Assembly: GCF_038957035.1 (NCBI RefSeq)
Contig: NZ_CP152412.1
Location: 6,196,501 to 6,260,500 of the forward strand
Source of the DNA: Bradyrhizobium sp. B097
GTDB taxonomy: Bacteria > Pseudomonadota > Alphaproteobacteria > Rhizobiales > Xanthobacteraceae
DNA: 64,000 nucleotides
Direction of reading: 5' to 3'
The position numbers and the translations under genes are program-made. The stretch's first letter is position 1. Every line of letters begins with the position of its first letter. Positions 1-64,000 of this stretch are shown in pieces. A model generated the notes under the pieces. It searched no databases. It saw only the letters and a program-made list of their open reading frames with translations, and was not told the DNA's origin.

Positions 1-452
1 GCATGTTCGCGGTCAACCGCAGGCCGGATGGCCGCGAGAAGGACACTATGATCAACATCCAGCGCCTCGGCGAGTTCGTGGTCAACCTGACCGACGAGCC
101 ACTCGCGCGCGCGATGCACGAGACTTCGGGCGATTTCCCGCCCGAGATCGGCGAGCCCGACTATCTCGGGCTGAAGCTCGCGCCCTCCAGCAGGATCGCG
201 GTGCCCCGGCTTGCCGACGCGCCTTTCGCGATGGAGTGCAAGACCTGGAAGCTGATCGACGTCAACGGCGACCGCCAGTTGATCATGGGCGAAGGCATCC
301 ACTTCCACATCCGCGACGAATTGTGGGATCGTGACGCGATGCGCGTCCACATGGAGCGCTACCACCCGATCGGCCGCATGTTCGCCGACCGCTACTGCCG
401 CACCGACGACCGCGTGGTGTTTCCCGCACCCGAAGGCGCAAGGAAGAAATAG
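1..452 (+). CDS. Flavin reductase-like (DIM6/NTAB family) protein, 5' truncated by window edge
   Basis: This is the C-terminal part of a flavin-reductase-domain protein; the reading frame is open from the window edge (codons in phase with base 3), so the true start lies upstream. The segment GEFVVNLTDEPLARAM followed by a Pro/Glu-rich FPPEIGEPDY stretch is typical of the FMN-binding split-barrel fold of this family, which reduces or binds flavin for partner oxygenases. The Met at base 3 aligns inside the family's conserved core and is not a plausible start. The small GNAT gene follows after 9 bases, so the two are probably co-transcribed. The electron acceptor or partner cannot be told from this fragment. 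Confidence 0.75.
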   Translation, partial: MFAVNRRPDGREKDTMINIQRLGEFVVNLTDEPLARAMHETSGDFPPEIGEPDYLGLKLAPSSRIAVPRLADAPFAMECKTWKLIDVNGDRQLIMGEGIHFHIRDELWDRDAMRVHMERYHPIGRMFADRYCRTDDRVVFPAPEGARKK

Positions 453-461
453 GACAAGACA

Positions 462-737
462 ATGAGCGAAGCATTCCGCGACAACCCGGCACAGAGCCGG
501 TTCGAACTTGACGTCGATGGCACCACCGCCTTCGTGGTCTACCGCAAGACGCCGGATACGATCACGCTGGTGCATACCGTGGTGCCGCCTGAGCTCGGCG
601 GCCGCGGCATCGGCTCAAAACTCGCCCGCGCGACGCTCGACGCCGTCCGCGCGCAGAACATCAAGCTCGTCGTGAAGTGCGAGTTCATTCAGGGCTTCAT
701 GAAGAAGCATCCGGAGTACGACGATCTGCTGGGGTGA
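462..737 (+). CDS. Small GNAT-fold N-acetyltransferase (YjdJ-like)
   Basis: A 91-residue protein of the short GNAT type. It shows the beta-strand pair FELDVDGTTAFVVYRK, then HTVVPPELGGRGIGSKL, whose GGRGIG is the acetyl-CoA pyrophosphate-binding loop (about residues 46-51), and a C-terminal KCEFIQGFMKKHPEY motif shared by this small family. Length is normal for these single-domain proteins. It starts 9 bases after the flavin-reductase-like gene. The acyl acceptor is unknown. Confidence 0.85.
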   Translation: MSEAFRDNPAQSRFELDVDGTTAFVVYRKTPDTITLVHTVVPPELGGRGIGSKLARATLDAVRAQNIKLVVKCEFIQGFMKKHPEYDDLLG

Positions 738-777
738 CGCGCCGATGCGTAGGGCGGGTTAGCGCAGCGTCTCACTC

Positions 778-865
778 CGTCATGCCCGGCCTTGTGCCGG
801 GCATCCACGTCTTTGCATCACGTGGAATGAAAGACGTGGATGGCCGGGACAAGCCCGGCCATGAC
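778..865. repeat. Palindromic intergenic repeat, family B
   Basis: The two halves are near-complementary: CGTCATGCCCGGC with GGGCATCCACGTCTT on the left, and AAGACGTGGATGGCCGGG with GCCCGGCCATGAC on the right. The transcript of either strand could fold into a long hairpin. It lies between convergent genes and ends 9 bases before the stop of the GST gene. This is the only copy of this family seen here, but the design matches the other intergenic palindromes in the window. Confidence 0.75.
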
Positions 866-873
866 CAGTTTTG

Positions 874-1752
874 TCACGACGCCGCCTGATCGCCGATCTT
901 GTCCTGCGTCCTGGTCTCGAAATCGCCGGCGTCATGGCGCTCCTGGAGCTGGCTCGACGGCTCGCCCCAGGTGCGGTTGACCATGCGGCCGCGCTTCACC
1001 GCGGGCCGCGCCGCGATCGCGTCGGTCCAGCGCTGCACGTTCTTGTAATCCTGCACCGAGAGGAATTCGCCGCCGCCGTAAAGCAGGCCCTTGGCGAGGC
1101 TGCCGTACCACGGCCACACCGCCATGTCGGCGATGGTGTAGACATCACCCGCAAGATATTCGTTGTCGGCGAGCCTGCGGTCGAGCACGTCGAGCTGCCG
1201 CTTGACCTCCATCGCAAAGCGATCGATGGCGTATTCGATCTTGGTCGGCGCATAGGCATAGAAGTGCCCGAAGCCGCCGCCGAGATAGGGCGCCGAGCCC
1301 ATCTGCCAGAACAGCCACGAGAAGGTTTCCGCGCGGGTCTTCACATCGCTCGGCAGGAACGCGCCGAACTTTTCCGCGAGGTAGACCAGGATCGAGCCCG
1401 ACTCGAACACCCGGATCGGCTCCGGTCCGCTGCGGTCCATCAGCGCCGGGATCTTCGAATTCGGATTGACCGCAACGAAGCCGCTGCCGAACTGGTTGCC
1501 GTCGATCTTGATCAGCCAGGCGTCGTATTCCGCGCCCTTGTGACCCGCCGCGAGCAGCTCTTCCAGCATCACGGTGACCTTGACGCCGTTCGGCGTCGCC
1601 AGCGAGTACAGCTGCAGCGGATGACGGCCGACCGGCAATTCCTTGTCATGGGTCGGACCGGCGATCGGCCGGTTGATGCTGGCGAAGCGTCCGCCGCTCT
1701 CCTTGTTCCAGGTCCAGACTTTCGGTGGCTCGTAGGCAGAGGTGTCAGACAC
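874..1752 (-). CDS. yghU: YghU-type glutathione S-transferase / disulfide-bond oxidoreductase
   Basis: A 292-residue protein that follows the E. coli YghU pattern along its whole length: N-terminal PPKVWTWNKESGGRFA, thioredoxin-fold segment HPLQLYSLATPNGVKVT, the VNPNSKIPAL loop, FESGSILVYLAEKFG, and C-terminal helical segment GGGFGHFYAYAPTKIEYAI. YghU proteins bind two glutathiones and reduce disulfides in the cytoplasm. A GTG start at 1752 is chosen because homology begins at once (SDTSAYEPPK) and GGGAG lies 8 bases upstream; the frame is open further upstream to 1866 but that extension is not family-like. Confidence 0.92.
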   Translation of the reverse strand: MSDTSAYEPPKVWTWNKESGGRFASINRPIAGPTHDKELPVGRHPLQLYSLATPNGVKVTVMLEELLAAGHKGAEYDAWLIKIDGNQFGSGFVAVNPNSKIPALMDRSGPEPIRVFESGSILVYLAEKFGAFLPSDVKTRAETFSWLFWQMGSAPYLGGGFGHFYAYAPTKIEYAIDRFAMEVKRQLDVLDRRLADNEYLAGDVYTIADMAVWPWYGSLAKGLLYGGGEFLSVQDYKNVQRWTDAIAARPAVKRGRMVNRTWGEPSSQLQERHDAGDFETRTQDKIGDQAAS

Positions 1753-2031
1753 GTCGTTGGCTCCCGGTTCATGTTCTTCCAAGGTGGCGCGGCGGCCGCC
1801 GGATCCATCCCATGTCCGCACTAGATGGTGCGCACACTGCGCTTTGCCCACCCCGCGCGATCGCATTTTCTACCTTGCGGAATGCACAGCGAGGGATGCA
1901 GCCAGAGCAGCGCCTGCACGCAAGATCGCCGTAGCGGAAACCAGCTTGGCTTGACCATCCATGATGCGCTAGCGTCGCGGAAGCCTGATGCCAACAAGCA
2001 CAAAAAACGGCTGCCGGGAGAAAACCAGTCC

Positions 2032-3165
2032 ATGAAATCACCGATCTGCGACATGCTGGGAATTGAATTCCCTCTGCTGGCTTTCAGCCATTGCCGCGAC
2101 GTGGTAGCGGCGGTCAGCCGCGCCGGCGGCTTCGGCGTGTTCGGCGCGACCCGGTACTTGCCGGAGACGCTGGAGCAGGAATTGAAATGGATCGACGATC
2201 ACGTCGACGGCAAGCCCTACGGCATCGACGTGCTGATCCCCGAGAATATCTCGACCGCGGGTGAGAAGAACGTCACCTGGAAGAGCCTCGAGAAACGGGT
2301 CTCGCAGGAGCATCGCGATTTCACCCGCAATCTGCTCAAGAAATACAACATCGAGCTCACGGCGCAGAGCGTTGCCGACAACCAGCCGCAGCCGTTCGAT
2401 GCCGAGACTGCGCTGCAATTGCTCGAGGTCTCGTTCCGCCATCCGATCCGGCTGATCGCCAACGCGCTCGGCGTGCCGCCGAAGGCGATGATCGAGATGG
2501 GCCGCAAGCACGGTGTGCCGGTGGCGGCGCTGGTCGGCTCCAAGGAGCATGCGCTGCGCCAGGTCGCGGCCGGTGTCGACATTCTGGTCGCGCAAGGCAC
2601 CGAGGCTGGCGGCCATTGCGGCGAAGTCTCGACCATGGTGCTGGTGCCCGAGGTGATCAAGGCGGTCAGGAAGATCCACGACGTGCCGGTGCTCGCCGCC
2701 GGCGGCATCATGACCGGCAGCCAGATGGCGGCCTGCATGGCGATGGGCGCCGCCGGCGCCTGGACCGGCTCGGTGTGGCTTGCGACCGTGGAGTCGGAGA
2801 CCTCGGAGATATTCCGCGAGAAGATGATCGCGGCCTCCTCGCGCGACGCCATCCGCTCGAAGGGCCGCACCGGCAAGCCGGCGCGGCAGCTCCGCTCGGT
2901 CTGGACCGACGCCTGGGACCGCTCGCCGGACAGCCCCGGCGCGCTGCCGATGCCGCTGCAAAGCATCATCAGCCGCGACGCCTTCAACGCCATCGACCGC
3001 GCCGCTGCCGCCGGCAACGAGAAGGCGCGCGATCTCGTCAGCTATTTCGTCGGCCAGGGCGTCGGCCTGGTCGACAGCGTGAAGTCGGCGGGCGCCGTGG
3101 TGCAGGAGTTCAAGGAAGATTTCGTCGAAGCCGTCGAGCACATGAACACGCTGGTGGCGGAGTAG
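2032..3165 (+). CDS. Nitronate monooxygenase / 2-nitropropane dioxygenase-like flavoprotein
   Basis: A 377-residue TIM-barrel FMN protein. Visible features are the N-terminal CDMLGIEFPLLAFSHC, the glycine-rich GTEAGGHCG segment with the family's conserved His (about residue 195), the following beta strand and VPVLAAGGIMTGSQMAA phosphate-binding loop, and AMGAAGAWTGSVWL. Members oxidise alkyl nitronates or act as related FMN oxidoreductases. The ATG at 2032 has GGGAG about 10 bases upstream and begins where homology begins; the in-frame upstream extension is not conserved-looking. It is transcribed away from yghU and is followed by a repeat and a thiolase-like gene. Confidence 0.85.
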   Translation: MKSPICDMLGIEFPLLAFSHCRDVVAAVSRAGGFGVFGATRYLPETLEQELKWIDDHVDGKPYGIDVLIPENISTAGEKNVTWKSLEKRVSQEHRDFTRNLLKKYNIELTAQSVADNQPQPFDAETALQLLEVSFRHPIRLIANALGVPPKAMIEMGRKHGVPVAALVGSKEHALRQVAAGVDILVAQGTEAGGHCGEVSTMVLVPEVIKAVRKIHDVPVLAAGGIMTGSQMAACMAMGAAGAWTGSVWLATVESETSEIFREKMIAASSRDAIRSKGRTGKPARQLRSVWTDAWDRSPDSPGALPMPLQSIISRDAFNAIDRAAAAGNEKARDLVSYFVGQGVGLVDSVKSAGAVVQEFKEDFVEAVEHMNTLVAE

Positions 3166-3179
3166 CACAACAGCACAAC

Positions 3180-3263
3180 CGTCATTGCGAGGAGCGAAGC
3201 GACGAAGCAATCCACCTCTCCCCGGGTCGAGATATGGATTGCTTCGCTTCGCTCGCAATGACG
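3180..3263. repeat. Palindromic intergenic repeat, family A (copy 1)
   Basis: Left arm GTCATTGCGAGGAGCGAAGC plus GACGAAGCAATCCA; right arm ATGGATTGCTTCGC plus TTCGCTCGCAATGACG. The arms are near-complementary. A second copy with the same arms lies at 55359-55448 inside the paa operon. It occupies most of the spacer between the nitronate-monooxygenase-like and thiolase-like genes. Confidence 0.9.
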
Positions 3264-3309
3264 CCTAGAACAACTATCGAGCCCAATACCTCAGAGTGAA
3301 GCAACAAGA

Positions 3310-4821
3310 ATGTCGAACAGCATCCCCGAAGACCGCATCCCCGTCATCGTCGGCGTCGGTGAGATCGTCGATCGTCCCAAGGACATCGCCGCAGGCCTCG
3401 AGCCGCTTGCCCTGCTGGAAGAGGCGCTGAAGCGCGCCGAGGCCGACAGCGGCGCCAAGCTGCTCCCCGACGTGCAATCGCTCGACGTCGTCAACTTCAT
3501 GAGCTGGCGCTACCGCGACCCGGAGCAGCAGCTTGCGCAACGTCTCGGCATCGCACCCGCGCATCTTGGTTACGGTCCGATCAGCGGCGAAAGCCCGATC
3601 CGCTTTGTGCACGAGGCGGCGCTGCGCATCATGCGCGGCGAATGCAGCGTCGCCGCAGTCTGTGGTGCCGAGGCGCAGTCGACCGCGACGAAAGCGCAGC
3701 GCGCCGGCGTGGAGCTGCCCTGGACGCCGTTCGCACATGACGTCGAGGAGCCGAAACGCGGTGCCGCGTTCCAGAAGCCGATGGCCGTGACGCTCGGCGT
3801 GTTTAGGCCGATTACGGTCTATCCGCTCTATGAATCCGCAACATCTGCGCATTGGGGGCAGACCCCGCGCGAGGCGCTGAAGGAGTCCGGCGATCTGTGG
3901 TCGACCTATGCGCGCGTCGCGGCCTACAATCCGAACTCATGGCTCAAGAAGCGCTTCAGCGGCGAGCAGATCACGACGCCGACGCCGGACAACCGGATGA
4001 TCGCCTGGCCCTACACAAAATTGATGGTGGCGAACCCGATGGTGAACATGGGCGGCGCGCTGATCCTGACCAGCCTCGCCAAGGCGCGTGCCGCCGGCGT
4101 GCCGGAAGACAAGCTGGTCTATCCGCTCGGCGGTGGCTACGCCGAAGAGCCGCGCGACTATCTGATCCGCGACCAGTTCGTCGAAAGCCACGCGCAGACC
4201 GCGGTGCTGAAGACTGTGATGGACCTCGTCGAAGGCGACGGCCGGAAGTTCGACGCGATCGAGCTCTATAGCTGCTTCCCCTGCGTGCCGAAGATGGCGC
4301 GCCGGACCCTGGGCCTGGGCCGCGACGTGCAGCCGACGGTGACCGGCGGCCTGACCTTCTTCGGTGCGCCGCTCGCCACCTACATGACGCATGCGGCTTG
4401 CGCGATGGTGCGTAAACTGAGAAACGGCGGGAAGCTCGGCTTGCTCTACGGCCAGGGCGGCTTCGTCACCAAGCACCACGGCCTCGTGTTGTCGCGCGTG
4501 GCGCCGAAGGCCGCGCTTGCGCAGGACATCAGCGTACAAGCGGAGGCCGACCGGCATCGCGGCACGGCGCCCCAATTCACGACCGAGGCCCGCGGCAAGG
4601 GCAAGGTCGAGGCCTTCACCGTGATCTATCGCGCCAATGGCGAGGTCGAGCACGGCGTCACCATGCTGCGCACCGAAGACGGAAGGCGCACGCTCGGCCG
4701 CATCCCGGCAAGCGACGCGGCGACGCTGACGCATCTGCAGGATATGGACCGCACGCCGGTCGGCACGCTCGGCGACATCGTCACGGCCGCTGACGGCATG
4801 TTGGAATGGAGGGTGGCGTAA
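3310..4821 (+). CDS. Thiolase-like protein (TLP1/SCP2-thiolase type) with C-terminal OB-like domain
   Basis: A 503-residue thiolase-superfamily protein, often annotated acetyl-CoA acetyltransferase. Thiolase-fold segments are RIPVIVGVGEI at the N-terminus, ALRIMRGECSVAAVCGAEAQ (about 104-123), NPMVNMGGALILTS, and FDAIELYSCFPC, which takes the place of the NEAF/HDCF loop. The last ~90 residues (after GLVLSRVAP) fit the extra C-terminal domain of thiolase-like protein type 1. The usual catalytic positions are changed: the nucleophile Cys is Ser92 (PISGES), and the GHP His motif reads FGAP (351-354). Acyl-CoA binding is plausible, but thiolysis by the classical mechanism is not. Confidence 0.8.
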   Translation: MSNSIPEDRIPVIVGVGEIVDRPKDIAAGLEPLALLEEALKRAEADSGAKLLPDVQSLDVVNFMSWRYRDPEQQLAQRLGIAPAHLGYGPISGESPIRFVHEAALRIMRGECSVAAVCGAEAQSTATKAQRAGVELPWTPFAHDVEEPKRGAAFQKPMAVTLGVFRPITVYPLYESATSAHWGQTPREALKESGDLWSTYARVAAYNPNSWLKKRFSGEQITTPTPDNRMIAWPYTKLMVANPMVNMGGALILTSLAKARAAGVPEDKLVYPLGGGYAEEPRDYLIRDQFVESHAQTAVLKTVMDLVEGDGRKFDAIELYSCFPCVPKMARRTLGLGRDVQPTVTGGLTFFGAPLATYMTHAACAMVRKLRNGGKLGLLYGQGGFVTKHHGLVLSRVAPKAALAQDISVQAEADRHRGTAPQFTTEARGKGKVEAFTVIYRANGEVEHGVTMLRTEDGRRTLGRIPASDAATLTHLQDMDRTPVGTLGDIVTAADGMLEWRVA

Positions 4822-4902
4822 GAACTCTTGCCGCGGGGGCGGTGCAAAAGTCCCTCGCCCCGCTCTTGCGGGGTCGAGACGAGCGAAGCTCGCTCTTAGT
4901 GC

Positions 4903-4990
4903 GTAGCCCGGATGGAGCGCTGCGCAATCCGGGATCACTCTGTCCGCTGATGGACCTGCCCCGGATTTCGCTTCGCTTCATCCGGGCTAC
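4903..4990. repeat. Palindromic intergenic repeat, family C (copy 1)
   Basis: Arms GTAGCCCGGATGGAGCGC and GCTTCATCCGGGCTAC are complementary around a 50-base centre. Related copies are at 17708-17777 and 57751-57833. It lies between the convergent stop codons of the thiolase-like gene and the efflux adaptor. Just upstream (about 4851-4881) is a short hairpin, CCCCGCTCTTGCGGGG, of a type also seen near 57907. Confidence 0.9.
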
Positions 4991-4997
4991 GAAAGAC

Positions 4998-6200
4998 TTA
5001 CCCCTTCACATCCTGCTTTTCGGACGCCGTCGTTGGCTTGCTCTTGGCACCGGCACCGGTGACGCGGACACGATCGCCGTCGGCGAGGCCGTCCGGCGGA
5101 GCGGTGATGATGCGGTCGTCGGGCGCGAGGCCCGAGGCGATCTCGATCTCCTTGCCGAGGTCGCGGCCGATCTTGACGGTCTTGAACAGCACCTTGTCAT
5201 CGGGGCTGACGGTTGCGACCCGCAGGCCGTTGCTGTTGAAGATCAGCGCGCTGGCGGGAATGCTGAGCGGCGCGGCCTCGCGCTGCAAATTGAGCTTCAC
5301 GCTGGCATAGCTGCCCGGCATCAGCTCGCCGGAGGAATTGTCGAGCCCGAGTTGCATCCGCGTGGTGCCGGAGGCGACATCGACCGCCTGCGAGGAGGCT
5401 TCCACCGTCGCTTGGAACGTGCGGTTCGGGTAATCCGGCATCACCAAGGAGGCCTTGGCGCCGATCTTGATCGCCGGAACGTAGTTCTGCGGCACGTTGA
5501 CGTAGACGCGCAGCTTGGTGATGTCCGAGATCGTGAACATCGCGGGACCCGAGTTGCCGCCGGCGTTGATCAGCGCGCCGACGTCGGTGTCGCGCGAGGT
5601 CACCACGCCGTCGAACGGCGCCGTGATCTTCTTGTAGCCGGCGAGCGCTTCCAGCCGCTCGACATTGGCCTGGCCGGACCTGACCGCACCGTTCTTGTTG
5701 GAGAGGTCGGCGGTGCGCTCGTCGATCTCCTGGGCGGAGACGAAGTTCGAGGCGACCAGCGTCTTGCGCCGGGTCAGCGTCGCCTCGGAGAGCTTGGCGG
5801 AGGCCTGGGCGCTGGCGAGATCGGCGCGCGCCTGCAGCAATTGCTGGTCGAGGTCGGGCGCCTCGATCTCGGCGATCACCTGGCCGGCCTTGACGCGGGC
5901 GCCGATGTCGGCGTCCCAGTTCTTGAGATAGCCGGACACCCGGGCGAAGATCGGTGCACGGGAATAGGCCTCGAGCCGGCCCGGCAGGTCGATCGTGGGG
6001 CTCAGCGCCTTGGCGTTCGGCAGCGCCACGGCGACGGTCGGAATGGCCTGGTCGTCGGTCCATTCCTTCAGCCTTGTGTCCTGCTCCTCACGGGCGCGGA
6101 TGCCGGTGCCGACGATCAGCCCGGCGCCGACCAGTGCAACCACGCCGAATATGCCCAATTTCCGGCGAGACACCGGTGGGCGCTGTTCAGTGGGCTGCAT
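4998..6200 (-). CDS. RND efflux periplasmic adaptor subunit (HlyD/AcrA family)
   Basis: A 400-residue membrane-fusion protein. It has one N-terminal membrane segment (about residues 15-34, LGIFGVVALVGAGLIVG), a lipoyl half-motif (VSGYLKNWDADIGARVKAGQ, about 92-111), a coiled-coil hairpin rich in Ala/Gln/Leu (LDQQLLQARADLASAQASAK), the second lipoyl half (KKITAPFDGVVTSRDTDVGA) and a beta-barrel domain. It bridges the inner-membrane pump to an outer-membrane channel. The start overlaps the 3' end of the upstream RND permease gene by 14 bases, so translation is probably coupled. No outer-membrane factor gene is next to it. Confidence 0.93.
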   Translation of the reverse strand: MQPTEQRPPVSRRKLGIFGVVALVGAGLIVGTGIRAREEQDTRLKEWTDDQAIPTVAVALPNAKALSPTIDLPGRLEAYSRAPIFARVSGYLKNWDADIGARVKAGQVIAEIEAPDLDQQLLQARADLASAQASAKLSEATLTRRKTLVASNFVSAQEIDERTADLSNKNGAVRSGQANVERLEALAGYKKITAPFDGVVTSRDTDVGALINAGGNSGPAMFTISDITKLRVYVNVPQNYVPAIKIGAKASLVMPDYPNRTFQATVEASSQAVDVASGTTRMQLGLDNSSGELMPGSYASVKLNLQREAAPLSIPASALIFNSNGLRVATVSPDDKVLFKTVKIGRDLGKEIEIASGLAPDDRIITAPPDGLADGDRVRVTGAGAKSKPTTASEKQDVKG

Positions 6201-9200
6201 GCGGAATCTCCGATGAGGCGACGGCTTTGGCGCCTTGCTTCTTGTGTACCATACTGAATACCACGGGAACGAACATCAGCGTCGCGAAGGTTGCAAAGAT
6301 CAGGCCGCCGATCACGGCGCGGCCGAGCGGCGCGTTCTGCTCGCCGCCCTCGCCGAGCCCCAGCGCCATCGGCGCCATGCCGATGATCATGGCGAGCGCG
6401 GTCATCAGCACCGGGCGGAAGCGGACAAATCCGGCCTCCAGTGCGGCCGCGACGGGATCGCCAAGTTCCTCATAGCGCTCGCGGGCAAAGCTGATCACGA
6501 GCACGCTGTTGGCGGTCGCGACGCCCATGCACATGATGGCGCCGGTGAGCGCCGGAACCGACAGCGTGGTCTGGGTCGTGAACAGCATCCAGACAATGCC
6601 GGCAAGTGCAGCGGGCAGCGCCGTGATGATCACAAACGGATCCGACCAGGACTGGAAGTTCACCACGATCAGGAAATAGATCAAGACGACCGCGCCGAGC
6701 AGGCCGAACAGCAGGCCGGTGAAGGCCGAGTTCATGGTCTGCACCTGGCCGAGCAGCACCACCGAAGAGCCCTTCGGCACTTCCTTTGCGGTGTCGGCAA
6801 TCAGCTGGCGCACGTCGGTCGCGACGCCGCCGAGATCGCGGCCTTGCGTCGTGGCGTAGATCTGCACCAGCGACTGGATGTCATATTGCGACACCACCGC
6901 GCTCGAGGTCGCGCGCTTGATGTCGGCGATACCCCCGAGGATCGGCGCCTGGGTGTTGCCGGTCGCGGTGATCGGCAGCGTCTGCAGCGCGCTCAGCGAG
7001 TCGATCTGGTATTGCGGCGTCTGCATCACGATCGAATAGGACACGCCGTTATCGGGATTGAGATAGTAGGTCGGCGCGACCTGCGAGGAGCCGGCGAGGT
7101 TGACGACCAGCGAGTTGGTGACGTCGCGTTCGGTCAGGCCGACATATTGCGCGCGGGTGCGGTCGACATCGATATTGAAGGTCGGATTGTTCGGCGACTG
7201 CTGGATCCGCGCGTCGGCGATGCCGGGGATGCGCTTGATCTTGGCTAGCAGCTTGTTGGCGTAGGCGAAGTTGGCGTCGAGATTGGCGCCGCGGATTTGC
7301 AAATCGATCGGCGCCGGCGCGCCGAAGTTCAGAATCTGGCTGACGATGTCGGCGGGCAGGAACGCGAAGCTGGTGCCCGGAAACAGCCGCGGCAATTGCT
7401 CACGCAGCGCGCGGACATGCTGCTCGGTCGGCTTGTGGCCTTCCTTCAAGCGGATCTGGATGTCGCCGTCCTGCGGACCGATCACGCCGGTGTTGTTGTA
7501 GGTCATGTTGATGCCGGAGATCGGCATGCCGATGTTGTCGGTCATGGTCTCGATCTCGCCGGGGACCAGCTTGCGGATCGCCTTCTGGATGTCGGCGAGC
7601 TGGTTGGCGGTCTCCTCGACGCGGGTGCCGACCTGGGTGCGGACATGCATCAGGATGTTGCCGGCATCGACCGACGGAAAGAAGTTGCGCCCCAGGAACG
7701 GCACCAGCACGAACGACGCGGCGACCACCGCGAGGAAGCCGCCGACGAACACCTTGCGGTGGCCGAGCGCCATCTCGAGCAAACCGCGATAGCCGCCACG
7801 GATGCGCTCGAACCGCGCCTCGAAGCCGCGCTGGAACCAGACCAGGGGATTGCGCGACTTCGGCGGCGCGCCCTCGTGATGGACATGCGCCTGCAGCAAA
7901 TAGTTCGCCATGGTCGGCACCAAGGTGCGCGACAGGATGAACGACCAGATCATCGCGAACATGACGGCTTCGGCCATCGGCACGAACAGGAAGCGCGCCA
8001 CGCCGGTCAGAAAGAACATCGGCACGAACACGATGCAGATACAGAGCAGCGAGACGAAGGCCGGCGTCACGATCTGGTTGGCGCCGTCGAGGATCGACTG
8101 CTCGACCGGCTTGCCCTGCTCGAGATGGTAGTTGATGTTCTCGATCGTCACCGTGGCGTCGTCGACCAGGATGCCGACCGCGAGCGCAAGGCCGCCGAGC
8201 GTCATGATGTTCAGCGTCTCGCCGATCAGGGACAGCATGATGATGGCCCCGAGCACCGACAGCGGGATCGACACCGCGATGATGACGGTCGAGCGCCAGC
8301 TGCCGAGGAACAACAGGATCATCACGCTGGTGAGCAGCGCGGCGATCACGCCTTCGAAAGCGACGCCGGTGATCGCACCGCGGACGAACACCGACTGGTC
8401 GCCGATGAAGCCGATCTTGAGCGCATCCGGCATCTGGTCCTTGACGTCGATCACCTTCTGCTTGATGCCGGAGATGATATCGAGCGTCGAGGTGGCGCCG
8501 GCCTTCAGCACCATCATCAGCACCGAACGGTTGCCGTCGACATGGACGATGTTGGTCTGCGGCGGGTTGCCGTCGCGGACGGTGGCGACGTCACGCACAT
8601 AGACCATTGCGCCGTTGACCTGCTTGATCGGCAGGTCGCCGAGTTCCTCCATCCGGAGCGGCGAGTTGTTCAGGTTTACGGTGTATTCGAAATTGCCGAT
8701 CTTCTGCGTGCCGACCGGCGTGATCAGGTTTTGTGCCGCGAGCGTGTTGGCGACATCCTGGCCCGAGAGGCCGCGCGCCTGCAGCGCTGTCGAATTGAGA
8801 TCGATCTGGACCTGACGCTGCTTGCCGCCGAACGGATACGGGATCGCGGCGCCAGGCACTGTGACCAGCGGCGTGCGCAGCTGGTTGATGCCGATATCGG
8901 CGAGGTTCTGCTCGGTCAGGCCTTCGCCCGACAATGCGACCTGGATGATCGGAACCGTCGAGGCGCTGTAGTTGAGGATCAGCGGCGGCGTCGCGCCCGG
9001 CGGCATCTGCTTGAGCAGGGTCTGCGAAATCGCGGTGACCTGCGCGTTGGCGGTGCGGATGTCGACGTTGGGCTGGAAGAAGATCTTGATGATGCCGAAC
9101 CCGTTATACGAGTTGGCGGTGATGTGCTCGATGTCGTTGACCGTCGTGGTCAGCGCGCGCTGGAACGGCGAAGTAATGCGGCCGGCCATCTGGTCGGGCG

Positions 9201-9366
9201 GCAGACCGGTGTACTGCCAGACCACGCCGATCACGGGGATACGGATGTCGGGAAAGATGTCGGTCGGCGTGCGCAGCGCCGCCAGCGGTCCGATGATCAA
9301 GAGCAGGATCGCGAGCACGACGAAAGTATATGGCCGGCTCAGCGCGATACGGACCAGTGCGATCAT
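6187..9366 (-). CDS. RND-family efflux permease
   Basis: A 1059-residue inner-membrane proton-driven exporter. It has the duplicated RND layout: TM1 near IALSRPYTFVVLAILLLIIG, a large periplasmic loop, TM2-TM6 (VAFEGVIAALLTSVMILLFL to LVPTMANYLL), TM7 near VFVGGFLAVVAASFVLVPFL, a second loop, and TM8-TM12. The TM4 proton-relay acidic pair is present in GILVDDATVTIENI. The ATG at 9366 is chosen because the RND N-terminus (MIALVRIALSRPYTF) starts there; the frame stays open to 9636 without family resemblance. Gene order is permease first, adaptor second, the reverse of the pump at 40-44 kb. Substrate unknown. Confidence 0.93.
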   Translation of the reverse strand: MIALVRIALSRPYTFVVLAILLLIIGPLAALRTPTDIFPDIRIPVIGVVWQYTGLPPDQMAGRITSPFQRALTTTVNDIEHITANSYNGFGIIKIFFQPNVDIRTANAQVTAISQTLLKQMPPGATPPLILNYSASTVPIIQVALSGEGLTEQNLADIGINQLRTPLVTVPGAAIPYPFGGKQRQVQIDLNSTALQARGLSGQDVANTLAAQNLITPVGTQKIGNFEYTVNLNNSPLRMEELGDLPIKQVNGAMVYVRDVATVRDGNPPQTNIVHVDGNRSVLMMVLKAGATSTLDIISGIKQKVIDVKDQMPDALKIGFIGDQSVFVRGAITGVAFEGVIAALLTSVMILLFLGSWRSTVIIAVSIPLSVLGAIIMLSLIGETLNIMTLGGLALAVGILVDDATVTIENINYHLEQGKPVEQSILDGANQIVTPAFVSLLCICIVFVPMFFLTGVARFLFVPMAEAVMFAMIWSFILSRTLVPTMANYLLQAHVHHEGAPPKSRNPLVWFQRGFEARFERIRGGYRGLLEMALGHRKVFVGGFLAVVAASFVLVPFLGRNFFPSVDAGNILMHVRTQVGTRVEETANQLADIQKAIRKLVPGEIETMTDNIGMPISGINMTYNNTGVIGPQDGDIQIRLKEGHKPTEQHVRALREQLPRLFPGTSFAFLPADIVSQILNFGAPAPIDLQIRGANLDANFAYANKLLAKIKRIPGIADARIQQSPNNPTFNIDVDRTRAQYVGLTERDVTNSLVVNLAGSSQVAPTYYLNPDNGVSYSIVMQTPQYQIDSLSALQTLPITATGNTQAPILGGIADIKRATSSAVVSQYDIQSLVQIYATTQGRDLGGVATDVRQLIADTAKEVPKGSSVVLLGQVQTMNSAFTGLLFGLLGAVVLIYFLIVVNFQSWSDPFVIITALPAALAGIVWMLFTTQTTLSVPALTGAIMCMGVATANSVLVISFARERYEELGDPVAAALEAGFVRFRPVLMTALAMIIGMAPMALGLGEGGEQNAPLGRAVIGGLIFATFATLMFVPVVFSMVHKKQGAKAVASSEIPHAAH

Positions 9367-9753
9367 AAAAGCAGCATTCCCGAAATGAAGCCCGCCCCGG
9401 GCAGCGGAATCGACATTGCAAAAGCCGTTCCGCAGCGGCCGATTTACCCGATGACGGGCAAAACGCCAACCGGCGGAGCCGCGGCGGCCTTCACTTCCTT
9501 GGCATAGTACGTGAAGCCGTGCGCTCCGATCGGCTACGCCGGACGCGGTGCCGCCGATCGCGCTCGCATCATCGTCAAAAAAGAGACGGCTCTGCTGCGA
9601 ATATGCGCTGGCCGAGCACGCCGTTTCGGCCGTCACGAGGCTAACGCATCGCTGCTCTGCGAAAATGTAGAGCGTGGTGAGCCGGCTGGCTCACCACGGC
9701 GGGATCGGTTGCCCCGACAACGATGTCTGTACGGCCGAGCCGGCGGCGCCGGA
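9367..9753. other. 387-bp intergenic region between RND permease and chemoreceptor
   Basis: No complete gene is seen. It should hold the promoter of the RND operon (minus strand). A short minus-strand open stretch ends at about 9448 and reads ...YYAKEVKAAAAPPVGVLPV before its stop, which looks protein-like, but it has no start codon and is preceded by a stop; it may be the eroded tail of a lost gene or chance. The perfect hairpin at 9674-9697 lies near the chemoreceptor end. Confidence 0.4.
9674..9697. terminator. Perfect hairpin downstream of chemoreceptor 1 (possible terminator)
   Basis: GTGGTGAGCC pairs exactly with GGCTCACCAC around a 4-base loop, 56 bases past the chemoreceptor stop. 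No clean U-tract follows on the minus strand (only CTACATTTTC), so termination would be weak or Rho-assisted. Confidence 0.4.
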
Positions 9754-11460
9754 TCAGGCGGCGCGGACGGCGTTGAGGAACTTGCCGACTTCGAGCTTGA
9801 GGCGGCTGCTGTCGCCCGAGAGCGACTGCGCCGCCGACAGCACCTGGGTCGACGCCGAGCCGGTCTCATTGGCGCCGTGCTGCACGTCGGTAATGTTGGC
9901 CGAGACCTGTTGGGTCCCTTGCGCCGCCTGCTGCACGTTTCGGGATATTTCTTGCGTCGCCGCGCCCTGCTCCTCGATCGCGGCGGCAATGGCGGACGAG
10001 ATCTCCGACAGCCGCTCGATGGTCGAGCCGATGGCGCGGATCGCGGTCACGGAGTCTTCGGTCGCAGCCTGGATGCCGGAAACCTGCTGACCGATCTCTC
10101 CGGTCGCCTTTGCGGTCTGCTCCGCGAGTGCCTTCACCTCCGAGGCCACCACCGCGAAGCCACGTCCGGCATCGCCGGCGCGCGCCGCCTCGATGGTGGC
10201 GTTCAGCGCCAGCAGATTGGTCTGGCCGGCGATGGTGTTGATCAACTCGACGACGTCGCCGATCCGGGCGGCAGCCTTCGACAGCTCCCCGACCCGGTCA
10301 TTGGTCGCACGGGCCTGGTTGACGGCGTCGCCCGCCATCCGCGCCGATTCCTGCACCTGCCGGCTGATCTCGTTGACGGAGGATGACAGTTCTTCGGTTG
10401 CGGACGCCACCGACTGGACGTTGGTGGTGGCTTCCTCCGACGCCGCGGCGACGGTGGTGGCGAGGTTTTGCGAACGCTCGGCGGTCGAGGTCAGCGTGGT
10501 CGCCGACGCTTCGAGCTCGGTCGAGGCGGATGCGACGGTCTCGACGATCTCACCGATCGCGCGCTCAAACCCATCGGCCAGCTGCAACATGTCGGTGCGG
10601 CGCTGTGCGGCGGCGCGCGCTTCGATTTCCTTCTGCTCGCGCTCCATCCGGACCTTGGCAAGGCCGTTGTCCTTGAACACAAGCGCGGTCTTGGCGACGT
10701 CGCCGACCTCATCGCGGCGATCGGTGCCGTGCACCGGGATATCATATTGGCCATCGGCAATCTGCTGCAACATCGCGACGACGGCACGGATCGGCTTCGC
10801 GACACCGTATTGTCCGACGACGAAGCCGAACAGCAACCCGAGCAGGACCCCCGAAGCGGCAAGCAGGATCAATAGCTCCGAGGTCGATACGTACTCCTGC
10901 TCACTGGCCTTGACGTTGTCCCTGACCCGCTCGTCTTGGCGGTCGGCGACGGCCCGAACCCTGGCCTGAAGCTCTTCCGCGGCCGCGCGGCTCTTCATCG
11001 CGACGTCGCGCAGTTTCTCGGCGGACTGGGTCAGGTCGACCGCCTTCGCGCTCTCGACCGTGTCAAGCGTCTGCTTCAGCTGGGCCCGATAGGCCGACAG
11101 CGCCGATCGCACGCCGGGCAGCAGCGCGATGGTTTGCGGGTCCTGCGTCTTGCTGATCGTGGCGAGGCGCTCCTCGAGCGACTTGAACTGCTCATCGATC
11201 AGCGATCGCGCCGCAAGCCGGTTCTCGTCGCGCGGATCGAGCGCGCTGCGGAATTCGGCGCGATTGATCGCGAGCACGTTCTGGTTGGCCTCAGCCGACA
11301 GCAACGCGCGTTCCGCAGCGCGCGCGGTGACGACGCCGCGTTCGCTGAGCGATTTCAACGAGGAGATCCCGAGATAGGCGAGCATCCCGGCGATGATCGA
11401 GAGACCGCCCACAATCGCCAGTATCTTCGTGAGAATGCGGAATCTCGCCAGGAACATCAT
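9754..11460 (-). CDS. Methyl-accepting chemotaxis protein (chemoreceptor 1)
   Basis: A 568-residue transmembrane chemoreceptor. TM1 is about residues 13-33 ([20 protein letters not shown]), followed by a helical periplasmic sensor of ~150 residues, TM2 about 195-215 ([20 protein letters not shown]), a HAMP domain ([18 protein letters not shown] onwards), and a long MCP signalling domain whose hairpin tip contains [18 protein letters not shown]. The C-terminus ends NAVRAA, with no CheR/CheB-binding pentapeptide. From about residue 290 it is almost the same as chemoreceptor 2, while the sensor regions are unrelated in sequence. It lies 192 bases downstream of chemoreceptor 2, beyond a strong terminator. 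Confidence 0.95.
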
Positions 11461-11590
11461 CCGGTGCCTCGTTTGGAATGGATTTCGCGATTCTGTGCGG
11501 GTGGTCGCGTCGCGCCACAGCAGGTTAACGCGCGCGGAACTACGGTTCGTTAATCACACATACAGTGGAACTACTGAGCACCGCATCCAG

Positions 11591-11625
11591 GCAAAGAAAA
11601 ATGCCCGGCCTTTCGACCGGGCATT
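11591..11625 (-). terminator. Rho-independent terminator of chemoreceptor 2
   Basis: On the minus strand, AATGCCCGG pairs with CCGGGCATT around an 8-base loop and is followed by TTTTCTTTGC. Stem, loop and U-rich tail all fit. It lies 27 bases beyond the chemoreceptor 2 stop codon, so the two receptor genes are probably separate transcripts. Confidence 0.85.
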
Positions 11626-11652
11626 GTTCGATGGTCAGAGATTCGGCCGGCG

Positions 11653-13344
11653 TCAGGCGGCGCGGACGGCGTCGAGGAATTTGCCGACTTCGAGCTTGAG
11701 GCGGTTGCTGTCACCCGAGAGCGACTGCGCCGCCGACAGCACCTGGGTCGAAGCCGAGCCGGTTTCGTTGGCGCCGTGCTGCACGTCGGTGATGTTGGCC
11801 GAGACCTGCTGGGTGCCCTGCGCCGCCTGCTGCACGTTGCGGGAAATCTCTTGCGTCGCCGCGCCCTGCTCTTCGACCGCGGCGGCGATGGTGGAGGAGA
11901 TCTCCGACAGCCGCTCGATGGTCGACGAGATTTCCTTGATCGCGCCGACCGACTCCTGGGTCGCGGTCTGGATGCCGGCGATCTGCTGGCCGATCTCGCC
12001 GGTCGCCTTCGCGGTCTGCTCGGCCAGCGCCTTCACCTCGGATGCCACGACCGCGAAGCCGCGGCCGGCTTCACCGGCGCGCGCCGCCTCGATGGTGGCG
12101 TTCAGCGCCAGCAGATTGGTCTGGCCGGCAATCGTGTTGATCAGTTCGACGACGTCGCCGATGCGCGCGGCGGCCTTCGACAACTCGCTGACGCGATCGT
12201 TGGTGGTGCGCGCCTGGCCGACGGCATCGCCCGCCATCCGCGCCGATTCCTGGACCTGGCGGCTGATCTCGGTCACCGACGACGACAGCTCTTCGGTCGC
12301 CGACGCCACCGACTGCACGTTGGTCGAGGCTTCCTCGGACGCAGCGGCAACCGAGGTGGTCAGCTCCTGCGAACGCCGTGCGGTCGACGACAGCGTAGAG
12401 GCCGAGGCTTCGAGCTGGGTCGAGGCCGACGACACGGTCTGCACGATCTCACCGATCATCTGCTCGAAATTGCGGGTGATGGTATCGACCCGGCGGCCGC
12501 GCTCGATCTTGGCTTCGGCATCGGCGGCGGCGGCCTCATCGGCAGCCTTCTTCGCGACCAGGGCCTCCTTGAACACCTGCAATGTGTCGGCCATAGCACC
12601 GATCTCGGTCTTCTCGCCCCGGTGCGGCACTTCCGCGGTCAGGTCGCCGCGGCCGAGCGCCTGCATCGGGCTCACGATCGAGGCAATGCCCGACGAGATG
12701 TCGCGGACCGTGTAGAGGCTGACGCCAACCGCGATCAGGATGGCAAAGCCGAGGATCGCCGCCACCATGATCAGGGCCGAGCTGTAATTGTTCGCAGCGT
12801 CCTGCGCGGCCTTGTCGGCACCGGTGTTGTTGAAATCGATGTCCTTGTTCAGGATCTCGTCCGCCTCGAGACCGATCTTGTTCACGACCTTGGTGTTGAG
12901 CTCGTGCGCCTCATGCGGAAGCTTGCCGGCTTCCTTGCGCGACAGGCTCATCACCTCCTCGGTGCCCTTGCGGTACTTGTCCCAGGTGTCGGACCACTGC
13001 CGGTAGAGCGCCCGCTCTTCGGGTGAAGTGATCATCGGCTCGTACTTGGCGCGGGCCTTTGTGTTCATCTCGACGACGCTGGCGAGGGTCTTTTCGGCGG
13101 CCAGCTTCTCTTCGAGGGTTTCCGAGAGCATGTGTTCGCGGATCACGTTGCGGTAGGTGATGACCCCGGCACGCAGCTCGCCGAGCACGCGCACGCTCGG
13201 CAGCCAGTTGGTCGTGATGTCGACGGTGCTGGCGTTGATCGCCCGCATATTCCAGACTGCAAGCAGGCCCATGCCCGTCAACGCGACAAGCAGGAACGCA
13301 ACCGCGGCAATGATCTTGGCGCGGATCGAGAATTTGGCGAACAT
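11653..13344 (-). CDS. Methyl-accepting chemotaxis protein (chemoreceptor 2)
   Basis: A 563-residue chemoreceptor. TM1 is about residues 10-30 ([20 protein letters not shown]), then a four-helix-bundle type periplasmic sensor ([20 protein letters not shown] onwards), TM2 about 190-212 ([20 protein letters not shown]), HAMP, and the MCP signalling domain. The signalling half matches chemoreceptor 1 nearly residue for residue to the end ([14 protein letters not shown]), pointing to tandem duplication or gene conversion. No che genes are adjacent; such orphan receptors usually feed distant Che clusters. Confidence 0.95.
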
Positions 13345-13504
13345 CGTGGGGTCTCTTGGGTGCCGGGCTCGCGAGGCCCGTTCGTACTGAAAGAAGATTA
13401 ATGGCGCGGCGGTGCGCCGCAGGTATCAAAGCCAGCCCCCCTCCTTAAGTAGGGTTAATTTGGTTCACCGTTGAACTACGGAGATATCGGTCATCAGCCC
13501 GACA

Positions 13505-13525
13505 TGATGCGCAACGGGCGCATCA
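13505..13525. terminator. Hairpin overlapping the otnK stop codon
   Basis: TGATGCGC and GCGCATCA are exact complements around a 5-base loop; the stem includes the otnK stop. There is no U-tract, so it may stabilise the mRNA 3' end rather than terminate on its own. Confidence 0.35.
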
Positions 13526-14812
13526 AGGCATCAATGCCAGCGCGTCCGAGAAGAACTCCGGCCCGCCGAAATTGCCTGATTTCAGGGCAAGCACCATCTC
13601 GCTTTTTCCAGCACCGACCGCGCGCAGAACCGGCACGCCCGCAGCGATTTCCGCCCCGACCAGGAATCCCGGGATGCCCAGGCGATCGACCACAGCGCCT
13701 GAAGTTTCACCACCGGCGACCACCAGCCTGTGCACGCCGGACCGCACCAGTCCTTCCGCGAGGTCGGCCATCGCCTGCTCGATCGCATGTCCGGCTGCAT
13801 CACGGCCATGACGGGATTGCAGAGCAGCCACCTCATCTGGAGTCGAACTGCTGGCGATCAGGATCGGCCCCGTGCCGAGCCGCTCTTTGGCCCAGGCGAG
13901 CGCGCGCTGCGCCTCGTCCCTGCCGGCGATCACCCGCTCGGGGTCGAGGTGCAGGACCGGCATCACCTTCTCGGCGCTGGCGATCTGGCGCAGGGTCGCC
14001 TGCGAGCAACTGCCGGCGAGGCAGGCGGCCGGCCCGCCGATCGCAGCGCTGGTCACGGCATTCACTTCAGCCGATTTGGCCTTGCCTGCGGCGACCAGCG
14101 CCCGCGCCAATCCAAGCCCGATGCCGGAGGCGCCGACCGAGAGACCGTGATCCAGCGCCACCTGCCCGATGGTTTCGAGGTCGCGGTCGAACACCGCGTC
14201 GACGATCGCAGCGCCGATGCCGCTGCGCGCAAGCTCGGCGAGCTTTGCGCGAACGGCCTCCGTGCCGCGGCTCAGCGTCGCCAGATCGACCAGGCCGATC
14301 CTGGTCGTGCTCTGGCGCGCCAACACGCGGACCAGATTGGAATCATGCATCGGGTTGAGCGGATGGTCCTTCAACGGGCTCTCGTTCAGCGGCACCGAGC
14401 CGACGAACAGATTGCCCTGATAGACGGTCCGGCCGGTTTCCGGGAAAGCCGGTGTCACCAGCACGATATTGTCGTTGGAGTCGGCGCGCAGCGCGTCCAT
14501 CACCGGACCGATATTGCCGGCATCGGTGGAATCGAAGGTTGAGCAGATCTTGAACAGGATATGCCTGGCGCCGCGGCCGCGCAGCCAGCTCTCCGCGGCG
14601 CGCGAACGCGTCACGGCAACGCCGGCCTCGATCGAGCGGCTCTTCAGCGACACCACGACGGCGTCGACCTCGGGCAGCGCGAGATCGTCCGCGGGCACGC
14701 CGATGGTCTGCACCGTGCGCAGGCCGGCGCGGGTCAGCGTGTTGGCGAGGTCGGAGGCGCCGGTATAGTCGTCGGCGATGCAACCGAGTGACAAGTTTCC
14801 GGCTCGCGTCAC
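13523..14812 (-). CDS. otnK: 3-oxo-tetronate kinase (DUF1537 / four-carbon acid sugar kinase)
   Basis: A 429-residue member of the two-domain sugar-acid kinase family. The N-terminal domain starts LGCIADDYTGASDLANTL (about 9-26), the usual substrate-binding motif; HILFKICSTFDSTDAGNIGP follows; the C-terminal nucleotide-binding domain includes RLVVAGGETSGAVV and the GAGKSEMVLALKSGNFGG segment. OtnK phosphorylates 3-oxo-tetronate made by LtnD (with OtnI as isomerase), before decarboxylation by OtnC to dihydroxyacetone phosphate. The GTG start overlaps the otnI stop (GTGA), so the genes are translationally coupled. The neighbouring otnI, ltnD and otnC make the substrate assignment much firmer than sequence alone. 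Confidence 0.92.
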   Translation of the reverse strand: MTRAGNLSLGCIADDYTGASDLANTLTRAGLRTVQTIGVPADDLALPEVDAVVVSLKSRSIEAGVAVTRSRAAESWLRGRGARHILFKICSTFDSTDAGNIGPVMDALRADSNDNIVLVTPAFPETGRTVYQGNLFVGSVPLNESPLKDHPLNPMHDSNLVRVLARQSTTRIGLVDLATLSRGTEAVRAKLAELARSGIGAAIVDAVFDRDLETIGQVALDHGLSVGASGIGLGLARALVAAGKAKSAEVNAVTSAAIGGPAACLAGSCSQATLRQIASAEKVMPVLHLDPERVIAGRDEAQRALAWAKERLGTGPILIASSSTPDEVAALQSRHGRDAAGHAIEQAMADLAEGLVRSGVHRLVVAGGETSGAVVDRLGIPGFLVGAEIAAGVPVLRAVGAGKSEMVLALKSGNFGGPEFFSDALALMP

Positions 14813-15591
14813 GGCTTCACTCCGGCATAGGGCTTGAACCAGGCGAGACCGTCGGTGGTCTTGCCGCGCGGATTATATTCGCAGCCGACAAAGCCGCCAT
14901 AGCCGAGCCGGTCCAGCTCGTCGAACAGGAACGGATAGTTCAGCTCCTCGCCGTCGGGCTCGTTGCGCGAGGGGATCGAGGCGATCTGGACGTGGCCGAT
15001 GATCGGCATCATCTCGCGCAGCCGCATCGTGACGTCGCCATGGATGATCTGGCAGTGATAGATGTCGAACTGCAGCTTGAGATTCGCGATATCAAGCTCG
15101 TTGATCAGGTCGCGCGCGAAGATGAAGTCGTTGAGGAAATAGCCGGGCACGTTGCGCGGATTGATCGGCTCGATCACGACGTCGAGGCCGTGCGGCGCGA
15201 AGAACTCCGCGGCATACGCGACCGATTTGCGAAACGCCGCGACCGCCCTGGCATCGCTGCGGTCGGCGATGCCGGCCATCAGATGCACGCGCTTGACGCC
15301 GGTCGCCTGCGCATAAGGCAGCGCGGTCTTCAGGCTCGCTTGCAAATCGGCGAAGCGATCGGGCAGCGCGGCAAATCCCTTCTCGCCGGCGTTCCAGTCG
15401 CCCGGCGGCAGGTTGAACAGCGCCTGCGTCAGCCCTGCGCCTTTCAGCCGCTTGCCGACCTCCTCCGCCGGATGGTCGTACGGAAACAGGAACTCGACCG
15501 CGGTGAAGCCCGCTTTCGCCGCCGCCTCGAAGCGGTCGAGGAACGGGACCTCGTTGAACATCATGGTGAGGTTGGCGGCAAAGCGGGGCAT
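14809..15591 (-). CDS. otnI: 2-oxo-tetronate isomerase (hydroxypyruvate isomerase family)
   Basis: A 260-residue TIM-barrel isomerase of the Hyi/xylose-isomerase-like family. Metal-binding and catalytic segments include VVIEPINPRNVPGYF, with the conserved Glu, LKLQFDIYHCQIIHGD, and the C-terminal GFVGCEYNPRG with the second Glu. In threonate/erythronate catabolism it interconverts 2-oxo- and 3-oxo-tetronate so that OtnK can act. It starts 12 bases after the ltnD stop and overlaps otnK by 4 bases. Hydroxypyruvate isomerase is the closest alternative by family, but the context argues for OtnI. Confidence 0.9.
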   Translation of the reverse strand: MPRFAANLTMMFNEVPFLDRFEAAAKAGFTAVEFLFPYDHPAEEVGKRLKGAGLTQALFNLPPGDWNAGEKGFAALPDRFADLQASLKTALPYAQATGVKRVHLMAGIADRSDARAVAAFRKSVAYAAEFFAPHGLDVVIEPINPRNVPGYFLNDFIFARDLINELDIANLKLQFDIYHCQIIHGDVTMRLREMMPIIGHVQIASIPSRNEPDGEELNYPFLFDELDRLGYGGFVGCEYNPRGKTTDGLAWFKPYAGVKP

Positions 15592-15603
15592 CGCGGGATC
15601 CTG

Positions 15604-16515
15604 TTATTTCGCGCCGGGAAGCTTGGTGCCGGTGACCTGCGCATACATCCGCGCCACCGACGCATCGTCGTCGCGGCCCATCCCGGCGGCCGATGTCATC
15701 AGGAACATCTGCAGCGCCGCGGCCGAGACCGGCACCGGGAAGCGCGCATTGCGCGCCATATCCTGGATGATGCCGAGGTCCTTGACGAAAATCTCCACCG
15801 CGCTGCGCGGCGCGTAGTCGCCGTCGAGCACATGCGGGATGCGGTTCTCGAACATCCAGGAATTGCCCGCGGAGGCCGTGATCACCTCATAGACCTTGCG
15901 GATATCGAGGCCCTGTTTGGCGGCAAAGGCGATCGCCTCGGAGGCAGCGGCAATATGCACACCGGCCAGCAGCTGGTTGATCATCTTGAAGGCGGCGCCC
16001 TGCCCTGCGGCATCGCCGAGCTCGTAGAGCTTTGCCGCCATCGCATCCAGCGCCGGCCGCGCCTTCGCGAACGCCGCCGCGCTGCCGGAGGCGAGGATTG
16101 TCAATTCGCCCTGGGCCGCACGTTGCGCGCCGCCGGAGATCGGTGCATCCAGATAATGCCGGCCGGTCGCCTCCAGCTGCTTGGCCAGCCGCCGCGCGAT
16201 ATCGGGGTCCATGGTCGCCGAGGAGATAAAGACCGCGTCCTCGGCCAGGGTCTCGGCGGCGCCGTCCTTGCCGAACAGGATGGCTTCGGTCTGCGCCGCA
16301 TTGACGACGACGCTGACGACGATGTCGGCCCCTTTTGCCGCCTCGGCCGGCGTTTTCGCGCCCTTGCCGCCGTCGGCCACGAAGCGCGCGACGACATCGG
16401 CCGACACGTCGCAGCCGGTCACCACAAGACCGGCGCGCTTGAGCGAGGTCGCCATGCCGTATCCCATCGAGCCCAGCCCGATGACAGCGACGTGCGGTGT
16501 TGCGGAACTGGACAT
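15604..16515 (-). CDS. ltnD: L-threonate dehydrogenase (beta-hydroxyacid dehydrogenase family)
   Basis: A 303-residue NAD-dependent dehydrogenase. It has the Rossmann motif VAVIGLGSMGYGMA (about 9-22), the substrate-binding DAPISGG (about 123-129), and the catalytic Lys region GAAFKMINQLLAG (Lys about 174). LtnD oxidises L-threonate at C2 to 2-oxo-tetronate. It is the first gene of the ltnD-otnI-otnK operon and is divergent from otnC, so both arms probably share control signals in the 193-base gap. No regulator or transporter for this pathway is adjacent. Confidence 0.92.
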   Translation of the reverse strand: MSSSATPHVAVIGLGSMGYGMATSLKRAGLVVTGCDVSADVVARFVADGGKGAKTPAEAAKGADIVVSVVVNAAQTEAILFGKDGAAETLAEDAVFISSATMDPDIARRLAKQLEATGRHYLDAPISGGAQRAAQGELTILASGSAAAFAKARPALDAMAAKLYELGDAAGQGAAFKMINQLLAGVHIAAASEAIAFAAKQGLDIRKVYEVITASAGNSWMFENRIPHVLDGDYAPRSAVEIFVKDLGIIQDMARNARFPVPVSAAALQMFLMTSAAGMGRDDDASVARMYAQVTGTKLPGAK

Positions 16516-16543
16516 GCGGCGATCCTCAAATTTTTACTTGATT

Positions 16544-16581
16544 GCGCATGGAACGGTTTCCCATCTTTCCGGATCATGCGC
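16544..16581. repeat. Palindromic repeat, family G (diverged copy)
   Basis: Arms GCGCATG and CATGCGC flank a centre containing GGTTTCCC and TTTCCGGATCATG. The whole resembles the clearer copy at 31755-31799. It lies in the divergent ltnD/otnC promoter region, so it could also affect expression or serve as an operator. Confidence 0.5.
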
Positions 16582-16708
16582 GCTTACTGCTTGCCTATCA
16601 CGGCTTGGCCGCGCTGCCAAAGCATGAGACAAAGCGGAAAACGGATAGCGCCAAGGCCAAATGAGGCGCACGAAACTAGGTGGACGAAATCAGGCGGGGC
16701 GAAACCAG

Positions 16709-17365
16709 GTGAGCGATACAAAGCTTCGTGAGGATATCTGCCGCTTCGGCCGCTCGCTGTTCGAGCGTGGGCTGACGCCGGGCTCCTCGGGCAATATCAG
16801 CGTCCGGCTCGACGACGGCGGCTGGCTGGTGACGCCGACCAACGCCTCGCTCGGTTTCCTCGATCCGGCGAAAATGTCGCGGCTCGACGCCGACGGCCGC
16901 CTCATCTCCGGCGACGCCCCGACCAAGGAAGTGCCGCTGCACACCGCGCTTTACCAGACCCGCGCCAGCGCCGGCGCGGTGGTGCATCTGCACTCGACTC
17001 ATTCGGTCGCGCTTTCGATGCTGCCCGAGATCGACCCACGCGCCGTGCTGCCGCCGATGACGGCCTACTACGTCATGAAATGCGGCCAGACCGCGCTGGT
17101 GCCCTATTATCGCCCCGGCGACCCCGCCGTTGCCGACGCGATCAGGGGGCTGGCCGGGAAATACTCATCGGTGCTGCTCGCCAATCACGGCCCCGTCGTC
17201 TCCGGCGACACGCTGGAAGCCGCGGTGTTCGCGACCGAGGAGCTGGAGGAAACCGCCAAACTCTATCTGCTGCTGCGCGGGCTGAACCCGCGCTATCTCT
17301 CGCCCGAACAGGTGGCGGATTTGACCAGGACGTTCGGGCTCGTGCTGCCGGATCACCCTCGCTAG
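16709..17365 (+). CDS. otnC: 3-oxo-tetronate 4-phosphate decarboxylase (class II aldolase family)
   Basis: A 218-residue class II aldolase/adducin-domain protein. Signature parts are LTPGSSGNISVRL (about 21-33), the metal-binding HLHSTHS (about 95-101) and a third His in LLANHGPVVSG. OtnC converts 3-oxo-tetronate 4-phosphate to dihydroxyacetone phosphate and CO2, completing the pathway begun by LtnD, OtnI and OtnK on the opposite strand. The GTG at 16709 is chosen because homology starts with SDTKLREDICRFG and a GGCGGGG stretch lies upstream; an ATG at 16661 would add 16 non-conserved residues. Confidence 0.9.
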   Translation: MSDTKLREDICRFGRSLFERGLTPGSSGNISVRLDDGGWLVTPTNASLGFLDPAKMSRLDADGRLISGDAPTKEVPLHTALYQTRASAGAVVHLHSTHSVALSMLPEIDPRAVLPPMTAYYVMKCGQTALVPYYRPGDPAVADAIRGLAGKYSSVLLANHGPVVSGDTLEAAVFATEELEETAKLYLLLRGLNPRYLSPEQVADLTRTFGLVLPDHPR

Positions 17366-17398
17366 ATCAAACAAAGGTGAGATATACGGAGAACGGTC

Positions 17399-17689
17399 AT
17401 GATGAGGTTTACGGGATTTGCATTCACTGCGCTGCTCGTCAGCGGCCTGGCGGGATCGACCGCACAGGCCGAGCAGACCTTGCCGGACCTGCTGGCGGTA
17501 CAGCTGCGGGCGCAAGGTTATGCCTGCGACAAGCCGCTCAAGGCCGAACGGGACGACAAGCTCTCGAAGCCCGACAATGAGGCCTGGACGCTGACCTGCA
17601 GCAACGCGACCTATCGCGTCAGCCGCGTGCCGGATCTTGCCGCGAAGGTCGAGAAGGTCGAGAAGGTCGAAGAGGGCAAGGACAAGTAG
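17399..17689 (+). CDS. Small exported protein of unknown function
   Basis: A 96-residue protein with a clear signal peptide: MMRF, hydrophobic TGFAFTALLVSGLAG, then a Sec-type cleavage site after STAQA (about residue 24). The mature part has two Cys (about 42 and 67: GYACDKP and LTCSNATY) that could form a disulfide, and ends in a charged tail with the tandem KVEKVEKVEE. GGAG lies 10 bases before the start. It follows otnC by 33 bases but has no obvious link to the pathway. No known family was recognised. Confidence 0.75.
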   Translation: MMRFTGFAFTALLVSGLAGSTAQAEQTLPDLLAVQLRAQGYACDKPLKAERDDKLSKPDNEAWTLTCSNATYRVSRVPDLAAKVEKVEKVEEGKDK

Positions 17690-17707
17690 GATGCGTGGGC
17701 TGGGTTC

Positions 17708-17777
17708 GTAGCCCGCATGAGCGCAGCGATATGCGGGACATATCGATCCCGGATGTCGCTTCGCTCATCCGGGCTGC
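17708..17777. repeat. Palindromic intergenic repeat, family C (copy 2)
   Basis: GTAGCCCGCATGAGCGCAGC on the left and GCTTCGCTCATCCGGGCTGC on the right are near-complementary. It is a shorter, diverged copy of the elements at 4903 and 57751. Confidence 0.8.
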
Positions 17778-17807
17778 GGGCTGGATGGCGCGCACCACAT
17801 ATACCGG

Positions 17808-17910
17808 CGTCATCCTGAGGTGCGCGCCCCTTCGGCGCGCCTCGAAGGAAGGCCGCGGGCGCGGGGGGCTCATCCTTCGAGGCTCGCTCCGCTCGCACCT
17901 CAGGATGACG
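17808..17910. repeat. Palindromic intergenic repeat, family D (copy 1)
   Basis: CGTCATCCTGAGGTGCGCGC with GCGCGCCTCGAAGGA on the left; CATCCTTCGAGGCTCGC with CGCACCTCAGGATGACG on the right. Other copies are at 29306-29402 and 60245-60354. It lies between the exported-protein gene and livF, which converge. Confidence 0.9.
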
Positions 17911-17937
17911 TCTGCGTACGTGGAGGCGTTGCAGAAG

Positions 17938-18642
17938 CTACAGCCCCAGATACGCCTTGCGCACATCGGGATTGCCGGTGATCTCGGCGGCGGTGCCCTG
18001 CATCAGCACGCGGCCGGTCTGCAGGATGTAGGCGCGGTCGGCGATCTCCAGGCACTCGGCCATGCGCTGCTCGACGATCAGGACCGTCATGCCGGCGTCG
18101 CGGATGCGCTTCACGGCCTGGAAGATCTCGTCGACCAGCTTCGGCATGATGCCCTGCGACGGTTCGTCGAGCATCAGAAGCCGCGGCCGCGTCATCAGCG
18201 CGCGGCCGATCGCGAGCATCTGCTGCTCGCCGCCGGACAAGGTCTCCGCGCGCTGCTCGAGCCGCTCGCCGAGCCGCGGGAACAGATTGAACACCAGATC
18301 GAGCGGCGCATCGCGGTCGGATTGGCTGCGATAGAGATAGCTGCCGAGCCGTAGATTGTCGCGCACCGAGAGCCGCGGAAACAGCCGGCGGTTCTCCGGC
18401 ACGAAGGCGATGCCACCCGCCGTGATGACGTGCTGCGGCTGGCCGTCGATGCGCTTGCCGTCGAAGGTGACGGTGCCTGCGCGCGGCCGCTCGGCGCCGG
18501 CGATCGATTTTAAAAGCGTCGACTTGCCCGCACCGTTGGCGCCGGCGACGCAGACGATCTCGCCCTTGGTGACGTCGATCGACACCGAGGAGATCGCAAC
18601 CAGGCCCTGATAGGCGGTGGTGACTTCACGCACCGACAGCAT
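17938..18642 (-). CDS. livF: Branched-chain amino acid-type ABC transporter ATP-binding protein LivF
   Basis: A 234-residue ATPase: Walker A GANGAGKST (34-42), signature ETLSGGEQQM, Walker B LLMLDEPSQGI, and the switch His region IVEQRM. With LivG it powers the LivH-LivM permease. Its start overlaps the end of livG by 17 bases. The family imports branched-chain or other amino acids, amides and aromatic acids, so the substrate is not fixed by sequence; the DUF1445 and M20 neighbours suggest an amino-acid derivative. Confidence 0.93.
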   Translation of the reverse strand: MLSVREVTTAYQGLVAISSVSIDVTKGEIVCVAGANGAGKSTLLKSIAGAERPRAGTVTFDGKRIDGQPQHVITAGGIAFVPENRRLFPRLSVRDNLRLGSYLYRSQSDRDAPLDLVFNLFPRLGERLEQRAETLSGGEQQMLAIGRALMTRPRLLMLDEPSQGIMPKLVDEIFQAVKRIRDAGMTVLIVEQRMAECLEIADRAYILQTGRVLMQGTAAEITGNPDVRKAYLGL

Positions 18643-19357
18643 GACGATCCCCGAGATAGGCAGAAATGACTTCTGGATTGCGGACGACCTCGGTCGGCTT
18701 GCCCTCGACCAGCACCTTGCCGAGATTGAGCACGATGGCGCGGTCGACCAGCGGCATCACGATTTCCATCACGTGCTCGACCATCAGCACGGTAACGCCG
18801 GTGGCCCGCACCTTGCGCACCAGTTCGACGCCAGTCTGTGCCTCGACCGGCGTCAGTCCGGTGAGAACTTCGTCGAGCAGCAGCAGCTTCGGTTCGGTGG
18901 CCAGCGCACGGGCGACTTCGAGCCGGCGCTTCTCCGACGGGACGAGATCGGCGGCAAGCTTGTCGGCGCGCGCCGCAAGTCCGCAGAACTCCAGGACCTC
19001 ATAGGCCTTCTGCCGCGCGATACGCATCTTGGTGTTGCGGATCAGCGCGCCGACAATGACGTTGTCGATCACGGTCATGGTCTCGAAGCTCTTGACCACC
19101 TGAAAGGTGCGCCCGACGCCGCGCTGGCAGCGCTCGGCCGCCGGCAGCTTTGTCACGTCCTCGCCGTCGAACATGATCGAGCCTTGGGTGGGCGGCAGCA
19201 CGCCCGCGATCAGATTGAACAGCGTCGATTTGCCGGCGCCGTTCGGCCCGATCAGGCCGACGATCTCGCCGCGGCCGACCGAGATCGAGACGTCGCTGTT
19301 GGCGACGAGGCCGCCGAAGCGCTGCCAGACGCCACGCGTTTCCAAGAGTGCCGTCAT
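18626..19357 (-). CDS. livG: ABC transporter ATP-binding protein LivG
   Basis: A 243-residue ATPase. Walker A is GPNGAGKST (40-48) and Walker B LLLLDEVLTGL. The signature helix reads LVPSEKRRLEVARAL instead of LSGGQ; LivG proteins commonly deviate here, but this is a strong deviation. It starts at ATG 19357, overlapping the livM stop by 4 bases (ATGA); the frame is open upstream but without family resemblance. It works as a heterodimer with LivF. Confidence 0.92.
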   Translation of the reverse strand: MTALLETRGVWQRFGGLVANSDVSISVGRGEIVGLIGPNGAGKSTLFNLIAGVLPPTQGSIMFDGEDVTKLPAAERCQRGVGRTFQVVKSFETMTVIDNVIVGALIRNTKMRIARQKAYEVLEFCGLAARADKLAADLVPSEKRRLEVARALATEPKLLLLDEVLTGLTPVEAQTGVELVRKVRATGVTVLMVEHVMEIVMPLVDRAIVLNLGKVLVEGKPTEVVRNPEVISAYLGDRHAVGA

Positions 19358-20340
19358 CGCGCGGCCTCCTTGCGCCCGGAGAGCATGCCGAACACGCTGA
19401 CGAGCCCCTTCGGCAGTGCCAGCGAGATCGCGACGATCAGCGCGCCATAGACGATCAGGTCGACGCCGCGGCCGGACCCGCCGACAAAGGACCGCGTCAG
19501 CTCGGTGAGCGGGATCAGGATCACGGCGCCGAGCACCGGCCCCCACAGCGTGCCGATGCCCCCGAGCACCGCGGGCAGCGCCATCAACAGTGAGAACTGA
19601 AAGCCCATCACGCTCTCAGGATCGATATAGGAGACGAACTGGGCGTAGAAGCTGCCGCCGACGGCGACGAGGAAGGCGGAGACCGCCGCCGCGCCCATCT
19701 TGGAATTGAACACGACGACGCCGAGGCTTTCGGCCGCATCCGGATTGTCCTTCACCGCGCGCCACCAATAGCCCCATTTGGAATCTTCCAGCCACCAGGT
19801 GACGAGCCAGGCGATGCAGGCCAGCGCCAGCGCGAAATAGAAGTACGGCAGCTTGGAGCGGGTGAACTGGAATTTCAGCCAGCTGTCGCCGCGCACCGGG
19901 ATATCGATGCCGAGGGCCGCGCCCGCCCAATCCCAGTTCTGGATCAAGAGCAGCGCGATCTCGGCGATCACGATGGTCGCGATCACGAAATAATGCCCGC
20001 GCAGGCGGAAGCAGGGATAGCCGAGCGCCATCGCGATCACGGCGGAGATCGCCCCGCCCGCCAGCATGCCGAACCACGGCAGCACGCCGAACTTGGTGAA
20101 CAGCAGCGCGGTGGTGTAGGCCCCGAGCCCGAAATACAGCGCATGGCCGAGCGAGATCTGTCCGCAATAACCGGACAGGATGTTCCAGCTCTGCGACAGC
20201 GCGGCATACATCAGGGTCAAGACCATGATGTTCTGGACATAGACGTCCTTGACGAACAGCGGCACCAGCGCTGCGATCACCGCAAGGCAGGCCGCCACGA
20301 TCAGGTCACGCCTGCGGCGTTGGGCGAAGTGGGTGTCCAT
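19354..20340 (-). CDS. livM: ABC transporter permease LivM
   Basis: A 328-residue integral membrane protein with about nine hydrophobic segments. The LivM hallmark LSGYCGQISLGHALYFGLGA (about residues 57-76) is present. The ATG at 20340 overlaps the livH stop by one base (TGATG). An additional in-frame GTG just upstream is less likely. The C-terminus ends with LPKGLVSVFG followed by a short basic tail, as usual in LivM. Confidence 0.92.
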   Translation of the reverse strand: MDTHFAQRRRRDLIVAACLAVIAALVPLFVKDVYVQNIMVLTLMYAALSQSWNILSGYCGQISLGHALYFGLGAYTTALLFTKFGVLPWFGMLAGGAISAVIAMALGYPCFRLRGHYFVIATIVIAEIALLLIQNWDWAGAALGIDIPVRGDSWLKFQFTRSKLPYFYFALALACIAWLVTWWLEDSKWGYWWRAVKDNPDAAESLGVVVFNSKMGAAAVSAFLVAVGGSFYAQFVSYIDPESVMGFQFSLLMALPAVLGGIGTLWGPVLGAVILIPLTELTRSFVGGSGRGVDLIVYGALIVAISLALPKGLVSVFGMLSGRKEAAR

Positions 20341-21218
20341 CACATCGATCCGAACAGGCCACGCGGGCGGATGAAGACGACCAGGAGATAGACGGCGTAG
20401 ATGCCGACCGATTTCAGCGACGGCGGCAGGATCATCGCGGTGGTCGCCTCCACCAGGCCGACGATGATGCCGCCGGCAAAGGCGCCGAACACGCTGCCGA
20501 AGCCGCCGAGCGCCACGGTGACGTAGGCGATCAGCGCAAACGACGCGCCGACGTCGGGATAGATATAGAAGAAGATCGCCATGATGGCGCCGGCAAGTCC
20601 GACCAGCGCCGCACCAAGGCCCCAGCCGAGCGCGAACACCCGGTTCTTGTCGATGCCGACCAGCGCCACCGCGCCGGCGTCCTCGCGGGTCGCCTCGAGC
20701 GCACGGCCGAAATCGGTGCGATTGATGAAGAAGTAGAGCGCGACGAAGGCCGCGATCGACAGCATCGCGCCGATCAGCTGCGGCTCCGGCAGATAGATGC
20801 CGGCGATCGAGATCGTCTTGCCGCCGACCCAGGAGTTGGTGACGCTGCGGTAGTCCGGCGTGAAGAAGAACTGGGCGAGGCCCCGCATCACGATCGCAAG
20901 GCCGAAGGTGGAGAAGATCTGCACCATGCCGGCATTGGCCTTGGCGCGCATCGCGAAGCGAACCACCAACAGGTAGACCACCGCGCCGAACACGAACAAT
21001 GCCGCGGCGACCAGCGGCGCCGCGAGCAAGGGATCGATCGCGAAGAACGCGAACAGGAAGAAGGTCACGTACATCGCGATCATCAGAAATTCGCCGTGCG
21101 CGAAATTCACGACGTCCATCAATCCGAAGATCAATGCGAGGCCGGCGGCGATCAGTCCGTAGAGCAGCCCCATCAGGAGGCCGCTCGCCAAACTCTGGAT
21201 AATGGTCTCGGCTGTCAC
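20340..21218 (-). CDS. livH: ABC transporter permease LivH
   Basis: A 292-residue permease: N-terminal LASGLLMGLLYGLIAAGLAL, then the family motif IFGLMDVVNFAHGEFLMIAM (about 33-52) and a C-terminal hydrophobic segment ending in RPRGLFG. The GTG at 21218 is chosen because homology begins directly after it (TAETIIQSLASG); the upstream in-frame sequence is not LivH-like and runs into the repeat. It is separated from the upstream binding-protein gene by 177 bases that contain a large palindromic repeat. Confidence 0.92.
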   Translation of the reverse strand: MTAETIIQSLASGLLMGLLYGLIAAGLALIFGLMDVVNFAHGEFLMIAMYVTFFLFAFFAIDPLLAAPLVAAALFVFGAVVYLLVVRFAMRAKANAGMVQIFSTFGLAIVMRGLAQFFFTPDYRSVTNSWVGGKTISIAGIYLPEPQLIGAMLSIAAFVALYFFINRTDFGRALEATREDAGAVALVGIDKNRVFALGWGLGAALVGLAGAIMAIFFYIYPDVGASFALIAYVTVALGGFGSVFGAFAGGIIVGLVEATTAMILPPSLKSVGIYAVYLLVVFIRPRGLFGSM

Positions 21219-21248
21219 CGCTGCGCCCCAGTCAACATGTGTCTCCAA

Positions 21249-21375
21249 CGTCGTCCTGGCGAAGGCCAGGCCCCATAACCACAGATGCCTCGGTGGGAGG
21301 ACCAACAACCAATCATCGCAAAACGCCTGCCTGTGGTAATGGGTCCCGGGTCGCGCTTCGCTCGCCCGGGACGAC
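21249..21375. repeat. Palindromic intergenic repeat, family F (copy 1), inside the liv operon
   Basis: Left arm CGTCGTCCTGGCGAAGGCC plus CCCCATAACCACAG; right arm CTGTGGTAATGGGTCCCGGG plus CCCGGGACGAC. Copies 2 and 3 are at 26910-27039 and 27095-27234. It lies between the solute-binding-protein gene and livH on the same strand, a position like the REP elements between malE and malF in E. coli, where it could let the binding protein be made in excess. Confidence 0.85.
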
Positions 21376-21395
21376 GTAGGGACGCGTCCGAACGA

Positions 21396-22643
21396 TCAGC
21401 TGTTCATCGGCCAGATCGCCTCGGAGACGGCGGCCTGTTCCGGGAAGATCGTCACGAAGTTCTTCGCGGTATATTGCAGCAGCACCGGATCGGCGAAGTT
21501 GTTCTGCCCCATCTCGTCGAACTTGACGCGCCGCCACGGCATGATGGTCACGTCGCCCGGCATGTCGGTGGCGACCAGCGCCTCGCGGATCTTCTCGCCG
21601 TCGGTCGACTTGGCGCGGTTGATGGCGTCGGCCATCACGATCAGGCCCATGAACTGGCGCGACGAGTAGTCGTTGAAGTCCTTGCCCGACTTTGCGCGGT
21701 ACATCTCGTTGATCAGGCCGACCATCGGCCGCTTCTGCGCCAGGTCGAGCGAGAAGCTTCCGCGCGAGATCACGCCCTCGAGCTTGTCGCCGACCGCGTC
21801 ATAGGTCGCCTTCTCCGAGAAGCCGGCATCCTGCGCCATGATGTTCTTCGGCTTGTAGCCGAGCTCGGCCATAGTCTTGACCAGCAGGATCGAGTCGGTG
21901 GTGTAGCTCGACGGCATCAGCACGTCGGCATTCGCGGCCTTGAGCTGCTGCACCTCGGCGGTCAGCGACGGCGAGTTGGCGCGGTACTTGATGTCGGCCA
22001 CGATCTTGTAGCCGCGCTCGCCGGCGAGCTTGGTCTGGGCGTTCGCCGAATCGGTGCCGAAGATGGTGTCCTCGTGGAACAGCGCCAGCGTCTCGATCTT
22101 CTGGCCCTTCTTCTTCATCGCATCGAAGAAGTCGAACATCGCGGCCGAGAACATCTCGTCATGCGGCGAGGCGCGGAAATAGTATTTCAGGCCGCGGCGA
22201 TGCAGGCTCGGCGAGGAATTGTCGGCCGAGATGAACGGAACGCCGTAGCGCTCGCAGGTCTGGCTGACGGTGACGGCAACCGCGCTCTGATAGGTGCCGA
22301 CCACGGCGCAGACCTTCTCCTGGGTGATCAGCCGCTCGGTCTCGGCGCGGCCCTTCTGCGGATCGGCCTGGTGGTCGGCGAACACGAGGCGGACCTTGGC
22401 GCCGCCGAGGCCGGACAGGCCTTCGCCCTTGGCGAGCGGCAGCGCGAAATCATAGTTCTTGTTGATGATCTCGGCCGCGGTATTGAAGGCATGCTGCGCG
22501 TCGACGCCGATCGCGGCGCTGGAGCCGGACAGCGGATAGATCACGCCGATTGCAACTTCGCTTGTCTGCGCGCGCGCAGCCATCGGACCGAGCGCAGCGG
22601 CGGCAGTGGCACCCAGCAACACGTTACGGCGAGAGATCGTCAT
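21396..22643 (-). CDS. ABC transporter substrate-binding protein (Leu/Ile/Val-type, Tat-exported)
   Basis: A 415-residue periplasmic binding protein. The signal peptide MTISRRNVLLGATAAAALG has twin arginines in a Tat-type motif (RRNVLL) and a likely cut after AARA (about residue 25). The mature protein begins EVAIGVIYPLSGSSAAIG, the usual start of type I periplasmic binding folds of the LivJ family, with later GTYQSAVAVTVSQ and the hinge-region HEDTIFGTDSA. AAGGGG lies 7 bases before the ATG. Tat export means it is folded before crossing the membrane. The ligand is unknown. Confidence 0.9.
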   Translation of the reverse strand: MTISRRNVLLGATAAAALGPMAARAQTSEVAIGVIYPLSGSSAAIGVDAQHAFNTAAEIINKNYDFALPLAKGEGLSGLGGAKVRLVFADHQADPQKGRAETERLITQEKVCAVVGTYQSAVAVTVSQTCERYGVPFISADNSSPSLHRRGLKYYFRASPHDEMFSAAMFDFFDAMKKKGQKIETLALFHEDTIFGTDSANAQTKLAGERGYKIVADIKYRANSPSLTAEVQQLKAANADVLMPSSYTTDSILLVKTMAELGYKPKNIMAQDAGFSEKATYDAVGDKLEGVISRGSFSLDLAQKRPMVGLINEMYRAKSGKDFNDYSSRQFMGLIVMADAINRAKSTDGEKIREALVATDMPGDVTIMPWRRVKFDEMGQNNFADPVLLQYTAKNFVTIFPEQAAVSEAIWPMNS

Positions 22644-22730
22644 CGAAATTCCCCTTAGGTCAGCTTGTTATTATCGATGTGATGCTTGTAGCGCGCAGTA
22701 AAGCCTCAATGAATTGCACGAATTGCCTAT

Positions 22731-23549
22731 TCAGAGCACAGCCAGCTGCTTGTTCCTGAGATCGGTCACCAGCATCAGGCCCGGCGAATGCGTGATCGCG
22801 AACGGCAGCTTCGCACTTGCGATCACCGATTGCGGCGTCACGCCACAGGCCCAGAACACCGGGATCTCGTCATCGGCCACCGGCACCGCGTCGCCATAGT
22901 CGGGCTTGGCGATGTCCTTGATGCCGATCGCATGCGGGTGGCCGAGATGGACCGGTGCGCCATGCACCGACGGAAAGCGCGAAGTGATCTGCACCGCGCG
23001 GATCGCATCCGCCGGCTTGAACGGGCGCATCGACACCACCATCGGTCCCGCGAACGGCCCCGACGGCTGGCAGGCGATGTTGGTCCGGTACATTGGCACA
23101 CGCAGGTTGCGTTCGATGTGACGGATCGGCAGCCCGTCCTCCAGCAGCGCCTCCTCGAACGAATAGGAGCAGCCGAGCACGAAGGTGACGAGATCGTCGC
23201 GCCAATATTTGGTGATGTCGGTCGGCTCGTCCGCCACCTCGCCGTCGCGCCAGACCCGGTAGCGCGGCACGTCGGTGCGGATGTCGAGGTCGAGACCGAG
23301 CGCGGGAATCTGGGGATCGCCCACATCCGACATGCCGATGATCGGGCACGGTTTGGGATTGAGCTGGCAGAACCGGTGGAAGGCGCCGGCGAGCTTCTCC
23401 GGCAGGATCGCCAGATTGCCCTGGACGAAACCGTTGGCGAGCCCGGCCGTGGTGGCTGAAGCCATGCCGTTGCGGCTGGCGCGCCGCGCTTCGACGCTCG
23501 CCAGCACCGGTTCCCCCTGAGATCGCTGCACTGCCGCAAAAACAGTCAT
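22731..23549 (-). CDS. DUF1445 / D-glutamate cyclase-like (putative hydro-lyase) protein
   Basis: A 272-residue member of the PF07286 family (UPF0317). Diagnostic segments are [11 protein letters not shown] (about 40-50), [35 protein letters not shown] (about 135-152), [23 protein letters not shown] and [11 protein letters not shown] with Cys about 241. The animal homologue acts as D-glutamate cyclase (D-glutamate to 5-oxo-D-proline); bacterial members are often beside 5-oxoproline or amide-hydrolysis genes. The ATG at 23549 has AGGAG 6 bases upstream. It begins the liv operon and is divergent from lysR, so it probably acts on the imported compound or its product. Confidence 0.85.
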
Positions 23550-23630
23550 GGGATTCTCCTGCCCATAATCTCGACAAGGACAAACCAACACCAAGCGTGA
23601 TATAATGTCTAATCGTCCTTTCTAATCAAA

Positions 23631-23653
23631 ATCGATAAATTGGATTTATCGAT
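23631..23653. promoter_or_regulatory. Perfect palindrome, candidate LysR operator
   Basis: ATCGATAAAT and its exact complement ATTTATCGAT are separated by three bases. The site lies 16 bases upstream of the lysR start and within the divergent lysR/DUF1445 promoter region. It contains the T-N11-A spacing usual for LysR-type regulators and is AT-rich against a G+C-rich background. TCTAATC also occurs twice just upstream (23608-23614 and 23621-23627). Confidence 0.7.
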
Positions 23654-23669
23654 CGGGGATATGCTTCCA

Positions 23670-24587
23670 ATGACGGACTTCCGCTCGATCGAAACGTTCC
23701 TCTGGGTCGTCAAGCTCGGCAGCTTCCGCGGCGCCGCCCAGCGGCTCAACACCACCCAGCCGGCGATCTCGCAGCGCATCGCCCAGCTCGAGCGCGAGAT
23801 GGGCGTCAAGCTGTTGAACAGGGATCACCGGGTGGCCTCGCCGACGCCGAGCGGACGGCTGATGATGACCTACGCCGAGAAGCTGATCGGCCTGCGCTCG
23901 GAGATGATGGCGGAGGTCGGCGACCGTTCGGCGATGCGCGGCGCGCTGCGGCTCGGTGTCGCGGAGACCATCGTGCACACCTGGCTGCCGCGGCTGGTCA
24001 AAAGCGTCAACGAGATCTACCCGAACCTGTCGCTGGAGATCGAGGTCGACATCACGCCGAACCTGACCCCGCGGCTGCTGGCGCAGGAGATCGAGCTCGC
24101 CTTCGTGCTCGGACCGGTCTCGGCGTCCGGCGCGCACAATCATGTGCTGTGCGATTACCCGATCGGTTTCCTGGCGAGCCCGTCGCTCGGCCTCGGCTCC
24201 GGCCCGGTGGCGCGGCGGGATCTGGCGCGGTTTCCGATCATCACATTTCCGCGCAAGACCCAGCCCTATGAGACCGTGCGCGCGCTGTTCAACGCCCCCG
24301 ACCTGCCGCCGATCCGGCTGCACGCCTCGACGTCGCTCGCGACCGTGATCCACATGGCCAATGAAGGCCTTGGCATTGCAGTGATTCCGTCGGCGATCGT
24401 CGAGAACGAGCTGGCCGACGGCCGGTTGCAACTGCTCGATACCGACCTCAAGCTGCCGCCCCTCACCTTTACCGCGAGCTGGCTCGCCTCCCCCGATGCG
24501 GTCGCCATCGAGCGCGTCGCCCATCTCGCCAGGCAGATCGCGCAGGCGAGCGTGGCGGTTGACGCGATGGAAGCGGCGCGCCATTGA
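23670..24587 (+). CDS. LysR-family transcriptional regulator
   Basis: A 305-residue LysR protein with N-terminal helix-turn-helix (about residues 4-60: SFRGAAQRLNTTQPAISQRI then LEREMGVKLLNR) and a two-lobed effector-binding domain (LRLGVAETIVHTWLPRLV onwards). The ATG at 23670 is chosen because GGGGA lies 10 bases upstream; a TTG at 23640 would sit inside the palindromic operator, and an ATG at 23661 is too close to the ribosome-binding site. It is divergent from the DUF1445-liv operon and co-directional with the M20 hydrolase and dehydrogenase, and so probably controls both. Confidence 0.93.
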   Translation: MTDFRSIETFLWVVKLGSFRGAAQRLNTTQPAISQRIAQLEREMGVKLLNRDHRVASPTPSGRLMMTYAEKLIGLRSEMMAEVGDRSAMRGALRLGVAETIVHTWLPRLVKSVNEIYPNLSLEIEVDITPNLTPRLLAQEIELAFVLGPVSASGAHNHVLCDYPIGFLASPSLGLGSGPVARRDLARFPIITFPRKTQPYETVRALFNAPDLPPIRLHASTSLATVIHMANEGLGIAVIPSAIVENELADGRLQLLDTDLKLPPLTFTASWLASPDAVAIERVAHLARQIAQASVAVDAMEAARH

Positions 24588-24607
24588 ACGAGTGCCGGAT
24601 AATCAAA

Positions 24608-24689
24608 CGTCATTCCGGGGTGGCTCGAAGAGCCGAACCCGGAATCTCGAGATTCCGGGTTCGATGCTGACGCATCGCCCCGGAAAGAC
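24608..24689. repeat. Palindromic intergenic repeat, family E (copy 1)
   Basis: CGTCATTCCGGGGTGGC and GCCCCGGAAAGAC at the ends enclose an inner hairpin AACCCGGAATCTCGAGATTC CGGGTT. A shorter copy lies at 52937-52978 in the paa operon. It fills the gap between lysR and the M20 hydrolase. Confidence 0.8.
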
Positions 24690-24709
24690 AGCTGAAATGG
24701 ACTGACGAC

Positions 24710-25960
24710 ATGAGCCGAGCCGCCACCAACCTGCAGATCGATTCCGCCCGCCTCTGGGGCACCATCCACGAAACCGCGCAGTTCGGTGCAACGCCAAAAG
24801 GCGGCGTGCGGCGGCTGACCCTCAGTGCCGAGGACAAGCAGGTGCGCGACTGGTTTCGCAAGGCGTGCGAGAACGCCGGCCTCGAGGTGCAGGTCGATGC
24901 GCTCGGCTCGATGTTCGGCTTGCGGAAAGGACGGGACATGTCGAAGCAGCCGATCGGCGTCGGCTCGCATCTCGACACCCAGCCGACCGGCGGCAAGTAT
25001 GACGGCATCCTCGGCACGCTGGCCGCGCTCGAGATGGTGCGCACGCTCAACGATGCCGGCATCGAGACCGAGCTGCCGATCTGCATCTGCAACTGGACCA
25101 ACGAGGAAGGCTCGCGCTTTGCGCCGGCGATGATGGCCTCGGCCGCTTACGTCGGCGATTTCACCACCGACGACATTCTGTCGCGCAAGGACGCCGAGGG
25201 CGTCACGGTGGCACAGGCTCTGGACTCGATCGGCTATCGCGGCGATGCCCCGGTCGGCCGCCAGAAGTTCACCAGCTTCGTCGAGCTGCATATCGAACAG
25301 GGCCCGATCCTGGAGGCCGAGGGCAAGACCATCGGCGTGGTCGATTCCGGCCAGGGCGTGTTGTGGTACGACGGCAAGATCACGGGCTTCGAGAGCCATG
25401 CCGGCTCGACCCCGATGCCGCTACGTCGTGATGCGCTGGCGACGCTGTCGGAGATCGTGCTGGCGATGGAAAGCATCGCCAGGAAGCACGGCCCGAAGGC
25501 GGTCGGCACCATCGGCGAGGCGGTGATCGCAGCGCCCTCGCGCAACGTCATCCCCGGCGAGATCGCCTTCACGGTGGACTGCCGCAGCGCCGATGCAGGG
25601 ATCATGGACGCGCTGGATCGCGATCTCCGTGCTGCGGTCACCGAGATTGCCGCGCGGCGCAAGGTCGAGGTTCAGCTCGACCTCGTCTGGCGCAAGGCGC
25701 CGACGCATTTCGATCCGAAACTGGTCGACGCGGTGGAGAACGCGGCCCAGCAGCTCGGTTATTCGCACCGCCGCATCACCTCCGGCGCCGGCCACGACGC
25801 CTGCAACCTCAACACGGTGATGCCGGCGGCGATGGTGTTCGTGCCCTGCAAGGACGGCATCAGCCATAACGAGCTGGAAGACGCCACGCAGACCGACTGC
25901 GCCGCCGGCGCCAACGTCCTGATGCATACGGTGCTGGCGCTCGCCGGCGTCGCATCCTGA
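24710..25960 (+). CDS. M20 Zn-dependent amidohydrolase (N-carbamoyl-L-amino acid hydrolase / allantoate amidohydrolase type)
   Basis: A 416-residue binuclear metallohydrolase of the hydantoinase/carbamoylase family. Metal ligands are seen in GSHLDTQPTGGKYDG (His87, Asp98), NEEGSRF (Glu132/133), ELHIEQGP (His near 195) and the C-terminal SGAGHDA. Such enzymes cleave N-carbamoyl amino acids, allantoate or ureido acids with release of ammonia and CO2 or of an amino acid. The gene follows lysR and precedes a 2-hydroxyacid dehydrogenase; together with the divergent DUF1445 and Liv genes it suggests use of an N-substituted or cyclic amino-acid derivative. The exact substrate cannot be assigned. Confidence 0.88.
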   Translation: MSRAATNLQIDSARLWGTIHETAQFGATPKGGVRRLTLSAEDKQVRDWFRKACENAGLEVQVDALGSMFGLRKGRDMSKQPIGVGSHLDTQPTGGKYDGILGTLAALEMVRTLNDAGIETELPICICNWTNEEGSRFAPAMMASAAYVGDFTTDDILSRKDAEGVTVAQALDSIGYRGDAPVGRQKFTSFVELHIEQGPILEAEGKTIGVVDSGQGVLWYDGKITGFESHAGSTPMPLRRDALATLSEIVLAMESIARKHGPKAVGTIGEAVIAAPSRNVIPGEIAFTVDCRSADAGIMDALDRDLRAAVTEIAARRKVEVQLDLVWRKAPTHFDPKLVDAVENAAQQLGYSHRRITSGAGHDACNLNTVMPAAMVFVPCKDGISHNELEDATQTDCAAGANVLMHTVLALAGVAS

Positions 25961-25990
25961 TCATCCCTTCTTCCTTCGATGGAGGCTTTC

Positions 25991-26902
25991 GTGCGCGCAG
26001 TGTTTGTCGACGCCAATGAATCGCTCGCTGTCATCACGGAGCGATTGGAGAAGTCAGGCGATCCCAAGATGCGGATCAACCGCAACCCGGACATCAAGTC
26101 CGAGGATTATCCGGCGGTGCTGGACGGCGCCGAGATCGCTGTGGTCGATCACACCGCGCTGCCGACCGACATTGCGAAGAAGTGCGCCGGCCTGAAGCAT
26201 GTCGTGTTCCTCGGCACCGGCGCGCGCAGCTACATGAACCCGGAAGAGCTCGCCGAGCTCGGCATCTCAGTGCATCTGATCAAGGGCTATGGCGACACCG
26301 CGGTCGCGGAATCCGCGATCGCGCTGATGTGGTCATCGGCGCGGGTGATCGCGCAGATGGACCGCGAGATGCGCGCCGGCAACTGGCTGCGCGAGGACGG
26401 CATGCAGCTCACCGGCAAGACGCTCGGCCTGGTCGGCTTCGGCGGCATCGCCGCCGAGGTCGCCCGCATCGCGCTCGGCAGCGGTATGAAGGTGATCGCC
26501 TGGAACCGGTCGCCCAAGAGCCATCCGGGCGTCGAATTCACCGAGCTCGACACCGTGCTGGCGAACAGCGACGTGGTCTCGCTCCATCTGCTCTTGAACG
26601 ACGAGACCCGCGGCCTGATCACGCGCGACAAGATCGCCAAGATGAAGAAGGGCGTGGTGCTGGTCAACACCGCGCGCGGCGCCATCATCGACGAGCAGGC
26701 GATGATCGACGCGCTCAACTCCGGCCACATCCGCCACGCCGGCCTCGACGTCTACAACATCGAGCCGCTGCCGAAGGATCACCCGCTCACGAAGATCCCG
26801 AACGTGACGCTGTCGGCGCATTCCGCCTTCCGCACGCCCGAGGCGAGCGAGAACCTGATCCACGCGGCATGGGAGCATTGCCGCAGAATCGTGGAGGGGT
26901 AA
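25991..26902 (+). CDS. D-isomer-specific 2-hydroxyacid dehydrogenase family protein
   Basis: A 303-residue NAD(P)-dependent dehydrogenase. It shows the Rossmann motif LGLVGFGGIAAEVARIA, the catalytic Arg in VNTARGAIIDEQAM, the conserved Asp-Glu region GLDVYNIEPLP and the catalytic His in LSAHSAFRTPEA. The GTG at 25991 has a perfect GGAGG five bases upstream, which rules out the ATG at 25979, since that codon lies immediately before the GGAGG. It follows the M20 hydrolase by 30 bases. It may reduce or oxidise a 2-oxo acid made from the same substrate. Confidence 0.9.
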   Translation: MRAVFVDANESLAVITERLEKSGDPKMRINRNPDIKSEDYPAVLDGAEIAVVDHTALPTDIAKKCAGLKHVVFLGTGARSYMNPEELAELGISVHLIKGYGDTAVAESAIALMWSSARVIAQMDREMRAGNWLREDGMQLTGKTLGLVGFGGIAAEVARIALGSGMKVIAWNRSPKSHPGVEFTELDTVLANSDVVSLHLLLNDETRGLITRDKIAKMKKGVVLVNTARGAIIDEQAMIDALNSGHIRHAGLDVYNIEPLPKDHPLTKIPNVTLSAHSAFRTPEASENLIHAAWEHCRRIVEG

Positions 26903-26909
26903 TTTTCGC

Positions 26910-27039
26910 CGTCGTCCCGGCCAAGCGAAGCGCGAGCCGGGACCCATAACCACCGCTCCACATTGTCACGAAGGTTGGGCCACAGCGAGCCCAACAACAA
27001 GACCCTGTGGTTATGGGTCCCTGCTTTCGCAGGGACGAC
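26910..27039. repeat. Palindromic intergenic repeat, family F (copy 2)
   Basis: Begins CGTCGTCCCGGCCAAGCG, contains GGGACCCATAACCACCG, and ends TGTGGTTATGGGTCCCTGC plus GCAGGGACGAC. The ends and the internal ACCCATAACCA / TGGTTATGGGT segments are complementary. It starts 7 bases after the dehydrogenase stop codon. Confidence 0.85.
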
Positions 27040-27094
27040 AGTGATCGTAGGATGGCTAACCACCCTACATAGACTGCGAAGCAATAATTATCGA

Positions 27095-27234
27095 CGTCGT
27101 CCTGGACAAGCGAGCGTAGCGAGCGCGATCTAGGACCCATTACCACCGGCCTATGTCATCGCGCAGGGCGGTGGTCAGATCGATCAAGCCAACAAGCACT
27201 CGGGGTAATGGGTCCTGGCTTTCGCCAGGACGAC
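27095..27234. repeat. Palindromic intergenic repeat, family F (copy 3)
   Basis: Begins CGTCGTCCTGGACAAGCG, with GGACCCATTACCACCG inside, and ends GGGGTAATGGGTCCTGG plus CCAGGACGAC. It is arranged head-to-tail with copy 2 across a 55-base spacer. Together the two fill the gap of about 350 bases (26903-27254) between the convergent dehydrogenase genes; nothing else was seen there. Confidence 0.85.
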
Positions 27235-27254
27235 CCCGTGACTGACAGCGCAGC

Positions 27255-28331
27255 CTACTCCACCATCTCCGCCACCGCCTTGCCGCAGGCCGTGGTGTCG
27301 GCGTTGCCGCCGAGGTCACGGGTGCGCAGCGTGCGTTCGCCGAGCGTGCGCTCGATCGCGCCGACGATGGCGGCTGCTGCCTGCTTCTCGCCGAGGTGCT
27401 CCAGCATCATCGCGCCCGACCAGATCATGCCGATCGGGTTGGCAATGCCCTGCCCGGCAATGTCAGGCGCCGAGCCGTGCACCGGCTCGAACACCGAGGG
27501 GAAATCGCCTTCGGGATTGATGTTGCCCGACGGCGCGATGCCGATCGTGCCGGTGCAGGCCGGGCCAAGGTCAGACAGGATGTCCCCGAACAGATTGGAG
27601 CCGACCACGACGTCGAACCAGTCCGGATGCAGCACGAAGTTCGCGGTAAGAATATCGATGTGGTACTTGTCCCACTTCACGCCGGGATACTTCTTGGCCA
27701 TCGCCTCCACGCGCTCGTCCCAATAGGGCATGGTGATGGAGATGCCGTTCGACTTGGTTGCCGAGGTCAGATGCTTCTTCGGCCGCGACTGCGCCAGATC
27801 GAACGCGAATTTCAGGATGCGGTCGACGCCAATGCGGGTCATCACGGTCTGCTGCGTGACGAATTCGCGGTCGGTATCCGGGAACATGCGGCCGCCGACG
27901 GAGGAGTATTCACCCTCGGTGTTCTCGCGCACCACCCAGAAATCGATATCGCCGGGCTTGCGGTTCGCCAGCGGCGACGGCACGCCGGGCATCAGCCGCA
28001 CCGGGCGCAAATTGACGTACTGGTCGAACTCGCGGCGGAACTTGATCAGCGAACCCCACAACGAGATATGGTCAGGTATTTTCGCCGGCCAGCCGACCGC
28101 ACCGAAATAGATCGCGTCATGCTTGCCGATCTGGGCCTTCCAGTCGGCCGGCATCATCTCGCCGTGCTTCTCGTAATAGTCGTAGGAGGCGAAGTCGAAA
28201 TGGTCGAACTTCACGTCGACGCCGTGCTTCTTCGCCGCCGCCTCGATGACGCGCAGGCCCTCGGGCATCACTTCCTTGCCGATGCCGTCACCGGGAATGA
28301 CCGCAATCCGATACTGCTTTTTGCTGCTCAT
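27255..28331 (-). CDS. Tartrate dehydrogenase / D-malate dehydrogenase-like decarboxylating enzyme
   Basis: A 358-residue member of the isocitrate/isopropylmalate dehydrogenase family, nearest in layout to TtuC/DmlA enzymes that act on tartrate or D-malate. Visible parts are the start YRIAVIPGDGIGKEVMPEGL, FWVVRENTEGEYSSVGG with substrate-binding residues, the DILTANFVLHPDWFDVVVGS segment with catalytic Asp residues, SNLFGDILSDLG, and FEPVHGSAPDIAGQG for NAD binding. The ATG at 28331 gives the family-like start SSKKQYRIAVIPG; an upstream extension to 28364 is possible but not conserved. Divergent from the SDR gene. Confidence 0.9.
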   Translation of the reverse strand: MSSKKQYRIAVIPGDGIGKEVMPEGLRVIEAAAKKHGVDVKFDHFDFASYDYYEKHGEMMPADWKAQIGKHDAIYFGAVGWPAKIPDHISLWGSLIKFRREFDQYVNLRPVRLMPGVPSPLANRKPGDIDFWVVRENTEGEYSSVGGRMFPDTDREFVTQQTVMTRIGVDRILKFAFDLAQSRPKKHLTSATKSNGISITMPYWDERVEAMAKKYPGVKWDKYHIDILTANFVLHPDWFDVVVGSNLFGDILSDLGPACTGTIGIAPSGNINPEGDFPSVFEPVHGSAPDIAGQGIANPIGMIWSGAMMLEHLGEKQAAAAIVGAIERTLGERTLRTRDLGGNADTTACGKAVAEMVE

Positions 28332-28501
28332 CGAGAACACCCTTGTGATTTGCCCGGCCGGCAATGCCGCCTATCCTGATGGTCCTGCAATGGACCAAAC
28401 TTCGCGTGAGCGCAACGCTGCAGTGCAGTGTTGACCGCGGCGCGACCCTGACCCACCAATTTCGCGGACATCCCACTCCTCATACCAAAGCGAGACATCC
28501 C

Positions 28502-29278
28502 ATGGATCTGCATCTGCGCGGCAAGCGTGTCCTGATCACCGGCGCCTCCAAGGGCATTGGCGCGGCCGCCGCCGAAGCCTTTGCCGAGGAAGGCGCCAAT
28601 CTGCTGCTCGCCGCCCGCAACGGCGAGCAATTGAAGGCGCTGGCCGAACGGCTGCGCTCCGCGCATCAGATCGATGCCGCGATCAGCGTCGTCGACCTGC
28701 GCAAATCCGAAGATCTGGCGCGATTGGCAAAAGAGGCCGCCGATATCGACATCCTCGTCAACAATGCCGGCGACATCCCGGGCGGCTCGATCGACAAGAT
28801 CGACGAGGCAACCTGGCGGCATGCCTGGGAGCTCAAGGTGTTCGGCTATGTCAATTTGACGCGCGCGATCTATGCCCAGATGAAGGCGCGCGGCGGCGGT
28901 GTGATCGTCAACGACATCGGCGCGGCCGGCGAGAAGTTCGACGCCAACTACATCTGCGGCAGCGCCGGCAATGCGGCGCTGATGTCGTTCACCCGCGCGC
29001 TCGGCGGCAAGAGCCTCGCCGACAACATCCGCGTCGTCGGCATCAACCCCGGCCCTGTCGGCACCGACCGCCACGTCACGCTGCTCAAGACCCGCGCCAA
29101 GAACCAGTTCGGCGACGAGAGCCGCTACAAGGAATTCCAGAAAGGTCTGCCGCTCGGCCGCCCCGCGCATGCGCGCGAGATCGGCGACCTGATGGCGTTC
29201 CTGGCCTCAGACCGCGCGGGCTATACGTCGGGCGTGATCTATACAGTGGATGGCGGGCTGACGTCGGGGTGGGGTTAG
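28502..29278 (+). CDS. SDR-family protein lacking the canonical Ser and Lys
   Basis: A 258-residue Rossmann-fold protein with the NAD(P) motif TGASKGIG (13-20), NNAG (87-90) and the C-terminal GVIYTVDGG. In classical SDRs a Ser about 13 residues before the catalytic Tyr and a Lys four after it are essential. Here the expected Ser region reads VIVNDIGAAG with no Ser, Tyr150 is kept, and the Lys position is Ser154 (YICGSAGN). Binding of the dinucleotide is likely, but the chemistry must differ or be lost. It is divergent from the tartrate-dehydrogenase-like gene. Start ATG 28502 is where the SDR fold begins. Confidence 0.88.
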   Translation: MDLHLRGKRVLITGASKGIGAAAAEAFAEEGANLLLAARNGEQLKALAERLRSAHQIDAAISVVDLRKSEDLARLAKEAADIDILVNNAGDIPGGSIDKIDEATWRHAWELKVFGYVNLTRAIYAQMKARGGGVIVNDIGAAGEKFDANYICGSAGNAALMSFTRALGGKSLADNIRVVGINPGPVGTDRHVTLLKTRAKNQFGDESRYKEFQKGLPLGRPAHAREIGDLMAFLASDRAGYTSGVIYTVDGGLTSGWG

Positions 29279-29305
29279 GCAACTCGCGCTTACCACCTGT
29301 TCCGC

Positions 29306-29402
29306 CGTCATCCTGAGGAGGCCGCAAAGCGGCCGTCTCGAAGGATGGGCCACGGGCTGCGTCATCCTTCGAGGCTCGAAAGAGTTCGCACCTCAGGATG
29401 AC
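29306..29402. repeat. Palindromic intergenic repeat, family D (copy 2), overlaps a coding end
   Basis: Left arm CGTCATCCTGAGGAGGCC, right arm CATCCTTCGAGGCTCG and CGCACCTCAGGATGAC. The right end overlaps the last codons and stop of the esterase gene at 29393: the repeat itself supplies the TGA and part of the final Ser codon. Confidence 0.9.
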
Positions 29403-30247
29403 ACGGTCCGCTCGAACAACTGCCGGATCAGCGTCGTGATGCGGCCCTGCGGCGCCAGCATCTGGTTCATGATCGAGAAATGATCGGCACCGGCGATCTC
29501 CTCATAGGTCACCGGCAAGCCGTAGCGGGCGCGATGGCCGGCGAAATCGGCGGTCTGCTTGCGCAGCAGCGGCAGTTCGGCGCTGCCGACCACCAGCGAC
29601 AGCGGCTTTGCCGTGCCGCCTTCCTGCATCATCGGCGAATTGCGCCGCGAGGAGGCCTCGTCGAGCCTGAGCTTCTCGTTGAGGTAGGAGTGCCGGATCG
29701 GCTCGAGGTCATAGATGCCCGAGATCGCCATGCCGGCCCGGACATGGGCATTCGCGAGCGCCATCGATGTCAGATGGCCGCCGGCCGACCAGCCCGACAC
29801 AACGATGCCTTCGGCAGCGGCACCGAGCGCGGGCAACTGCCCGGCAAGAAAATCGATGCCTGCGTGAATCTCGGCGACGATGTCATCGAGCGTCGCATCC
29901 GGCGCCAGCGTGTAGCCGATCAGGGCGACATTGATGCCGTGCGCCATCGGCCCCTCGGCAAAGATCGTGAACACTTCCTTGGCGCGGGTCTGCCAGTAGC
30001 CACCGTGGATGAACAAGAGCGTCGGCGCGCCATCGCGCGCTTTGAGGAAATCGATCCGGTTGCGTTCACGCGGACCGTATCGGAGGTCGAGATGCTCGGG
30101 ATGCTTGTGCCGCATCGCCGCGGCGCGCTGCTCCCAGCCGGCGGCGATCTCGGCGCTGCCCTTGACGGCAACGCCATTGTTCAACCCGAGGTCCCGCTCC
30201 TGCTGGCTCATCGCGCGCCAGTCCAGCGCGGAAAACAACGCTGCCAT
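29393..30247 (-). CDS. Alpha/beta-hydrolase (arylformamidase / esterase HSL-like)
   Basis: A 284-residue hydrolase. It has the oxyanion motif FIHGGYWQ (about 79-86), the nucleophile elbow GWSAGGH (Ser about 152), and a C-terminal His in GADHFSIMNQM. HGGYW is typical of bacterial arylformamidases (KynB-like and related esterases); no tryptophan-pathway genes are near, so a general esterase or amidase role is as likely. The C-terminal VSS and stop codon are made from the edge of a family D repeat, so the original end may have been replaced. Convergent with the SDR and divergent from the amidase. Confidence 0.85.
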   Translation of the reverse strand: MAALFSALDWRAMSQQERDLGLNNGVAVKGSAEIAAGWEQRAAAMRHKHPEHLDLRYGPRERNRIDFLKARDGAPTLLFIHGGYWQTRAKEVFTIFAEGPMAHGINVALIGYTLAPDATLDDIVAEIHAGIDFLAGQLPALGAAAEGIVVSGWSAGGHLTSMALANAHVRAGMAISGIYDLEPIRHSYLNEKLRLDEASSRRNSPMMQEGGTAKPLSLVVGSAELPLLRKQTADFAGHRARYGLPVTYEEIAGADHFSIMNQMLAPQGRITTLIRQLFERTVSS

Positions 30248-30335
30248 CCCTGCCCCTTCGGTTCTCGTCGCATTGCCACGACGGCAGGAAATGTTCTACA
30301 GCACAAGCAAACAGAAGACATAGGAGCAACGGTGC

Positions 30336-31760
30336 ATGGCTGATCAGGGCTTGGTGAAGGAAACGGCGTGTGCCGTCGTCGAGAAACTGAAAGCCGGTGA
30401 CGTCACGCCGCTCGACCTGCTCGACGTGCTGGAAAAGCGCATCGCCGAGGTCGACGGCAAGGTCAATGCGCTGCCGACGCTCTGCTTCGACCGCGCACGC
30501 ACCCACGCGAAAACCCTGATGCAGAAGCCGGTCAGCGAGCGCGGCCTGCTCGCGGGTCTTCCGGTCCCGATCAAGGACCTCACCGCCGTCTCCGGCGTGC
30601 TGACCACGCTGGGCTCGCCGATCTTCAAGGACAATATCCCCGCGAAGTCGGACATCCTGGTCGAGCGCCTCGAACAGAACGGCGGCGTGATCTACGCCAA
30701 GTCGAACACGCCGGAATTCGGCGCCGGCGCCAACACCTTCAACGAGGTGTTCGGTCCGACACGCAATCCCTGGGACACATCGCGCTCAGCCGCCGGCTCC
30801 TCCGGCGGCGCCGCGGCGGCTCTCGCCAGCGGCACCGCGTGGCTCGCCCACGGCTCCGACATGGGCGGCAGCTTGCGCAACCCGGCGAGCTTCTGCGGCG
30901 TCGTCGGCCTCCGGCCGTCGATCGGCCGCGTCGCGCAGACGCCGAAATTCGGTGTCGACCGCACGCTCGGCCAGCAGGGGCCGATGGCGCGCAATGTCGA
31001 GGACCTCGCGCTACTGCTCGACGCGATGAGCGGCGAGCATGCGGCCGATCCGCTGTCGCTGCCGGTGCTGCCGACCTCGTTCCTGTCCGCGGCGCGTTCC
31101 GGCAGCAAGCCGAAGCGCATCGCCTATTCGCCCGATCTCGGCATCACGCCCGTCGATCCCGAGGTCAAGGCCGTGACCCGCAAGGCCGCGGAGCGGTTCG
31201 CGGAAGCCGGCGCGATCGTCGAGGAGGCGCATCCCGACTTCCGCGAGGCCCATGAATGCTTCCACGTGCTTCGCGCGTTCGATTTCGCGATCAGCAAGGC
31301 CGAATTGCTGCGCACCAAGCGCGACCTGCTCAAGCCCGAAGTGATCTGGAACATCGAGGAAGGGCTGAAGCTCACCGTCGAGAAGCTCGAGCGCGCCGAG
31401 GCGCAGCGCGTCGCGATGACCGCGCGTGCGCTTGAGTTCTTCGAGCGATACGATTTGCTGCTGGCGCCAGCGACCATCGTGCCGCCATTCCCGGTCGAGA
31501 ACCGCTATGTCGCCGAATGCGACGGCAAGAAGTTCGACAATTACGTCGAATGGCTCGGCATCGTCTATGCGATCACGCTGGCCTGCTGCCCGGCGCTGTC
31601 GCTGCCCTGCGGCTTCACCGCGTCGGGCCTGCCGGTCGGCCTGCAGATGGTCGCCAAGCCCCGCGCCGAGGCGCAGCTTCTGGCCGGCGCGAAAGTGCTG
31701 GAGGACATTCTGGGCGTGCGCGGCACCACCCCGATCGATCCGCGACCGCCGAAGGCATGA
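30336..31760 (+). CDS. Amidase (amidase-signature family)
   Basis: A 474-residue amidase with the Ser-cisSer-Lys triad in place: Lys80 (PVPIKDLTAV), cis-Ser155 (AAGSSGGAAAAL) and nucleophile Ser179 (GSDMGGSLRNP). It hydrolyses an amide in the cytoplasm; the substrate is unknown. TAGGAG lies upstream of the ATG. The last two codons (GCA TGA) are part of the family G repeat at 31755, so the repeat supplies the stop. A second amidase of the same family is at 49579. Confidence 0.9.
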   Translation: MADQGLVKETACAVVEKLKAGDVTPLDLLDVLEKRIAEVDGKVNALPTLCFDRARTHAKTLMQKPVSERGLLAGLPVPIKDLTAVSGVLTTLGSPIFKDNIPAKSDILVERLEQNGGVIYAKSNTPEFGAGANTFNEVFGPTRNPWDTSRSAAGSSGGAAAALASGTAWLAHGSDMGGSLRNPASFCGVVGLRPSIGRVAQTPKFGVDRTLGQQGPMARNVEDLALLLDAMSGEHAADPLSLPVLPTSFLSAARSGSKPKRIAYSPDLGITPVDPEVKAVTRKAAERFAEAGAIVEEAHPDFREAHECFHVLRAFDFAISKAELLRTKRDLLKPEVIWNIEEGLKLTVEKLERAEAQRVAMTARALEFFERYDLLLAPATIVPPFPVENRYVAECDGKKFDNYVEWLGIVYAITLACCPALSLPCGFTASGLPVGLQMVAKPRAEAQLLAGAKVLEDILGVRGTTPIDPRPPKA

Positions 31761-31799
31761 TCCGGAAAAGTGCGGAGCGGTTTTCCGAAAAGATCATGC
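31755..31799. repeat. Palindromic repeat, family G (reference copy)
   Basis: GCATGATCCGGAAAAG and CTTTTCGGAAAACC-type complementary halves (right side GGTTTTCCGAAAAGATCATGC) form a hairpin. It overlaps the amidase stop codon (31758-31760). A diverged copy is at 16544-16581. This design recurs widely in Rhizobiales genomes (recalled, not searched). Confidence 0.8.
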
Positions 31800-31822
31800 C
31801 CAAGCAATAAGGCTAAGGCGTT

Positions 31823-32455
31823 CTACGCCTTTTCTTCCGTCGCATGCAGCGCGACTGACAGTGCGAGCTTGGTCTGCTCGACGATCTCGTCCATCAGTTC
31901 CTCGCGGCTGATCTGGCCGACCTCGCCGGTGAGCAGGCCCTGCTCGGCAAGCATCACGATGCCGTGCAGCCCGGCCCAGATCTTCAGCGCCTGCCGCTCG
32001 CGCAGCAGCCCGACGGCCGGCGCCTCGAACGACTCGATCAGCAGCGCCAGCGTTTCCATCGCCGCGACGTGCAATTCGCTGCCGACAGGCGCGCAGGCCA
32101 TGGTTCTGGACGCGAACATCAGCCGGTAGATGCCGTGGCGTTCGAGCCCGAAGGCCAGCGCAGCCTGCGCAAAGCGCGACAATTTCGAGCCCTTGCCGGG
32201 CTGCTCGATCGCCTCGCGCATGATCACATTGAACTGCCGGAACGCTTCCGCGGTCACCGCCTCCAGCAGCGCCTCGCGGTCGGCGAAATGCCGGTACGGC
32301 GCCGGCTGCGAGACGCCGAGTTGCCTGGCCAGCGCCTTGATGCTGATCGCTTCGGGGCCACCGAGCTCGACCTCGCGTAACGCCGCCTGAATCAGGGCTT
32401 CGCGGAGGTCGCCATGGTGGTAGGTTTTCAACGGCTTACGAACGATTTGTCCCAT
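31823..32455 (-). CDS. TetR/AcrR-family transcriptional regulator
   Basis: A 210-residue repressor-type protein. The DNA-binding helix-turn-helix is AISIKALARQLGVSQPAPYRHFADREALLEAV (about residues 36-67, given in part), preceded by YHHGDLREALIQAAL; the rest is an alpha-helical ligand domain of the WHG type. The ATG at 32455 gives the usual short N-terminal arm. It is divergent from the ferredoxin-P450 pair across a 177-base gap, so it probably controls them and itself. Confidence 0.92.
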   Translation of the reverse strand: MGQIVRKPLKTYHHGDLREALIQAALREVELGGPEAISIKALARQLGVSQPAPYRHFADREALLEAVTAEAFRQFNVIMREAIEQPGKGSKLSRFAQAALAFGLERHGIYRLMFASRTMACAPVGSELHVAAMETLALLIESFEAPAVGLLRERQALKIWAGLHGIVMLAEQGLLTGEVGQISREELMDEIVEQTKLALSVALHATEEKA

Positions 32456-32481
32456 TGCGGCAATGATCGCTGAATTTTCGC

Positions 32482-32510
32482 TTGACGCGCAAGCACGACG
32501 ATAATGTAAT
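32482..32510 (+). promoter_or_regulatory. Candidate sigma-70 promoter for ferredoxin-P450 operon
   Basis: TTGACG (32482-32487) and TGTAAT (32505-32510) are 17 bases apart in an AT-rich patch of the tetR/ferredoxin divergent region. Downstream at 32553-32568, GCAAG and CTTGC flank six bases and could be part of a repressor site. Confidence 0.4.
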
Positions 32511-32632
32511 ATGCTATAACTTGGCGATCCGGTTAAGAGGCCGGCCGCCCAAGCAAGCTGGAACTTGCATAAACTAAAATGAGGAACCCGGCGCGCCCTA
32601 CCTGTGCGCCAGAGCCGAGGGAGAGTGCTTGC

Positions 32633-32839
32633 ATGTCCAAGCTCAGAATCCGCGTCGACCAGGACAAGTGCCAGGGTCACGCCCGCTGCAAATCGCTCGC
32701 CCCCGAACTGTTCGAGCTCGACGAATACGGCAACGCCCATGAAGTCGGCGACGGGACCGTTCCGGCCGGGCTCGAGGACAAGGCCTGGCTCGCGCAGACC
32801 AACTGCCCGGAAATCGCGATCGAAGTCACCGAGGAATAG
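32633..32839 (+). CDS. [3Fe-4S]-type ferredoxin, P450 partner
   Basis: A 68-residue small ferredoxin. Cluster motif is CQGHARC (Cys12 to Cys18, His in the middle) with a third Cys in NCPEIAI (about 58-64). The CxxHxxC...CP pattern, with His where a fourth Cys would be, is that of ferredoxins that serve bacterial P450s and hold a 3Fe-4S or His-ligated cluster. It lies 74 bases before the P450 gene. No ferredoxin reductase is in the neighbourhood, so electrons must come from an enzyme encoded elsewhere. Confidence 0.92.
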   Translation: MSKLRIRVDQDKCQGHARCKSLAPELFELDEYGNAHEVGDGTVPAGLEDKAWLAQTNCPEIAIEVTEE

Positions 32840-32913
32840 CGGCTAGCAGGGATGGCCGCGTGCCTCCCATTGAGCCGACCAGCGTTTTGATCGAACGAGA
32901 AGGAAACGAGCTG

Positions 32914-34140
32914 ATGTCCGATTCCCCGTCCGCAACCTATCTGCCCGAACATCCCCCGGTCACCGACTGGGTCCATGATTTCGACCATACCGATCCGGTC
33001 TGGACTGACGACCCGTTTCCGATCTGGGAGACGCTGCGCACCGCCTCGCCGGTCGTGCACACCGAGCGCTTCCTCGGCTGCTACATGCCGACCACCTATC
33101 AGGCGGTGAAGGAAATCGCCTACGACACCGAGCACTTCTCCTCGCGCCGCGTCATCGTGCGCGACGTCCGCCCCGAGATCACGGCCCGCGCGCCGCCGAT
33201 CACCTCCGATCCGCCGGAGCACAAGCCCGCCAAGCAGGTGCTGCTGCCGCCCTTCACGCCGGACGCGATGAAGCGGCTCGAGCCGCGGGTGCGCGCGATC
33301 TGCAACGAGCTGATCGACGAATTCATCGCCGATGGCCATTGCGACGCCGCGGCGCGCTACACCAAGCACATCCCGGTGCGCGCCATCGCGCACATGCTGG
33401 GAATCCCCGAGAAGGACGGCGACCTCTTCATCAAGTGGATCCACCAGATCCTCGAGCTCGGCATCAAGGACGAGAACGAGATGATGAGCGGCGTGCGCGA
33501 GATGACCGGCTACTTCATGGCCCATCTCGAGCAGCGCAAGCTTGAGCCGGGCGACGATCTGATCTCGCAGCTGCTGCGGGCCAAGGGCCCCGGCGGCCAG
33601 CCGCTGACCGACGAGCACGTGCTCGGCTCGCTGCGGCTGCTCCTGATCGCCGGCATCGACACCACCTGGAGCGCGCTCGGCTCCTCGCTCTGGCACCTCG
33701 CCAAGACGCCCGCCGATCGCGAGCGCCTGGTCGCGGAGCCGGCGCTGATCCCGACCGCGATCGAGGAATTCCTGCGCGCCTATTCGCCGGTGACGATGGC
33801 GCGCGAGGTGATGAAGGAAACCACGATCTCCGGCTGCCCGGTCAAGGCCGGCAACATGGTGCTGCTGTCCTTCCCCGCCGCCAACCGCGACCCCGCCATG
33901 TTCCCCGATGCGGACAAGGTCGTGATCGACCGCAGGGAGAACCGCCACGCCGCCTTCGGGCTCGGCATCCACCGCTGCGTCGGTTCCAACCTGGCGCGGA
34001 TGGAGATGCAGGTGGCGATCGAGGAATGGCTGAAACGGATTCCGGATTTCCGCCTCGACCCGGCCGGCAAGGTCACCTGGTCGGAAGGCACGGTGCGCGG
34101 CCCGCGTCAACTGCCCGTTCTGTTCGGCAAGAACGCCTAA
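32914..34140 (+). CDS. Cytochrome P450
   Basis: A 408-residue soluble bacterial P450. I-helix oxygen-activation motif is AGIDTTWSAL (Thr about 249-250), K-helix EEFLRAYSP holds the ExxR pair, and the heme loop FGLGIHRCVG puts the thiolate ligand at Cys355. Length and motifs are complete. The ATG at 32914 has an AAGGAAA ribosome-binding site. Co-oriented with the ferredoxin and followed by an MHS-type transporter, so the trio may serve uptake and oxidation of one compound. The CYP family and substrate cannot be fixed by eye. Confidence 0.94.
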   Translation: MSDSPSATYLPEHPPVTDWVHDFDHTDPVWTDDPFPIWETLRTASPVVHTERFLGCYMPTTYQAVKEIAYDTEHFSSRRVIVRDVRPEITARAPPITSDPPEHKPAKQVLLPPFTPDAMKRLEPRVRAICNELIDEFIADGHCDAAARYTKHIPVRAIAHMLGIPEKDGDLFIKWIHQILELGIKDENEMMSGVREMTGYFMAHLEQRKLEPGDDLISQLLRAKGPGGQPLTDEHVLGSLRLLLIAGIDTTWSALGSSLWHLAKTPADRERLVAEPALIPTAIEEFLRAYSPVTMAREVMKETTISGCPVKAGNMVLLSFPAANRDPAMFPDADKVVIDRRENRHAAFGLGIHRCVGSNLARMEMQVAIEEWLKRIPDFRLDPAGKVTWSEGTVRGPRQLPVLFGKNA

Positions 34141-34224
34141 GGAACAGGACAGCAGTTACATCGCACCACGCAAATGAGATAGGTTGCCCCGGAATCGCGC
34201 CAAAGAATCCGGGGAGGCCTGCCA

Positions 34225-35547
34225 ATGTCCGAACAAACCGCTCAATCCGCGAGCGACCATCTCGACATCCATGACGTCGAGCGGCGGGTCAAGGCGATCT
34301 TCATCGGCTCGGTCGGCAATCTCGTCGAGTGGTACGATTTCTACGCCTACACCGCGTTCGCACTGTATTTCGCGCCGGCGTTCTTCCCGCATAGCGATCC
34401 GGTGGTGCAGCAGCTCAATGCGGCCGTGCTGTTCGCCGCGACCTTCCTGATGCGTCCGCTCGGCGGCTGGCTGTTCGGCTACATCGCCGACCGCTATGGC
34501 AGGCGGCTGTCGTTGACACTGTCCGTCGTCTGCATGTGCTTCGGCTCGCTGATCATCGCGGTGACGCCGACCTATGCCACCATCGGCATTGCCGCACCGG
34601 CGATCCTGGCGCTCGCCCGCATCATCGAGGGCCTCAGCCTCGGCGGCGAGTATGGCGCCAGCGCCACCTATCTCAGCGAGGTCGCCGACGCCAAGCATCG
34701 CGGCTTCTATTCGAGCTTCCAGTACGTCACGCTGATCGGCGGCCAGCTGACCGCGATCATCGTGCTGCTGTTGCTGCAAAAGGTATTCCTGACGCCGGAC
34801 GAGCTGAAGGCCTGGGGCTGGCGGATTCCGTTCGTGATCGGCGCCATGCTCGCGATCTTCGCGGCGGTGATGCGGCGCGGCCTGCACGAGACCGAGGCGT
34901 TCGAGGAGGCCAAGAAGGTCTCCAAGCCGACCGGCTCGATCGTCGGCCTCCTGAACTATCCGCGCGAATTGCTGCTGGTGGTCGGCCTCACCGCCGGCGG
35001 CACCGCGGCGTTCTATACCTTCACCACCTACATGCAGACCTTCGTGAAACTGTCGGTCGGCCTCACCGAAGACCAGACCACCTTCGTGATCTTCGGCTCG
35101 CTGATCTTCGCGACCTTCCTGCAGCCGATCTATGGCGCGCTGTCCGACCGTATCGGCCGCAAGCCGCTGTTGATCTTCTTCGGCGTCGTCGGCACGCTGG
35201 CGACGATCCCGATCCTGACCGCCCTGAAGGAGACCAAGTCGCCCTTCATCGCCTTCCTCTTGATCTGCGGCGCCTGGATCTTCGTCGCCGGCTACACCTC
35301 GATCAATGCGATCGTGAAGGCCGAGCTGTTCCCGACCAATGTCCGTGCGCTCGGCGTCGGCCTGCCCTACGCCATCACGGTGTCGATCTTCGGCGGCACC
35401 GCGCCGGCGGTCGCGCTCTATTTCAAGAGCATCGGGCATGAGGACTGGTTCTACTATTATCTCAGCGGCATGATCTTCCTGTCGCTGCTGATCTACTCGA
35501 CCATGCGCGACACCAAGCACGACTCCGCAATGCATCGCCACGAATGA
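34225..35547 (+). CDS. MFS transporter of the metabolite:H+ symporter (MHS) type
   Basis: A 440-residue membrane protein with about twelve hydrophobic helices. MHS features are the N-terminal GSVGNLVEWYDFYAYT (about 28-43), the loop 2-3 motif GYIADRYGRRLSL, and the second-half counterpart GALSDRIGRKPLL. KgtP/ShiA-like members carry dicarboxylates, 2-oxoglutarate, shikimate or other organic acids. GGGGAGG is 7 bases upstream of the ATG. It follows the P450 gene by 84 bases and precedes the molybdoenzyme by 13, so it may belong to the same transcript. Confidence 0.92.
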   Translation: MSEQTAQSASDHLDIHDVERRVKAIFIGSVGNLVEWYDFYAYTAFALYFAPAFFPHSDPVVQQLNAAVLFAATFLMRPLGGWLFGYIADRYGRRLSLTLSVVCMCFGSLIIAVTPTYATIGIAAPAILALARIIEGLSLGGEYGASATYLSEVADAKHRGFYSSFQYVTLIGGQLTAIIVLLLLQKVFLTPDELKAWGWRIPFVIGAMLAIFAAVMRRGLHETEAFEEAKKVSKPTGSIVGLLNYPRELLLVVGLTAGGTAAFYTFTTYMQTFVKLSVGLTEDQTTFVIFGSLIFATFLQPIYGALSDRIGRKPLLIFFGVVGTLATIPILTALKETKSPFIAFLLICGAWIFVAGYTSINAIVKAELFPTNVRALGVGLPYAITVSIFGGTAPAVALYFKSIGHEDWFYYYLSGMIFLSLLIYSTMRDTKHDSAMHRHE

Positions 35548-35560
35548 TGGCGCAACGCCG

Positions 35561-36223
35561 ATGACCGACGACGCCGAGCCACCCGAGAGCAAGCTGACGC
35601 GCAGCAAGCAGCGCTGGGCGCGCGAGGGCAAATTCCTCACCGGGAAGGTCACCCGGCCGGAGGAGCAGCGCCTGCCGCCAGGACAGCATCTGACGGCGGA
35701 CTGGCCGGTGCTCGATCTCGGGCTGCTGCCGAACATAACGCGGGAGCGCTGGCGGCTCGACGTCTACGGCGCGGTCGAGCAGACGATCTACTGGAACTGG
35801 CCGCAATTTGCGGCGCAGCCGCAGACCAGTTTCGTCTCCGACATTCACTGCGTCACGACCTGGTCGCGCTACGACAATCAGTGGGAGGGGCTTTCGACCC
35901 GCGACCTGCTCGCCGCTTGCCAGCCGCGCGAGGAGGCGCGCTTCGTCACGCTGCATTCGTATGACGGCTATGCGACCAACCTGTCGCTCAAGGATTTCGC
36001 CGCCGAGGACGCGCTGCTCGCCCATAGCTGGTCGGGCAAACCGCTGGAGCAGGAGCATGGCGGCCCGGTGCGGCTGGTGGTGCCGCATCTCTATTTCTGG
36101 AAGAGCGCGAAGTGGCTGCAGCGCATCGAATTCTTAACCGAAGATGCGCCGGGCTTCTGGGAGGTGCGCGGCTATCACAATCGCGGTGATCCCTGGGCCG
36201 AACAGCGCTATTCTGGCGACTGA
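35561..36223 (+). CDS. Sulfite-oxidase-like molybdopterin oxidoreductase (YuiH-type)
   Basis: A 220-residue protein holding only the molybdopterin-binding core of the sulfite oxidase family. The Mo-ligating Cys is in SDIHCVTTWSRYDNQWEG (Cys97); VRLVVPHLYFWKSAKWLQ and the C-terminal GFWEVRGYHNRGDPW complete the fold. There is no heme or dimerisation domain and no signal peptide, so it is the short cytoplasmic type. The physiological substrate of this subgroup is unknown. It lies 13 bases downstream of the MHS transporter and 27 upstream of the hydrolase-OsmC fusion. Confidence 0.92.
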   Translation: MTDDAEPPESKLTRSKQRWAREGKFLTGKVTRPEEQRLPPGQHLTADWPVLDLGLLPNITRERWRLDVYGAVEQTIYWNWPQFAAQPQTSFVSDIHCVTTWSRYDNQWEGLSTRDLLAACQPREEARFVTLHSYDGYATNLSLKDFAAEDALLAHSWSGKPLEQEHGGPVRLVVPHLYFWKSAKWLQRIEFLTEDAPGFWEVRGYHNRGDPWAEQRYSGD

Positions 36224-36250
36224 CACCCAACACAATGATGGAGCCTGCCC

Positions 36251-37471
36251 GTGCCGCATGAACGCTTTCAATTCACCGGTGTGGGCGGCCATCAGCTTGC
36301 CGCAGCACTTGATACGCCTGATGGCCCGATCAAGGCGTATGCGCTGTTCGCGCATTGCTTCACCTGCGGCAAGGACGTGCTGGCGGCCAAGCGCATCGCG
36401 GTTGCCCTTGCGGCGAAGGGTATTGCCACGCTGCGGTTCGACTTCACCGGCCTCGGCTCCAGCGAAGGCGATTTCGCCAATTCGACGTTCACGTCGAACG
36501 TCGCCGATCTGGTCCGCGCCGCCGACCATCTGCGCGAGACCCGCGAGGCGCCCGCGATCCTGATCGGCCACAGCCTCGGCGGCGCCGCGATCCTCGCGGC
36601 CGCAGGCCAGATCCCCGAGGCGAAGGCGGTTGCGACCATCGCCGCGCCGTCCGATCCCGTCCATGTCACGCATTTCTTCAGGGACCGGATCGAGGACATC
36701 CGCGCGCAGGGTGAAGGCGAAGTCTCGCTCGCCGGCCGCCCCTTCCGCATCAAGCGCGAATTCCTCGACGACGTCGCCGAGCAGAATTTGATGACGCAGG
36801 TCAAGCAGCTGCACAAGGCGCTGCTGGTCATGCACTCGCCGACCGACGATACCGTCGGCATCGACAACGCCACCAATATCTTCATCGCGGCCAAGCATCC
36901 CAAGAGCTTCGTCTCGCTCGCCGGCGCGGATCATCTCCTGAGCGGCAAGCAGGATGCCGCCTATGTCGCCGACGTGATCGGCGCCTGGGCCGAGCGCTAC
37001 GTCGATCTCGCGCCGCAGCCGGTGGCCGACGCAGGCAGCGCGCCGCGCAACGTCATCGTGCAGGAGACTCGGAACGGCAAGTTCCAGCAGATCGTCACCA
37101 CCGGTCCGCACCGGTTGATCGCCGACGAGCCGGTCGCGGTCGGCGGCGATGACACCGGCCCCGGGCCATACGATTTCCTGCTCACCGGGCTCGGCGCCTG
37201 CACCTCGATGACGATGCGGATGTATGCCGACCGCAAGTCGCTGCCGGTCGATCGCATCACCGTAACGCTCCAGCACAACAAGATCTATGCGAAGGATTGC
37301 GAGGAGTGCGAGACGCACGACGGCATGCTCGACCAGATCGACCGTGTGATCAAGATCGAGGGCGACCTCGACGCCGATCAGCGCAAGCGGCTGATGGAGA
37401 TCGCCGACAAGTGCCCTGTGCACAAGACGCTGACGTCGGAGGTGCGGATCGTGACCAGGGCGGCGGATTAA
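36251..37471 (+). CDS. Alpha/beta-hydrolase fused to OsmC-like peroxidase domain
   Basis: A 406-residue bifunctional protein. Residues 1-250 are an alpha/beta-hydrolase (FAHCFTCGKD, then GHSLGG nucleophile elbow with Ser about 100 and HLLSG near 219). Residues about 270-406 are an OsmC/Ohr-type domain with both redox Cys: Cys317 (LGACTSMTM) and Cys388 (DKCPVHKTL). OsmC proteins reduce organic hydroperoxides. The fusion suggests that an ester or thioester substrate and a peroxide product are handled together, for example lipid-derived peroxides; this is inference. A GTG start at 36251 is used. Confidence 0.92.
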   Translation: MPHERFQFTGVGGHQLAAALDTPDGPIKAYALFAHCFTCGKDVLAAKRIAVALAAKGIATLRFDFTGLGSSEGDFANSTFTSNVADLVRAADHLRETREAPAILIGHSLGGAAILAAAGQIPEAKAVATIAAPSDPVHVTHFFRDRIEDIRAQGEGEVSLAGRPFRIKREFLDDVAEQNLMTQVKQLHKALLVMHSPTDDTVGIDNATNIFIAAKHPKSFVSLAGADHLLSGKQDAAYVADVIGAWAERYVDLAPQPVADAGSAPRNVIVQETRNGKFQQIVTTGPHRLIADEPVAVGGDDTGPGPYDFLLTGLGACTSMTMRMYADRKSLPVDRITVTLQHNKIYAKDCEECETHDGMLDQIDRVIKIEGDLDADQRKRLMEIADKCPVHKTLTSEVRIVTRAAD

Positions 37472-38182
37472 GCCCTCGACGCAGCGAGACGGGCCGAGCC
37501 GTAGCAGCATGTCGCCGCATCCCCCTCCCGCTTGCGGCCCGTTGCAGGGGCGCGCTGCAAAATATCGAAAACAACCCCATGCAAAGTAGCCGGCGGCCGC
37601 CGGCGTTCGACAAGGCTGCTTGACACGTCGGGCAACTCAGGGATATTTTTCTAATATTCCGAAATCGTGTATTTGCCCGCACTGGCTAACTAGAGACGCG
37701 CCGGTCGTCAATATGGGGAATGCCACGCGGCTTGTTCGGCAGAAGCGACTTGATGGCAGCCCATTCAAAGTCCGTGAGTTCATACCGCATGATTCAAGGC
37801 TCCCGTTTGGTGGGTTGAATCACGGCCAAACCGATGCTTCAACCGGCAAAATCGTACAACCTGAGCTTCCGAGGTTACCCCGTAACCGGACGTGCGGCAG
37901 ACGTGCCAAAATCGACGCGAATGACCCCTTTCGGAAATCGGCGACATGGGCCAACTGGCCCAAACTGCATAGTATGGGCCTGCCGATCTACGGTAACCGG
38001 TTGGTGAGCAGCCCCCGAGCCTTGCCGTCACTCTGTAAGCATCTGAAGCCGGTAGGGGCAAAAACTCCTACCCTCCCTGCTACAAGGTGCTAGGATTTGA
38101 GCGCTCCCCACCCCTCTGTCGTGGGCTGATCCCGGACGTCGTGGGCCTCGACGCCGCCTTTGCAATCTAGGGCGCGATCCGG
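37472..38182. other. 711-bp region at the edge of the low-G+C segment, with IS remnant
   Basis: No intact gene is seen. It contains a pair of 7-base inverted repeats, CGGGCAA (37629-37635) and TTGCCCG (37673-37679), around an AT-rich stretch, then the truncated IS5-type transposase (37686-37790), then about 390 bases of mixed composition without convincing coding potential. An open minus-strand frame at 37780-38061 gives a sequence with no recognisable fold. The region marks the left junction of the segment that runs to about 45 kb. Confidence 0.6.
37686..37790 (-). pseudogene. Truncated IS5-family transposase (N-terminal 30 residues)
   Basis: On the minus strand the ATG at 37790 opens MRYELTDFEWAAIKSLLP, then NKPRGIPHIDDRR, the characteristic N-terminus of IS5/IS1031-type transposases (DUF4096-like domain). 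Homology stops after RRV and a TAG follows three codons later, so the catalytic part is missing. The matching inverted repeat and remaining IS are not present. It is a relic showing past transposition at this junction. Confidence 0.88.
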
Positions 38183-39973
38183 ATGATAAACAACGGTCGA
38201 GTTGAAAGGAGATTGGCGGCTGTTCTGGCTGCAGATATCGCAGGCTATAGCCGTTTGATGGGCCGGGACGAAGAAGGAACGCTTGCCCAACTCAAGACGT
38301 TCCGAAGGACGCTTATCGATCCGACAATCGCGGCATATCGCGGTCGCATCGTCAAGACCACTGGTGATGGCGTGCTAGTCGAGTTCGCGAGCGCCGTCGA
38401 TGCCGCGCGTTGCGCGGTGGAGGTTCAGCGCGGCGTGGCCAGTGGAAACGAGAAGGTGCCACTCAATCACAGGATCGAATTTCGCATCGGCATTCACGTC
38501 GGTGACATTATCTTCGACGACAATGACATCTTTGGGGACGGCGTTAACATTGCAGCCCGGCTTGAAGGGATCGCGGAGCCGGGTGGCGTCTGTATTTCTG
38601 ACGATGCGCAACGTCAAATCCGCGGGAAAGTCGATAGCCCATTTGAAGACATGGGTCCGCAAAACCTAAAGAACATTGCCGAGCCGATGCGCGCGTGGCG
38701 ATTGAGCACCGACGCGAAATCTTCCGCATTATTGGCGGCCTACAGCTCAATAGAGACAGCCAAACCTCTCGCGCTTCCCGAAAAACCCTCCATCGCAGTG
38801 CTGCCGTTCCAGAATATGAGCAGCGACCCCGAGCAAGAGTACTTTGCCGATGGTGCCGTTGAAGACATCATCACGGCGCTGTCGCGTTACCATGCTCTGT
38901 TTGTCATCGCGCGCAATTCGAGCTTCACCTACAAGGGCCGCGCTGTCGACGTGAAGCAAGTCGGGCGTGAACTCGGCGTGCGATACGTGCTTGAAGGCAG
39001 CGTTCGCAAGGTACTCGATCGGGTGCGCGTAACCGGACAGCTCATCGATGCGTCGACGGGCGCGCATTTATGGGCAGACCGATTTGATGGCGCGTTGAAG
39101 GACATCTTCGCTCTTCAGGACGACGTTACATTGCGCGTCGTGGGGGCGATTGCACCCAAGCTTGAGCATGCAGAAATTGTTCGAGCATTGCGCAAGCCTA
39201 CGGAAAGTCTGGACGGCTACGATTACTACCTTCGAGCGATGTCAAACTTTCATAAGGCCGGGAGCGAGGACATCAGCGAGGCACTCCGCCTGTTTCACAA
39301 GGCGATTGAATTCGATGTCAATTTCTCTTCAGCGTATGGGATGGCCGCATGGTGCTATGCTCGACGCAAGTTGAACGGTTGGTCGGAGGAAGGATCGTCA
39401 GAGGGCTCTGAAGCGATGCGGGTCGCGGCGCGGGCTTTGGAATGCGGCAGCGATGACGCCGTTGCACTCGCGAGCAGCGGCATCGCAATCGGGTATATGT
39501 TTTCCGATTTTGAACGCGCCGCATCGTTGATGGATCGCGCGCAGGCAATAAATCCGAACCTGGCGATGGCTTGGCATTTAAGTGGTTGGATTAGATGCTT
39601 CCTCGGTCAATACGATCTGGCAGTGGAGCACTTGGAACGGGCGGTTCGTCTTAGCCCCGTCGATCCGCAGCGCCCTGGCATGCTGGCTGCGATTGCGTCG
39701 TCCCATTTTGCGGCCGGACGTTCTGAAGTGGCGTCATCGCTTGCAAAGACGGCGCTGTTAGAACGGTCAAGCAACTTTATTGCAGTCCTCGTCGCTGCCG
39801 CGGCGAATACAATGGCGGGAAATCTCGACATCGCAGCCAATGCGATGGAGCGGGTTCGTGAACTCGATCCAAACTTTCGCGTTCACAAAGTCAAGGACCG
39901 TCTTCCGTACAGGCAGCCCGAGGTAATCGCACGGTGGGAAGATGCCCTGCGTAGGGCGGGACTACCGGAATGA
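38183..39973 (+). CDS. Class III adenylate/guanylate cyclase with TolB-like and TPR domains
   Basis: A 596-residue cytoplasmic signalling protein. Residues 1-175 are a class III cyclase with both metal Asp (Asp18 in LAADIAGYS, Asp62 in TTGDGVLVEF) and the transition-state pair Asn122/Arg126 (GVNIAARLE), so it should be active. Residues about 200-320 are a TolB-like segment (PSIAVLPFQNMSSDPEQEYF ... GRELGVRYVLEGSVRK), and the C-terminal ~250 residues are TPR-like helices (AINPNLAMAWHLSGW, RAVRLSPVDP). No membrane segment is seen. It lies 81 bases before the RND adaptor and shares the low-G+C composition of the segment. Confidence 0.92.
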   Translation: MINNGRVERRLAAVLAADIAGYSRLMGRDEEGTLAQLKTFRRTLIDPTIAAYRGRIVKTTGDGVLVEFASAVDAARCAVEVQRGVASGNEKVPLNHRIEFRIGIHVGDIIFDDNDIFGDGVNIAARLEGIAEPGGVCISDDAQRQIRGKVDSPFEDMGPQNLKNIAEPMRAWRLSTDAKSSALLAAYSSIETAKPLALPEKPSIAVLPFQNMSSDPEQEYFADGAVEDIITALSRYHALFVIARNSSFTYKGRAVDVKQVGRELGVRYVLEGSVRKVLDRVRVTGQLIDASTGAHLWADRFDGALKDIFALQDDVTLRVVGAIAPKLEHAEIVRALRKPTESLDGYDYYLRAMSNFHKAGSEDISEALRLFHKAIEFDVNFSSAYGMAAWCYARRKLNGWSEEGSSEGSEAMRVAARALECGSDDAVALASSGIAIGYMFSDFERAASLMDRAQAINPNLAMAWHLSGWIRCFLGQYDLAVEHLERAVRLSPVDPQRPGMLAAIASSHFAAGRSEVASSLAKTALLERSSNFIAVLVAAAANTMAGNLDIAANAMERVRELDPNFRVHKVKDRLPYRQPEVIARWEDALRRAGLPE

Positions 39974-40054
39974 TTGGCTTACGAACAACCTCGGATAGAG
40001 AGTTTTCCTGACCAATGGTTCGCGTTTCTAGTTCAGCAGCGCGGGAGTGCGGCA

Positions 40055-41245
40055 ATGATCAACAAACCGGTGCGGTTCGATCACAGGAATCAGGCAACCT
40101 GGCCTCACATAGCTGTGCTTATGCTTGCGCTCGGCCTGCTTGCCGGATGCAACGAGGCGAAGAACAAGCTGGTTCTTCCGCCACCGGCAAATGTCGGCGT
40201 GGCTACGCCCGTACAAAGCGCCGTAACGCCCTATCTTGAGCACACAGGAACCATGACGGCCTTTGCTTCTGTCGATCTGGTCGCTCGCGTGAATGGCTAT
40301 TTGAAGTCCATCAACTATGTCGACGGCGCAACCGCGAAAGCTGGCGAGCTCCTGTTCGAAATAGAACCGGCACCCTATCTAGCGCAACTGAGCGCAACCA
40401 AAGCGGCCCTCGACGGCGCCAAGGCTGGGCTCGTGCAGACACAGGCAGAATTTGAACGCCAGGACACTCTGTCCAAAGAGGGTGTCAATACGCAGGCAAA
40501 TCTGGACAAGGCTCGCGCGAACAGGGATGCCGACAAGGCAAATGTCGAATCGGCAGATGCCAATCTGCAAACTGCTCAAATCAATCTTTCGTACACTCGC
40601 GTCGAGGCACCATTCGATGGAACCGTCACACGTCATTTGGTGTCGCTTGGCGAACTCGTAGGCGTCGCGGGGCACACCAACCTAGCCAGTATCGTGCAGC
40701 TTGATCCGATCTACGTGACCTTCAATGTCAGCGATCAAACTCTGATGAAGGTTCGCGAGAACGGCCGTCTCACACTGGCTGAGCTTCAGCAGATTCCGAT
40801 CGACGTTGGCCTGATGGACGAAGAAGGCTTCCCCCATCGAGGCACGATCAACTACGTATCCCCGAACATAGACCCGCAGACGGCAACAATTCTCGTGCGT
40901 GGCGTATTTGAGAATAAGAACCACGCGCTGCTCCCCGGCATGTTCGTTCGGCTTCGCGTTCCAATGGGCCCACCCAAGGCGGACGCGTTGCTGGTCCCCG
41001 ACAGAATCCTGCAACAGAATCAGGAAGGCCGCTACCTGCTCGTCGTAGGTGCCAACGACGAGGTTGAGCAGAGGGCTGTGCAGCTTGGCGAACTCGATGG
41101 CCAATTGCGCGTCATAACCGCGGGACTGAAGCCGGACGACAAGGTCGTGATCACCGGATTGGACCGCGCAATCCCGGGCCGGAAGGTCAATACCCGGCCG
41201 ATTTCGATCGCGAGCGCAGCAGGCGGCACCGATAAGTCCAAGTAG
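40055..41245 (+). CDS. RND efflux periplasmic adaptor lipoprotein
   Basis: A 396-residue membrane-fusion protein. The signal peptide ends in the lipobox LLAGC (Cys about 32), so it is a lipoprotein anchored to the periplasmic side. Lipoyl half-motifs are ARVNGYLKSINYVDGA and YTRVEAPFDGTVTRHLVSLG, flanking a coiled-coil hairpin (LSATKAALDGAKAGLVQTQA...). The ATG at 40055 gives the proper signal peptide; upstream in-frame codons do not. The permease starts 26 bases later. It does not resemble the adaptor at 4998 beyond family features. Confidence 0.93.
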   Translation: MINKPVRFDHRNQATWPHIAVLMLALGLLAGCNEAKNKLVLPPPANVGVATPVQSAVTPYLEHTGTMTAFASVDLVARVNGYLKSINYVDGATAKAGELLFEIEPAPYLAQLSATKAALDGAKAGLVQTQAEFERQDTLSKEGVNTQANLDKARANRDADKANVESADANLQTAQINLSYTRVEAPFDGTVTRHLVSLGELVGVAGHTNLASIVQLDPIYVTFNVSDQTLMKVRENGRLTLAELQQIPIDVGLMDEEGFPHRGTINYVSPNIDPQTATILVRGVFENKNHALLPGMFVRLRVPMGPPKADALLVPDRILQQNQEGRYLLVVGANDEVEQRAVQLGELDGQLRVITAGLKPDDKVVITGLDRAIPGRKVNTRPISIASAAGGTDKSK

Positions 41246-41271
41246 ACGCACGGCACCCGAAGGGGGCGGCC

Positions 41272-44200
41272 ATGTTTTCAAAGTATTTCATTGAGCACCC
41301 GGTCCTCGCAAACGTCGTGGCAATCGTGCTGGTTTTGATCGGCGCGGTCTCGGTTTTCAAACTTCCAGTCGCGCAGTATCCCGACATCGTGCCGCCGACA
41401 GTACAGGTCACCACCCGCTATCCGGGCGCGAGCGCCCAGACTGTCATCGATAGCGTAGCGCTGCCGATCGAAAACCAGGTCAACGGCGTTGAAGGCGCGC
41501 TATATATGCAGTCCACCAGCGCCAGCGACGGCACCTATACCTTGATTGTCACGTTCGCAATCGGTACCGATCTGAACTTCGCGCAGGTGCTGGTGCAAAA
41601 TCGCGTCTCAGCCGCGCTGGCCTCGCTTCCTACTCAGGTGCAGGCGCAAGGCGTGACGGTGCAGAAGAAGTCCACCGCGATTCTCCAAATCGTCACGTTG
41701 AGCTCGCCGGACAGTCGTTTTGACAGCCTCTTCATGAGCAACTACGCCACGATCAATCTGGTGAACGAATTGGCGCGGCTGCCGGGCGTTGGCAACGTCA
41801 ACGTTTTCGGCACGGGCGAATACGCGATGCGGATCTGGATGGACCCGCAGAAGATGTACGCGTTCGGCCTCATTCCTCAGGACATCATCAGCGTCGTCAG
41901 CCAACAAAGCCAGCAGGCAACGGCGGGGCAAATCGGGATACCGCCAACGCCTCCTACTCAGGACTTTCAGTACACCGTCAACATCCAGGGGCGACTTTCC
42001 GATCCCGCGCAGTTTGACAACGTGGTCGTGCGCGCCGCTACGGCGGACGGCGGACGCCTCGTGCGCCTCAAGGACGTGGCTCGCGTCGAGCTTGGGGCAC
42101 AGACTTATTCCCAGAGCTTCCGTCTGAACGGAAAGCCCGGCGCCGGCATTGCCATCTATCTGACGCCCTCGGCGAATGCCCTGGAGGTCGCAAAACTCGT
42201 CAAGAACAAGATGGAGACCTTGTCGCACGACTTCCCGACCGGCTTGTCCTATACGATCCCCTTCGACACAACGACGTTTGTCGAGACGTCAATCAATGAG
42301 GTCTACAAGACGCTGTTTGAAGCCGGCATCCTGGTGTTGATCGTCATCCTGATGTTCCTCCAGAACTGGCGCGCTTCGCTTGTGCCTGCCACAACGATCC
42401 CGGTCACTATCATCGGAGCTTTTGCGGCGATGGCCGCATTGGGCTTCTCGATCAACCTCTCGACATTGTTCGGCATCGTGCTTGCGATCGGCATCGTGGT
42501 CGATGATGCGATCGTCGTCGTCGAGAGCGTATCGCGCGAAATCGAGGCGGGCTTGCCCGGACGCGAGGCTGCCGTCAAGGCAATGAGCGAATTGTTTGGT
42601 CCTATTGTCGGCATCACTCTCGTGCTGATGGCCGTGTTTATTCCGGCGTCGCTGCTGCCAGGGCTCACGGGACGCATGTTCGCCCAATTCGCACTGGTGA
42701 TTGCGGCCACCGCCCTGCTGAGCGCGATCCTGGCGACAACGCTGAGCCCGACACAATGTGCGTTGCTGCTCCGAGAACCGGTGCCCCCGGATCAGCGAAA
42801 TTCTTTCTTCCGTGGCTTCAACTCTGTCTATGACCGGTTGGAAGGGGGCTACACGTGGCTGGTCGGTAGAATGGTGCATTTGAGTGGCCTTATGGTGGTG
42901 ATCGCACTTGGACTGATCGCCGGGGGTGTTTTCGGCCTCACGCAATTGCCGACCGCGTTTATTCCGAACGAAGACCAGGGGTACGGGCTGGTCGTGGTTC
43001 AGCTTCCTGATGGCGCCTCATCGGAACGCACGCAGGCAGCCCTGACGCAGGCCGCGGAGATCGCCAGGCAGCAGCCAGGCGTCGCGGACTCGCTCGCCAT
43101 TTCCGGCCTTTCCGTTCTCGACAATAATGCGACCTTGGCGAACGCGGGCATCGCCTACGTGACCTTCAAGCCTTGGAGCGAGCGAGGCCAGGCCAAAGAC
43201 CAGGATCTCAGATCCATCATGCGCGGCATCCAGGGCCGACTTTCTGAGCTTACGGATGGTAGAGGTTTTGTGCTGGTGCCACCACCGATTCAGGGCGTCG
43301 GCAATGCCGGCGGCTTTTCGATGCAGTTGCTGCAGCGCGACGGCACATTTGACTACAAGAAGATGCTCTCTTCGGCGAACGCCGTGATAGACGCCGCCGA
43401 ATCGCAATCGACGATCGAGCGAGCAGTGACGTCGTTCCGAACGGACTCGCCACAGCTTGAAGTCATCATCGATCGCACCAAGGCGGAGACGCTTGGGGTC
43501 TCCGTCGGCAGCGTCTTTGCCGCGTTGTCATCATACCTCGGCTCGACCTACGTCAACCAATTCAACAAGTTTGGTCTCACGCTTCAAGTCTACGTCCAGG
43601 CAGACTCGCCTTATCGCCTGCATCCGGACGATCTTCTCAAGCTCAATGTCAAGACCGCCGATGGCAGCACCATACCGATCGGATCATTGGCGCAGATCCG
43701 TCCGGCTGTCGGCCCCTCGCTGATCAGCCTGTTCAATCTTTATCTGACTGCGACCATTTCGGGGGCTGAGGCACCGGGCTTCAGCTCAGGCCAGGCAATG
43801 GACGTGATGGAGGAGGTCGCAAGGCGCACACTGCCGCCCCGCACCGATTTCGCGTGGAGCGGCATGTCCTATCAGGAGCATGCGGTCGGCAATCAGCTTT
43901 ACATGGCCTTCGCGCTCTCACTGCTGCTGGTCTATCTCTGCCTTGCCGGACAGTACGAAAGCTGGTTGTTACCATTGGCCGTATTACTGGCGGTGCCACT
44001 CTCTCTGCTTGGACCTGTCGGCGCGCTCACGGCGCTTGGTGTTGCAAACAATCTTTATGTCCAAATCGGCCTCATGCTGCTGATCGCGCTATCGGCCAAG
44101 AACGCGATCCTGATCGTCGAGGTCGCGCGCGAACGGCGAGCCGCTGGACAGGAACTTCTTGCAGCCGCCGTCGAAGCTGCGCGGTCGCGTTTCCGTCCAA

Positions 44201-44436
44201 TTCTCATGACGTCGTTTGCATTCTTGCTTGGCGTCTTGCCGCTGGTGACAGCGACGGGCGCCGGCGCCAATGCCCGTCGATCGCTCGGTATCTCGACCTT
44301 CAGCGGCATGGTCGCTTCCACCTGCCTTGCTGTGCTGTTCGTTCCCTCATTCTTCGTTGTCATGCAGCGTCTTGAGGAACGCCGGCGAGGCAAAAGATCT
44401 GAGATTTCCGCTGTCGCGGCGTCGCCTGCAGAATAG
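41272..44436 (+). CDS. HAE1-type RND multidrug efflux permease
   Basis: A 1054-residue pump of the AcrB/MexB/MexF group: N-terminal MFSKYFIEHPVLANVVAI, periplasmic porter domains with RYPGASAQTVIDSVALPIEN, TM4 proton-relay GIVVDDAIVVVESV, and the C-terminal motif FRPILMTSFAFLLGVLPLV. All twelve TM segments and both large loops are present. AGGGGGCGG lies directly upstream of the ATG. The adaptor precedes it; an outer-membrane channel gene does not follow. The pump is probably complete in function if it borrows a TolC-like protein. Confidence 0.95.
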   Translation: MFSKYFIEHPVLANVVAIVLVLIGAVSVFKLPVAQYPDIVPPTVQVTTRYPGASAQTVIDSVALPIENQVNGVEGALYMQSTSASDGTYTLIVTFAIGTDLNFAQVLVQNRVSAALASLPTQVQAQGVTVQKKSTAILQIVTLSSPDSRFDSLFMSNYATINLVNELARLPGVGNVNVFGTGEYAMRIWMDPQKMYAFGLIPQDIISVVSQQSQQATAGQIGIPPTPPTQDFQYTVNIQGRLSDPAQFDNVVVRAATADGGRLVRLKDVARVELGAQTYSQSFRLNGKPGAGIAIYLTPSANALEVAKLVKNKMETLSHDFPTGLSYTIPFDTTTFVETSINEVYKTLFEAGILVLIVILMFLQNWRASLVPATTIPVTIIGAFAAMAALGFSINLSTLFGIVLAIGIVVDDAIVVVESVSREIEAGLPGREAAVKAMSELFGPIVGITLVLMAVFIPASLLPGLTGRMFAQFALVIAATALLSAILATTLSPTQCALLLREPVPPDQRNSFFRGFNSVYDRLEGGYTWLVGRMVHLSGLMVVIALGLIAGGVFGLTQLPTAFIPNEDQGYGLVVVQLPDGASSERTQAALTQAAEIARQQPGVADSLAISGLSVLDNNATLANAGIAYVTFKPWSERGQAKDQDLRSIMRGIQGRLSELTDGRGFVLVPPPIQGVGNAGGFSMQLLQRDGTFDYKKMLSSANAVIDAAESQSTIERAVTSFRTDSPQLEVIIDRTKAETLGVSVGSVFAALSSYLGSTYVNQFNKFGLTLQVYVQADSPYRLHPDDLLKLNVKTADGSTIPIGSLAQIRPAVGPSLISLFNLYLTATISGAEAPGFSSGQAMDVMEEVARRTLPPRTDFAWSGMSYQEHAVGNQLYMAFALSLLLVYLCLAGQYESWLLPLAVLLAVPLSLLGPVGALTALGVANNLYVQIGLMLLIALSAKNAILIVEVARERRAAGQELLAAAVEAARSRFRPILMTSFAFLLGVLPLVTATGAGANARRSLGISTFSGMVASTCLAVLFVPSFFVVMQRLEERRRGKRSEISAVAASPAE

Positions 44437-44462
44437 CTTGTTGCAAGCAACAGAAATGCAGC

Positions 44463-44790
44463 ATGACGTTCGAAGAACGTTCCAATCTTCTTTTGTCATT
44501 CGCAGAAGTTCTGTTCACCAATGGGCAAACCACGGCCCAGCTGGTGACAGCGACAGAGCGACTGGGCCGCATTATGGGCCTTCATGCTGAGGTCCTGCCG
44601 CGGGTGAGGCACCCTACAGCTACCGGCACGCGACACCGACGGCCAATTGGCCCTACGTGTGTTGGAAGCCGAACCTGTCGACGCGGACATGAATCGCGTG
44701 GCCGCCACCATGCATGCGATCGACGATATCGAAGCTCGCCGCCTTGCCGCTCTCACGTATGCGCCGAATAGCCCCGCGCAAGTGGGCGTT
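44463..44790 (+). pseudogene. Frameshifted N-terminal fragment of a threonine/serine exporter (ThrE/DUF1212 family)
   Basis: From 44463 one frame reads LLLSFAEVLFTNGQTTAQLV then TATERLGRIMGLHAEVLPR, the N-terminal hallmark of ThrE-type exporters. Homology then continues in another frame from about 44614: LQLPARDTDGQLALRVLEAE and DADMNRVAATMHAIDDIEAR. The WGE motif expected between them is disrupted by indels near 44602-44613. After about 44770 family resemblance ends, and no membrane domain follows. It is a decayed, truncated gene at the right end of the low-G+C segment. Confidence 0.82.
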
Positions 44791-44996
44791 GCGGATCCCT
44801 CACCTTTCACTCCGGAACAAGTCGCGCGAGAATATTTCGTTGTTATGTATTCAGATGATTGGGGAAGGCATCTTACAGCCTTTCCCATGAGTTGGGCTGA
44901 TTAAAAAACTTGGGAACAAGAAGTAGCTTGCCAATAATATAACGCTGGAAATCCATCCCAATCCATTTGTTGCCCAAGTCAGCAACGGTTCGAGGG

Positions 44997-46454
44997 CTAC
45001 CCGCGTGCCGCACGCTTCCCCGCCAGGCAGTTCGCCATGGTCCGCACCGCGGCACCGATCTCGTTCTCGCGCCAGGCGGCGAAGCCGAGCAGGAGGCCGT
45101 GGTCGTGCGGCCGCTCCAGCGCAAGGCTCGACAGTGCGCGCACCTCGACCCCGGCGGCGACCAGCCGCGTCACGGCACTCTGGTCCGCGGCGCCATCCTT
45201 GAAACGCGCGATCAGCTGCATGCCGCCCGGCGGCACCTCGGCCGTGAGCACCGGCTCGAGCTGCCGCGCCAGCGCCGCGGCGAGGTGGTCGCGACGCGCG
45301 CGATAGATCCGCCGCATCCGCCGGACATGCGCCAGGAAATGTCCATCGGCCATGAAGCCGGCCAGCGCCTCCTGGACGTGCACGGAAGCGATCAGCCCGA
45401 GATGGCGCTGCGCGATCTCCATCGTCCGCGCCAGTTGTGGCGGCACCACCAGATAGCCGATGCGGATATCGGCGGTCATCGCCTTGGCGAAGGTGCCGAG
45501 ATAGAGCACGCGTCCCTCGCGATCGAGCCCTTGCAGCGCCGGCATCGGGCGGCTGTCATAGTGAAACTCGCCGTCGTAATCGTCCTCGACGATCCAGGTC
45601 TTGCCGGGCTCGGCCGCCGCCAGCAGCTCGGTGCGGCGTGCAACCGGCATCACCCGCCCGGTCGGGTGCTGATGTGAGGGCGTCGTGAAGATCAGCTTCG
45701 GCGCGCGCGCCTCGCGCGTCCGCATCATGCCCCATTGATCGAGCCTGACACCGACGACGTCGGCGCCGGCCGCGCGAAACGCTGCCGCGGCGCCGGGATA
45801 GCCGGGATCCTCGGTCCACACCGCATCACCAGTCACGATGGTGGTCGCGGCGATCAGCGTCAGCGCCGCCTGCGCCGTCGGCAGGATCAGGATCTGGTCG
45901 GCCTCGGCGCGCACGCCGCGACTGATTTCGAGGTAGTCGCGCAAGGCCTCGCGCAGGCTCGGCCGGTTGATCAGGGTCTGGTCGTTGAAGCGGCGGCGCA
46001 ACGCGCTGCGGCGCAGGCAGCGCGCCCAGATCTCGTGCGGAAATTCGCGCGCATCCGCTAGTCCAGGACGCAGCGGCCGGAAGTCGGCCTGGTAGGACAG
46101 CGGCCAATCCGAGTCCGAGAGCTGCAAGGCCCAGGGCGACAGCAGCGGTTTGCGGGCGGCATCGCGGCGCGGGGCCGGCACCGCCCTGGCGAAGCGCGCC
46201 TCGATATCGTCTGACACCACCGGCCGCCGCCGCGCGGCGACGCGCAGATACCCTTCGGCCGCGAGTTGCTCATAGGCGTGCGTCACCGTGTTGCGCGACA
46301 CGTCGAGCTCGGCCGCAAGCGTGCGGCTCGACGGCAGCACGGCCCCGCTCCTGATCCGGCCGCTGGCCATCAGCGCGCGCAGCTGCTGCGTCAGCTGCGC
46401 GGTCAGTCCGGCATCATCGGCACGCTTCAGCGCGAGCAATTCGGCAAGGATCAA
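44997..46454 (-). CDS. MocR-type regulator (GntR helix-turn-helix fused to aminotransferase-like domain)
   Basis: A 485-residue PdxR/MocR-family protein. The N-terminal winged helix is about residues 10-75 (IRSGAVLPSSRTLAAELDVS then RNTVTHAYEQLAAEGYL); the rest is a fold-type I PLP domain with the Schiff-base Lys region YLGTFAKAM. Such proteins sense PLP, often bound to an amino compound. A TTG start at 46454 is accepted because AAGGAG sits 5-6 bases upstream. It is divergent from a DMT-family exporter with repeated operator-like sites between them, the usual MocR/target arrangement. Confidence 0.93.
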   Translation of the reverse strand: MILAELLALKRADDAGLTAQLTQQLRALMASGRIRSGAVLPSSRTLAAELDVSRNTVTHAYEQLAAEGYLRVAARRRPVVSDDIEARFARAVPAPRRDAARKPLLSPWALQLSDSDWPLSYQADFRPLRPGLADAREFPHEIWARCLRRSALRRRFNDQTLINRPSLREALRDYLEISRGVRAEADQILILPTAQAALTLIAATTIVTGDAVWTEDPGYPGAAAAFRAAGADVVGVRLDQWGMMRTREARAPKLIFTTPSHQHPTGRVMPVARRTELLAAAEPGKTWIVEDDYDGEFHYDSRPMPALQGLDREGRVLYLGTFAKAMTADIRIGYLVVPPQLARTMEIAQRHLGLIASVHVQEALAGFMADGHFLAHVRRMRRIYRARRDHLAAALARQLEPVLTAEVPPGGMQLIARFKDGAADQSAVTRLVAAGVEVRALSSLALERPHDHGLLLGFAAWRENEIGAAVRTMANCLAGKRAARG

Positions 46455-46455
46455 T

Positions 46456-46500
46456 CTGGCTCCTTCTATCTGTCAAATCTGGCTCTTTCGATAGAGCCAG
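46456..46500. promoter_or_regulatory. Direct and inverted CTGGCTC sites, candidate MocR operator
   Basis: CTGGCTC occurs at 46456-46462 and again at 46479-46485 (23-base phase), and its complement GAGCCAG at 46494-46500, so the last two form a palindrome around eight bases. MocR regulators typically bind direct repeats about two helical turns apart. The first copy overlaps the regulator's own ribosome-binding site, which fits autorepression. Confidence 0.75.
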
Positions 46501-46535
46501 CGTGATCCTATTCACAAGCGGTATCGCCTGCAAGG

Positions 46536-47444
46536 ATGCCGCCCGTGAACCCGTCGCTCTCCCCTGCCAAAGCCGTTGTTTTGTTCATCGTCGTGGTGCT
46601 GGCCTGGGGCACCAACTGGTCGGTGACGAAATCGCTGGTCGAGGCGGTGCCGCCGCTGTGGACCGCATCGATCCGCAGCTGGGTCGCCCTGATCGCCTTG
46701 CTGGTGATCCTGCGCGCCAGCGGCAATCTGATCATCCCGCGGATCGCCGATATCCCTGTCGTGCTCAGCGTCGCGCTGCTGCACATGACGTTCTTCTCGA
46801 CACTGGTCGCCGCCGGCCTGCGCTATCTGCCGGCCAGCAAGGGCGTCGTGCTCGGCTACACCACGCCGCTCTGGGTCGCGCTGGCCGCGGGCGCGGCGCG
46901 CACCGAACGGCTCGGCGCGCTGAAGCTCGTCGGCGTCGCGTTGGGGCTCGCCGGGCTCTGCGTGATCCTCAACCCGGCATCGCTGGACTGGAGCAATCTG
47001 CATGTCATCGCCGGGGCCGGCATGATCATCATCGCCGCGATCTGCTGGGCCGCCAACATCATCTATATCCGCTCGCACCGCTGGGTCGCGACGCCGTTGC
47101 AGCTCCTGCTCTGGCAAGTGCTGGTGGCAACGGTGGTGCTGACGATGACGGCGCTGGTTACCGAAGGCATCCCCACGGTGAAATGGTCGCCGCACCTCGT
47201 GCTGCTGTTCCTCTATTCCGGCTTCATCGGCACGGCGCTGGCTTATTGGGCGATGTCTGTTGTCAACAAGAGCCTGCCGGCGCTCACGACCTCGCTCGGC
47301 ACGACGGGGACGCCGATCGTCGGCATCGTCACCGCGGCGCTGCTACTCGGCGAACCGATAGATCTGTCGCTCGCGATTGCCGCAGCCCTGATCGTCGGCG
47401 GGATTGCGTTGAGCTCGCTCGCGGATGCGCCATCGCGTGCGTAA
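46536..47444 (+). CDS. EamA/DMT-family transporter
   Basis: A 302-residue exporter with ten hydrophobic helices in two EamA repeats: first repeat from KAVVLFIVVVLAWGTNWSVT, second from AGAGMIIIAAICWAANIIYI; PALTTSLGTTGTPIVGIVTA lies near the end. These transporters export amino acids or other metabolites. Two starts are possible: ATG 46536 or GTG 46545, which has AAGGA at a better distance; homology starts after both. Probably controlled by the divergent MocR regulator. Its TAA stop lies one base before the TA at the left edge of the TIR element. Confidence 0.92.
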   Translation: MPPVNPSLSPAKAVVLFIVVVLAWGTNWSVTKSLVEAVPPLWTASIRSWVALIALLVILRASGNLIIPRIADIPVVLSVALLHMTFFSTLVAAGLRYLPASKGVVLGYTTPLWVALAAGAARTERLGALKLVGVALGLAGLCVILNPASLDWSNLHVIAGAGMIIIAAICWAANIIYIRSHRWVATPLQLLLWQVLVATVVLTMTALVTEGIPTVKWSPHLVLLFLYSGFIGTALAYWAMSVVNKSLPALTTSLGTTGTPIVGIVTAALLLGEPIDLSLAIAAALIVGGIALSSLADAPSRA

Positions 47445-47447
47445 TTA

Positions 47448-48380
47448 GGGCCTGTACTCATAGATTCGTCACGTCCGCTTCGGTCTCGGAAGCTGACGTC
47501 GAACCCTACGTCGCTGCATGTCGGCCTTGGGCCAAGAGGCAACATTGTAGATCAGCTCCAACGTGACAAGAAAGGCGCGTCCTTAGCGTTTGCGTCATCA
47601 TAGAGGCGGCAGAAGAATTGACGCCGCGCCAGGGCAGCTTGTAACAGTCCTCGCTTTAAGGGCAGCTTGGAGAATTGCACTTTGATGCGGTTCAGAAGGT
47701 TAATCGTCGTTTTAGGTGTCCTCCTCGTGTCGGTGGGCGCCGTAGTGCTCGGACGTAGAGCCTATGTTGAGGCGTTCGGCAGCGATGAGATGGATTACCG
47801 CGGCGAGAAGATCCGACTGTCAAAGAAGTATGTCGATTACGACGACTACAAGAACGATCCGGCCAACCTTGCAGCATCGGAGATTCCGCGCGTTGAGAAG
47901 CTCATGACAGATGCGCAGGTTGGCCCGGATTTCGCGGACTGGCACGACGTCGCGCATCAGCTCAGCAACATCAAGTTTCCGGGCTACGGCATGGCAAGCG
48001 GTGCAAACGTTGTCGCCGCCGGACGAGAGTTTGCCGTCCGATCCATGGAAATCCCGCAAGTCGCGAAGGAACGCTATTTCGTTCTCGAAAAGCTGGCAGG
48101 GGGGAGGTTCCGTCTGGCTGATGATTTCGTGACACGGCGCGACCCTGGGTCGGCTTTTGCCCCGATATCCTCCATTCACCTCGTTGACGACAGACTGGTT
48201 TATGCCGACCGCAATGGCAGGGTTGTCCGCGAGACGCCTGTAGCACGCTGAGAGGCCGCGTTCATTCCATCTACCGCTCACAAGGAATGGAGTCCGCTTT
48301 GGGTCAAAAGCCGCCGATAACTACCGAACCGGGCAACTTCCGCTTTATGACTGGAAGCCGACGGTCATGAGTACACGCCC
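47448..48380. mobile_element. 933-bp TIR-bounded element with TA flanks and one cargo gene
   Basis: The left end GGGCCTGTACTCAT (47448-47461) and the complement of the right end, GGGCGTGTACTCAT (48367-48380), match at 13 of 14 bases. TA dinucleotides flank both ends (47446-47447 and 48381-48382), as in IS630/Tc1-mariner-type insertions. There is no transposase; the only gene is the unknown protein at 47685-48251. Removing the element with one TA leaves the exporter stop TAA directly abutting a TAA stop for the convergent YeeE gene, a clean ancestral site. The family assignment is inferred from ends only. Confidence 0.75.
47685..48251 (+). CDS. Membrane-anchored protein of unknown function, cargo of TIR element
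   Basis: A 188-residue protein with one N-terminal membrane helix (about residues 5-24, LIVVLGVLLVSVGAVVLG) and an outward soluble domain. This domain has a charged region (DYRGEKIRLSKKYVDYDDYK), a middle part with IKFPGYGMASGANVV, and a beta-rich end (RYFVLEKLAGGRFRLADDFV). Codon use is more mixed than in neighbouring genes. The ATG at 47685 gives a normal signal anchor; a TTG at 47667 is also open. No family was recognised. It is the sole gene inside the element. Confidence 0.75.
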   Translation: MRFRRLIVVLGVLLVSVGAVVLGRRAYVEAFGSDEMDYRGEKIRLSKKYVDYDDYKNDPANLAASEIPRVEKLMTDAQVGPDFADWHDVAHQLSNIKFPGYGMASGANVVAAGREFAVRSMEIPQVAKERYFVLEKLAGGRFRLADDFVTRRDPGSAFAPISSIHLVDDRLVYADRNGRVVRETPVAR

Positions 48381-49435
48381 TAGGCCGTCGCGAGCGGCCT
48401 GACCCGCAAGCTCCCGCGCAGGCCGGCGCCGGTGCCGAGCATGATACCGGCGATTGCGATGAAGGACGACAGCGACAGCGTCGACAGTCCGGTCAGCCCC
48501 TGCCCGACCGAGCAGCCGAACGCCATCACGCCGCCCACGCCCATCAGCGCGGCGCCGCTTGCCGAGCGCAGCATGTGCTGCGGCGAGCGATAGCCTTCGA
48601 GCTGGAAGCGCCCGGTGGTAACAGCGGTGACCAGGCTGCCGGCGAACACGCCGAACACGGTGACGATGCCGAAATTGAGCGTCGAGCCGGTCGACAGCAT
48701 CACATATTGCAGGGCGTCGGCGATCGGCGCGATGAAGGTGAGCGACGTCACCGGTACCGGATTGAAATCATCGGCGCCGAGATAGCCGGTCGCGTACCAG
48801 CCGCCCGCCACCAGCAGGCCGACGATCAGGCCGGCCGCGATCTGGCCCGGCGATTTGCGGAACGGCGCATGGGCAAAGGCGAAAATGATCAGGACGGCTG
48901 ACAGCACCGAGGCCGCCACCATCCGCGCCGGCACCGCGCCAAGGCCGATGCTTGCCAATAGCGCCGGCACCGAATTGGCCGACACCGTGGCCTGCGACGC
49001 CTGCACCATTGCGATCCGCATCGGCGCGATCAGGCCCTTCAGCGTCATCTCGGCAAAGATGCCGAGCACGATCACGACCACAAAGGACCGCAGGTTGCCG
49101 CGCCCGAGCAGCACCAGCGCCCGCGAGCCGCAACCGTTCGACAGCACCATGCCGTAGCCGAACAACAGCCCGCCGAGGAACATCACCGGCGCCGAGAATG
49201 ACGGCTGCAGATAGATCGACTTGCCGAGATCGACGAGGCCGGCCGCCGCCAGCAGCTGCGAGGCCGCGATCGCAACCCCCATCGCCAGCGCGTAGGTGCG
49301 CACCAGCCGGCCGTCACCATCAGCCCACCAGCCACGCAGGCCGCTCATCATGCAGAAGCCGCTGACGAGCCCGACCGAGCCATAGATCAGGCCGATGATC
49401 AGGGCGGCGAGGATGACGATCGTGGCGGGGTCCAT
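48380..49435 (-). CDS. YeeE/YedE-family sulfur-compound transporter
   Basis: A 351-residue integral membrane protein made of two similar halves. Family motifs with conserved Cys are SGFCMMSGLRGWW near the N-terminus, LSNGCGSRALVLLGRGNLRS (about 98-117) and GCSVGQGLTGLSTLSL near the C-terminus. Thiosulfate-uptake proteins of this family pass substrate along such Cys residues. Its TAG stop is formed from the TA target site plus the first base of the neighbouring TIR element. No sulfur-metabolism genes are adjacent. Confidence 0.92.
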   Translation of the reverse strand: MDPATIVILAALIIGLIYGSVGLVSGFCMMSGLRGWWADGDGRLVRTYALAMGVAIAASQLLAAAGLVDLGKSIYLQPSFSAPVMFLGGLLFGYGMVLSNGCGSRALVLLGRGNLRSFVVVIVLGIFAEMTLKGLIAPMRIAMVQASQATVSANSVPALLASIGLGAVPARMVAASVLSAVLIIFAFAHAPFRKSPGQIAAGLIVGLLVAGGWYATGYLGADDFNPVPVTSLTFIAPIADALQYVMLSTGSTLNFGIVTVFGVFAGSLVTAVTTGRFQLEGYRSPQHMLRSASGAALMGVGGVMAFGCSVGQGLTGLSTLSLSSFIAIAGIMLGTGAGLRGSLRVRPLATA

Positions 49436-49578
49436 AACAATCCTTCAATTGCCTTCGTCATTGCGGGCGAAGCGAAAAGCGCACCGCAAGGCGCGCGGAT
49501 CGTGGCGGCCAAGCGGCCTCAGGCCATGACTAATCGACTGGCCGTTCAATTCAAGGGGCTTGTTGCGGCCCGGCGGCC

Positions 49579-51009
49579 TCAGAGATTTGGTGGTGGGGCC
49601 GTGCCCAGAAGCGCTTCGATCGACAGGCCGAGCCCGAGCAATCTGGCATCGCTGCCGACCGGACCGTCGAGCTCGAGCCCGACCGGCAGGCCATCAGGCG
49701 TCATGCCGGCATAGAGCGACAGCCCGGGAAGGCCGGCGTTGCTGCCGGGGTCGGTGTTGCGGATCATGGTGCCGAAGGTCGGCACCGTCTCACCGCCATT
49801 GACCGACATGTCGCCGGACCCGGTCTTCTCGTCGATCACAGGCGCAGGCGCGATCGTGGTCGGAAACAGGATAGCGTCCAGTCTGTTGTCCCTGAGATAC
49901 GCCGCATAGATCGCCTGCAGCGCCGGCCGCTGCAACTTGATCGCATCATCATAGGCGGCGCCGAAGGCATCCGCGGTGATGGCGCCGAACGCCCCGACGA
50001 CGTCGGGACTGGCGACGCCGGCCGCGATGTCGGACAGCGTGATCCCTTCGATCCCGGAGGCGGCGAGCCAGGCCGGGATATCGGCGATCGGTTCATGCAG
50101 CGCGACCACGAAGGACACCTTGTTGTTCTGCTCGAACAGGTCGGGCATATCGACATCGACCAGCACCGCGCCGGCCGCGGTGAGCCGGGCGCAGGCCGCG
50201 CGGGCAACGGCCTCGACATCGCGATCGAGGCCGCTCCAGAAACAGGCGGGAATGCCGAGACGCACGCCGCGTAGCGGAATGTTCGTTGCCCGCGGCGTGC
50301 CCGTGATCACGGCATCGAGCAGCGCGACGTCGCCGACCGTGCGTCCCATCGGGCCGACGGTGTCGCGGGTATGGCTGATCGGAACCACCTGGTTGTCGTC
50401 GTGGTAGCGCCGCTCGGCACCGCCATTGCCGACCGAAGGCCTGAGGCCCACGGTCCCGGTCAGCGCCGCGGGCACGCGGGTCGAGCCGCCGGTGTCCGAT
50501 CCGAGGCCGCAGGTGGCGATCCGCGCGGCGATCGCCGCCGACGTTCCGCCTGATGACCCGCCCGGGATCCGGGTCGTGTCGTAGGGATTCCGCACGGGTC
50601 CCGCGAACGGCGCGAGATTGGTGCTGGTGATGCCGAAGGCGAGCTCGTGCAGATTGGTCTTGCCGATGACCAGGGCCCCGGCGTCGAGCAGCTTTTGCAG
50701 CGACGGCGCATTGCGCGCAGGCCGCGCGTGTTGCAGCGCCGGCGTGCCGCCGGATGTCGGCAGGTCCGATGTGTTGATGTTGTCCTTCACCACGATCGGA
50801 AGCCCGGCCAGTACGCCGGTGCGTTTCCCGGCATCGACCTCGCGCGCCGCCGCCAGCGCGCCGTCGCGGTTCAGCACGATGAAGGCGTTGAGGTGCTTGA
50901 GCCGCTCAGCTCGATCGAGCGCCGCTTCGACGATCCTGACCGCCGTTACTTTCCGGTCGCGGATGTCAGCCACAATCTCCGCAGCGGTTGGTTCATTGGT
51001 ATCGGCCAT
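49579..51009 (-). CDS. Amidase at the end of the paa operon (indoleacetamide/phenylacetamide hydrolase-like)
   Basis: A 476-residue amidase-signature enzyme with Lys75 (PIVVKDNINT), cis-Ser about 152 (PGGSSGGTSAA) and nucleophile Ser176 (GSDTGGSTRVP). It resembles indoleacetamide-hydrolase-type amidases in general layout. It lies 36 bases downstream of paaK on the same strand, so it is probably the last gene of the paa operon. A role in releasing phenylacetate from phenylacetamide or another arylacetamide is a reasonable inference, not shown by sequence alone. Confidence 0.88.
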   Translation of the reverse strand: MADTNEPTAAEIVADIRDRKVTAVRIVEAALDRAERLKHLNAFIVLNRDGALAAAREVDAGKRTGVLAGLPIVVKDNINTSDLPTSGGTPALQHARPARNAPSLQKLLDAGALVIGKTNLHELAFGITSTNLAPFAGPVRNPYDTTRIPGGSSGGTSAAIAARIATCGLGSDTGGSTRVPAALTGTVGLRPSVGNGGAERRYHDDNQVVPISHTRDTVGPMGRTVGDVALLDAVITGTPRATNIPLRGVRLGIPACFWSGLDRDVEAVARAACARLTAAGAVLVDVDMPDLFEQNNKVSFVVALHEPIADIPAWLAASGIEGITLSDIAAGVASPDVVGAFGAITADAFGAAYDDAIKLQRPALQAIYAAYLRDNRLDAILFPTTIAPAPVIDEKTGSGDMSVNGGETVPTFGTMIRNTDPGSNAGLPGLSLYAGMTPDGLPVGLELDGPVGSDARLLGLGLSIEALLGTAPPPNL

Positions 51010-51045
51010 GGAAACCCCGCGCCCTCCAGCATTGCGGGCGAGAGG

Positions 51046-52371
51046 CTATTCTTTCGGCCGCTTGTCGTAAACCCGCTTCGCCTTGCCGAGCGAACGTTCG
51101 AGCGTCTCGGGCGCGACGACGCGGACGCGGGTCGAGATGCCGATCGTATTCTTGATGAAACCCGCGACCTTCTCGGCGTGCGCGGTCAGCCCCTCGCCGT
51201 CCCAGCTCTCGGGCCGGGCTTCGGCGAGCACCGTCATCTCGTCCATGCGGCCTTCGCGGGTCAGTTCTATAACAAAATGGCCGCCGCACCAGTCGGTCGC
51301 CAGCAGCGCTTCCTCGATCTGGGTCGGAAACACGTTGACGCCGCGCAGGATGATCATGTCGTCGGAGCGGCCGGTCACCTTCTCCATCCGCCGCATGCCC
51401 GGCCGCGCCGTGCCTAATAACAGCCGCGTCAGGTCGCGGGTGCGATAGCGGATGATCGGAAAACCTTCCTTGGTCAGCGAGGTGAACACCAGTTCGCCCT
51501 TCTCGCCGTCGGGCAGCACCTTGCCGGTCAGGGGATCGATCACCTCGGGATAGAAGTGGTCTTCCCAGATGTGCAGGCCATCCTTCGTCTCCACGCATTC
51601 CTGCGCGACGCCGGGGCCAATCACCTCCGAGAGGCCGTAGATATCGGTGGCGTCCATGTCGAAGGCCTGCTCGATCTCGACCCGCATCGCGTTGGTCCAC
51701 GGCTCGGCGCCGAAGATGCCGAACTTCAGCGACGATTTGCGCGGGTCGAGCCCCTGCCGCTTGAATTCATCGAGGATTGCCAGCATGTAGCTCGGCGTCA
51801 CCGTGATGATGTCGGGCCTGAAATCATTGATGAGCTGCACCTGCCGCTCGGTCATGCCGCCGGAGATCGGGATCACGGTGCAGCCGAGCCGCTCGGCGCC
51901 GTAATGCGCGCCGAGACCGCCGGTGAACAGGCCATAGCCGTAGGCGTTGTGCATCAGCATGCCGGTGCGGCCGCCGGCGGCGCGGATCGAGCGCGCCATC
52001 ACGTCCGCCCAGGTATCGATGTCGTTCCTGGTGTAGCCGACCACGATCGGCTTGCCGGTCGTGCCGGAAGAAGCATGGACGCGAACGAGCTGTTCGCGCG
52101 GCACCGCGAACATGTTGAAGGGATAATTGTCGCGCAGATCGGTCTTCACCGTGAACGGAAATTTTCCGAGATCGGACAGCTGCTTGAAGTCCGTGGGGTG
52201 CACGCCGGCCGCGTCAAAACTCTTCTTGTAATGCGCGACATTGTCATAGGCGTGCTTGAGCGACCAGGCGAGCCGCCTGGTCTGCAGCGCCATGATCTCG
52301 TCGCGCGAGGCGCGTTCGGCCGCATCGAGCTCGGCGTGATAGCCGCTATCCCTGACGTTGAGCTTTGCCAT
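51046..52371 (-). CDS. paaK: Phenylacetate--CoA ligase
   Basis: A 441-residue AMP-forming ligase of the PaaK type. ATP-binding P-loop is HASSGTTGKPIVVGYT (about 98-113), with YGLSEVIGPGVAQEC, ELVFTSLTKEGFPIIRYRTR and the late KVTGRSDDMIILRGVNVFPT characteristic of PaaK. It activates phenylacetate to phenylacetyl-CoA, the substrate of PaaABCDE. The ATG at 52371 has GGGGA at good distance; a GTG at 52374 precedes it. It starts 16 bases after the paaI stop and is followed by the amidase. Confidence 0.96.
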   Translation of the reverse strand: MAKLNVRDSGYHAELDAAERASRDEIMALQTRRLAWSLKHAYDNVAHYKKSFDAAGVHPTDFKQLSDLGKFPFTVKTDLRDNYPFNMFAVPREQLVRVHASSGTTGKPIVVGYTRNDIDTWADVMARSIRAAGGRTGMLMHNAYGYGLFTGGLGAHYGAERLGCTVIPISGGMTERQVQLINDFRPDIITVTPSYMLAILDEFKRQGLDPRKSSLKFGIFGAEPWTNAMRVEIEQAFDMDATDIYGLSEVIGPGVAQECVETKDGLHIWEDHFYPEVIDPLTGKVLPDGEKGELVFTSLTKEGFPIIRYRTRDLTRLLLGTARPGMRRMEKVTGRSDDMIILRGVNVFPTQIEEALLATDWCGGHFVIELTREGRMDEMTVLAEARPESWDGEGLTAHAEKVAGFIKNTIGISTRVRVVAPETLERSLGKAKRVYDKRPKE

Positions 52372-52387
52372 CACATTTCCCCCGAAA

Positions 52388-52846
52388 TCATTGTGCCTTG
52401 ATGTCCGTGTCCGGCAGCCAGGTGCCTTGTATCACGCGCGAATGTCCGCGGAACTCGGCGATCACGCTGTCGCCGGCGGTGACGCGCACGTCGTAGATTC
52501 CCGAGCGGCCGCTGCGCGAAATCTCGCGCGCGGTCGCCACCAGACGGTCGCCGAGCTTGCCGGGCCGGATGAAAGTGACGTTGCCCTGCGCCGCCACCGC
52601 GCGATCGTTGCGGCTGTTGCAGGCAAAGGCGAAGGCTGAATCGGCGAGCGTGAAGATGTAGCCGCCATGGCAGATGCGCTGGCCGTTGACCATGTGCGGC
52701 AGCACCGTCATCGCCATCACCGCCTGCCCCGGCTTGATCTCGACCAGCTCCATGCCGAGGCCCTTGCTGGCGTCGTCTTCCTTCCACATCGCGTCCGCGC
52801 AAGCGCGAGCGACATCTTCGGGCGATAGCGTAGCCTTCACGTTCAC
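52388..52846 (-). CDS. paaI: Hydroxyphenylacetyl-CoA thioesterase PaaI
   Basis: A 152-residue hotdog-fold thioesterase: MVNGQRICHGGYIFTLADSA carries the catalytic NG...HGG motif (about 50-63), then FAFACNSRNDRAVAA and the DVRVTAGDSVIAEFRG strand. PaaI releases CoA from ring-hydroxylated or dead-end phenylacetyl-CoA derivatives, preventing CoA depletion. The GTG at 52846 has AGGGAG six bases upstream and fits the family length. A 138-base gap with a family E repeat separates it from paaE. Confidence 0.93.
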   Translation of the reverse strand: MNVKATLSPEDVARACADAMWKEDDASKGLGMELVEIKPGQAVMAMTVLPHMVNGQRICHGGYIFTLADSAFAFACNSRNDRAVAAQGNVTFIRPGKLGDRLVATAREISRSGRSGIYDVRVTAGDSVIAEFRGHSRVIQGTWLPDTDIKAQ

Positions 52847-52936
52847 ATCGAACTCCCTGTGCGCGGACCCGTTGCGACGGGCCTCTTGGTGTCTCGTCAG
52901 TGTTGGGCGCGACGCGCGAGGCGTCAACGCCACTTC

Positions 52937-52978
52937 CGTCATTCCGGGGCGATGCGCAGCATCGAACCCGGAATGACG
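52937..52978. repeat. Palindromic repeat, family E (short copy), inside the paa operon
   Basis: CGTCATTCCGGGGCGATGCG and CGCAGCATCGAACCCGGAATGACG halves are near-complementary. It lacks the inner hairpin of the 24608 copy. It lies 6 bases from the paaE stop codon, in the paaE-paaI gap. Confidence 0.8.
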
Positions 52979-52984
52979 ACAATC

Positions 52985-54061
52985 CTAGACGTGGTCGTAA
53001 TCGACCACGACCTTCTCGGAGCACGGCTTGGCCTGGCAGGTGAGGATGAACCCCGCCTTCAGCTCCCACGGCTCCAGCGAATAATTCAGATCCATCGGCG
53101 CCTCGCCTTCGACCAGCTTGGCGCGGCAGGTCGAGCACATGCCGCCCTTGCAGGCGAACGGCAGGTCCATGCCGGCGCGCAGCGCGGCGTCGAGGATCGA
53201 CTCGCCGTCGGCCACCGGGACCTCGCGGCGCTTGCCGTCGATGATCAGTCCGGCGATCGCCTTCGGCGGCGCGCCGGAGGGAACGACGACCTTCGGGCGC
53301 GGCTTGCCGCCGAATTCCGACACGAAGCGTTCGACATGGATGCGCTCGTCGGCGATGCCGATCTCGCGGCAGGTCGCCTCGATCGTCTCGCTCATGGCGG
53401 CCGGGCCGCAGACGAAGACGTGATCGACGGTCTCGGCCGGCACCAGCGAGCGCAGCAGCACCCGCACCTTCTCGCCGTCGAGCCGGCCGTGCAGGATCGG
53501 GATGTCCTGCTCCTCGCCCGAGATGACGTGGAACACCGACAGCCGCTGCATGAAGCGGTCCTTCAGCTCCTCCAGCGCCTCGCGGAACATGACGCCTTCG
53601 GTGGAGCGGTTGCCGTAGAACAGGAAGAAGCGGCTGTCCGGCTCGCGCGCCAGCACGCCCTTGACGATCGAGAGGATCGGCGTGATGCCGCTGCCGGCGG
53701 CGAAGCCGACATAGGTCCTTGCTTCGCCGGGCGCATGCGCGACGCCGAAACGACCGGTCGGCGTCATCACGTCGAGCTCGTCGCCGGCCTTCAGCTCGTC
53801 GGCGGCCCAGTTCGAGAAGGCGCCGCCATCGACCTTCTTCACCGCGATGCGTAATTCGCCATCGTCGGGGCCGGAGCAGATCGAGTAGGAACGGCGGACT
53901 TCTTCGCCGTCCATCGTGGTGCGCAAGGTCAGATACTGGCCGGGCGTGAAGCGGTAGTCGCCTTGCAGATCGTCGGGGATCGCAAAGGTCATCGAGATCG
54001 CGTCCGACGCCTCGCGGCGCAGATCGCTGACGGACAGACGGTGGAATCGCGGTGTCGACAT
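52985..54061 (-). CDS. paaE: Phenylacetyl-CoA epoxidase reductase subunit PaaE
   Basis: A 358-residue flavin/iron-sulfur reductase. Order: FAD domain (YRFTPGQYLTLRTTMDGEEV, then RRSYSICSGP), NAD domain (VGFAAGSGITPILSIVKGVL, YGNRSTEGVMFREAL, VFVCGPAAM), and a C-terminal plant-type [2Fe-2S] ferredoxin domain with FACKGGMCSTCRAKLVEG and a fourth Cys in GFILTCQAKP. It passes electrons from NADPH to the PaaA diiron centre. Start ATG 54061 is used; a GTG at 54073 inside the paaD end is also in frame. Confidence 0.96.
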   Translation of the reverse strand: MSTPRFHRLSVSDLRREASDAISMTFAIPDDLQGDYRFTPGQYLTLRTTMDGEEVRRSYSICSGPDDGELRIAVKKVDGGAFSNWAADELKAGDELDVMTPTGRFGVAHAPGEARTYVGFAAGSGITPILSIVKGVLAREPDSRFFLFYGNRSTEGVMFREALEELKDRFMQRLSVFHVISGEEQDIPILHGRLDGEKVRVLLRSLVPAETVDHVFVCGPAAMSETIEATCREIGIADERIHVERFVSEFGGKPRPKVVVPSGAPPKAIAGLIIDGKRREVPVADGESILDAALRAGMDLPFACKGGMCSTCRAKLVEGEAPMDLNYSLEPWELKAGFILTCQAKPCSEKVVVDYDHV

Positions 54062-54063
54062 GG

Positions 54064-54567
54064 TCAATGACACTTGAAGTAGTCGAAGGGTTCACGGCAG
54101 CTCTTGCAACGCCACAGCGCCTTGCAGGAGGTCGAGCCGAATTCGGACAGCAGTTCGGTCTCGCCTGACCCGCATTGCGGGCACGCGACCTGTTGCTCGC
54201 CGAACAGCGCGCGGCGCGAGGAGCCCGGCAGCGGCGGCGCGATGCCGTACTCCTTCAGCTTGCGGCGACCGTCCTCGCTCATCCAGTCGGTGGTCCAGGC
54301 CGGCGACAGCACGGTGCGGACCTTCGGCCGGTGAATGCCTTCGCGCTCCAGCGCGAGCTCGATCTCGAGCGCGATCATGTTCATCGCCGGACAGCCGGAA
54401 TAAGTCGGCGTGATCGCGACCTCGACATGGCCGTCGCGGACCGCGACATCGCGCAGCACGCCGAGATCGGCGATCGTCAGCACCGGGATTTCGGGATCGA
54501 CCACCTGCGCAGCCGCGCTCCAAGCGCGCCGGCGCAGATCGGCATCGCTGAGCGCGACCGTCACCAT
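54064..54567 (-). CDS. paaD: Phenylacetyl-CoA epoxidase maturation subunit PaaD
   Basis: A 167-residue protein with an N-terminal DUF59/MIP18-like domain (VVDPEIPVLTIADLGVLRDV, TYSGCPAMNMIALEIE) and a C-terminal zinc-ribbon-like part (CPQCGSGETE and CKSCREPF). PaaD is needed for epoxidase activity, probably in metal-centre assembly. It overlaps the paaC end by 7 bases and ends just before paaE, so translation of the three is tightly coupled. Confidence 0.95.
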   Translation of the reverse strand: MVTVALSDADLRRRAWSAAAQVVDPEIPVLTIADLGVLRDVAVRDGHVEVAITPTYSGCPAMNMIALEIELALEREGIHRPKVRTVLSPAWTTDWMSEDGRRKLKEYGIAPPLPGSSRRALFGEQQVACPQCGSGETELLSEFGSTSCKALWRCKSCREPFDYFKCH

Positions 54568-55337
54568 GTTGCCCCCGGAAAGGTCCGCTGCATCGATTGC
54601 AGCTCGCTGAGGAGATGGCCGAGATGCTCGCTATGGCTGCCACTGCGGCCGCCCTGCTGCATCCAGTTGCCGGATGGCAGCGACAGCGTCGCCTCGTTGA
54701 CGATGCCGGCGACGGTCTTCAGCCAGCGCGGCTTTAGCACCGCCGGATCGATCGCGATGCCGGCATCGATCAGGCCGCGCTCGCTGTCGTCGACCGCGAA
54801 CATCTCGCCGGTATAGGCCCAGAGATCGTCGATCGCATCCTGCGCGCGGCGGTGGCTCTCCTCGGTGCCGTCGCCGAGACGGACGATCCATTCCGACGAA
54901 TGCCTGACATGATAGGCGCTCTCCTTCTCCGACTTCGCCGCGATCGCGGCGAATGTCGGATCGGACGAGGCCATCATCGCGCGCCAGTAGAGATCGGCGA
55001 ATGCGGCGTAGAAGAACTGCCGCACCATGGTGCGGGCAAAGTCGCCGTTCGGCTGCTCGACCAGCAGCAGGTTGCGGTACTGCCTGACGTCGCGCAGATA
55101 GGCGAACTTGTCCTCGTCGTTGCCCTTGCCTTCGACCTTGGCCGCATAAGTGTAGAGCTCGCGGGCCTGGCCGAGCAGGTCGAGGCCCATATTGGCGAGC
55201 GCCATGTCCTCTTCCATCGCGGGCGCATGGCCGCACCATTCGGACAGCCGATGGCCAAGGATCAGCGCGTCGTCGGCGCGGCGCAGTGCGTAGAGCACCA
55301 GCGGCGTTTCGGAGACTTCGATGTTGGCGGTTGCCAT
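54561..55337 (-). CDS. paaC: Phenylacetyl-CoA epoxidase structural subunit PaaC
   Basis: A 258-residue ferritin-like helical protein: LYALRRADDALILGHRLSEW near the start, MALANMGLDLLGQARELYTY in the second helix, and RHSSEWIVRLGDGTEESHRR later. PaaC pairs with PaaA as the structural, non-catalytic partner. The preceding 124-base gap to paaB holds a family A repeat, the only large gap among the epoxidase genes. Confidence 0.95.
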   Translation of the reverse strand: MATANIEVSETPLVLYALRRADDALILGHRLSEWCGHAPAMEEDMALANMGLDLLGQARELYTYAAKVEGKGNDEDKFAYLRDVRQYRNLLLVEQPNGDFARTMVRQFFYAAFADLYWRAMMASSDPTFAAIAAKSEKESAYHVRHSSEWIVRLGDGTEESHRRAQDAIDDLWAYTGEMFAVDDSERGLIDAGIAIDPAVLKPRWLKTVAGIVNEATLSLPSGNWMQQGGRSGSHSEHLGHLLSELQSMQRTFPGATW

Positions 55338-55358
55338 CTATTCAACTCGCTGTTGGGC

Positions 55359-55448
55359 CGTCATTGCGAGGAGCGGAGCGACGAAGCAATCCATGCATGC
55401 TTCTCGCTTCGCGGTCCGATGGATTGCTTCGCTTCGCTCGCAATGACG
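55359..55448. repeat. Palindromic repeat, family A (copy 2), between paaB and paaC
   Basis: CGTCATTGCGAGGAGCGG with GACGAAGCAATCCATG on the left; ATGGATTGCTTCGC with TTCGCTCGCAATGACG on the right. Ends match copy 1 at 3180-3263; the centre differs. It interrupts genes that encode subunits of one complex, so it may set their ratio through mRNA processing. Confidence 0.9.
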
Positions 55449-55461
55449 AGCGGAAGCGCAG

Positions 55462-55749
55462 TCACATATGTCCGACTTCGTCGGGGACGTCGTAGAAGGT
55501 CGGGTGGCGGTAGATCTTGGATTCCGCCGGCTCGAACATCATGCCCTTCTCGGCCGGATCGGACGCGGTGATCGCATTCGACGGCACCACCCAGATCGAC
55601 AGCCCCTCGCCGCGGCGGGTGTAGATGTCGCGCGCGGCCTGCAGCGCGAGCGTCGAGTCCGCCGCATGGAGCGAACCGACATGCTTGTGCGCAAGGCCGT
55701 TACGGCTGCGGATGAAGACTTCCCAGAGCGGAACGTTCGGCGTGGCCAT
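55462..55749 (-). CDS. paaB: Phenylacetyl-CoA epoxidase subunit PaaB
   Basis: A 95-residue protein of normal PaaB length: NVPLWEVFIRSRNGLAHKHV, GSLHAADSTLALQAARDIYT and the C-terminal FEPAESKIYRHPTFYDVPDE are family hallmarks. PaaB bridges PaaAC heterodimers in the epoxidase. The ATG at 55749 begins homology at once; a longer open frame upstream overlaps paaA and is not coding here. It starts 13 bases after the paaA stop. Confidence 0.95.
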   Translation of the reverse strand: MATPNVPLWEVFIRSRNGLAHKHVGSLHAADSTLALQAARDIYTRRGEGLSIWVVPSNAITASDPAEKGMMFEPAESKIYRHPTFYDVPDEVGHM

Positions 55750-55762
55750 CTTGAGCGCTCCC

Positions 55763-56755
55763 TTATTCTGCGGCTTGCGCGAGCTGACGGCTCTTGCGCT
55801 TCTCGGCATAGGCCATCGCGGCCTCGCGTACCCAGGCACCTTCCTCATGCGCCTTGCGGCGCGCGGCGAGGCGATCGCGGTTGCAGGGGCCGTTGCCGGC
55901 CAGCACCTGCTTGAACTCGTCCCAGTCGATCGGGCTGTGTTCCCAATTGCCGTTCTCGTTCTGCTTCATGCCGGGATCGGGAATCGTAAGTCCGAGGAAC
56001 TCGGCCTGCGGCACGGTGGCGTCGATGAATTTCTGGCGCAGCTCGTCGTTGGAGAAGCGCTTGATCTTCCACTTGGTCGAGGTGTCGCTGTGCTGGCTGA
56101 CCTGGTCCGGCGGGCCGAACATCATCAGCACCGGCCACCACCAGCGATCGAGCGCGTTCTGCGCCATCGCCTTCTGCTCCGCGGTGCCGCGGCACAGCGT
56201 CACCATGATCTCAAAACCCTGGCGCTGATGGAACGACTCTTCCTTGCAGACGCGGATCATCGCGCGCGCATAAGGGCCGTAGGAGCAGCGGCACAGCGGG
56301 ATCTGGTTCATGATCGCGGCGCCATCGACCAGCCAGCCGATGGTGCCGATGTCGGCCCAGGTCAGCGTCGGGTAATTGAAGATCGAGGAATATTTCGCCT
56401 TGCCCGAGAGCATGCCGTCGACCAGCTCTTCGCGCGAGGTGCCGAGCGTCTCGGCGGCGGCGTAGAGATAGAGCCCGTGGCCGCATTCATCCTGCACCTT
56501 GGCGAGCAGCGCGGCCTTGCGGCGCAGCGACGGTGCGCGGGTGATCCAGTTGCCCTCAGGCAGCATGCCGACGATTTCTGAATGGGCGTGCTGGGAAATC
56601 TGCCGGGTCAGCGTCTTGCGGTAGGCGGCAGGCATCCAGTCGTTCGGCTCGATGCGCTCGTCGGCATCGATGCGGGCCTGGAACTGACTGGCACGGGCGA
56701 CGTCCTCGACACCGCGATCGTCGCCGTCGGATGAATTGAGCGCCTGCGTATACAT
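55763..56755 (-). CDS. paaA: Phenylacetyl-CoA epoxidase catalytic subunit PaaA
   Basis: A 330-residue diiron oxygenase subunit. The ferritin-like four-helix bundle includes [20 protein letters not shown] (Glu/His ligands) and [20 protein letters not shown] (second Glu/His pair), both characteristic. It inserts one oxygen atom into the ring of phenylacetyl-CoA to give the 1,2-epoxide. GGGAGG is 8 bases upstream of the ATG. First structural gene after paaX, with an AT-rich promoter region between them. Confidence 0.97.
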
Positions 56756-56785
56756 GGCCGACCTCCCAGTGTGTTGTTAGGCAGG

Positions 56786-56813
56786 AATATATAACACAAA
56801 TTTTATAATGCAA
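56786..56813 (-). promoter_or_regulatory. Candidate sigma-70 promoter of paaA
   Basis: On the minus strand TTGCAT (complement of 56808-56813) and TATATT (complement of 56786-56791) are 16 bases apart, about 30-58 bases before the paaA start. The patch is unusually AT-rich for this genome. Confidence 0.55.
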
Positions 56814-56827
56814 GAAGTTTTTGTAAT
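56791..56827. promoter_or_regulatory. Imperfect inverted repeat over the paaA promoter, candidate PaaX operator
   Basis: ATAACACAAA (56791-56800) and the complement of TTTTTGTAAT (56818-56827), ATTACAAAAA, match at 8 of 10 positions and straddle the candidate promoter. PaaX family repressors bind imperfect palindromes over paa promoters and release them on phenylacetyl-CoA binding. Confidence 0.45.
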
Positions 56828-56831
56828 ATGT

Positions 56832-57701
56832 TCAGATGCCCTCAAACCGGCGCGCCACGGCCCCGTTGGGCTTCGGCAGCGGCCCGTCCTCATTGGTTGC
56901 ATGGTCGTCAAGCCATTGTTCCGACGGCGGAAGCAGCCCGCGATAGATCTCGCCGCAGAGTTTGCGGGCTGCCCTGCCCGGCCAATCCTTCGGCAGCAAG
57001 GGTGCCGGCAGCAGCGGATCGCGCAGCACGACCCGGCGGTAATGATGGATCAGCAGGATGCGCGCGGTGAAGGCGTCGGCATCGCTCAGCCTATCGCCTC
57101 TGACGATCCAGCCTTGCAGCGGCTCGAACGTCTTCATGAACTTCAGATAGGCGTCGGCGGTGCGATCGAGTGGCCAGCTCTCGCTGAGCAGCCGGCGCCC
57201 GCTGTCGTCCTCCGCCGACACTTCGAGGCGGATCGCGCGCGACGCCTCATCAGGGATCGGCGCGCCCGACGGCGCGACCCACACGCCGGGCAGCGGGCTG
57301 CCGAAGCCGGCATTCTTCAACGCCTCGCGCGCGGCGTCGCGATCCTCGGCATTGCCGATCAGCAGCAGCTCGAAGCGGCCGGTCCAGTCCGACGGCGGCG
57401 GATCGTAGATGTGCCGCGTTGCAGTGTCGAAGGTCTGCCGGCCCTTGGCGTTCAAGCTGTAGAAACTGTTGCGGCCGACCTTGCTGCGCTCGAGCCAGCC
57501 GTCGGCGGCCAGCCGCGACATCGCGGTGCGCACCACATTGCCGTCGATATCGAGCGACTTGAAGAATTCCAGCAGCGTGCCGAGCCACACCGAGCCGCCG
57601 CGCGGCACGATGGAATCGCCGAACACGGTGATGATGATCGAGCCCGTGCGCGACGGCTCGCGCTTCAGCTGATCGACGATGCGGGCAAGCGGCTGTGGCA
57701 T
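56832..57701 (-). CDS. paaX: Phenylacetic acid degradation repressor PaaX
   Basis: A 289-residue PaaX protein: N-terminal winged helix (SIIITVFGDSIVPRGGSVWL, then IDGNVVRTAMSRLAADGWLE), central domain with WTGRFELLLIGNAEDRDAAR, and C-terminal DPLLPAPLLPKDWPGRAARK, all typical. It represses paa genes until phenylacetyl-CoA accumulates. The ATG at 57701 is preferred to a TTG two codons upstream. It is 76 bases upstream of paaA on the same strand, so it may also be partly co-transcribed. Confidence 0.95.
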   Translation of the reverse strand: MPQPLARIVDQLKREPSRTGSIIITVFGDSIVPRGGSVWLGTLLEFFKSLDIDGNVVRTAMSRLAADGWLERSKVGRNSFYSLNAKGRQTFDTATRHIYDPPPSDWTGRFELLLIGNAEDRDAAREALKNAGFGSPLPGVWVAPSGAPIPDEASRAIRLEVSAEDDSGRRLLSESWPLDRTADAYLKFMKTFEPLQGWIVRGDRLSDADAFTARILLIHHYRRVVLRDPLLPAPLLPKDWPGRAARKLCGEIYRGLLPPSEQWLDDHATNEDGPLPKPNGAVARRFEGI

Positions 57702-57750
57702 GCCCAACGCATAGCGCGTTTTGTCGATTCACGACAATGACACCGCAAAC

Positions 57751-57833
57751 GTAGCCCGGATGGAGCGCAGCGAAATCCGGGGTGTTTCGTGGCGAGGTCC
57801 GTCCCGGATTGCGCTGCGCTCCATCCGGGCTAC
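57751..57833. repeat. Palindromic intergenic repeat, family C (copy 3)
   Basis: GTAGCCCGGATGGAGCGCAG and CTGCGCTCCATCCGGGCTAC are near-complementary arms around a short centre. It lies upstream of paaX, in the 237-base gap to the next gene. Confidence 0.9.
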
Positions 57834-57863
57834 GCGAATGCCGTGAGAAACGACTCGTGGAGA

Positions 57864-57926
57864 CTCCCCCTCACCCGGATCGCATCTGCGATGCGATCCG
57901 ACCTCTCCCCGCAAGCGGGGCGAGGC
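57864..57926. repeat. Double-hairpin repeat, family H
   Basis: CGGATCGCAT (57876-57885) and ATGCGATCCG (57891-57900) are perfect arms around five bases; right after is a second hairpin CCCCGC-AAG-CGGGGC. It ends 13 bases before the hydrolase stop, which is transcribed towards it, and could act as its 3' structure. Confidence 0.65.
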
Positions 57927-57938
57927 AAGAAAGAAGCG

Positions 57939-58709
57939 TTACCGGTTCGGATCCGGATAGACGAAGCTGCGCCAGCCGCTGCGATCGAACGGCGCCCACT
58001 CGCCGTCCTTCTGCGCGAGGCGATCGGCGACCGCGTAGACCACGGCCGGATGATGGCCCATGCCGCAATGGCTGCTCTCGACCTCGATGCTGTCGGTCAT
58101 CGACGAAGCCTGCTCGCGGCAGCCCTGCCAGGCGCAGACGCCGTCGGTGCGGCTGAAGATCGCGGTGGTCGGCACCGGCGGCGCGCTGGCGAGCGAACCG
58201 CCGAAACGCTGGTCCTCTTCGTCGGCACGGCGACCGCTGGCCATCTCGTAGACGCGCCACGCGTTGGTCGCCTTCGGGCCCGCAGCAAACGGGCTGCCGA
58301 GGGTGATCACCTGGCGGACGCGCTCCGGCATCATCTTGGCGAGCTGGCGCGCATAGAGGCCGCCAAGGCTCCAGCCGACCACCGAGACCTTGCGGCCGCT
58401 GGTCTCATTCATCTCCTGCAGCAGATCGACCATCCCGTCCTGCACGCCGGCGCGAAGCCCGAGGTTGCGGCCCTGGCGCCAGCCGCTGACGGCATAGCCC
58501 TTGCTCTTAAGGAAGTCGCGCAGCGGGCGCGTGGACATGTCGGAGGCGATCAGCCCGGGCAGCACCAGCACCGGATGCCCATCGCCGCGCGGCGCGAAGC
58601 TCAGCAGCGGCAATGCACCAAGAAAGGCACCGAGCTCGTGAATGGCGCGGCCTTCCAGGAACATCAGCGTCCTGGACGGCGGGCGTAGCGTCTGCGCAGC
58701 AACGGACAT
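57939..58709 (-). CDS. Alpha/beta-hydrolase (lipase-like)
   Basis: A 256-residue hydrolase: VLVLPGLIASDMSTRPLRDF near the start, nucleophile elbow VVGWSLGGLYARQLAK (Ser about 114), the Asp region FSRTDGVCAWQGC, and a late His in SSHCGMGHHPAV. AGGAG precedes the ATG. Lipases of the LipA/triacylglycerol group share these parts. Neighbours do not show the substrate; it lies near, but not within, the PHA genes. Confidence 0.85.
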   Translation of the reverse strand: MSVAAQTLRPPSRTLMFLEGRAIHELGAFLGALPLLSFAPRGDGHPVLVLPGLIASDMSTRPLRDFLKSKGYAVSGWRQGRNLGLRAGVQDGMVDLLQEMNETSGRKVSVVGWSLGGLYARQLAKMMPERVRQVITLGSPFAAGPKATNAWRVYEMASGRRADEEDQRFGGSLASAPPVPTTAIFSRTDGVCAWQGCREQASSMTDSIEVESSHCGMGHHPAVVYAVADRLAQKDGEWAPFDRSGWRSFVYPDPNR

Positions 58710-58914
58710 TTCAACTCCTCTTCGGCACGGCCCCCTGACGTCTTGGCGGCCGGCAATGGAATCAACGGAAATGGGTCAACAGGATTGACGCAAACCCGGC
58801 GGAATCGTTCCGCAACGCAACAATCAACCTTGAAAAGCTAGGGAACCGATCACTTTGGTGCAAGCGGCCCAGGTCACACTTGCCACAACTTAAGTGACCT
58901 CCGTGCCCAATCGG

Positions 58915-60198
58915 TCACAGCAGCCGCAGCACATATTCCAGCGTGTAAAGCGCCAAACCAGCAAGCCCGCCGATCAGCGAGCCGTTGAAGCGGATGTATT
59001 GCAGGTCCTTGCCGACATTGACCTCGATCAACGAGATCAATTGCTCCATGTCCCAGCTCTTCATCTGGTCGGCGATGAAGGTCGAGACACCGCTCTTCTG
59101 CTCGGCAACGACCGAGCGCAGGATCGCGACCAGGCCCTGGTTGATTTCGGCGCGCAGCTCGGCGTCGCCGTCGAGCGCATCGCCGGCCTCGACGAACATT
59201 CGCGCCAGCTGATGCTGCAGCACCTGCGACTCGCCCGAGGCGCTGCGCTCGATGAAATCCTTGACGTTGGCCCAGATCGTGCGCCCGAGGTTGGCGAGCT
59301 CCGGCCGCGCCATCAGATCGCGCTTGAGGCCGTCGATGCGATCGGCGAATGCCTTGTCACTGCCGAGCCGGTCGACGAACGACAGCAGCATGCGGTCGAA
59401 CTCGCCGCGGAACGGATGTTGCGGATCGTTGCGCACCTCCTCGAAGAATTTCGTGGCCGAGGCGATGATCCGGTTCACCACGAACTTGTCGGCGCGATAG
59501 AGTCTTAGCAGCGTCGGCATCTCCGCGCGGACCTTGTCGCGGATCACGGCCATGGTCTCCTGCTGCGTCAGCGTCTGGTGCAGCACGCGCAGGATGTCGT
59601 CGAGCAGGCCGCCATGCTTGCCCTCCTGCACGAAGCCGCGCAGCGCGCCGGCCGCAAGCGGCGCGAGGTCGATCGAAAGCACCTGGGTCGTGACGCGGCG
59701 GCTGATGAACTGCATCAGGCCCGAGCTCTCGGTCGCCGCAAAGGCCTCGGGCAGCATCCGCAGCACGAAGCGCGCGAGATCCTCCGAACGTTTGCGGTCG
59801 CGGAGCCAGTCCGCGATGAAGCTGCCGAAATCGATCTCGCGCAGCTTGGCCTCTACGGGGCCGGATTCCAGAAAATTGTTCTCGATGAATTCGCCGAGCT
59901 TCTCGGCGATGCGCTCCTGGTTGCTCTGGATGATCGCGGTGTGCGGGATCGGCAGCCCCAGCGGCCGCTTGAACAGGGCAACGACGGCATACCAGTCGGC
60001 GAGGCCGCCGATGGTCGCGGCCTCGGCGAATGCCGCGATGAAGCCGAAGGCGGGATGCACTCCCAGCAGCGCCTTCGCTGCGATGAAGATGACGAGGGTG
60101 GCCGCCAGCACGCCGGTCGCCAGCCACTTCACACGCCGCAGCTCGGCGGCGCGTTCGGCATCGACGGGCGTTGCGATGAGGGCGGCGGGAAGGGTCAT
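58915..60198 (-). CDS. DUF445 (YjiN-like) membrane-associated protein
   Basis: A 427-residue DUF445-family protein. It has an N-terminal membrane segment (about 25-47, WLATGVLAATLVIFIAAKAL), the family core FAEAATIGGLADWYAVVALF then KRPLGLPIPHTAIIQSNQER, a long helical middle, and a C-terminal membrane segment GSLIGGLAGLALYTLEYVL. Function is unknown. ATG 60198 is chosen; the frame is open 13 codons upstream without homology. A 205-base gap (58710-58914) lies between it and the lipase-like gene and shows no feature. Confidence 0.92.
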   Translation of the reverse strand: MTLPAALIATPVDAERAAELRRVKWLATGVLAATLVIFIAAKALLGVHPAFGFIAAFAEAATIGGLADWYAVVALFKRPLGLPIPHTAIIQSNQERIAEKLGEFIENNFLESGPVEAKLREIDFGSFIADWLRDRKRSEDLARFVLRMLPEAFAATESSGLMQFISRRVTTQVLSIDLAPLAAGALRGFVQEGKHGGLLDDILRVLHQTLTQQETMAVIRDKVRAEMPTLLRLYRADKFVVNRIIASATKFFEEVRNDPQHPFRGEFDRMLLSFVDRLGSDKAFADRIDGLKRDLMARPELANLGRTIWANVKDFIERSASGESQVLQHQLARMFVEAGDALDGDAELRAEINQGLVAILRSVVAEQKSGVSTFIADQMKSWDMEQLISLIEVNVGKDLQYIRFNGSLIGGLAGLALYTLEYVLRLL

Positions 60199-60244
60199 GG
60201 GAAGTCCGAATGACGCGAGCTTACATAGATGCCGCACGTACAGG

Positions 60245-60354
60245 CGTCATCCTGAGGTGCGCGCACTTTGCGCGCCTCGAAGGATGGCCACAAGCACCGG
60301 CGCTCGCGGCCATCCTTCGAGGCTCGCCGAAGACGGCTCGCACCTCAGGATGAC
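60245..60354. repeat. Palindromic intergenic repeat, family D (copy 3)
   Basis: CGTCATCCTGAGGTGCGCGC with GCGCGCCTCGAAGGATGGCC on the left; GGCCATCCTTCGAGGCTCGC with CGCACCTCAGGATGAC on the right. It lies between the phasin terminator and the start of the DUF445 gene, all transcribed leftwards. Confidence 0.9.
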
Positions 60355-60365
60355 AACCGTGAGGC

Positions 60366-60398
60366 AAAAAAAGAAGGCCCGCAAAATGGCGGGCCTTC
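60366..60398 (-). terminator. Rho-independent terminator of the phasin gene
   Basis: On the minus strand GAAGGCCCGC and GCGGGCCTTC pair around a 6-base loop and are followed by seven T. It lies 30 bases beyond the phasin stop codon. It is among the strongest terminators in the window and suggests a highly expressed gene. Confidence 0.92.
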
Positions 60399-60428
60399 GA
60401 AAAGGGCAGTTGGTCAGTGCAAGCGCGA

Positions 60429-60905
60429 TCAGGCGGTCTTGCTGTAGACCTTGGCGAAGTTGTCCTGCGCGGTCTTCGCACCGTCGGTGACGAGCTTGCC
60501 GAGATACTCGGTGGTGGCCTTCGCCCGCGAGACGAACAGCTCGCCACGCGCACGGACCATGTCCGACTGGATCTGGGCAGCTTCGCTCAGCGACTTGGCG
60601 GAAGCGAGCTTGTCGATGCCGGCGAAGAACGCCTCGGCGTCCTGGTAGAGCGCCTGTTGGATGTTGCGGCTGATCTTGGCGGCCTCGGTCACCGAACCGG
60701 CAACGGCGGTCTCGATCACGCTGGTCACCTTCTCGGAGCCGGCATACGCATCGGCGGCGCGAGTCTTGGCGGCCTCGGCCTGCTTCTTCACGAACTCACG
60801 GGCGGCTTCCGGAACTTCCATGTTCTGGAGCTTGGTGAACGCCTCGGTGACGGGCGCGAAGGCTTCCTTGACGCTGTTCAGCACGGAATTGGTTTCGGTG
60901 GTCAT
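60429..60905 (-). CDS. Phasin family protein (PHA granule-associated)
   Basis: A 158-residue all-helical amphipathic protein without Cys or Trp. The Phasin_2-like core is KLQNMEVPEAAREFVKKQAE then SVTEAAKISRNIQQALYQDA and LSEAAQIQSDMVRARGELFV. Phasins coat polyhydroxyalkanoate granules. GGAGAG precedes the ATG. The nearby phaE-phaC pair (61.7-63.1 kb) supports the assignment. A perfect palindrome lies about 100 bases upstream and a strong terminator downstream, so it forms its own unit. Confidence 0.93.
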   Translation of the reverse strand: MTTETNSVLNSVKEAFAPVTEAFTKLQNMEVPEAAREFVKKQAEAAKTRAADAYAGSEKVTSVIETAVAGSVTEAAKISRNIQQALYQDAEAFFAGIDKLASAKSLSEAAQIQSDMVRARGELFVSRAKATTEYLGKLVTDGAKTAQDNFAKVYSKTA

Positions 60906-60996
60906 TGGGGTCTCTCCATCCTCAGGTTTGAGCTATGGGCTCACCCCGTCCGGATTGGCCCGGGGCAAGGCTGTTGTGTCACAATCCATGGTGCGC

Positions 60997-61014
60997 TGCA
61001 ACATCAATGTTGCA
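60997..61014. promoter_or_regulatory. 18-bp palindrome upstream of phasin, candidate PhaR-type operator
   Basis: TGCAACAT and ATGTTGCA are exact complements around two bases. Phasin genes in alphaproteobacteria are commonly repressed by PhaR (AniA), which binds TGC/GCA-type dyads and leaves DNA when PHA appears. Its place about 92 bases before the start would fit a promoter-overlapping site. Confidence 0.5.
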
Positions 61015-61086
61015 TCGCGATATCACGAACGTGTGAACAGGACGAAGATCGAGCAGATTGCCTAAGGAACCGGCGATTGACGGTTT

Positions 61087-61683
61087 CTAATTACCGGCCA
61101 CCGCTTCGGATACCCCATATGCCTCCATCTGCGCCCGGACCTGCGCCACATTGTGCCCAAGCACGACGATGTCATGGGTCTTGCCTTCGACATCGCGGAC
61201 ATGGTCGCGCAGCAGGGCCTCCGCCTTGAAGCCGAGGCTTTCGAACAGCGCGATCGCCGCCCGCTGGTCGACTGTCATCTGCACCGAGAACTTCTCCAGC
61301 CCGGCGCCGAGCGCGATCGCGAAGGTCTCCTGCGACAGCGCCCGGCCGACGCCCTGCCCGCGCACGTCGAGCGACACCACCATCCGGATCTCGCCGACAT
61401 GCGGCGACCAGGAATGCGGATCGCGCACCAGGGTGCCGCAGCCGACCACCTTGCCGTCCTTGATCGCGAGCAGGCTCGTGATGTCGCCGCGCTCGATCTC
61501 GTTGATCCAGGCCGACAGCACCTTCGGCTGGCTGATGTTACGCGGCAGGAACAGCAGGTCATGCGTCGGCAGCTTCTGCGCGAAGGCCAGCACTGCGGCC
61601 TCGTCGGTCCGCTTCATCAGCCGGAACTCGATGTCGCCGGCCTCGGTCTTGACGTGGCGCGGATAGGAACGTTGTTCGGTCAT
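61087..61683 (-). CDS. GNAT-family N-acetyltransferase, coupled to phaC
   Basis: A 198-residue acetyltransferase: IEFRLMKRTDEAAVLAFAQK at the start, VGEIRMVVSLDVRGQGVGRAL (acetyl-CoA loop RGQGVG about 124-129), and AIALFESLGFKAEALLRDHV at the end. The ATG at 61683 overlaps the phaC stop (ATGA), so the two are translated together. The link to PHA synthesis is unexplained; it may be a protein acetyltransferase acting on PHA enzymes (inference). Confidence 0.9.
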   Translation of the reverse strand: MTEQRSYPRHVKTEAGDIEFRLMKRTDEAAVLAFAQKLPTHDLLFLPRNISQPKVLSAWINEIERGDITSLLAIKDGKVVGCGTLVRDPHSWSPHVGEIRMVVSLDVRGQGVGRALSQETFAIALGAGLEKFSVQMTVDQRAAIALFESLGFKAEALLRDHVRDVEGKTHDIVVLGHNVAQVRAQMEAYGVSEAVAGN

Positions 61684-62762
61684 GTCGATCTCTTGCCCAA
61701 CCAGGAGTCCAGTTTCGGCCACAGCCGCTTGATTGCATTGGCGCCGGCGACCAGCGAGACGTGACCGCCTTTCAGCATCACCTCCTCCTTGTCCTCGGAG
61801 CCGATCTTGGTGATCAGGTGCTTTGCCGCGTCATACGGCACGATGTGGTCGTGCTCGGCGACCGCGTGCAGGATCGGCACCTTGATGTCGGCAAGCTTCG
61901 CCGCGCGGCCGCCGACTGTCATGGTGTCGTTGTAGAGCTTGTTGTCCCACATCAGGTCCTTGGTGATGGCGCGGAAATATTCGCCGGCGAGCGGCAGCGT
62001 GTCGGTCGCCCAGCGGTCGAACATCCGGTACGACTTGACGAACTCGTCGTTCCAGATGTTGTCCCAGAGCTGGATCTGGCCGACCACGCGCGCGGCCGGC
62101 CGCAACATGTCGAACGATTGCAGGATCAGTTCGGGCGGCATGTTGCCGGTGCTGTCGATCAGGCGGTCGACGTCGAAATAGCGGCGGTCGGCGAAATTCG
62201 AGAACAGCTTCATCTCGCGGAAATCGATCGGCGTGGTGAAGCAGATCAAATTCTTCATCGGCCCGTCGTTGAAGATCGAGCCATAGAGCAGCGACAATAC
62301 GCCGCCGAAGCAATAGCCGATCACGGAGATGTCCTTTTCGCCGGAATCCTGCTGCACCCGGCGGACCGATTCCGGAATGAAGTCGAGGACGTAGTCCTCC
62401 ATGCGCAGCGATTTTTCCTCGGGCTTCGGCGCAGTCCAGTCCAGCATGTAGACGTCGAACCCGCGCTTGAGCAGGAACTCGATGAAGCTCTGGCCCGGCA
62501 CCAGGTCGAGGATGTAGCCGCGGTTGGTGGTCGCCATCACGATCAGGACCGGCACGCGATAGACTTCGTCGGCCTGCGGCCGGTAGTGATAAAGGTTCAT
62601 GGTGCCGCGCGAATACAGCACGTCCTTCGGCGTCGAGCCGAGCTCGGGGCCGGAGCTCGAGAAATACTCGACGCCCTTGATGCTGCGCTGGATCGCACGT
62701 TGCACCTCGGACTGTACCCGCTCTGAGATCGAGGCGAAATCAAACCCGGTGGGAGCATTCAT
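61680..62762 (-). CDS. phaC: Class III-type polyhydroxyalkanoate synthase catalytic subunit
   Basis: A 360-residue PHA synthase, close to the length of class III PhaC. The lipase-like box GYCFGG puts the nucleophile at Cys151; TTNRGYILDLVPGQSFIEFL (78-97) and FDVYMLDWTAPKPEEKSL are typical; the catalytic Asp is in VAEHDHIVPYDAAKHL and His in KGGHVSLVAG. It polymerises hydroxyacyl-CoA. It is coupled by ATGA overlap to the small PhaE-like gene upstream and by another to the GNAT gene downstream. Confidence 0.94.
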   Translation of the reverse strand: MNAPTGFDFASISERVQSEVQRAIQRSIKGVEYFSSSGPELGSTPKDVLYSRGTMNLYHYRPQADEVYRVPVLIVMATTNRGYILDLVPGQSFIEFLLKRGFDVYMLDWTAPKPEEKSLRMEDYVLDFIPESVRRVQQDSGEKDISVIGYCFGGVLSLLYGSIFNDGPMKNLICFTTPIDFREMKLFSNFADRRYFDVDRLIDSTGNMPPELILQSFDMLRPAARVVGQIQLWDNIWNDEFVKSYRMFDRWATDTLPLAGEYFRAITKDLMWDNKLYNDTMTVGGRAAKLADIKVPILHAVAEHDHIVPYDAAKHLITKIGSEDKEEVMLKGGHVSLVAGANAIKRLWPKLDSWLGKRST

Positions 62763-63142
62763 TTGCTGCCTCCCTCGGATGGCGGGCGCTTGGTGCGCGG
62801 CGGCCGTGGCGTTGCGCCATAGCCGTCGTCCGGCGCCAGCGAATTGTGGTGCACCTGCTGCAGCAGCGTCTTGATCTCGTTGAGCTGGGTCTCCATCGAC
62901 TGCAGGCGCTCGGCCATGCCGACGAGCTGGGCGCGGCTCGGCAGGTTCATCGCCAGCAGATATTTCTCCATCATCTCGCCGAGCTGCTTCTGCGCGCCCG
63001 CCGCGGCGCTGCCGGCCTGATTCATCACCTTGGAGAATTCAGGCGAGCTCATCAACTGGTTGCCGAAGGAGTTGAACCCCTTCTCCATCTCGCCAATCAT
63101 CGTCTGCCAGATCACGGCAGGGTCGTTGCCCTTGTCGGCCAT
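62759..63142 (-). CDS. phaE: Short PhaE-like subunit of PHA synthase
   Basis: A 127-residue protein with helical segments DPAVIWQTMIGEMEKGFNSF and KQLGEMMEKYLLAMNLPSRA then QLVGMAERLQSMETQLNEIK, a coiled-coil-like end motif shared with PhaE, and a disordered basic tail. Classical PhaE is about three times longer; this one keeps mainly the conserved C-terminal segment before the tail, so in size it is nearer the PhaR subunit of class IV. It should be needed for PhaC activity, since the genes are coupled. The ATG at 63142 is chosen at the family-like start MADKGNDPA. Confidence 0.85.
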   Translation of the reverse strand: MADKGNDPAVIWQTMIGEMEKGFNSFGNQLMSSPEFSKVMNQAGSAAAGAQKQLGEMMEKYLLAMNLPSRAQLVGMAERLQSMETQLNEIKTLLQQVHHNSLAPDDGYGATPRPPRTKRPPSEGGSK

Positions 63143-63323
63143 GAGGCCCTCCTGCACGTCAATTCCGAGCGCTTGTCGCGCTTCCGTTTGTTTGTGCCAT
63201 ACGACACTGTTGCCGCTGATCGGTCAACAGTGCGGCGCGCCCGGCGACGTCGAAGCTCTTCTGCGCTGCGTCAAACCGTGGCAGCATGCAGGCTCCTGAC
63301 CGCGAATCCAGGAGAGGACGCCC

Positions 63324-64000
63324 GTGACCACGCTCGCCCATCAGTTGCCGCAACTAACCCGCGCCAACGGCATAGACATCTGCTACGAGATTTTTGGCGA
63401 TGCGAATGCGGAGCCGCTGCTTTTGATCATGGGCCTCGGCGCCCAGATGATCCATTGGGACGACGAATTCTGTCGCCAGCTTGCTGCGCGCGGTTTTCGC
63501 GTGATCCGGTTCGACAACAGGGATATCGGCAAGTCCTCCCGTATGAGCGGCGGCAAGCGGCTGACCGCCCTCGAGCTGCTCAAGCTGCGCTTCCTGAAGA
63601 TTCCGGTCGCAGCGCCCTACCGGCTGGCCGACATGGCGCGGGACACGATCGGATTGATGGATGCGCTCGGCATCCGCACCGCGCACCTGGTCGGCGCCTC
63701 GATGGGCGGCATGATCGCGCAGGAGGTTGCGATCACCTTCCCCGAGCGCGTGCGCTCGCTGACCTCGATCATGTCGACCACGGGCAATCCGAAGATACCG
63801 GGGCCGACCCGCGAGGCGACCGCGGTGCTGATGGCGCCGCCGCCGAAGAGCAAGGAGGAATACTTCGTGCGCTTCGGCCAGACCTGGAAGGTGCTGCGCA
63901 ACGGCTCGTTCCCCGAGGATGAGGCGCTCGATCCCGAGCGCGCGCGGCGCAGCTTTGAGCGCGGCCTCAATCCGGAGGGCGTCGGCCGCCAGCTCCGCGC
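63324..64000 (+). CDS. Alpha/beta-hydrolase, 3' truncated by window edge
   Basis: The first 225 codons of a hydrolase; the frame is open to the end of the window. It has LLLIMGLGAQMIHWDDEFCR with the oxyanion region, FRVIRFDNRDIGKSSRM, and the nucleophile elbow LVGASMGGMIAQEVA (Ser about 131). The TAP/epoxide-hydrolase-like group fits. GGAGAGGA lies upstream of the GTG start at 63324. Divergent from phaE across 181 bases. Substrate unknown. Confidence 0.85.
   Translation, partial: MTTLAHQLPQLTRANGIDICYEIFGDANAEPLLLIMGLGAQMIHWDDEFCRQLAARGFRVIRFDNRDIGKSSRMSGGKRLTALELLKLRFLKIPVAAPYRLADMARDTIGLMDALGIRTAHLVGASMGGMIAQEVAITFPERVRSLTSIMSTTGNPKIPGPTREATAVLMAPPPKSKEEYFVRFGQTWKVLRNGSFPEDEALDPERARRSFERGLNPEGVGRQLR

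Follow-up and report, generated by a model that had tools for sequence, protein, structure and literature searches.

We propose that the 933-bp unit lying between the convergent eamA and yeeE genes of Bradyrhizobium sp. B097 (positions 47448-48380 of the window, the whole 64-kb stretch of DNA analysed here) is an IS5-type shell acting as the landing pad of an integron-like cassette system run by a tyrosine recombinase of about 210 amino acids (aa), a reading to which we assign a probability of roughly two in three. According to this model, a transposase-less shell related to an IS5-family insertion sequence, with the plan TIR-M-C, cargo, T-M-TIR, would have been moved in trans, presumably by an IS5 transposase, to a TA that lay between eamA and yeeE in a bacterium ancestral to a group of Bradyrhizobium species. 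The cargo would be a gene cassette held by two sites of the same orientation, with arms GTCCGCTT/AAGCGGAC around an asymmetric YGGGYCA centre, and the recombinase, which comprises the catalytic domain only and is carried as an 804-814 bp module between sites of the same kind, would exchange cassettes at the centres, so that the shell persists and its contents turn over.

The unit, its ends and its cargo gene

The window belongs to a genome of 9.25 Mb in a single contig. The terminal inverted repeats of the unit match at 13 of 14 positions, and the 64-kb window contains no other pair of TA-flanked 14-bp inverted sequences that match at 13 or more positions and lie 0.2-10 kb apart (Table 1). An earlier note on this DNA, made from the sequence alone, had described the repeats, the flanking TA and a single gene without a transposase between them; the former were confirmed, and the open reading frames and Pfam searches bore out the latter. 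The yeeE stop codon in the window is TAG, its C being supplied by the last base of the terminal repeat. A plasmid search for the unit returned no copy at E≤1e-5, and no known family was matched in an RNA family search.

Table 1. Features of the unit and its neighbours; positions are those of the window.
Feature	Position	Strand	Remark
EamA/DMT-family exporter gene, left neighbour	46536..47444	+	Pfam EamA 117.6 bits; stop TAA 47442-47444
Left-flank TA, putative target duplication	47446..47447	.	read from sequence
Left terminal inverted repeat GGGCCTGTACTCAT	47448..47461	+	
Left M site, accessory arm pair	47473..47497	+	47 bp before C site
C-type site GTCGGCCT-TGGGCCA-A-GAGGCAAC	47520..47543	+	10/16 arm letters; inner border of left shell end
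Cargo cassette between C and T sites	47535..48291	+	772 bp site to site
Cargo gene, 188 aa, predicted N-terminal membrane helix and alpha/beta domain	47685..48251	+	family unnamed
T-type site GTCCGCTT-TGGGTCA-A-AAGCCGCC	48292..48315	+	14/16 arm letters; inner border of right shell end
Right M site	48338..48362	+	46 bp after T site
Right terminal inverted repeat, ATGAGTACACGCCC as written on the forward strand	48367..48380	-	GGGCGTGTACTCAT on the minus strand
Right-flank TA	48381..48382	.	
YeeE-type transporter gene (Sulf_transp), right neighbour	48380..49435	-	Pfam Sulf_transp 213.6 bits

The end pattern (at most 1 mismatch) has 15 matches in the unit's own genome versus 1 for the reversed control, and TAGGGCGTGTACTCATAAA (at most 2 mismatches) was found in 170 of 195 genomes of the genus, the reversed control being present in 36 by our count from the listing. 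Elements excised between such ends carry genes for NhaA, trypsin, catalase, EamA, beta-lactamase-fold proteins and hydrolases. The earlier note was right in describing a non-autonomous mobile element with a gene for a membrane-anchored protein, and the elements with different cargo that it had proposed to look for exist in the genus.

The same note had assigned the element to the IS630/Tc1-mariner group and proposed to look for an IS630-type element with the same ends; our data do not support the assignment. An IS5-family transposase gene (NF033580, 304.9 bits, cut-off 110) carries the sequence GGGCGTG[T/G]ACTCAT (at most 2 mismatches) at its 3' end in 28 of 30 fetched loci, in 27 of them with TA outside, and the ends are therefore IS5-type, not IS630. 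The transposase itself (E≤1e-60) was found in 45 of 117 genomes. In most compared copies its module starts at GGG[T/C]CA, with unrelated sequence upstream, and neither a simple autonomous insertion sequence (IS) with both ends nor the left end of an intact one was found among the compared transposase modules. The 106 unique TA-flanked ends comprise 28 transposase 3' ends, 18 ends with a C site inward, 20 with a T site inward, 2 that violate the site rule and 38 without a site within 150 bp. As possible IS630 parents we considered an IS630-family gene in L060 (122.8 bits, cut-off 100), which lies beside an element with such ends but outside them, and two further genes, IS630 by eye, in L026 and L068, which likewise lie outside; all three were rejected. 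In these three genomes the genes, one assigned to the IS630 type by its score and two by eye, adjoin the IS5-type ends at a common TA (tccagatgacTA).

Relatives of the cargo protein were found in 6 of 195 genomes of the genus, including its own (E≤0.001). In G107 a copy lies at another locus; identity is 97.9% across the first 866 of 933 bp and the sequence differs over the remaining 67 bp, and the chromosomal flanks of the two genomes are more diverged than the unit (88% and 95%). The G107 copy has TA-flanked inverted ends that are imperfect, one with an extra base, and these escape the end scan because they lie outside its 2-mismatch limit. The occurrence of the same gene at another locus of a relative, between TA-flanked ends, argues that the unit is mobile. 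Beside L007, L008, L010 and L011, the end scan (at most 2 mismatches) found no ends, and the cargo-gene copies in L008, L010 and L011 have no such inverted repeat directly adjoining. L007 has the same site-to-site interval of 772 bp at another locus, and in L008, L009 and L011 the cargo cassette is attached to other flanks. The cargo forms a module of its own, bounded and exchangeable, which the earlier note had missed.

The cargo gene is under purifying selection: its dN/dS was 0.18-0.51 for pairs involving the window copy, and for the closest pair, L008-L009, it was 1.22 on very few changes. The predicted fold, a membrane helix followed by a small alpha/beta domain, had no match in the PDB at E≤0.001, Pfam gave only a sub-threshold match to WZC_N, and NCBIfam gave none. 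Distant relatives of the protein (32-36%) occur outside the genus in metagenome-assembled genomes of Sulfotelmatobacter, Planctomycetaceae and Acidobacteria (L143-L145).

The presence of a passenger gene, but no transposase, between ends that match those of the IS5 family at the transposase 3' end is what would be expected of an IS5-derived mobile insertion cassette (MIC), and we considered whether the unit is nothing else: an IS5-type element with a passenger, moved in trans, without a second recombination system. The ends shared with IS5-family transposase modules and the copy elsewhere fit such an element, but it leaves the turnover of cargo at one site and the rules of the inner sites, both described below, without explanation, and we regard it as very improbable.

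One junction, one shell, different contents

A joined-flank search of the eamA-yeeE junction, in which two candidates were scored per genome, yielded five relatives without an insert, with a gap of 0-2 nt between the two genes by flank alignment, and many others with inserts of differing size. The earlier note had argued that the empty site can be reconstructed and that strains with an empty junction should be sought. Such strains exist among the relatives, and excising the unit plus one TA indeed brings TAA and TTA together; the letters of the empty junctions differ, however, from the reconstructed site, so that the TA on both flanks is consistent with a 2-bp target duplication, which is not thereby proven.

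Among 20 junctions fetched from relatives, eight show the left and the right shell end at the same position (L101, L102, L103, L105, L110, L116, L117 and L119), two have partial shells (L104 and L108), eight hold other inserts without the repeats and two were not assessable. One left repeat among the eight full shells is damaged, the right end of L102 is reduced to about 31 bp, and the left flank of the L103 and L104 shells reads AA or GA, not TA. In blastn comparisons (E≤1e-6), the similarity of the ten full or partial shells to the window unit is confined to, at most, the unit's first 99 and last 93 bases; their contents, which include adenylate cyclases, an FAD enzyme, a rhodanese, an AraC-type regulator with a beta-lactamase-fold protein, a hydrolase, an IS and unknowns, show no relation to the window unit beyond the ends. 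At this junction the shell is conserved and the cargo is replaced. When the left ends of 12 elements were aligned, GGGCCA stood at the break in 10 rows, the exceptions being L103 and L116; at the right ends of the same 12 elements, GGGTCA was found in 8 and a one-letter variant in L105 and L119, and the site is absent from L102 and L104.

The shell of G068 at this junction (L101) contains a decayed recombinase module, and in its interior long matches stop at gene ends and not at sites (a GST/SDR/LysR cluster). The same insert includes a second right shell end with more than 100 bp of yeeE (5187-5396 of the query), which is a trace of a past duplication.

The eight unrelated inserts without these ends could indicate that the junction is a hot spot, at which ready-made IS5-type elements, each with its own cargo, repeatedly and independently hit the same TA. 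Most shells at the junction share their outer left-end letters (GGGCCTGTACTCATAGA or near), which are absent from the copy elsewhere and point to one old insertion, and we consider repeated insertion improbable. Six of the other inserts (L106, L107, L109, L112, L114 and L115) begin with a different common sequence, approximately AGAGCAGGATGAAGTTAAGTTGAAACGGTTTGACC, so the junction tolerates more than one kind of insertion.

Sites, spacing and borders

The full site reads GTCCGCTT-YGGGYCA-N-AAGCGGAC, with inverted arms around an asymmetric centre, as in the core sites of tyrosine recombinases. Only two sites in the window reach at least 10 of 16 arm matches, and they are exactly the borders of the cargo. 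It is the full-site score alone that singles out these borders, for the half site at 3 mismatches gave 9 matches in the window versus 4.9 expected, which is not significant. Both the 181 sites in 183 collected loci (reversed control 0; three shuffles 1, 0 and 3) and the 250 unique sites used for counting the grammar, taken from all loci then collected, are not random samples, because the loci were chosen for holding ends, sites or recombinase. Genome-wide, 678 sites with at most 3 mismatches were found across 195 genomes, 166 of which contain at least one; the control gave 11. The half site GTCCGCTTNGGGTCA (one mismatch) has only 9 occurrences in the unit's genome and 3 in the control, which led us to reject a genome-wide REP-like hairpin; of seven occurrences examined, five lie within 200 bp of end-like sequence (at most 3 mismatches) and two lie farther away in one such region.

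Of 128 pairs of neighbouring sites in the collected loci, 124 have a common orientation and 4 are opposed. Gaps from T to C are of fixed length in 33 of 38 cases, namely 45-46 bp (8), 90-93 bp (13) or 804-814 bp (12); gaps from C to T hold cargo and span 360-7586 bp (n=57). Like neighbours like in 29 of the 128 pairs (T-T 18, C-C 11). The third, degenerate site, M, was scored by its left arm (5 or more of 8 letters). For 110 T sites the arm lies at +45 in 27% and at +46 in 45%; for 81 C sites it lies at -47 in 48% and at -48 in 21%; at random positions the figure is 3.5%. One run, in L295 (G182:C1:1350000-1361500), consists of eight same-orientation sites with genes between them and a TA-flanked inverted repeat at the end.

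Sequence identity changes abruptly at the centres. At 10 shell left ends it drops from 0.94 just before the centre to 0.25 beyond the arm, and at 12 right borders of recombinase modules from 0.83-1.00 to 0.25 at the centre. It rises from 0.26 to 0.90 at 6 shell right ends (those found by pattern out of 10), from 0.29 to about 0.6 at 17 recombinase left borders and from 0.25 to about 0.45 at 17 left borders of transposase modules. We searched 195 genomes with a 161-nt query that joins the two shell ends (joint at 81-87), scoring four candidates per genome. Of the left-end matches, 31 of 31 terminate at 83-96; of the 72 right-end matches, 69 begin at 66-83 and three further in. No empty shell was found among the candidates of this search. 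The sole match across the joint, at 755-930 of L350 (G108:C61:57800-59500), is weak (72%) and corresponds to an M-T-M-C run without inverted repeats, which could be an emptied site.

We also examined BLAST match ends blindly in 175 loci: 149 of 1176 end clusters lie within 12 bp of GGGYCA, where about 39 (3.3%) are expected, and four control words gave 14, 12, 33 and 34 against expectations of about 14, 5, 25 and 24. This test was only moderately clear, one control word being enriched too, and the aligned border sets are sharper. Borders arising by chance were rejected, as the aligned module borders show sharp identity breaks at the centre.

The main rival to cassette exchange is homologous recombination, in which RecA-type exchange between family copies would swap cargo by way of the roughly 80-90 bp common to each end, the sites being conserved inner borders and the recombinase a passenger. 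Templates would be at hand, for shell-end matches occur in 52 of 195 genomes, many of them at other loci, and the difference between the window and L007 beyond the right border is what a crossover at or close to the T site would produce. What this process does not account for are the fixed gaps of 45-46, 90-93 and 804-814 bp, the common orientation, the inverted-arm architecture and the sharp borders of modules whose flanks are unrelated, nor does it explain why the centre letters go with the recombinase subfamily (see below). We judge it unlikely, and cassette exchange by the recombinase inside IS5-type shells explains the data best.

A small tyrosine recombinase between the sites

The 804-814 bp module encodes a protein of about 210 aa that belongs to the Phage_integrase family (72.6 bits, cut-off 27.1). 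R62, K90, H158, R161, H184 and Y193 are invariant in 18 members, and we take this R-K-H-R-H-Y series to be the catalytic set. The predicted structure is similar to those of XerA, XerH, integron integrase and Cre, and profile, residues and predicted fold together place the protein in the tyrosine recombinase superfamily. Whole or in pieces, the gene is present in 80 of 195 genomes of the genus; across the class, 13 of 337 genomes gave a match (E≤1e-30), as did 435 of 72,556 plasmid records (E≤1e-20).

The recombinase gene lies between sites, both flanking sites reaching threshold in 12 of 20 fetched loci, and the letters of the centre go with the recombinase subfamily. In divergent members (57-59% identity), flanking sites were found at 8 of the 9 intact genes examined (a tenth, with a stop codon, was left out), and their 15 sites have the centre GCGCCA in 14 cases, GTGCCA in 1 and GGGYCA in none. 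Of four members with 79-83% identity, a GTGCCA-centred site is present in two and a GGGCCA-centred one in the third; the fourth has none. GCGCCA-centred sites also occur in G154, G158 and G177, genomes without a recombinase match. On a plasmid of Roseomonas gilardii (L319, NZ_CP015585.1), a unit of toxin-antitoxin and recombinase genes is repeated at 2398-3888 and 5182-6677, with 91.9% identity across 1496 bp, amid small genes (catB, GST, NUDIX and VOC family). Its borders show by eye GTCCGCTT-like arms and a CCACCC-like centre, and a scan allowing any 7-bp centre found none at 12 of 16; this is perhaps the same system with another centre.

These observations suggest that the recombinase acts on T and C sites and that cassettes may move as circles. 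Several observations count against this reading: the lack of an empty shell among the scored candidates, the T-T and C-C pairs, the variation in centre letters, the GCGCCA sites in genomes without a recombinase match, the matches in the G068 shell that stop at gene ends and the cargo-gene copies without adjoining inverted repeats. The T and C centres, moreover, are constant on both sides of a module, so that a simple conservative crossover needs extra assumptions, and the correlation of recombinase and sites across genomes is weak: the 115 of 195 genomes without the recombinase average 2.8 sites versus 4.4 where it is present (Mann-Whitney p 0.003, relatedness not controlled). Nor was a recombinase detected at E≤1e-20 in the window genome (15 of 18 candidates scored) or in G107, and present activity is therefore not shown in these two genomes.

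We compared the system with known ones. Integrons are the textbook route by which bacteria stockpile and swap single genes, and the core of their attC sites is GTTRRRY. The present system resembles the IntI/attC pair in the predicted tyrosine-recombinase fold, in head-to-tail arrays of unrelated genes with commonly oriented sites, in the exchange of cargo and in compound attachment sites of about 70-116 bp. It differs in that the recombinase is a catalytic domain only of about 210 aa that scores 24.2 bits against a cut-off of 265 for the integron integrase profile (TIGR02249) and lies inside a module, in that the genes stand in both orientations and the shell is a transposon, and in that the centre is YGGGYCA with GTCCGCTT/AAGCGGAC arms and not GTTRRRY. 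MICs were described for IS231 of Bacillus; IS ends, a passenger gene, the lack of a transposase and presumed movement in trans are shared with them, but here the ends are IS5-type and the passenger is exchangeable at inner sites. The pdif modules of Acinetobacter plasmids, with XerC/XerD sites in alternating orientation, likewise hold genes between short sites of tyrosine-recombinase type; unlike them, the present system has another site sequence, a common orientation, compound T-M-C sites and a recombinase module of its own. Small invertases of the FimB/FimE type are of similar size, about 200 aa, and the recombinase scores weakly against them (21.2 and 13.9 bits, both far short of the cut-offs), whereas here there are cassette arrays, not an invertible element.

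Taken more widely, the data may describe an exchange system distinct from integrons, in which unrelated genes are moved between compound T-M-C sites by a catalytic-domain-only recombinase of about 210 aa, whose gene forms a fixed-length module within its own attachment site, IS5-type shells spread the landing pads through the genome, centres are specific to subfamilies, and plasmid relatives in many proteobacteria suggest that it is widespread; to this broader statement we give an even chance of being right. If true, it would be a second gene-swapping system, carried by transposon shells and equipped with a recombinase and a site grammar of its own, and it would assign a function to a recombinase family whose members in the plasmid records seen are, where annotated, called only 'tyrosine-type recombinase/integrase'. 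The model provides a directly testable recombinase-site pair and would explain why species of a large soil genus carry different genes at the same chromosomal spot.
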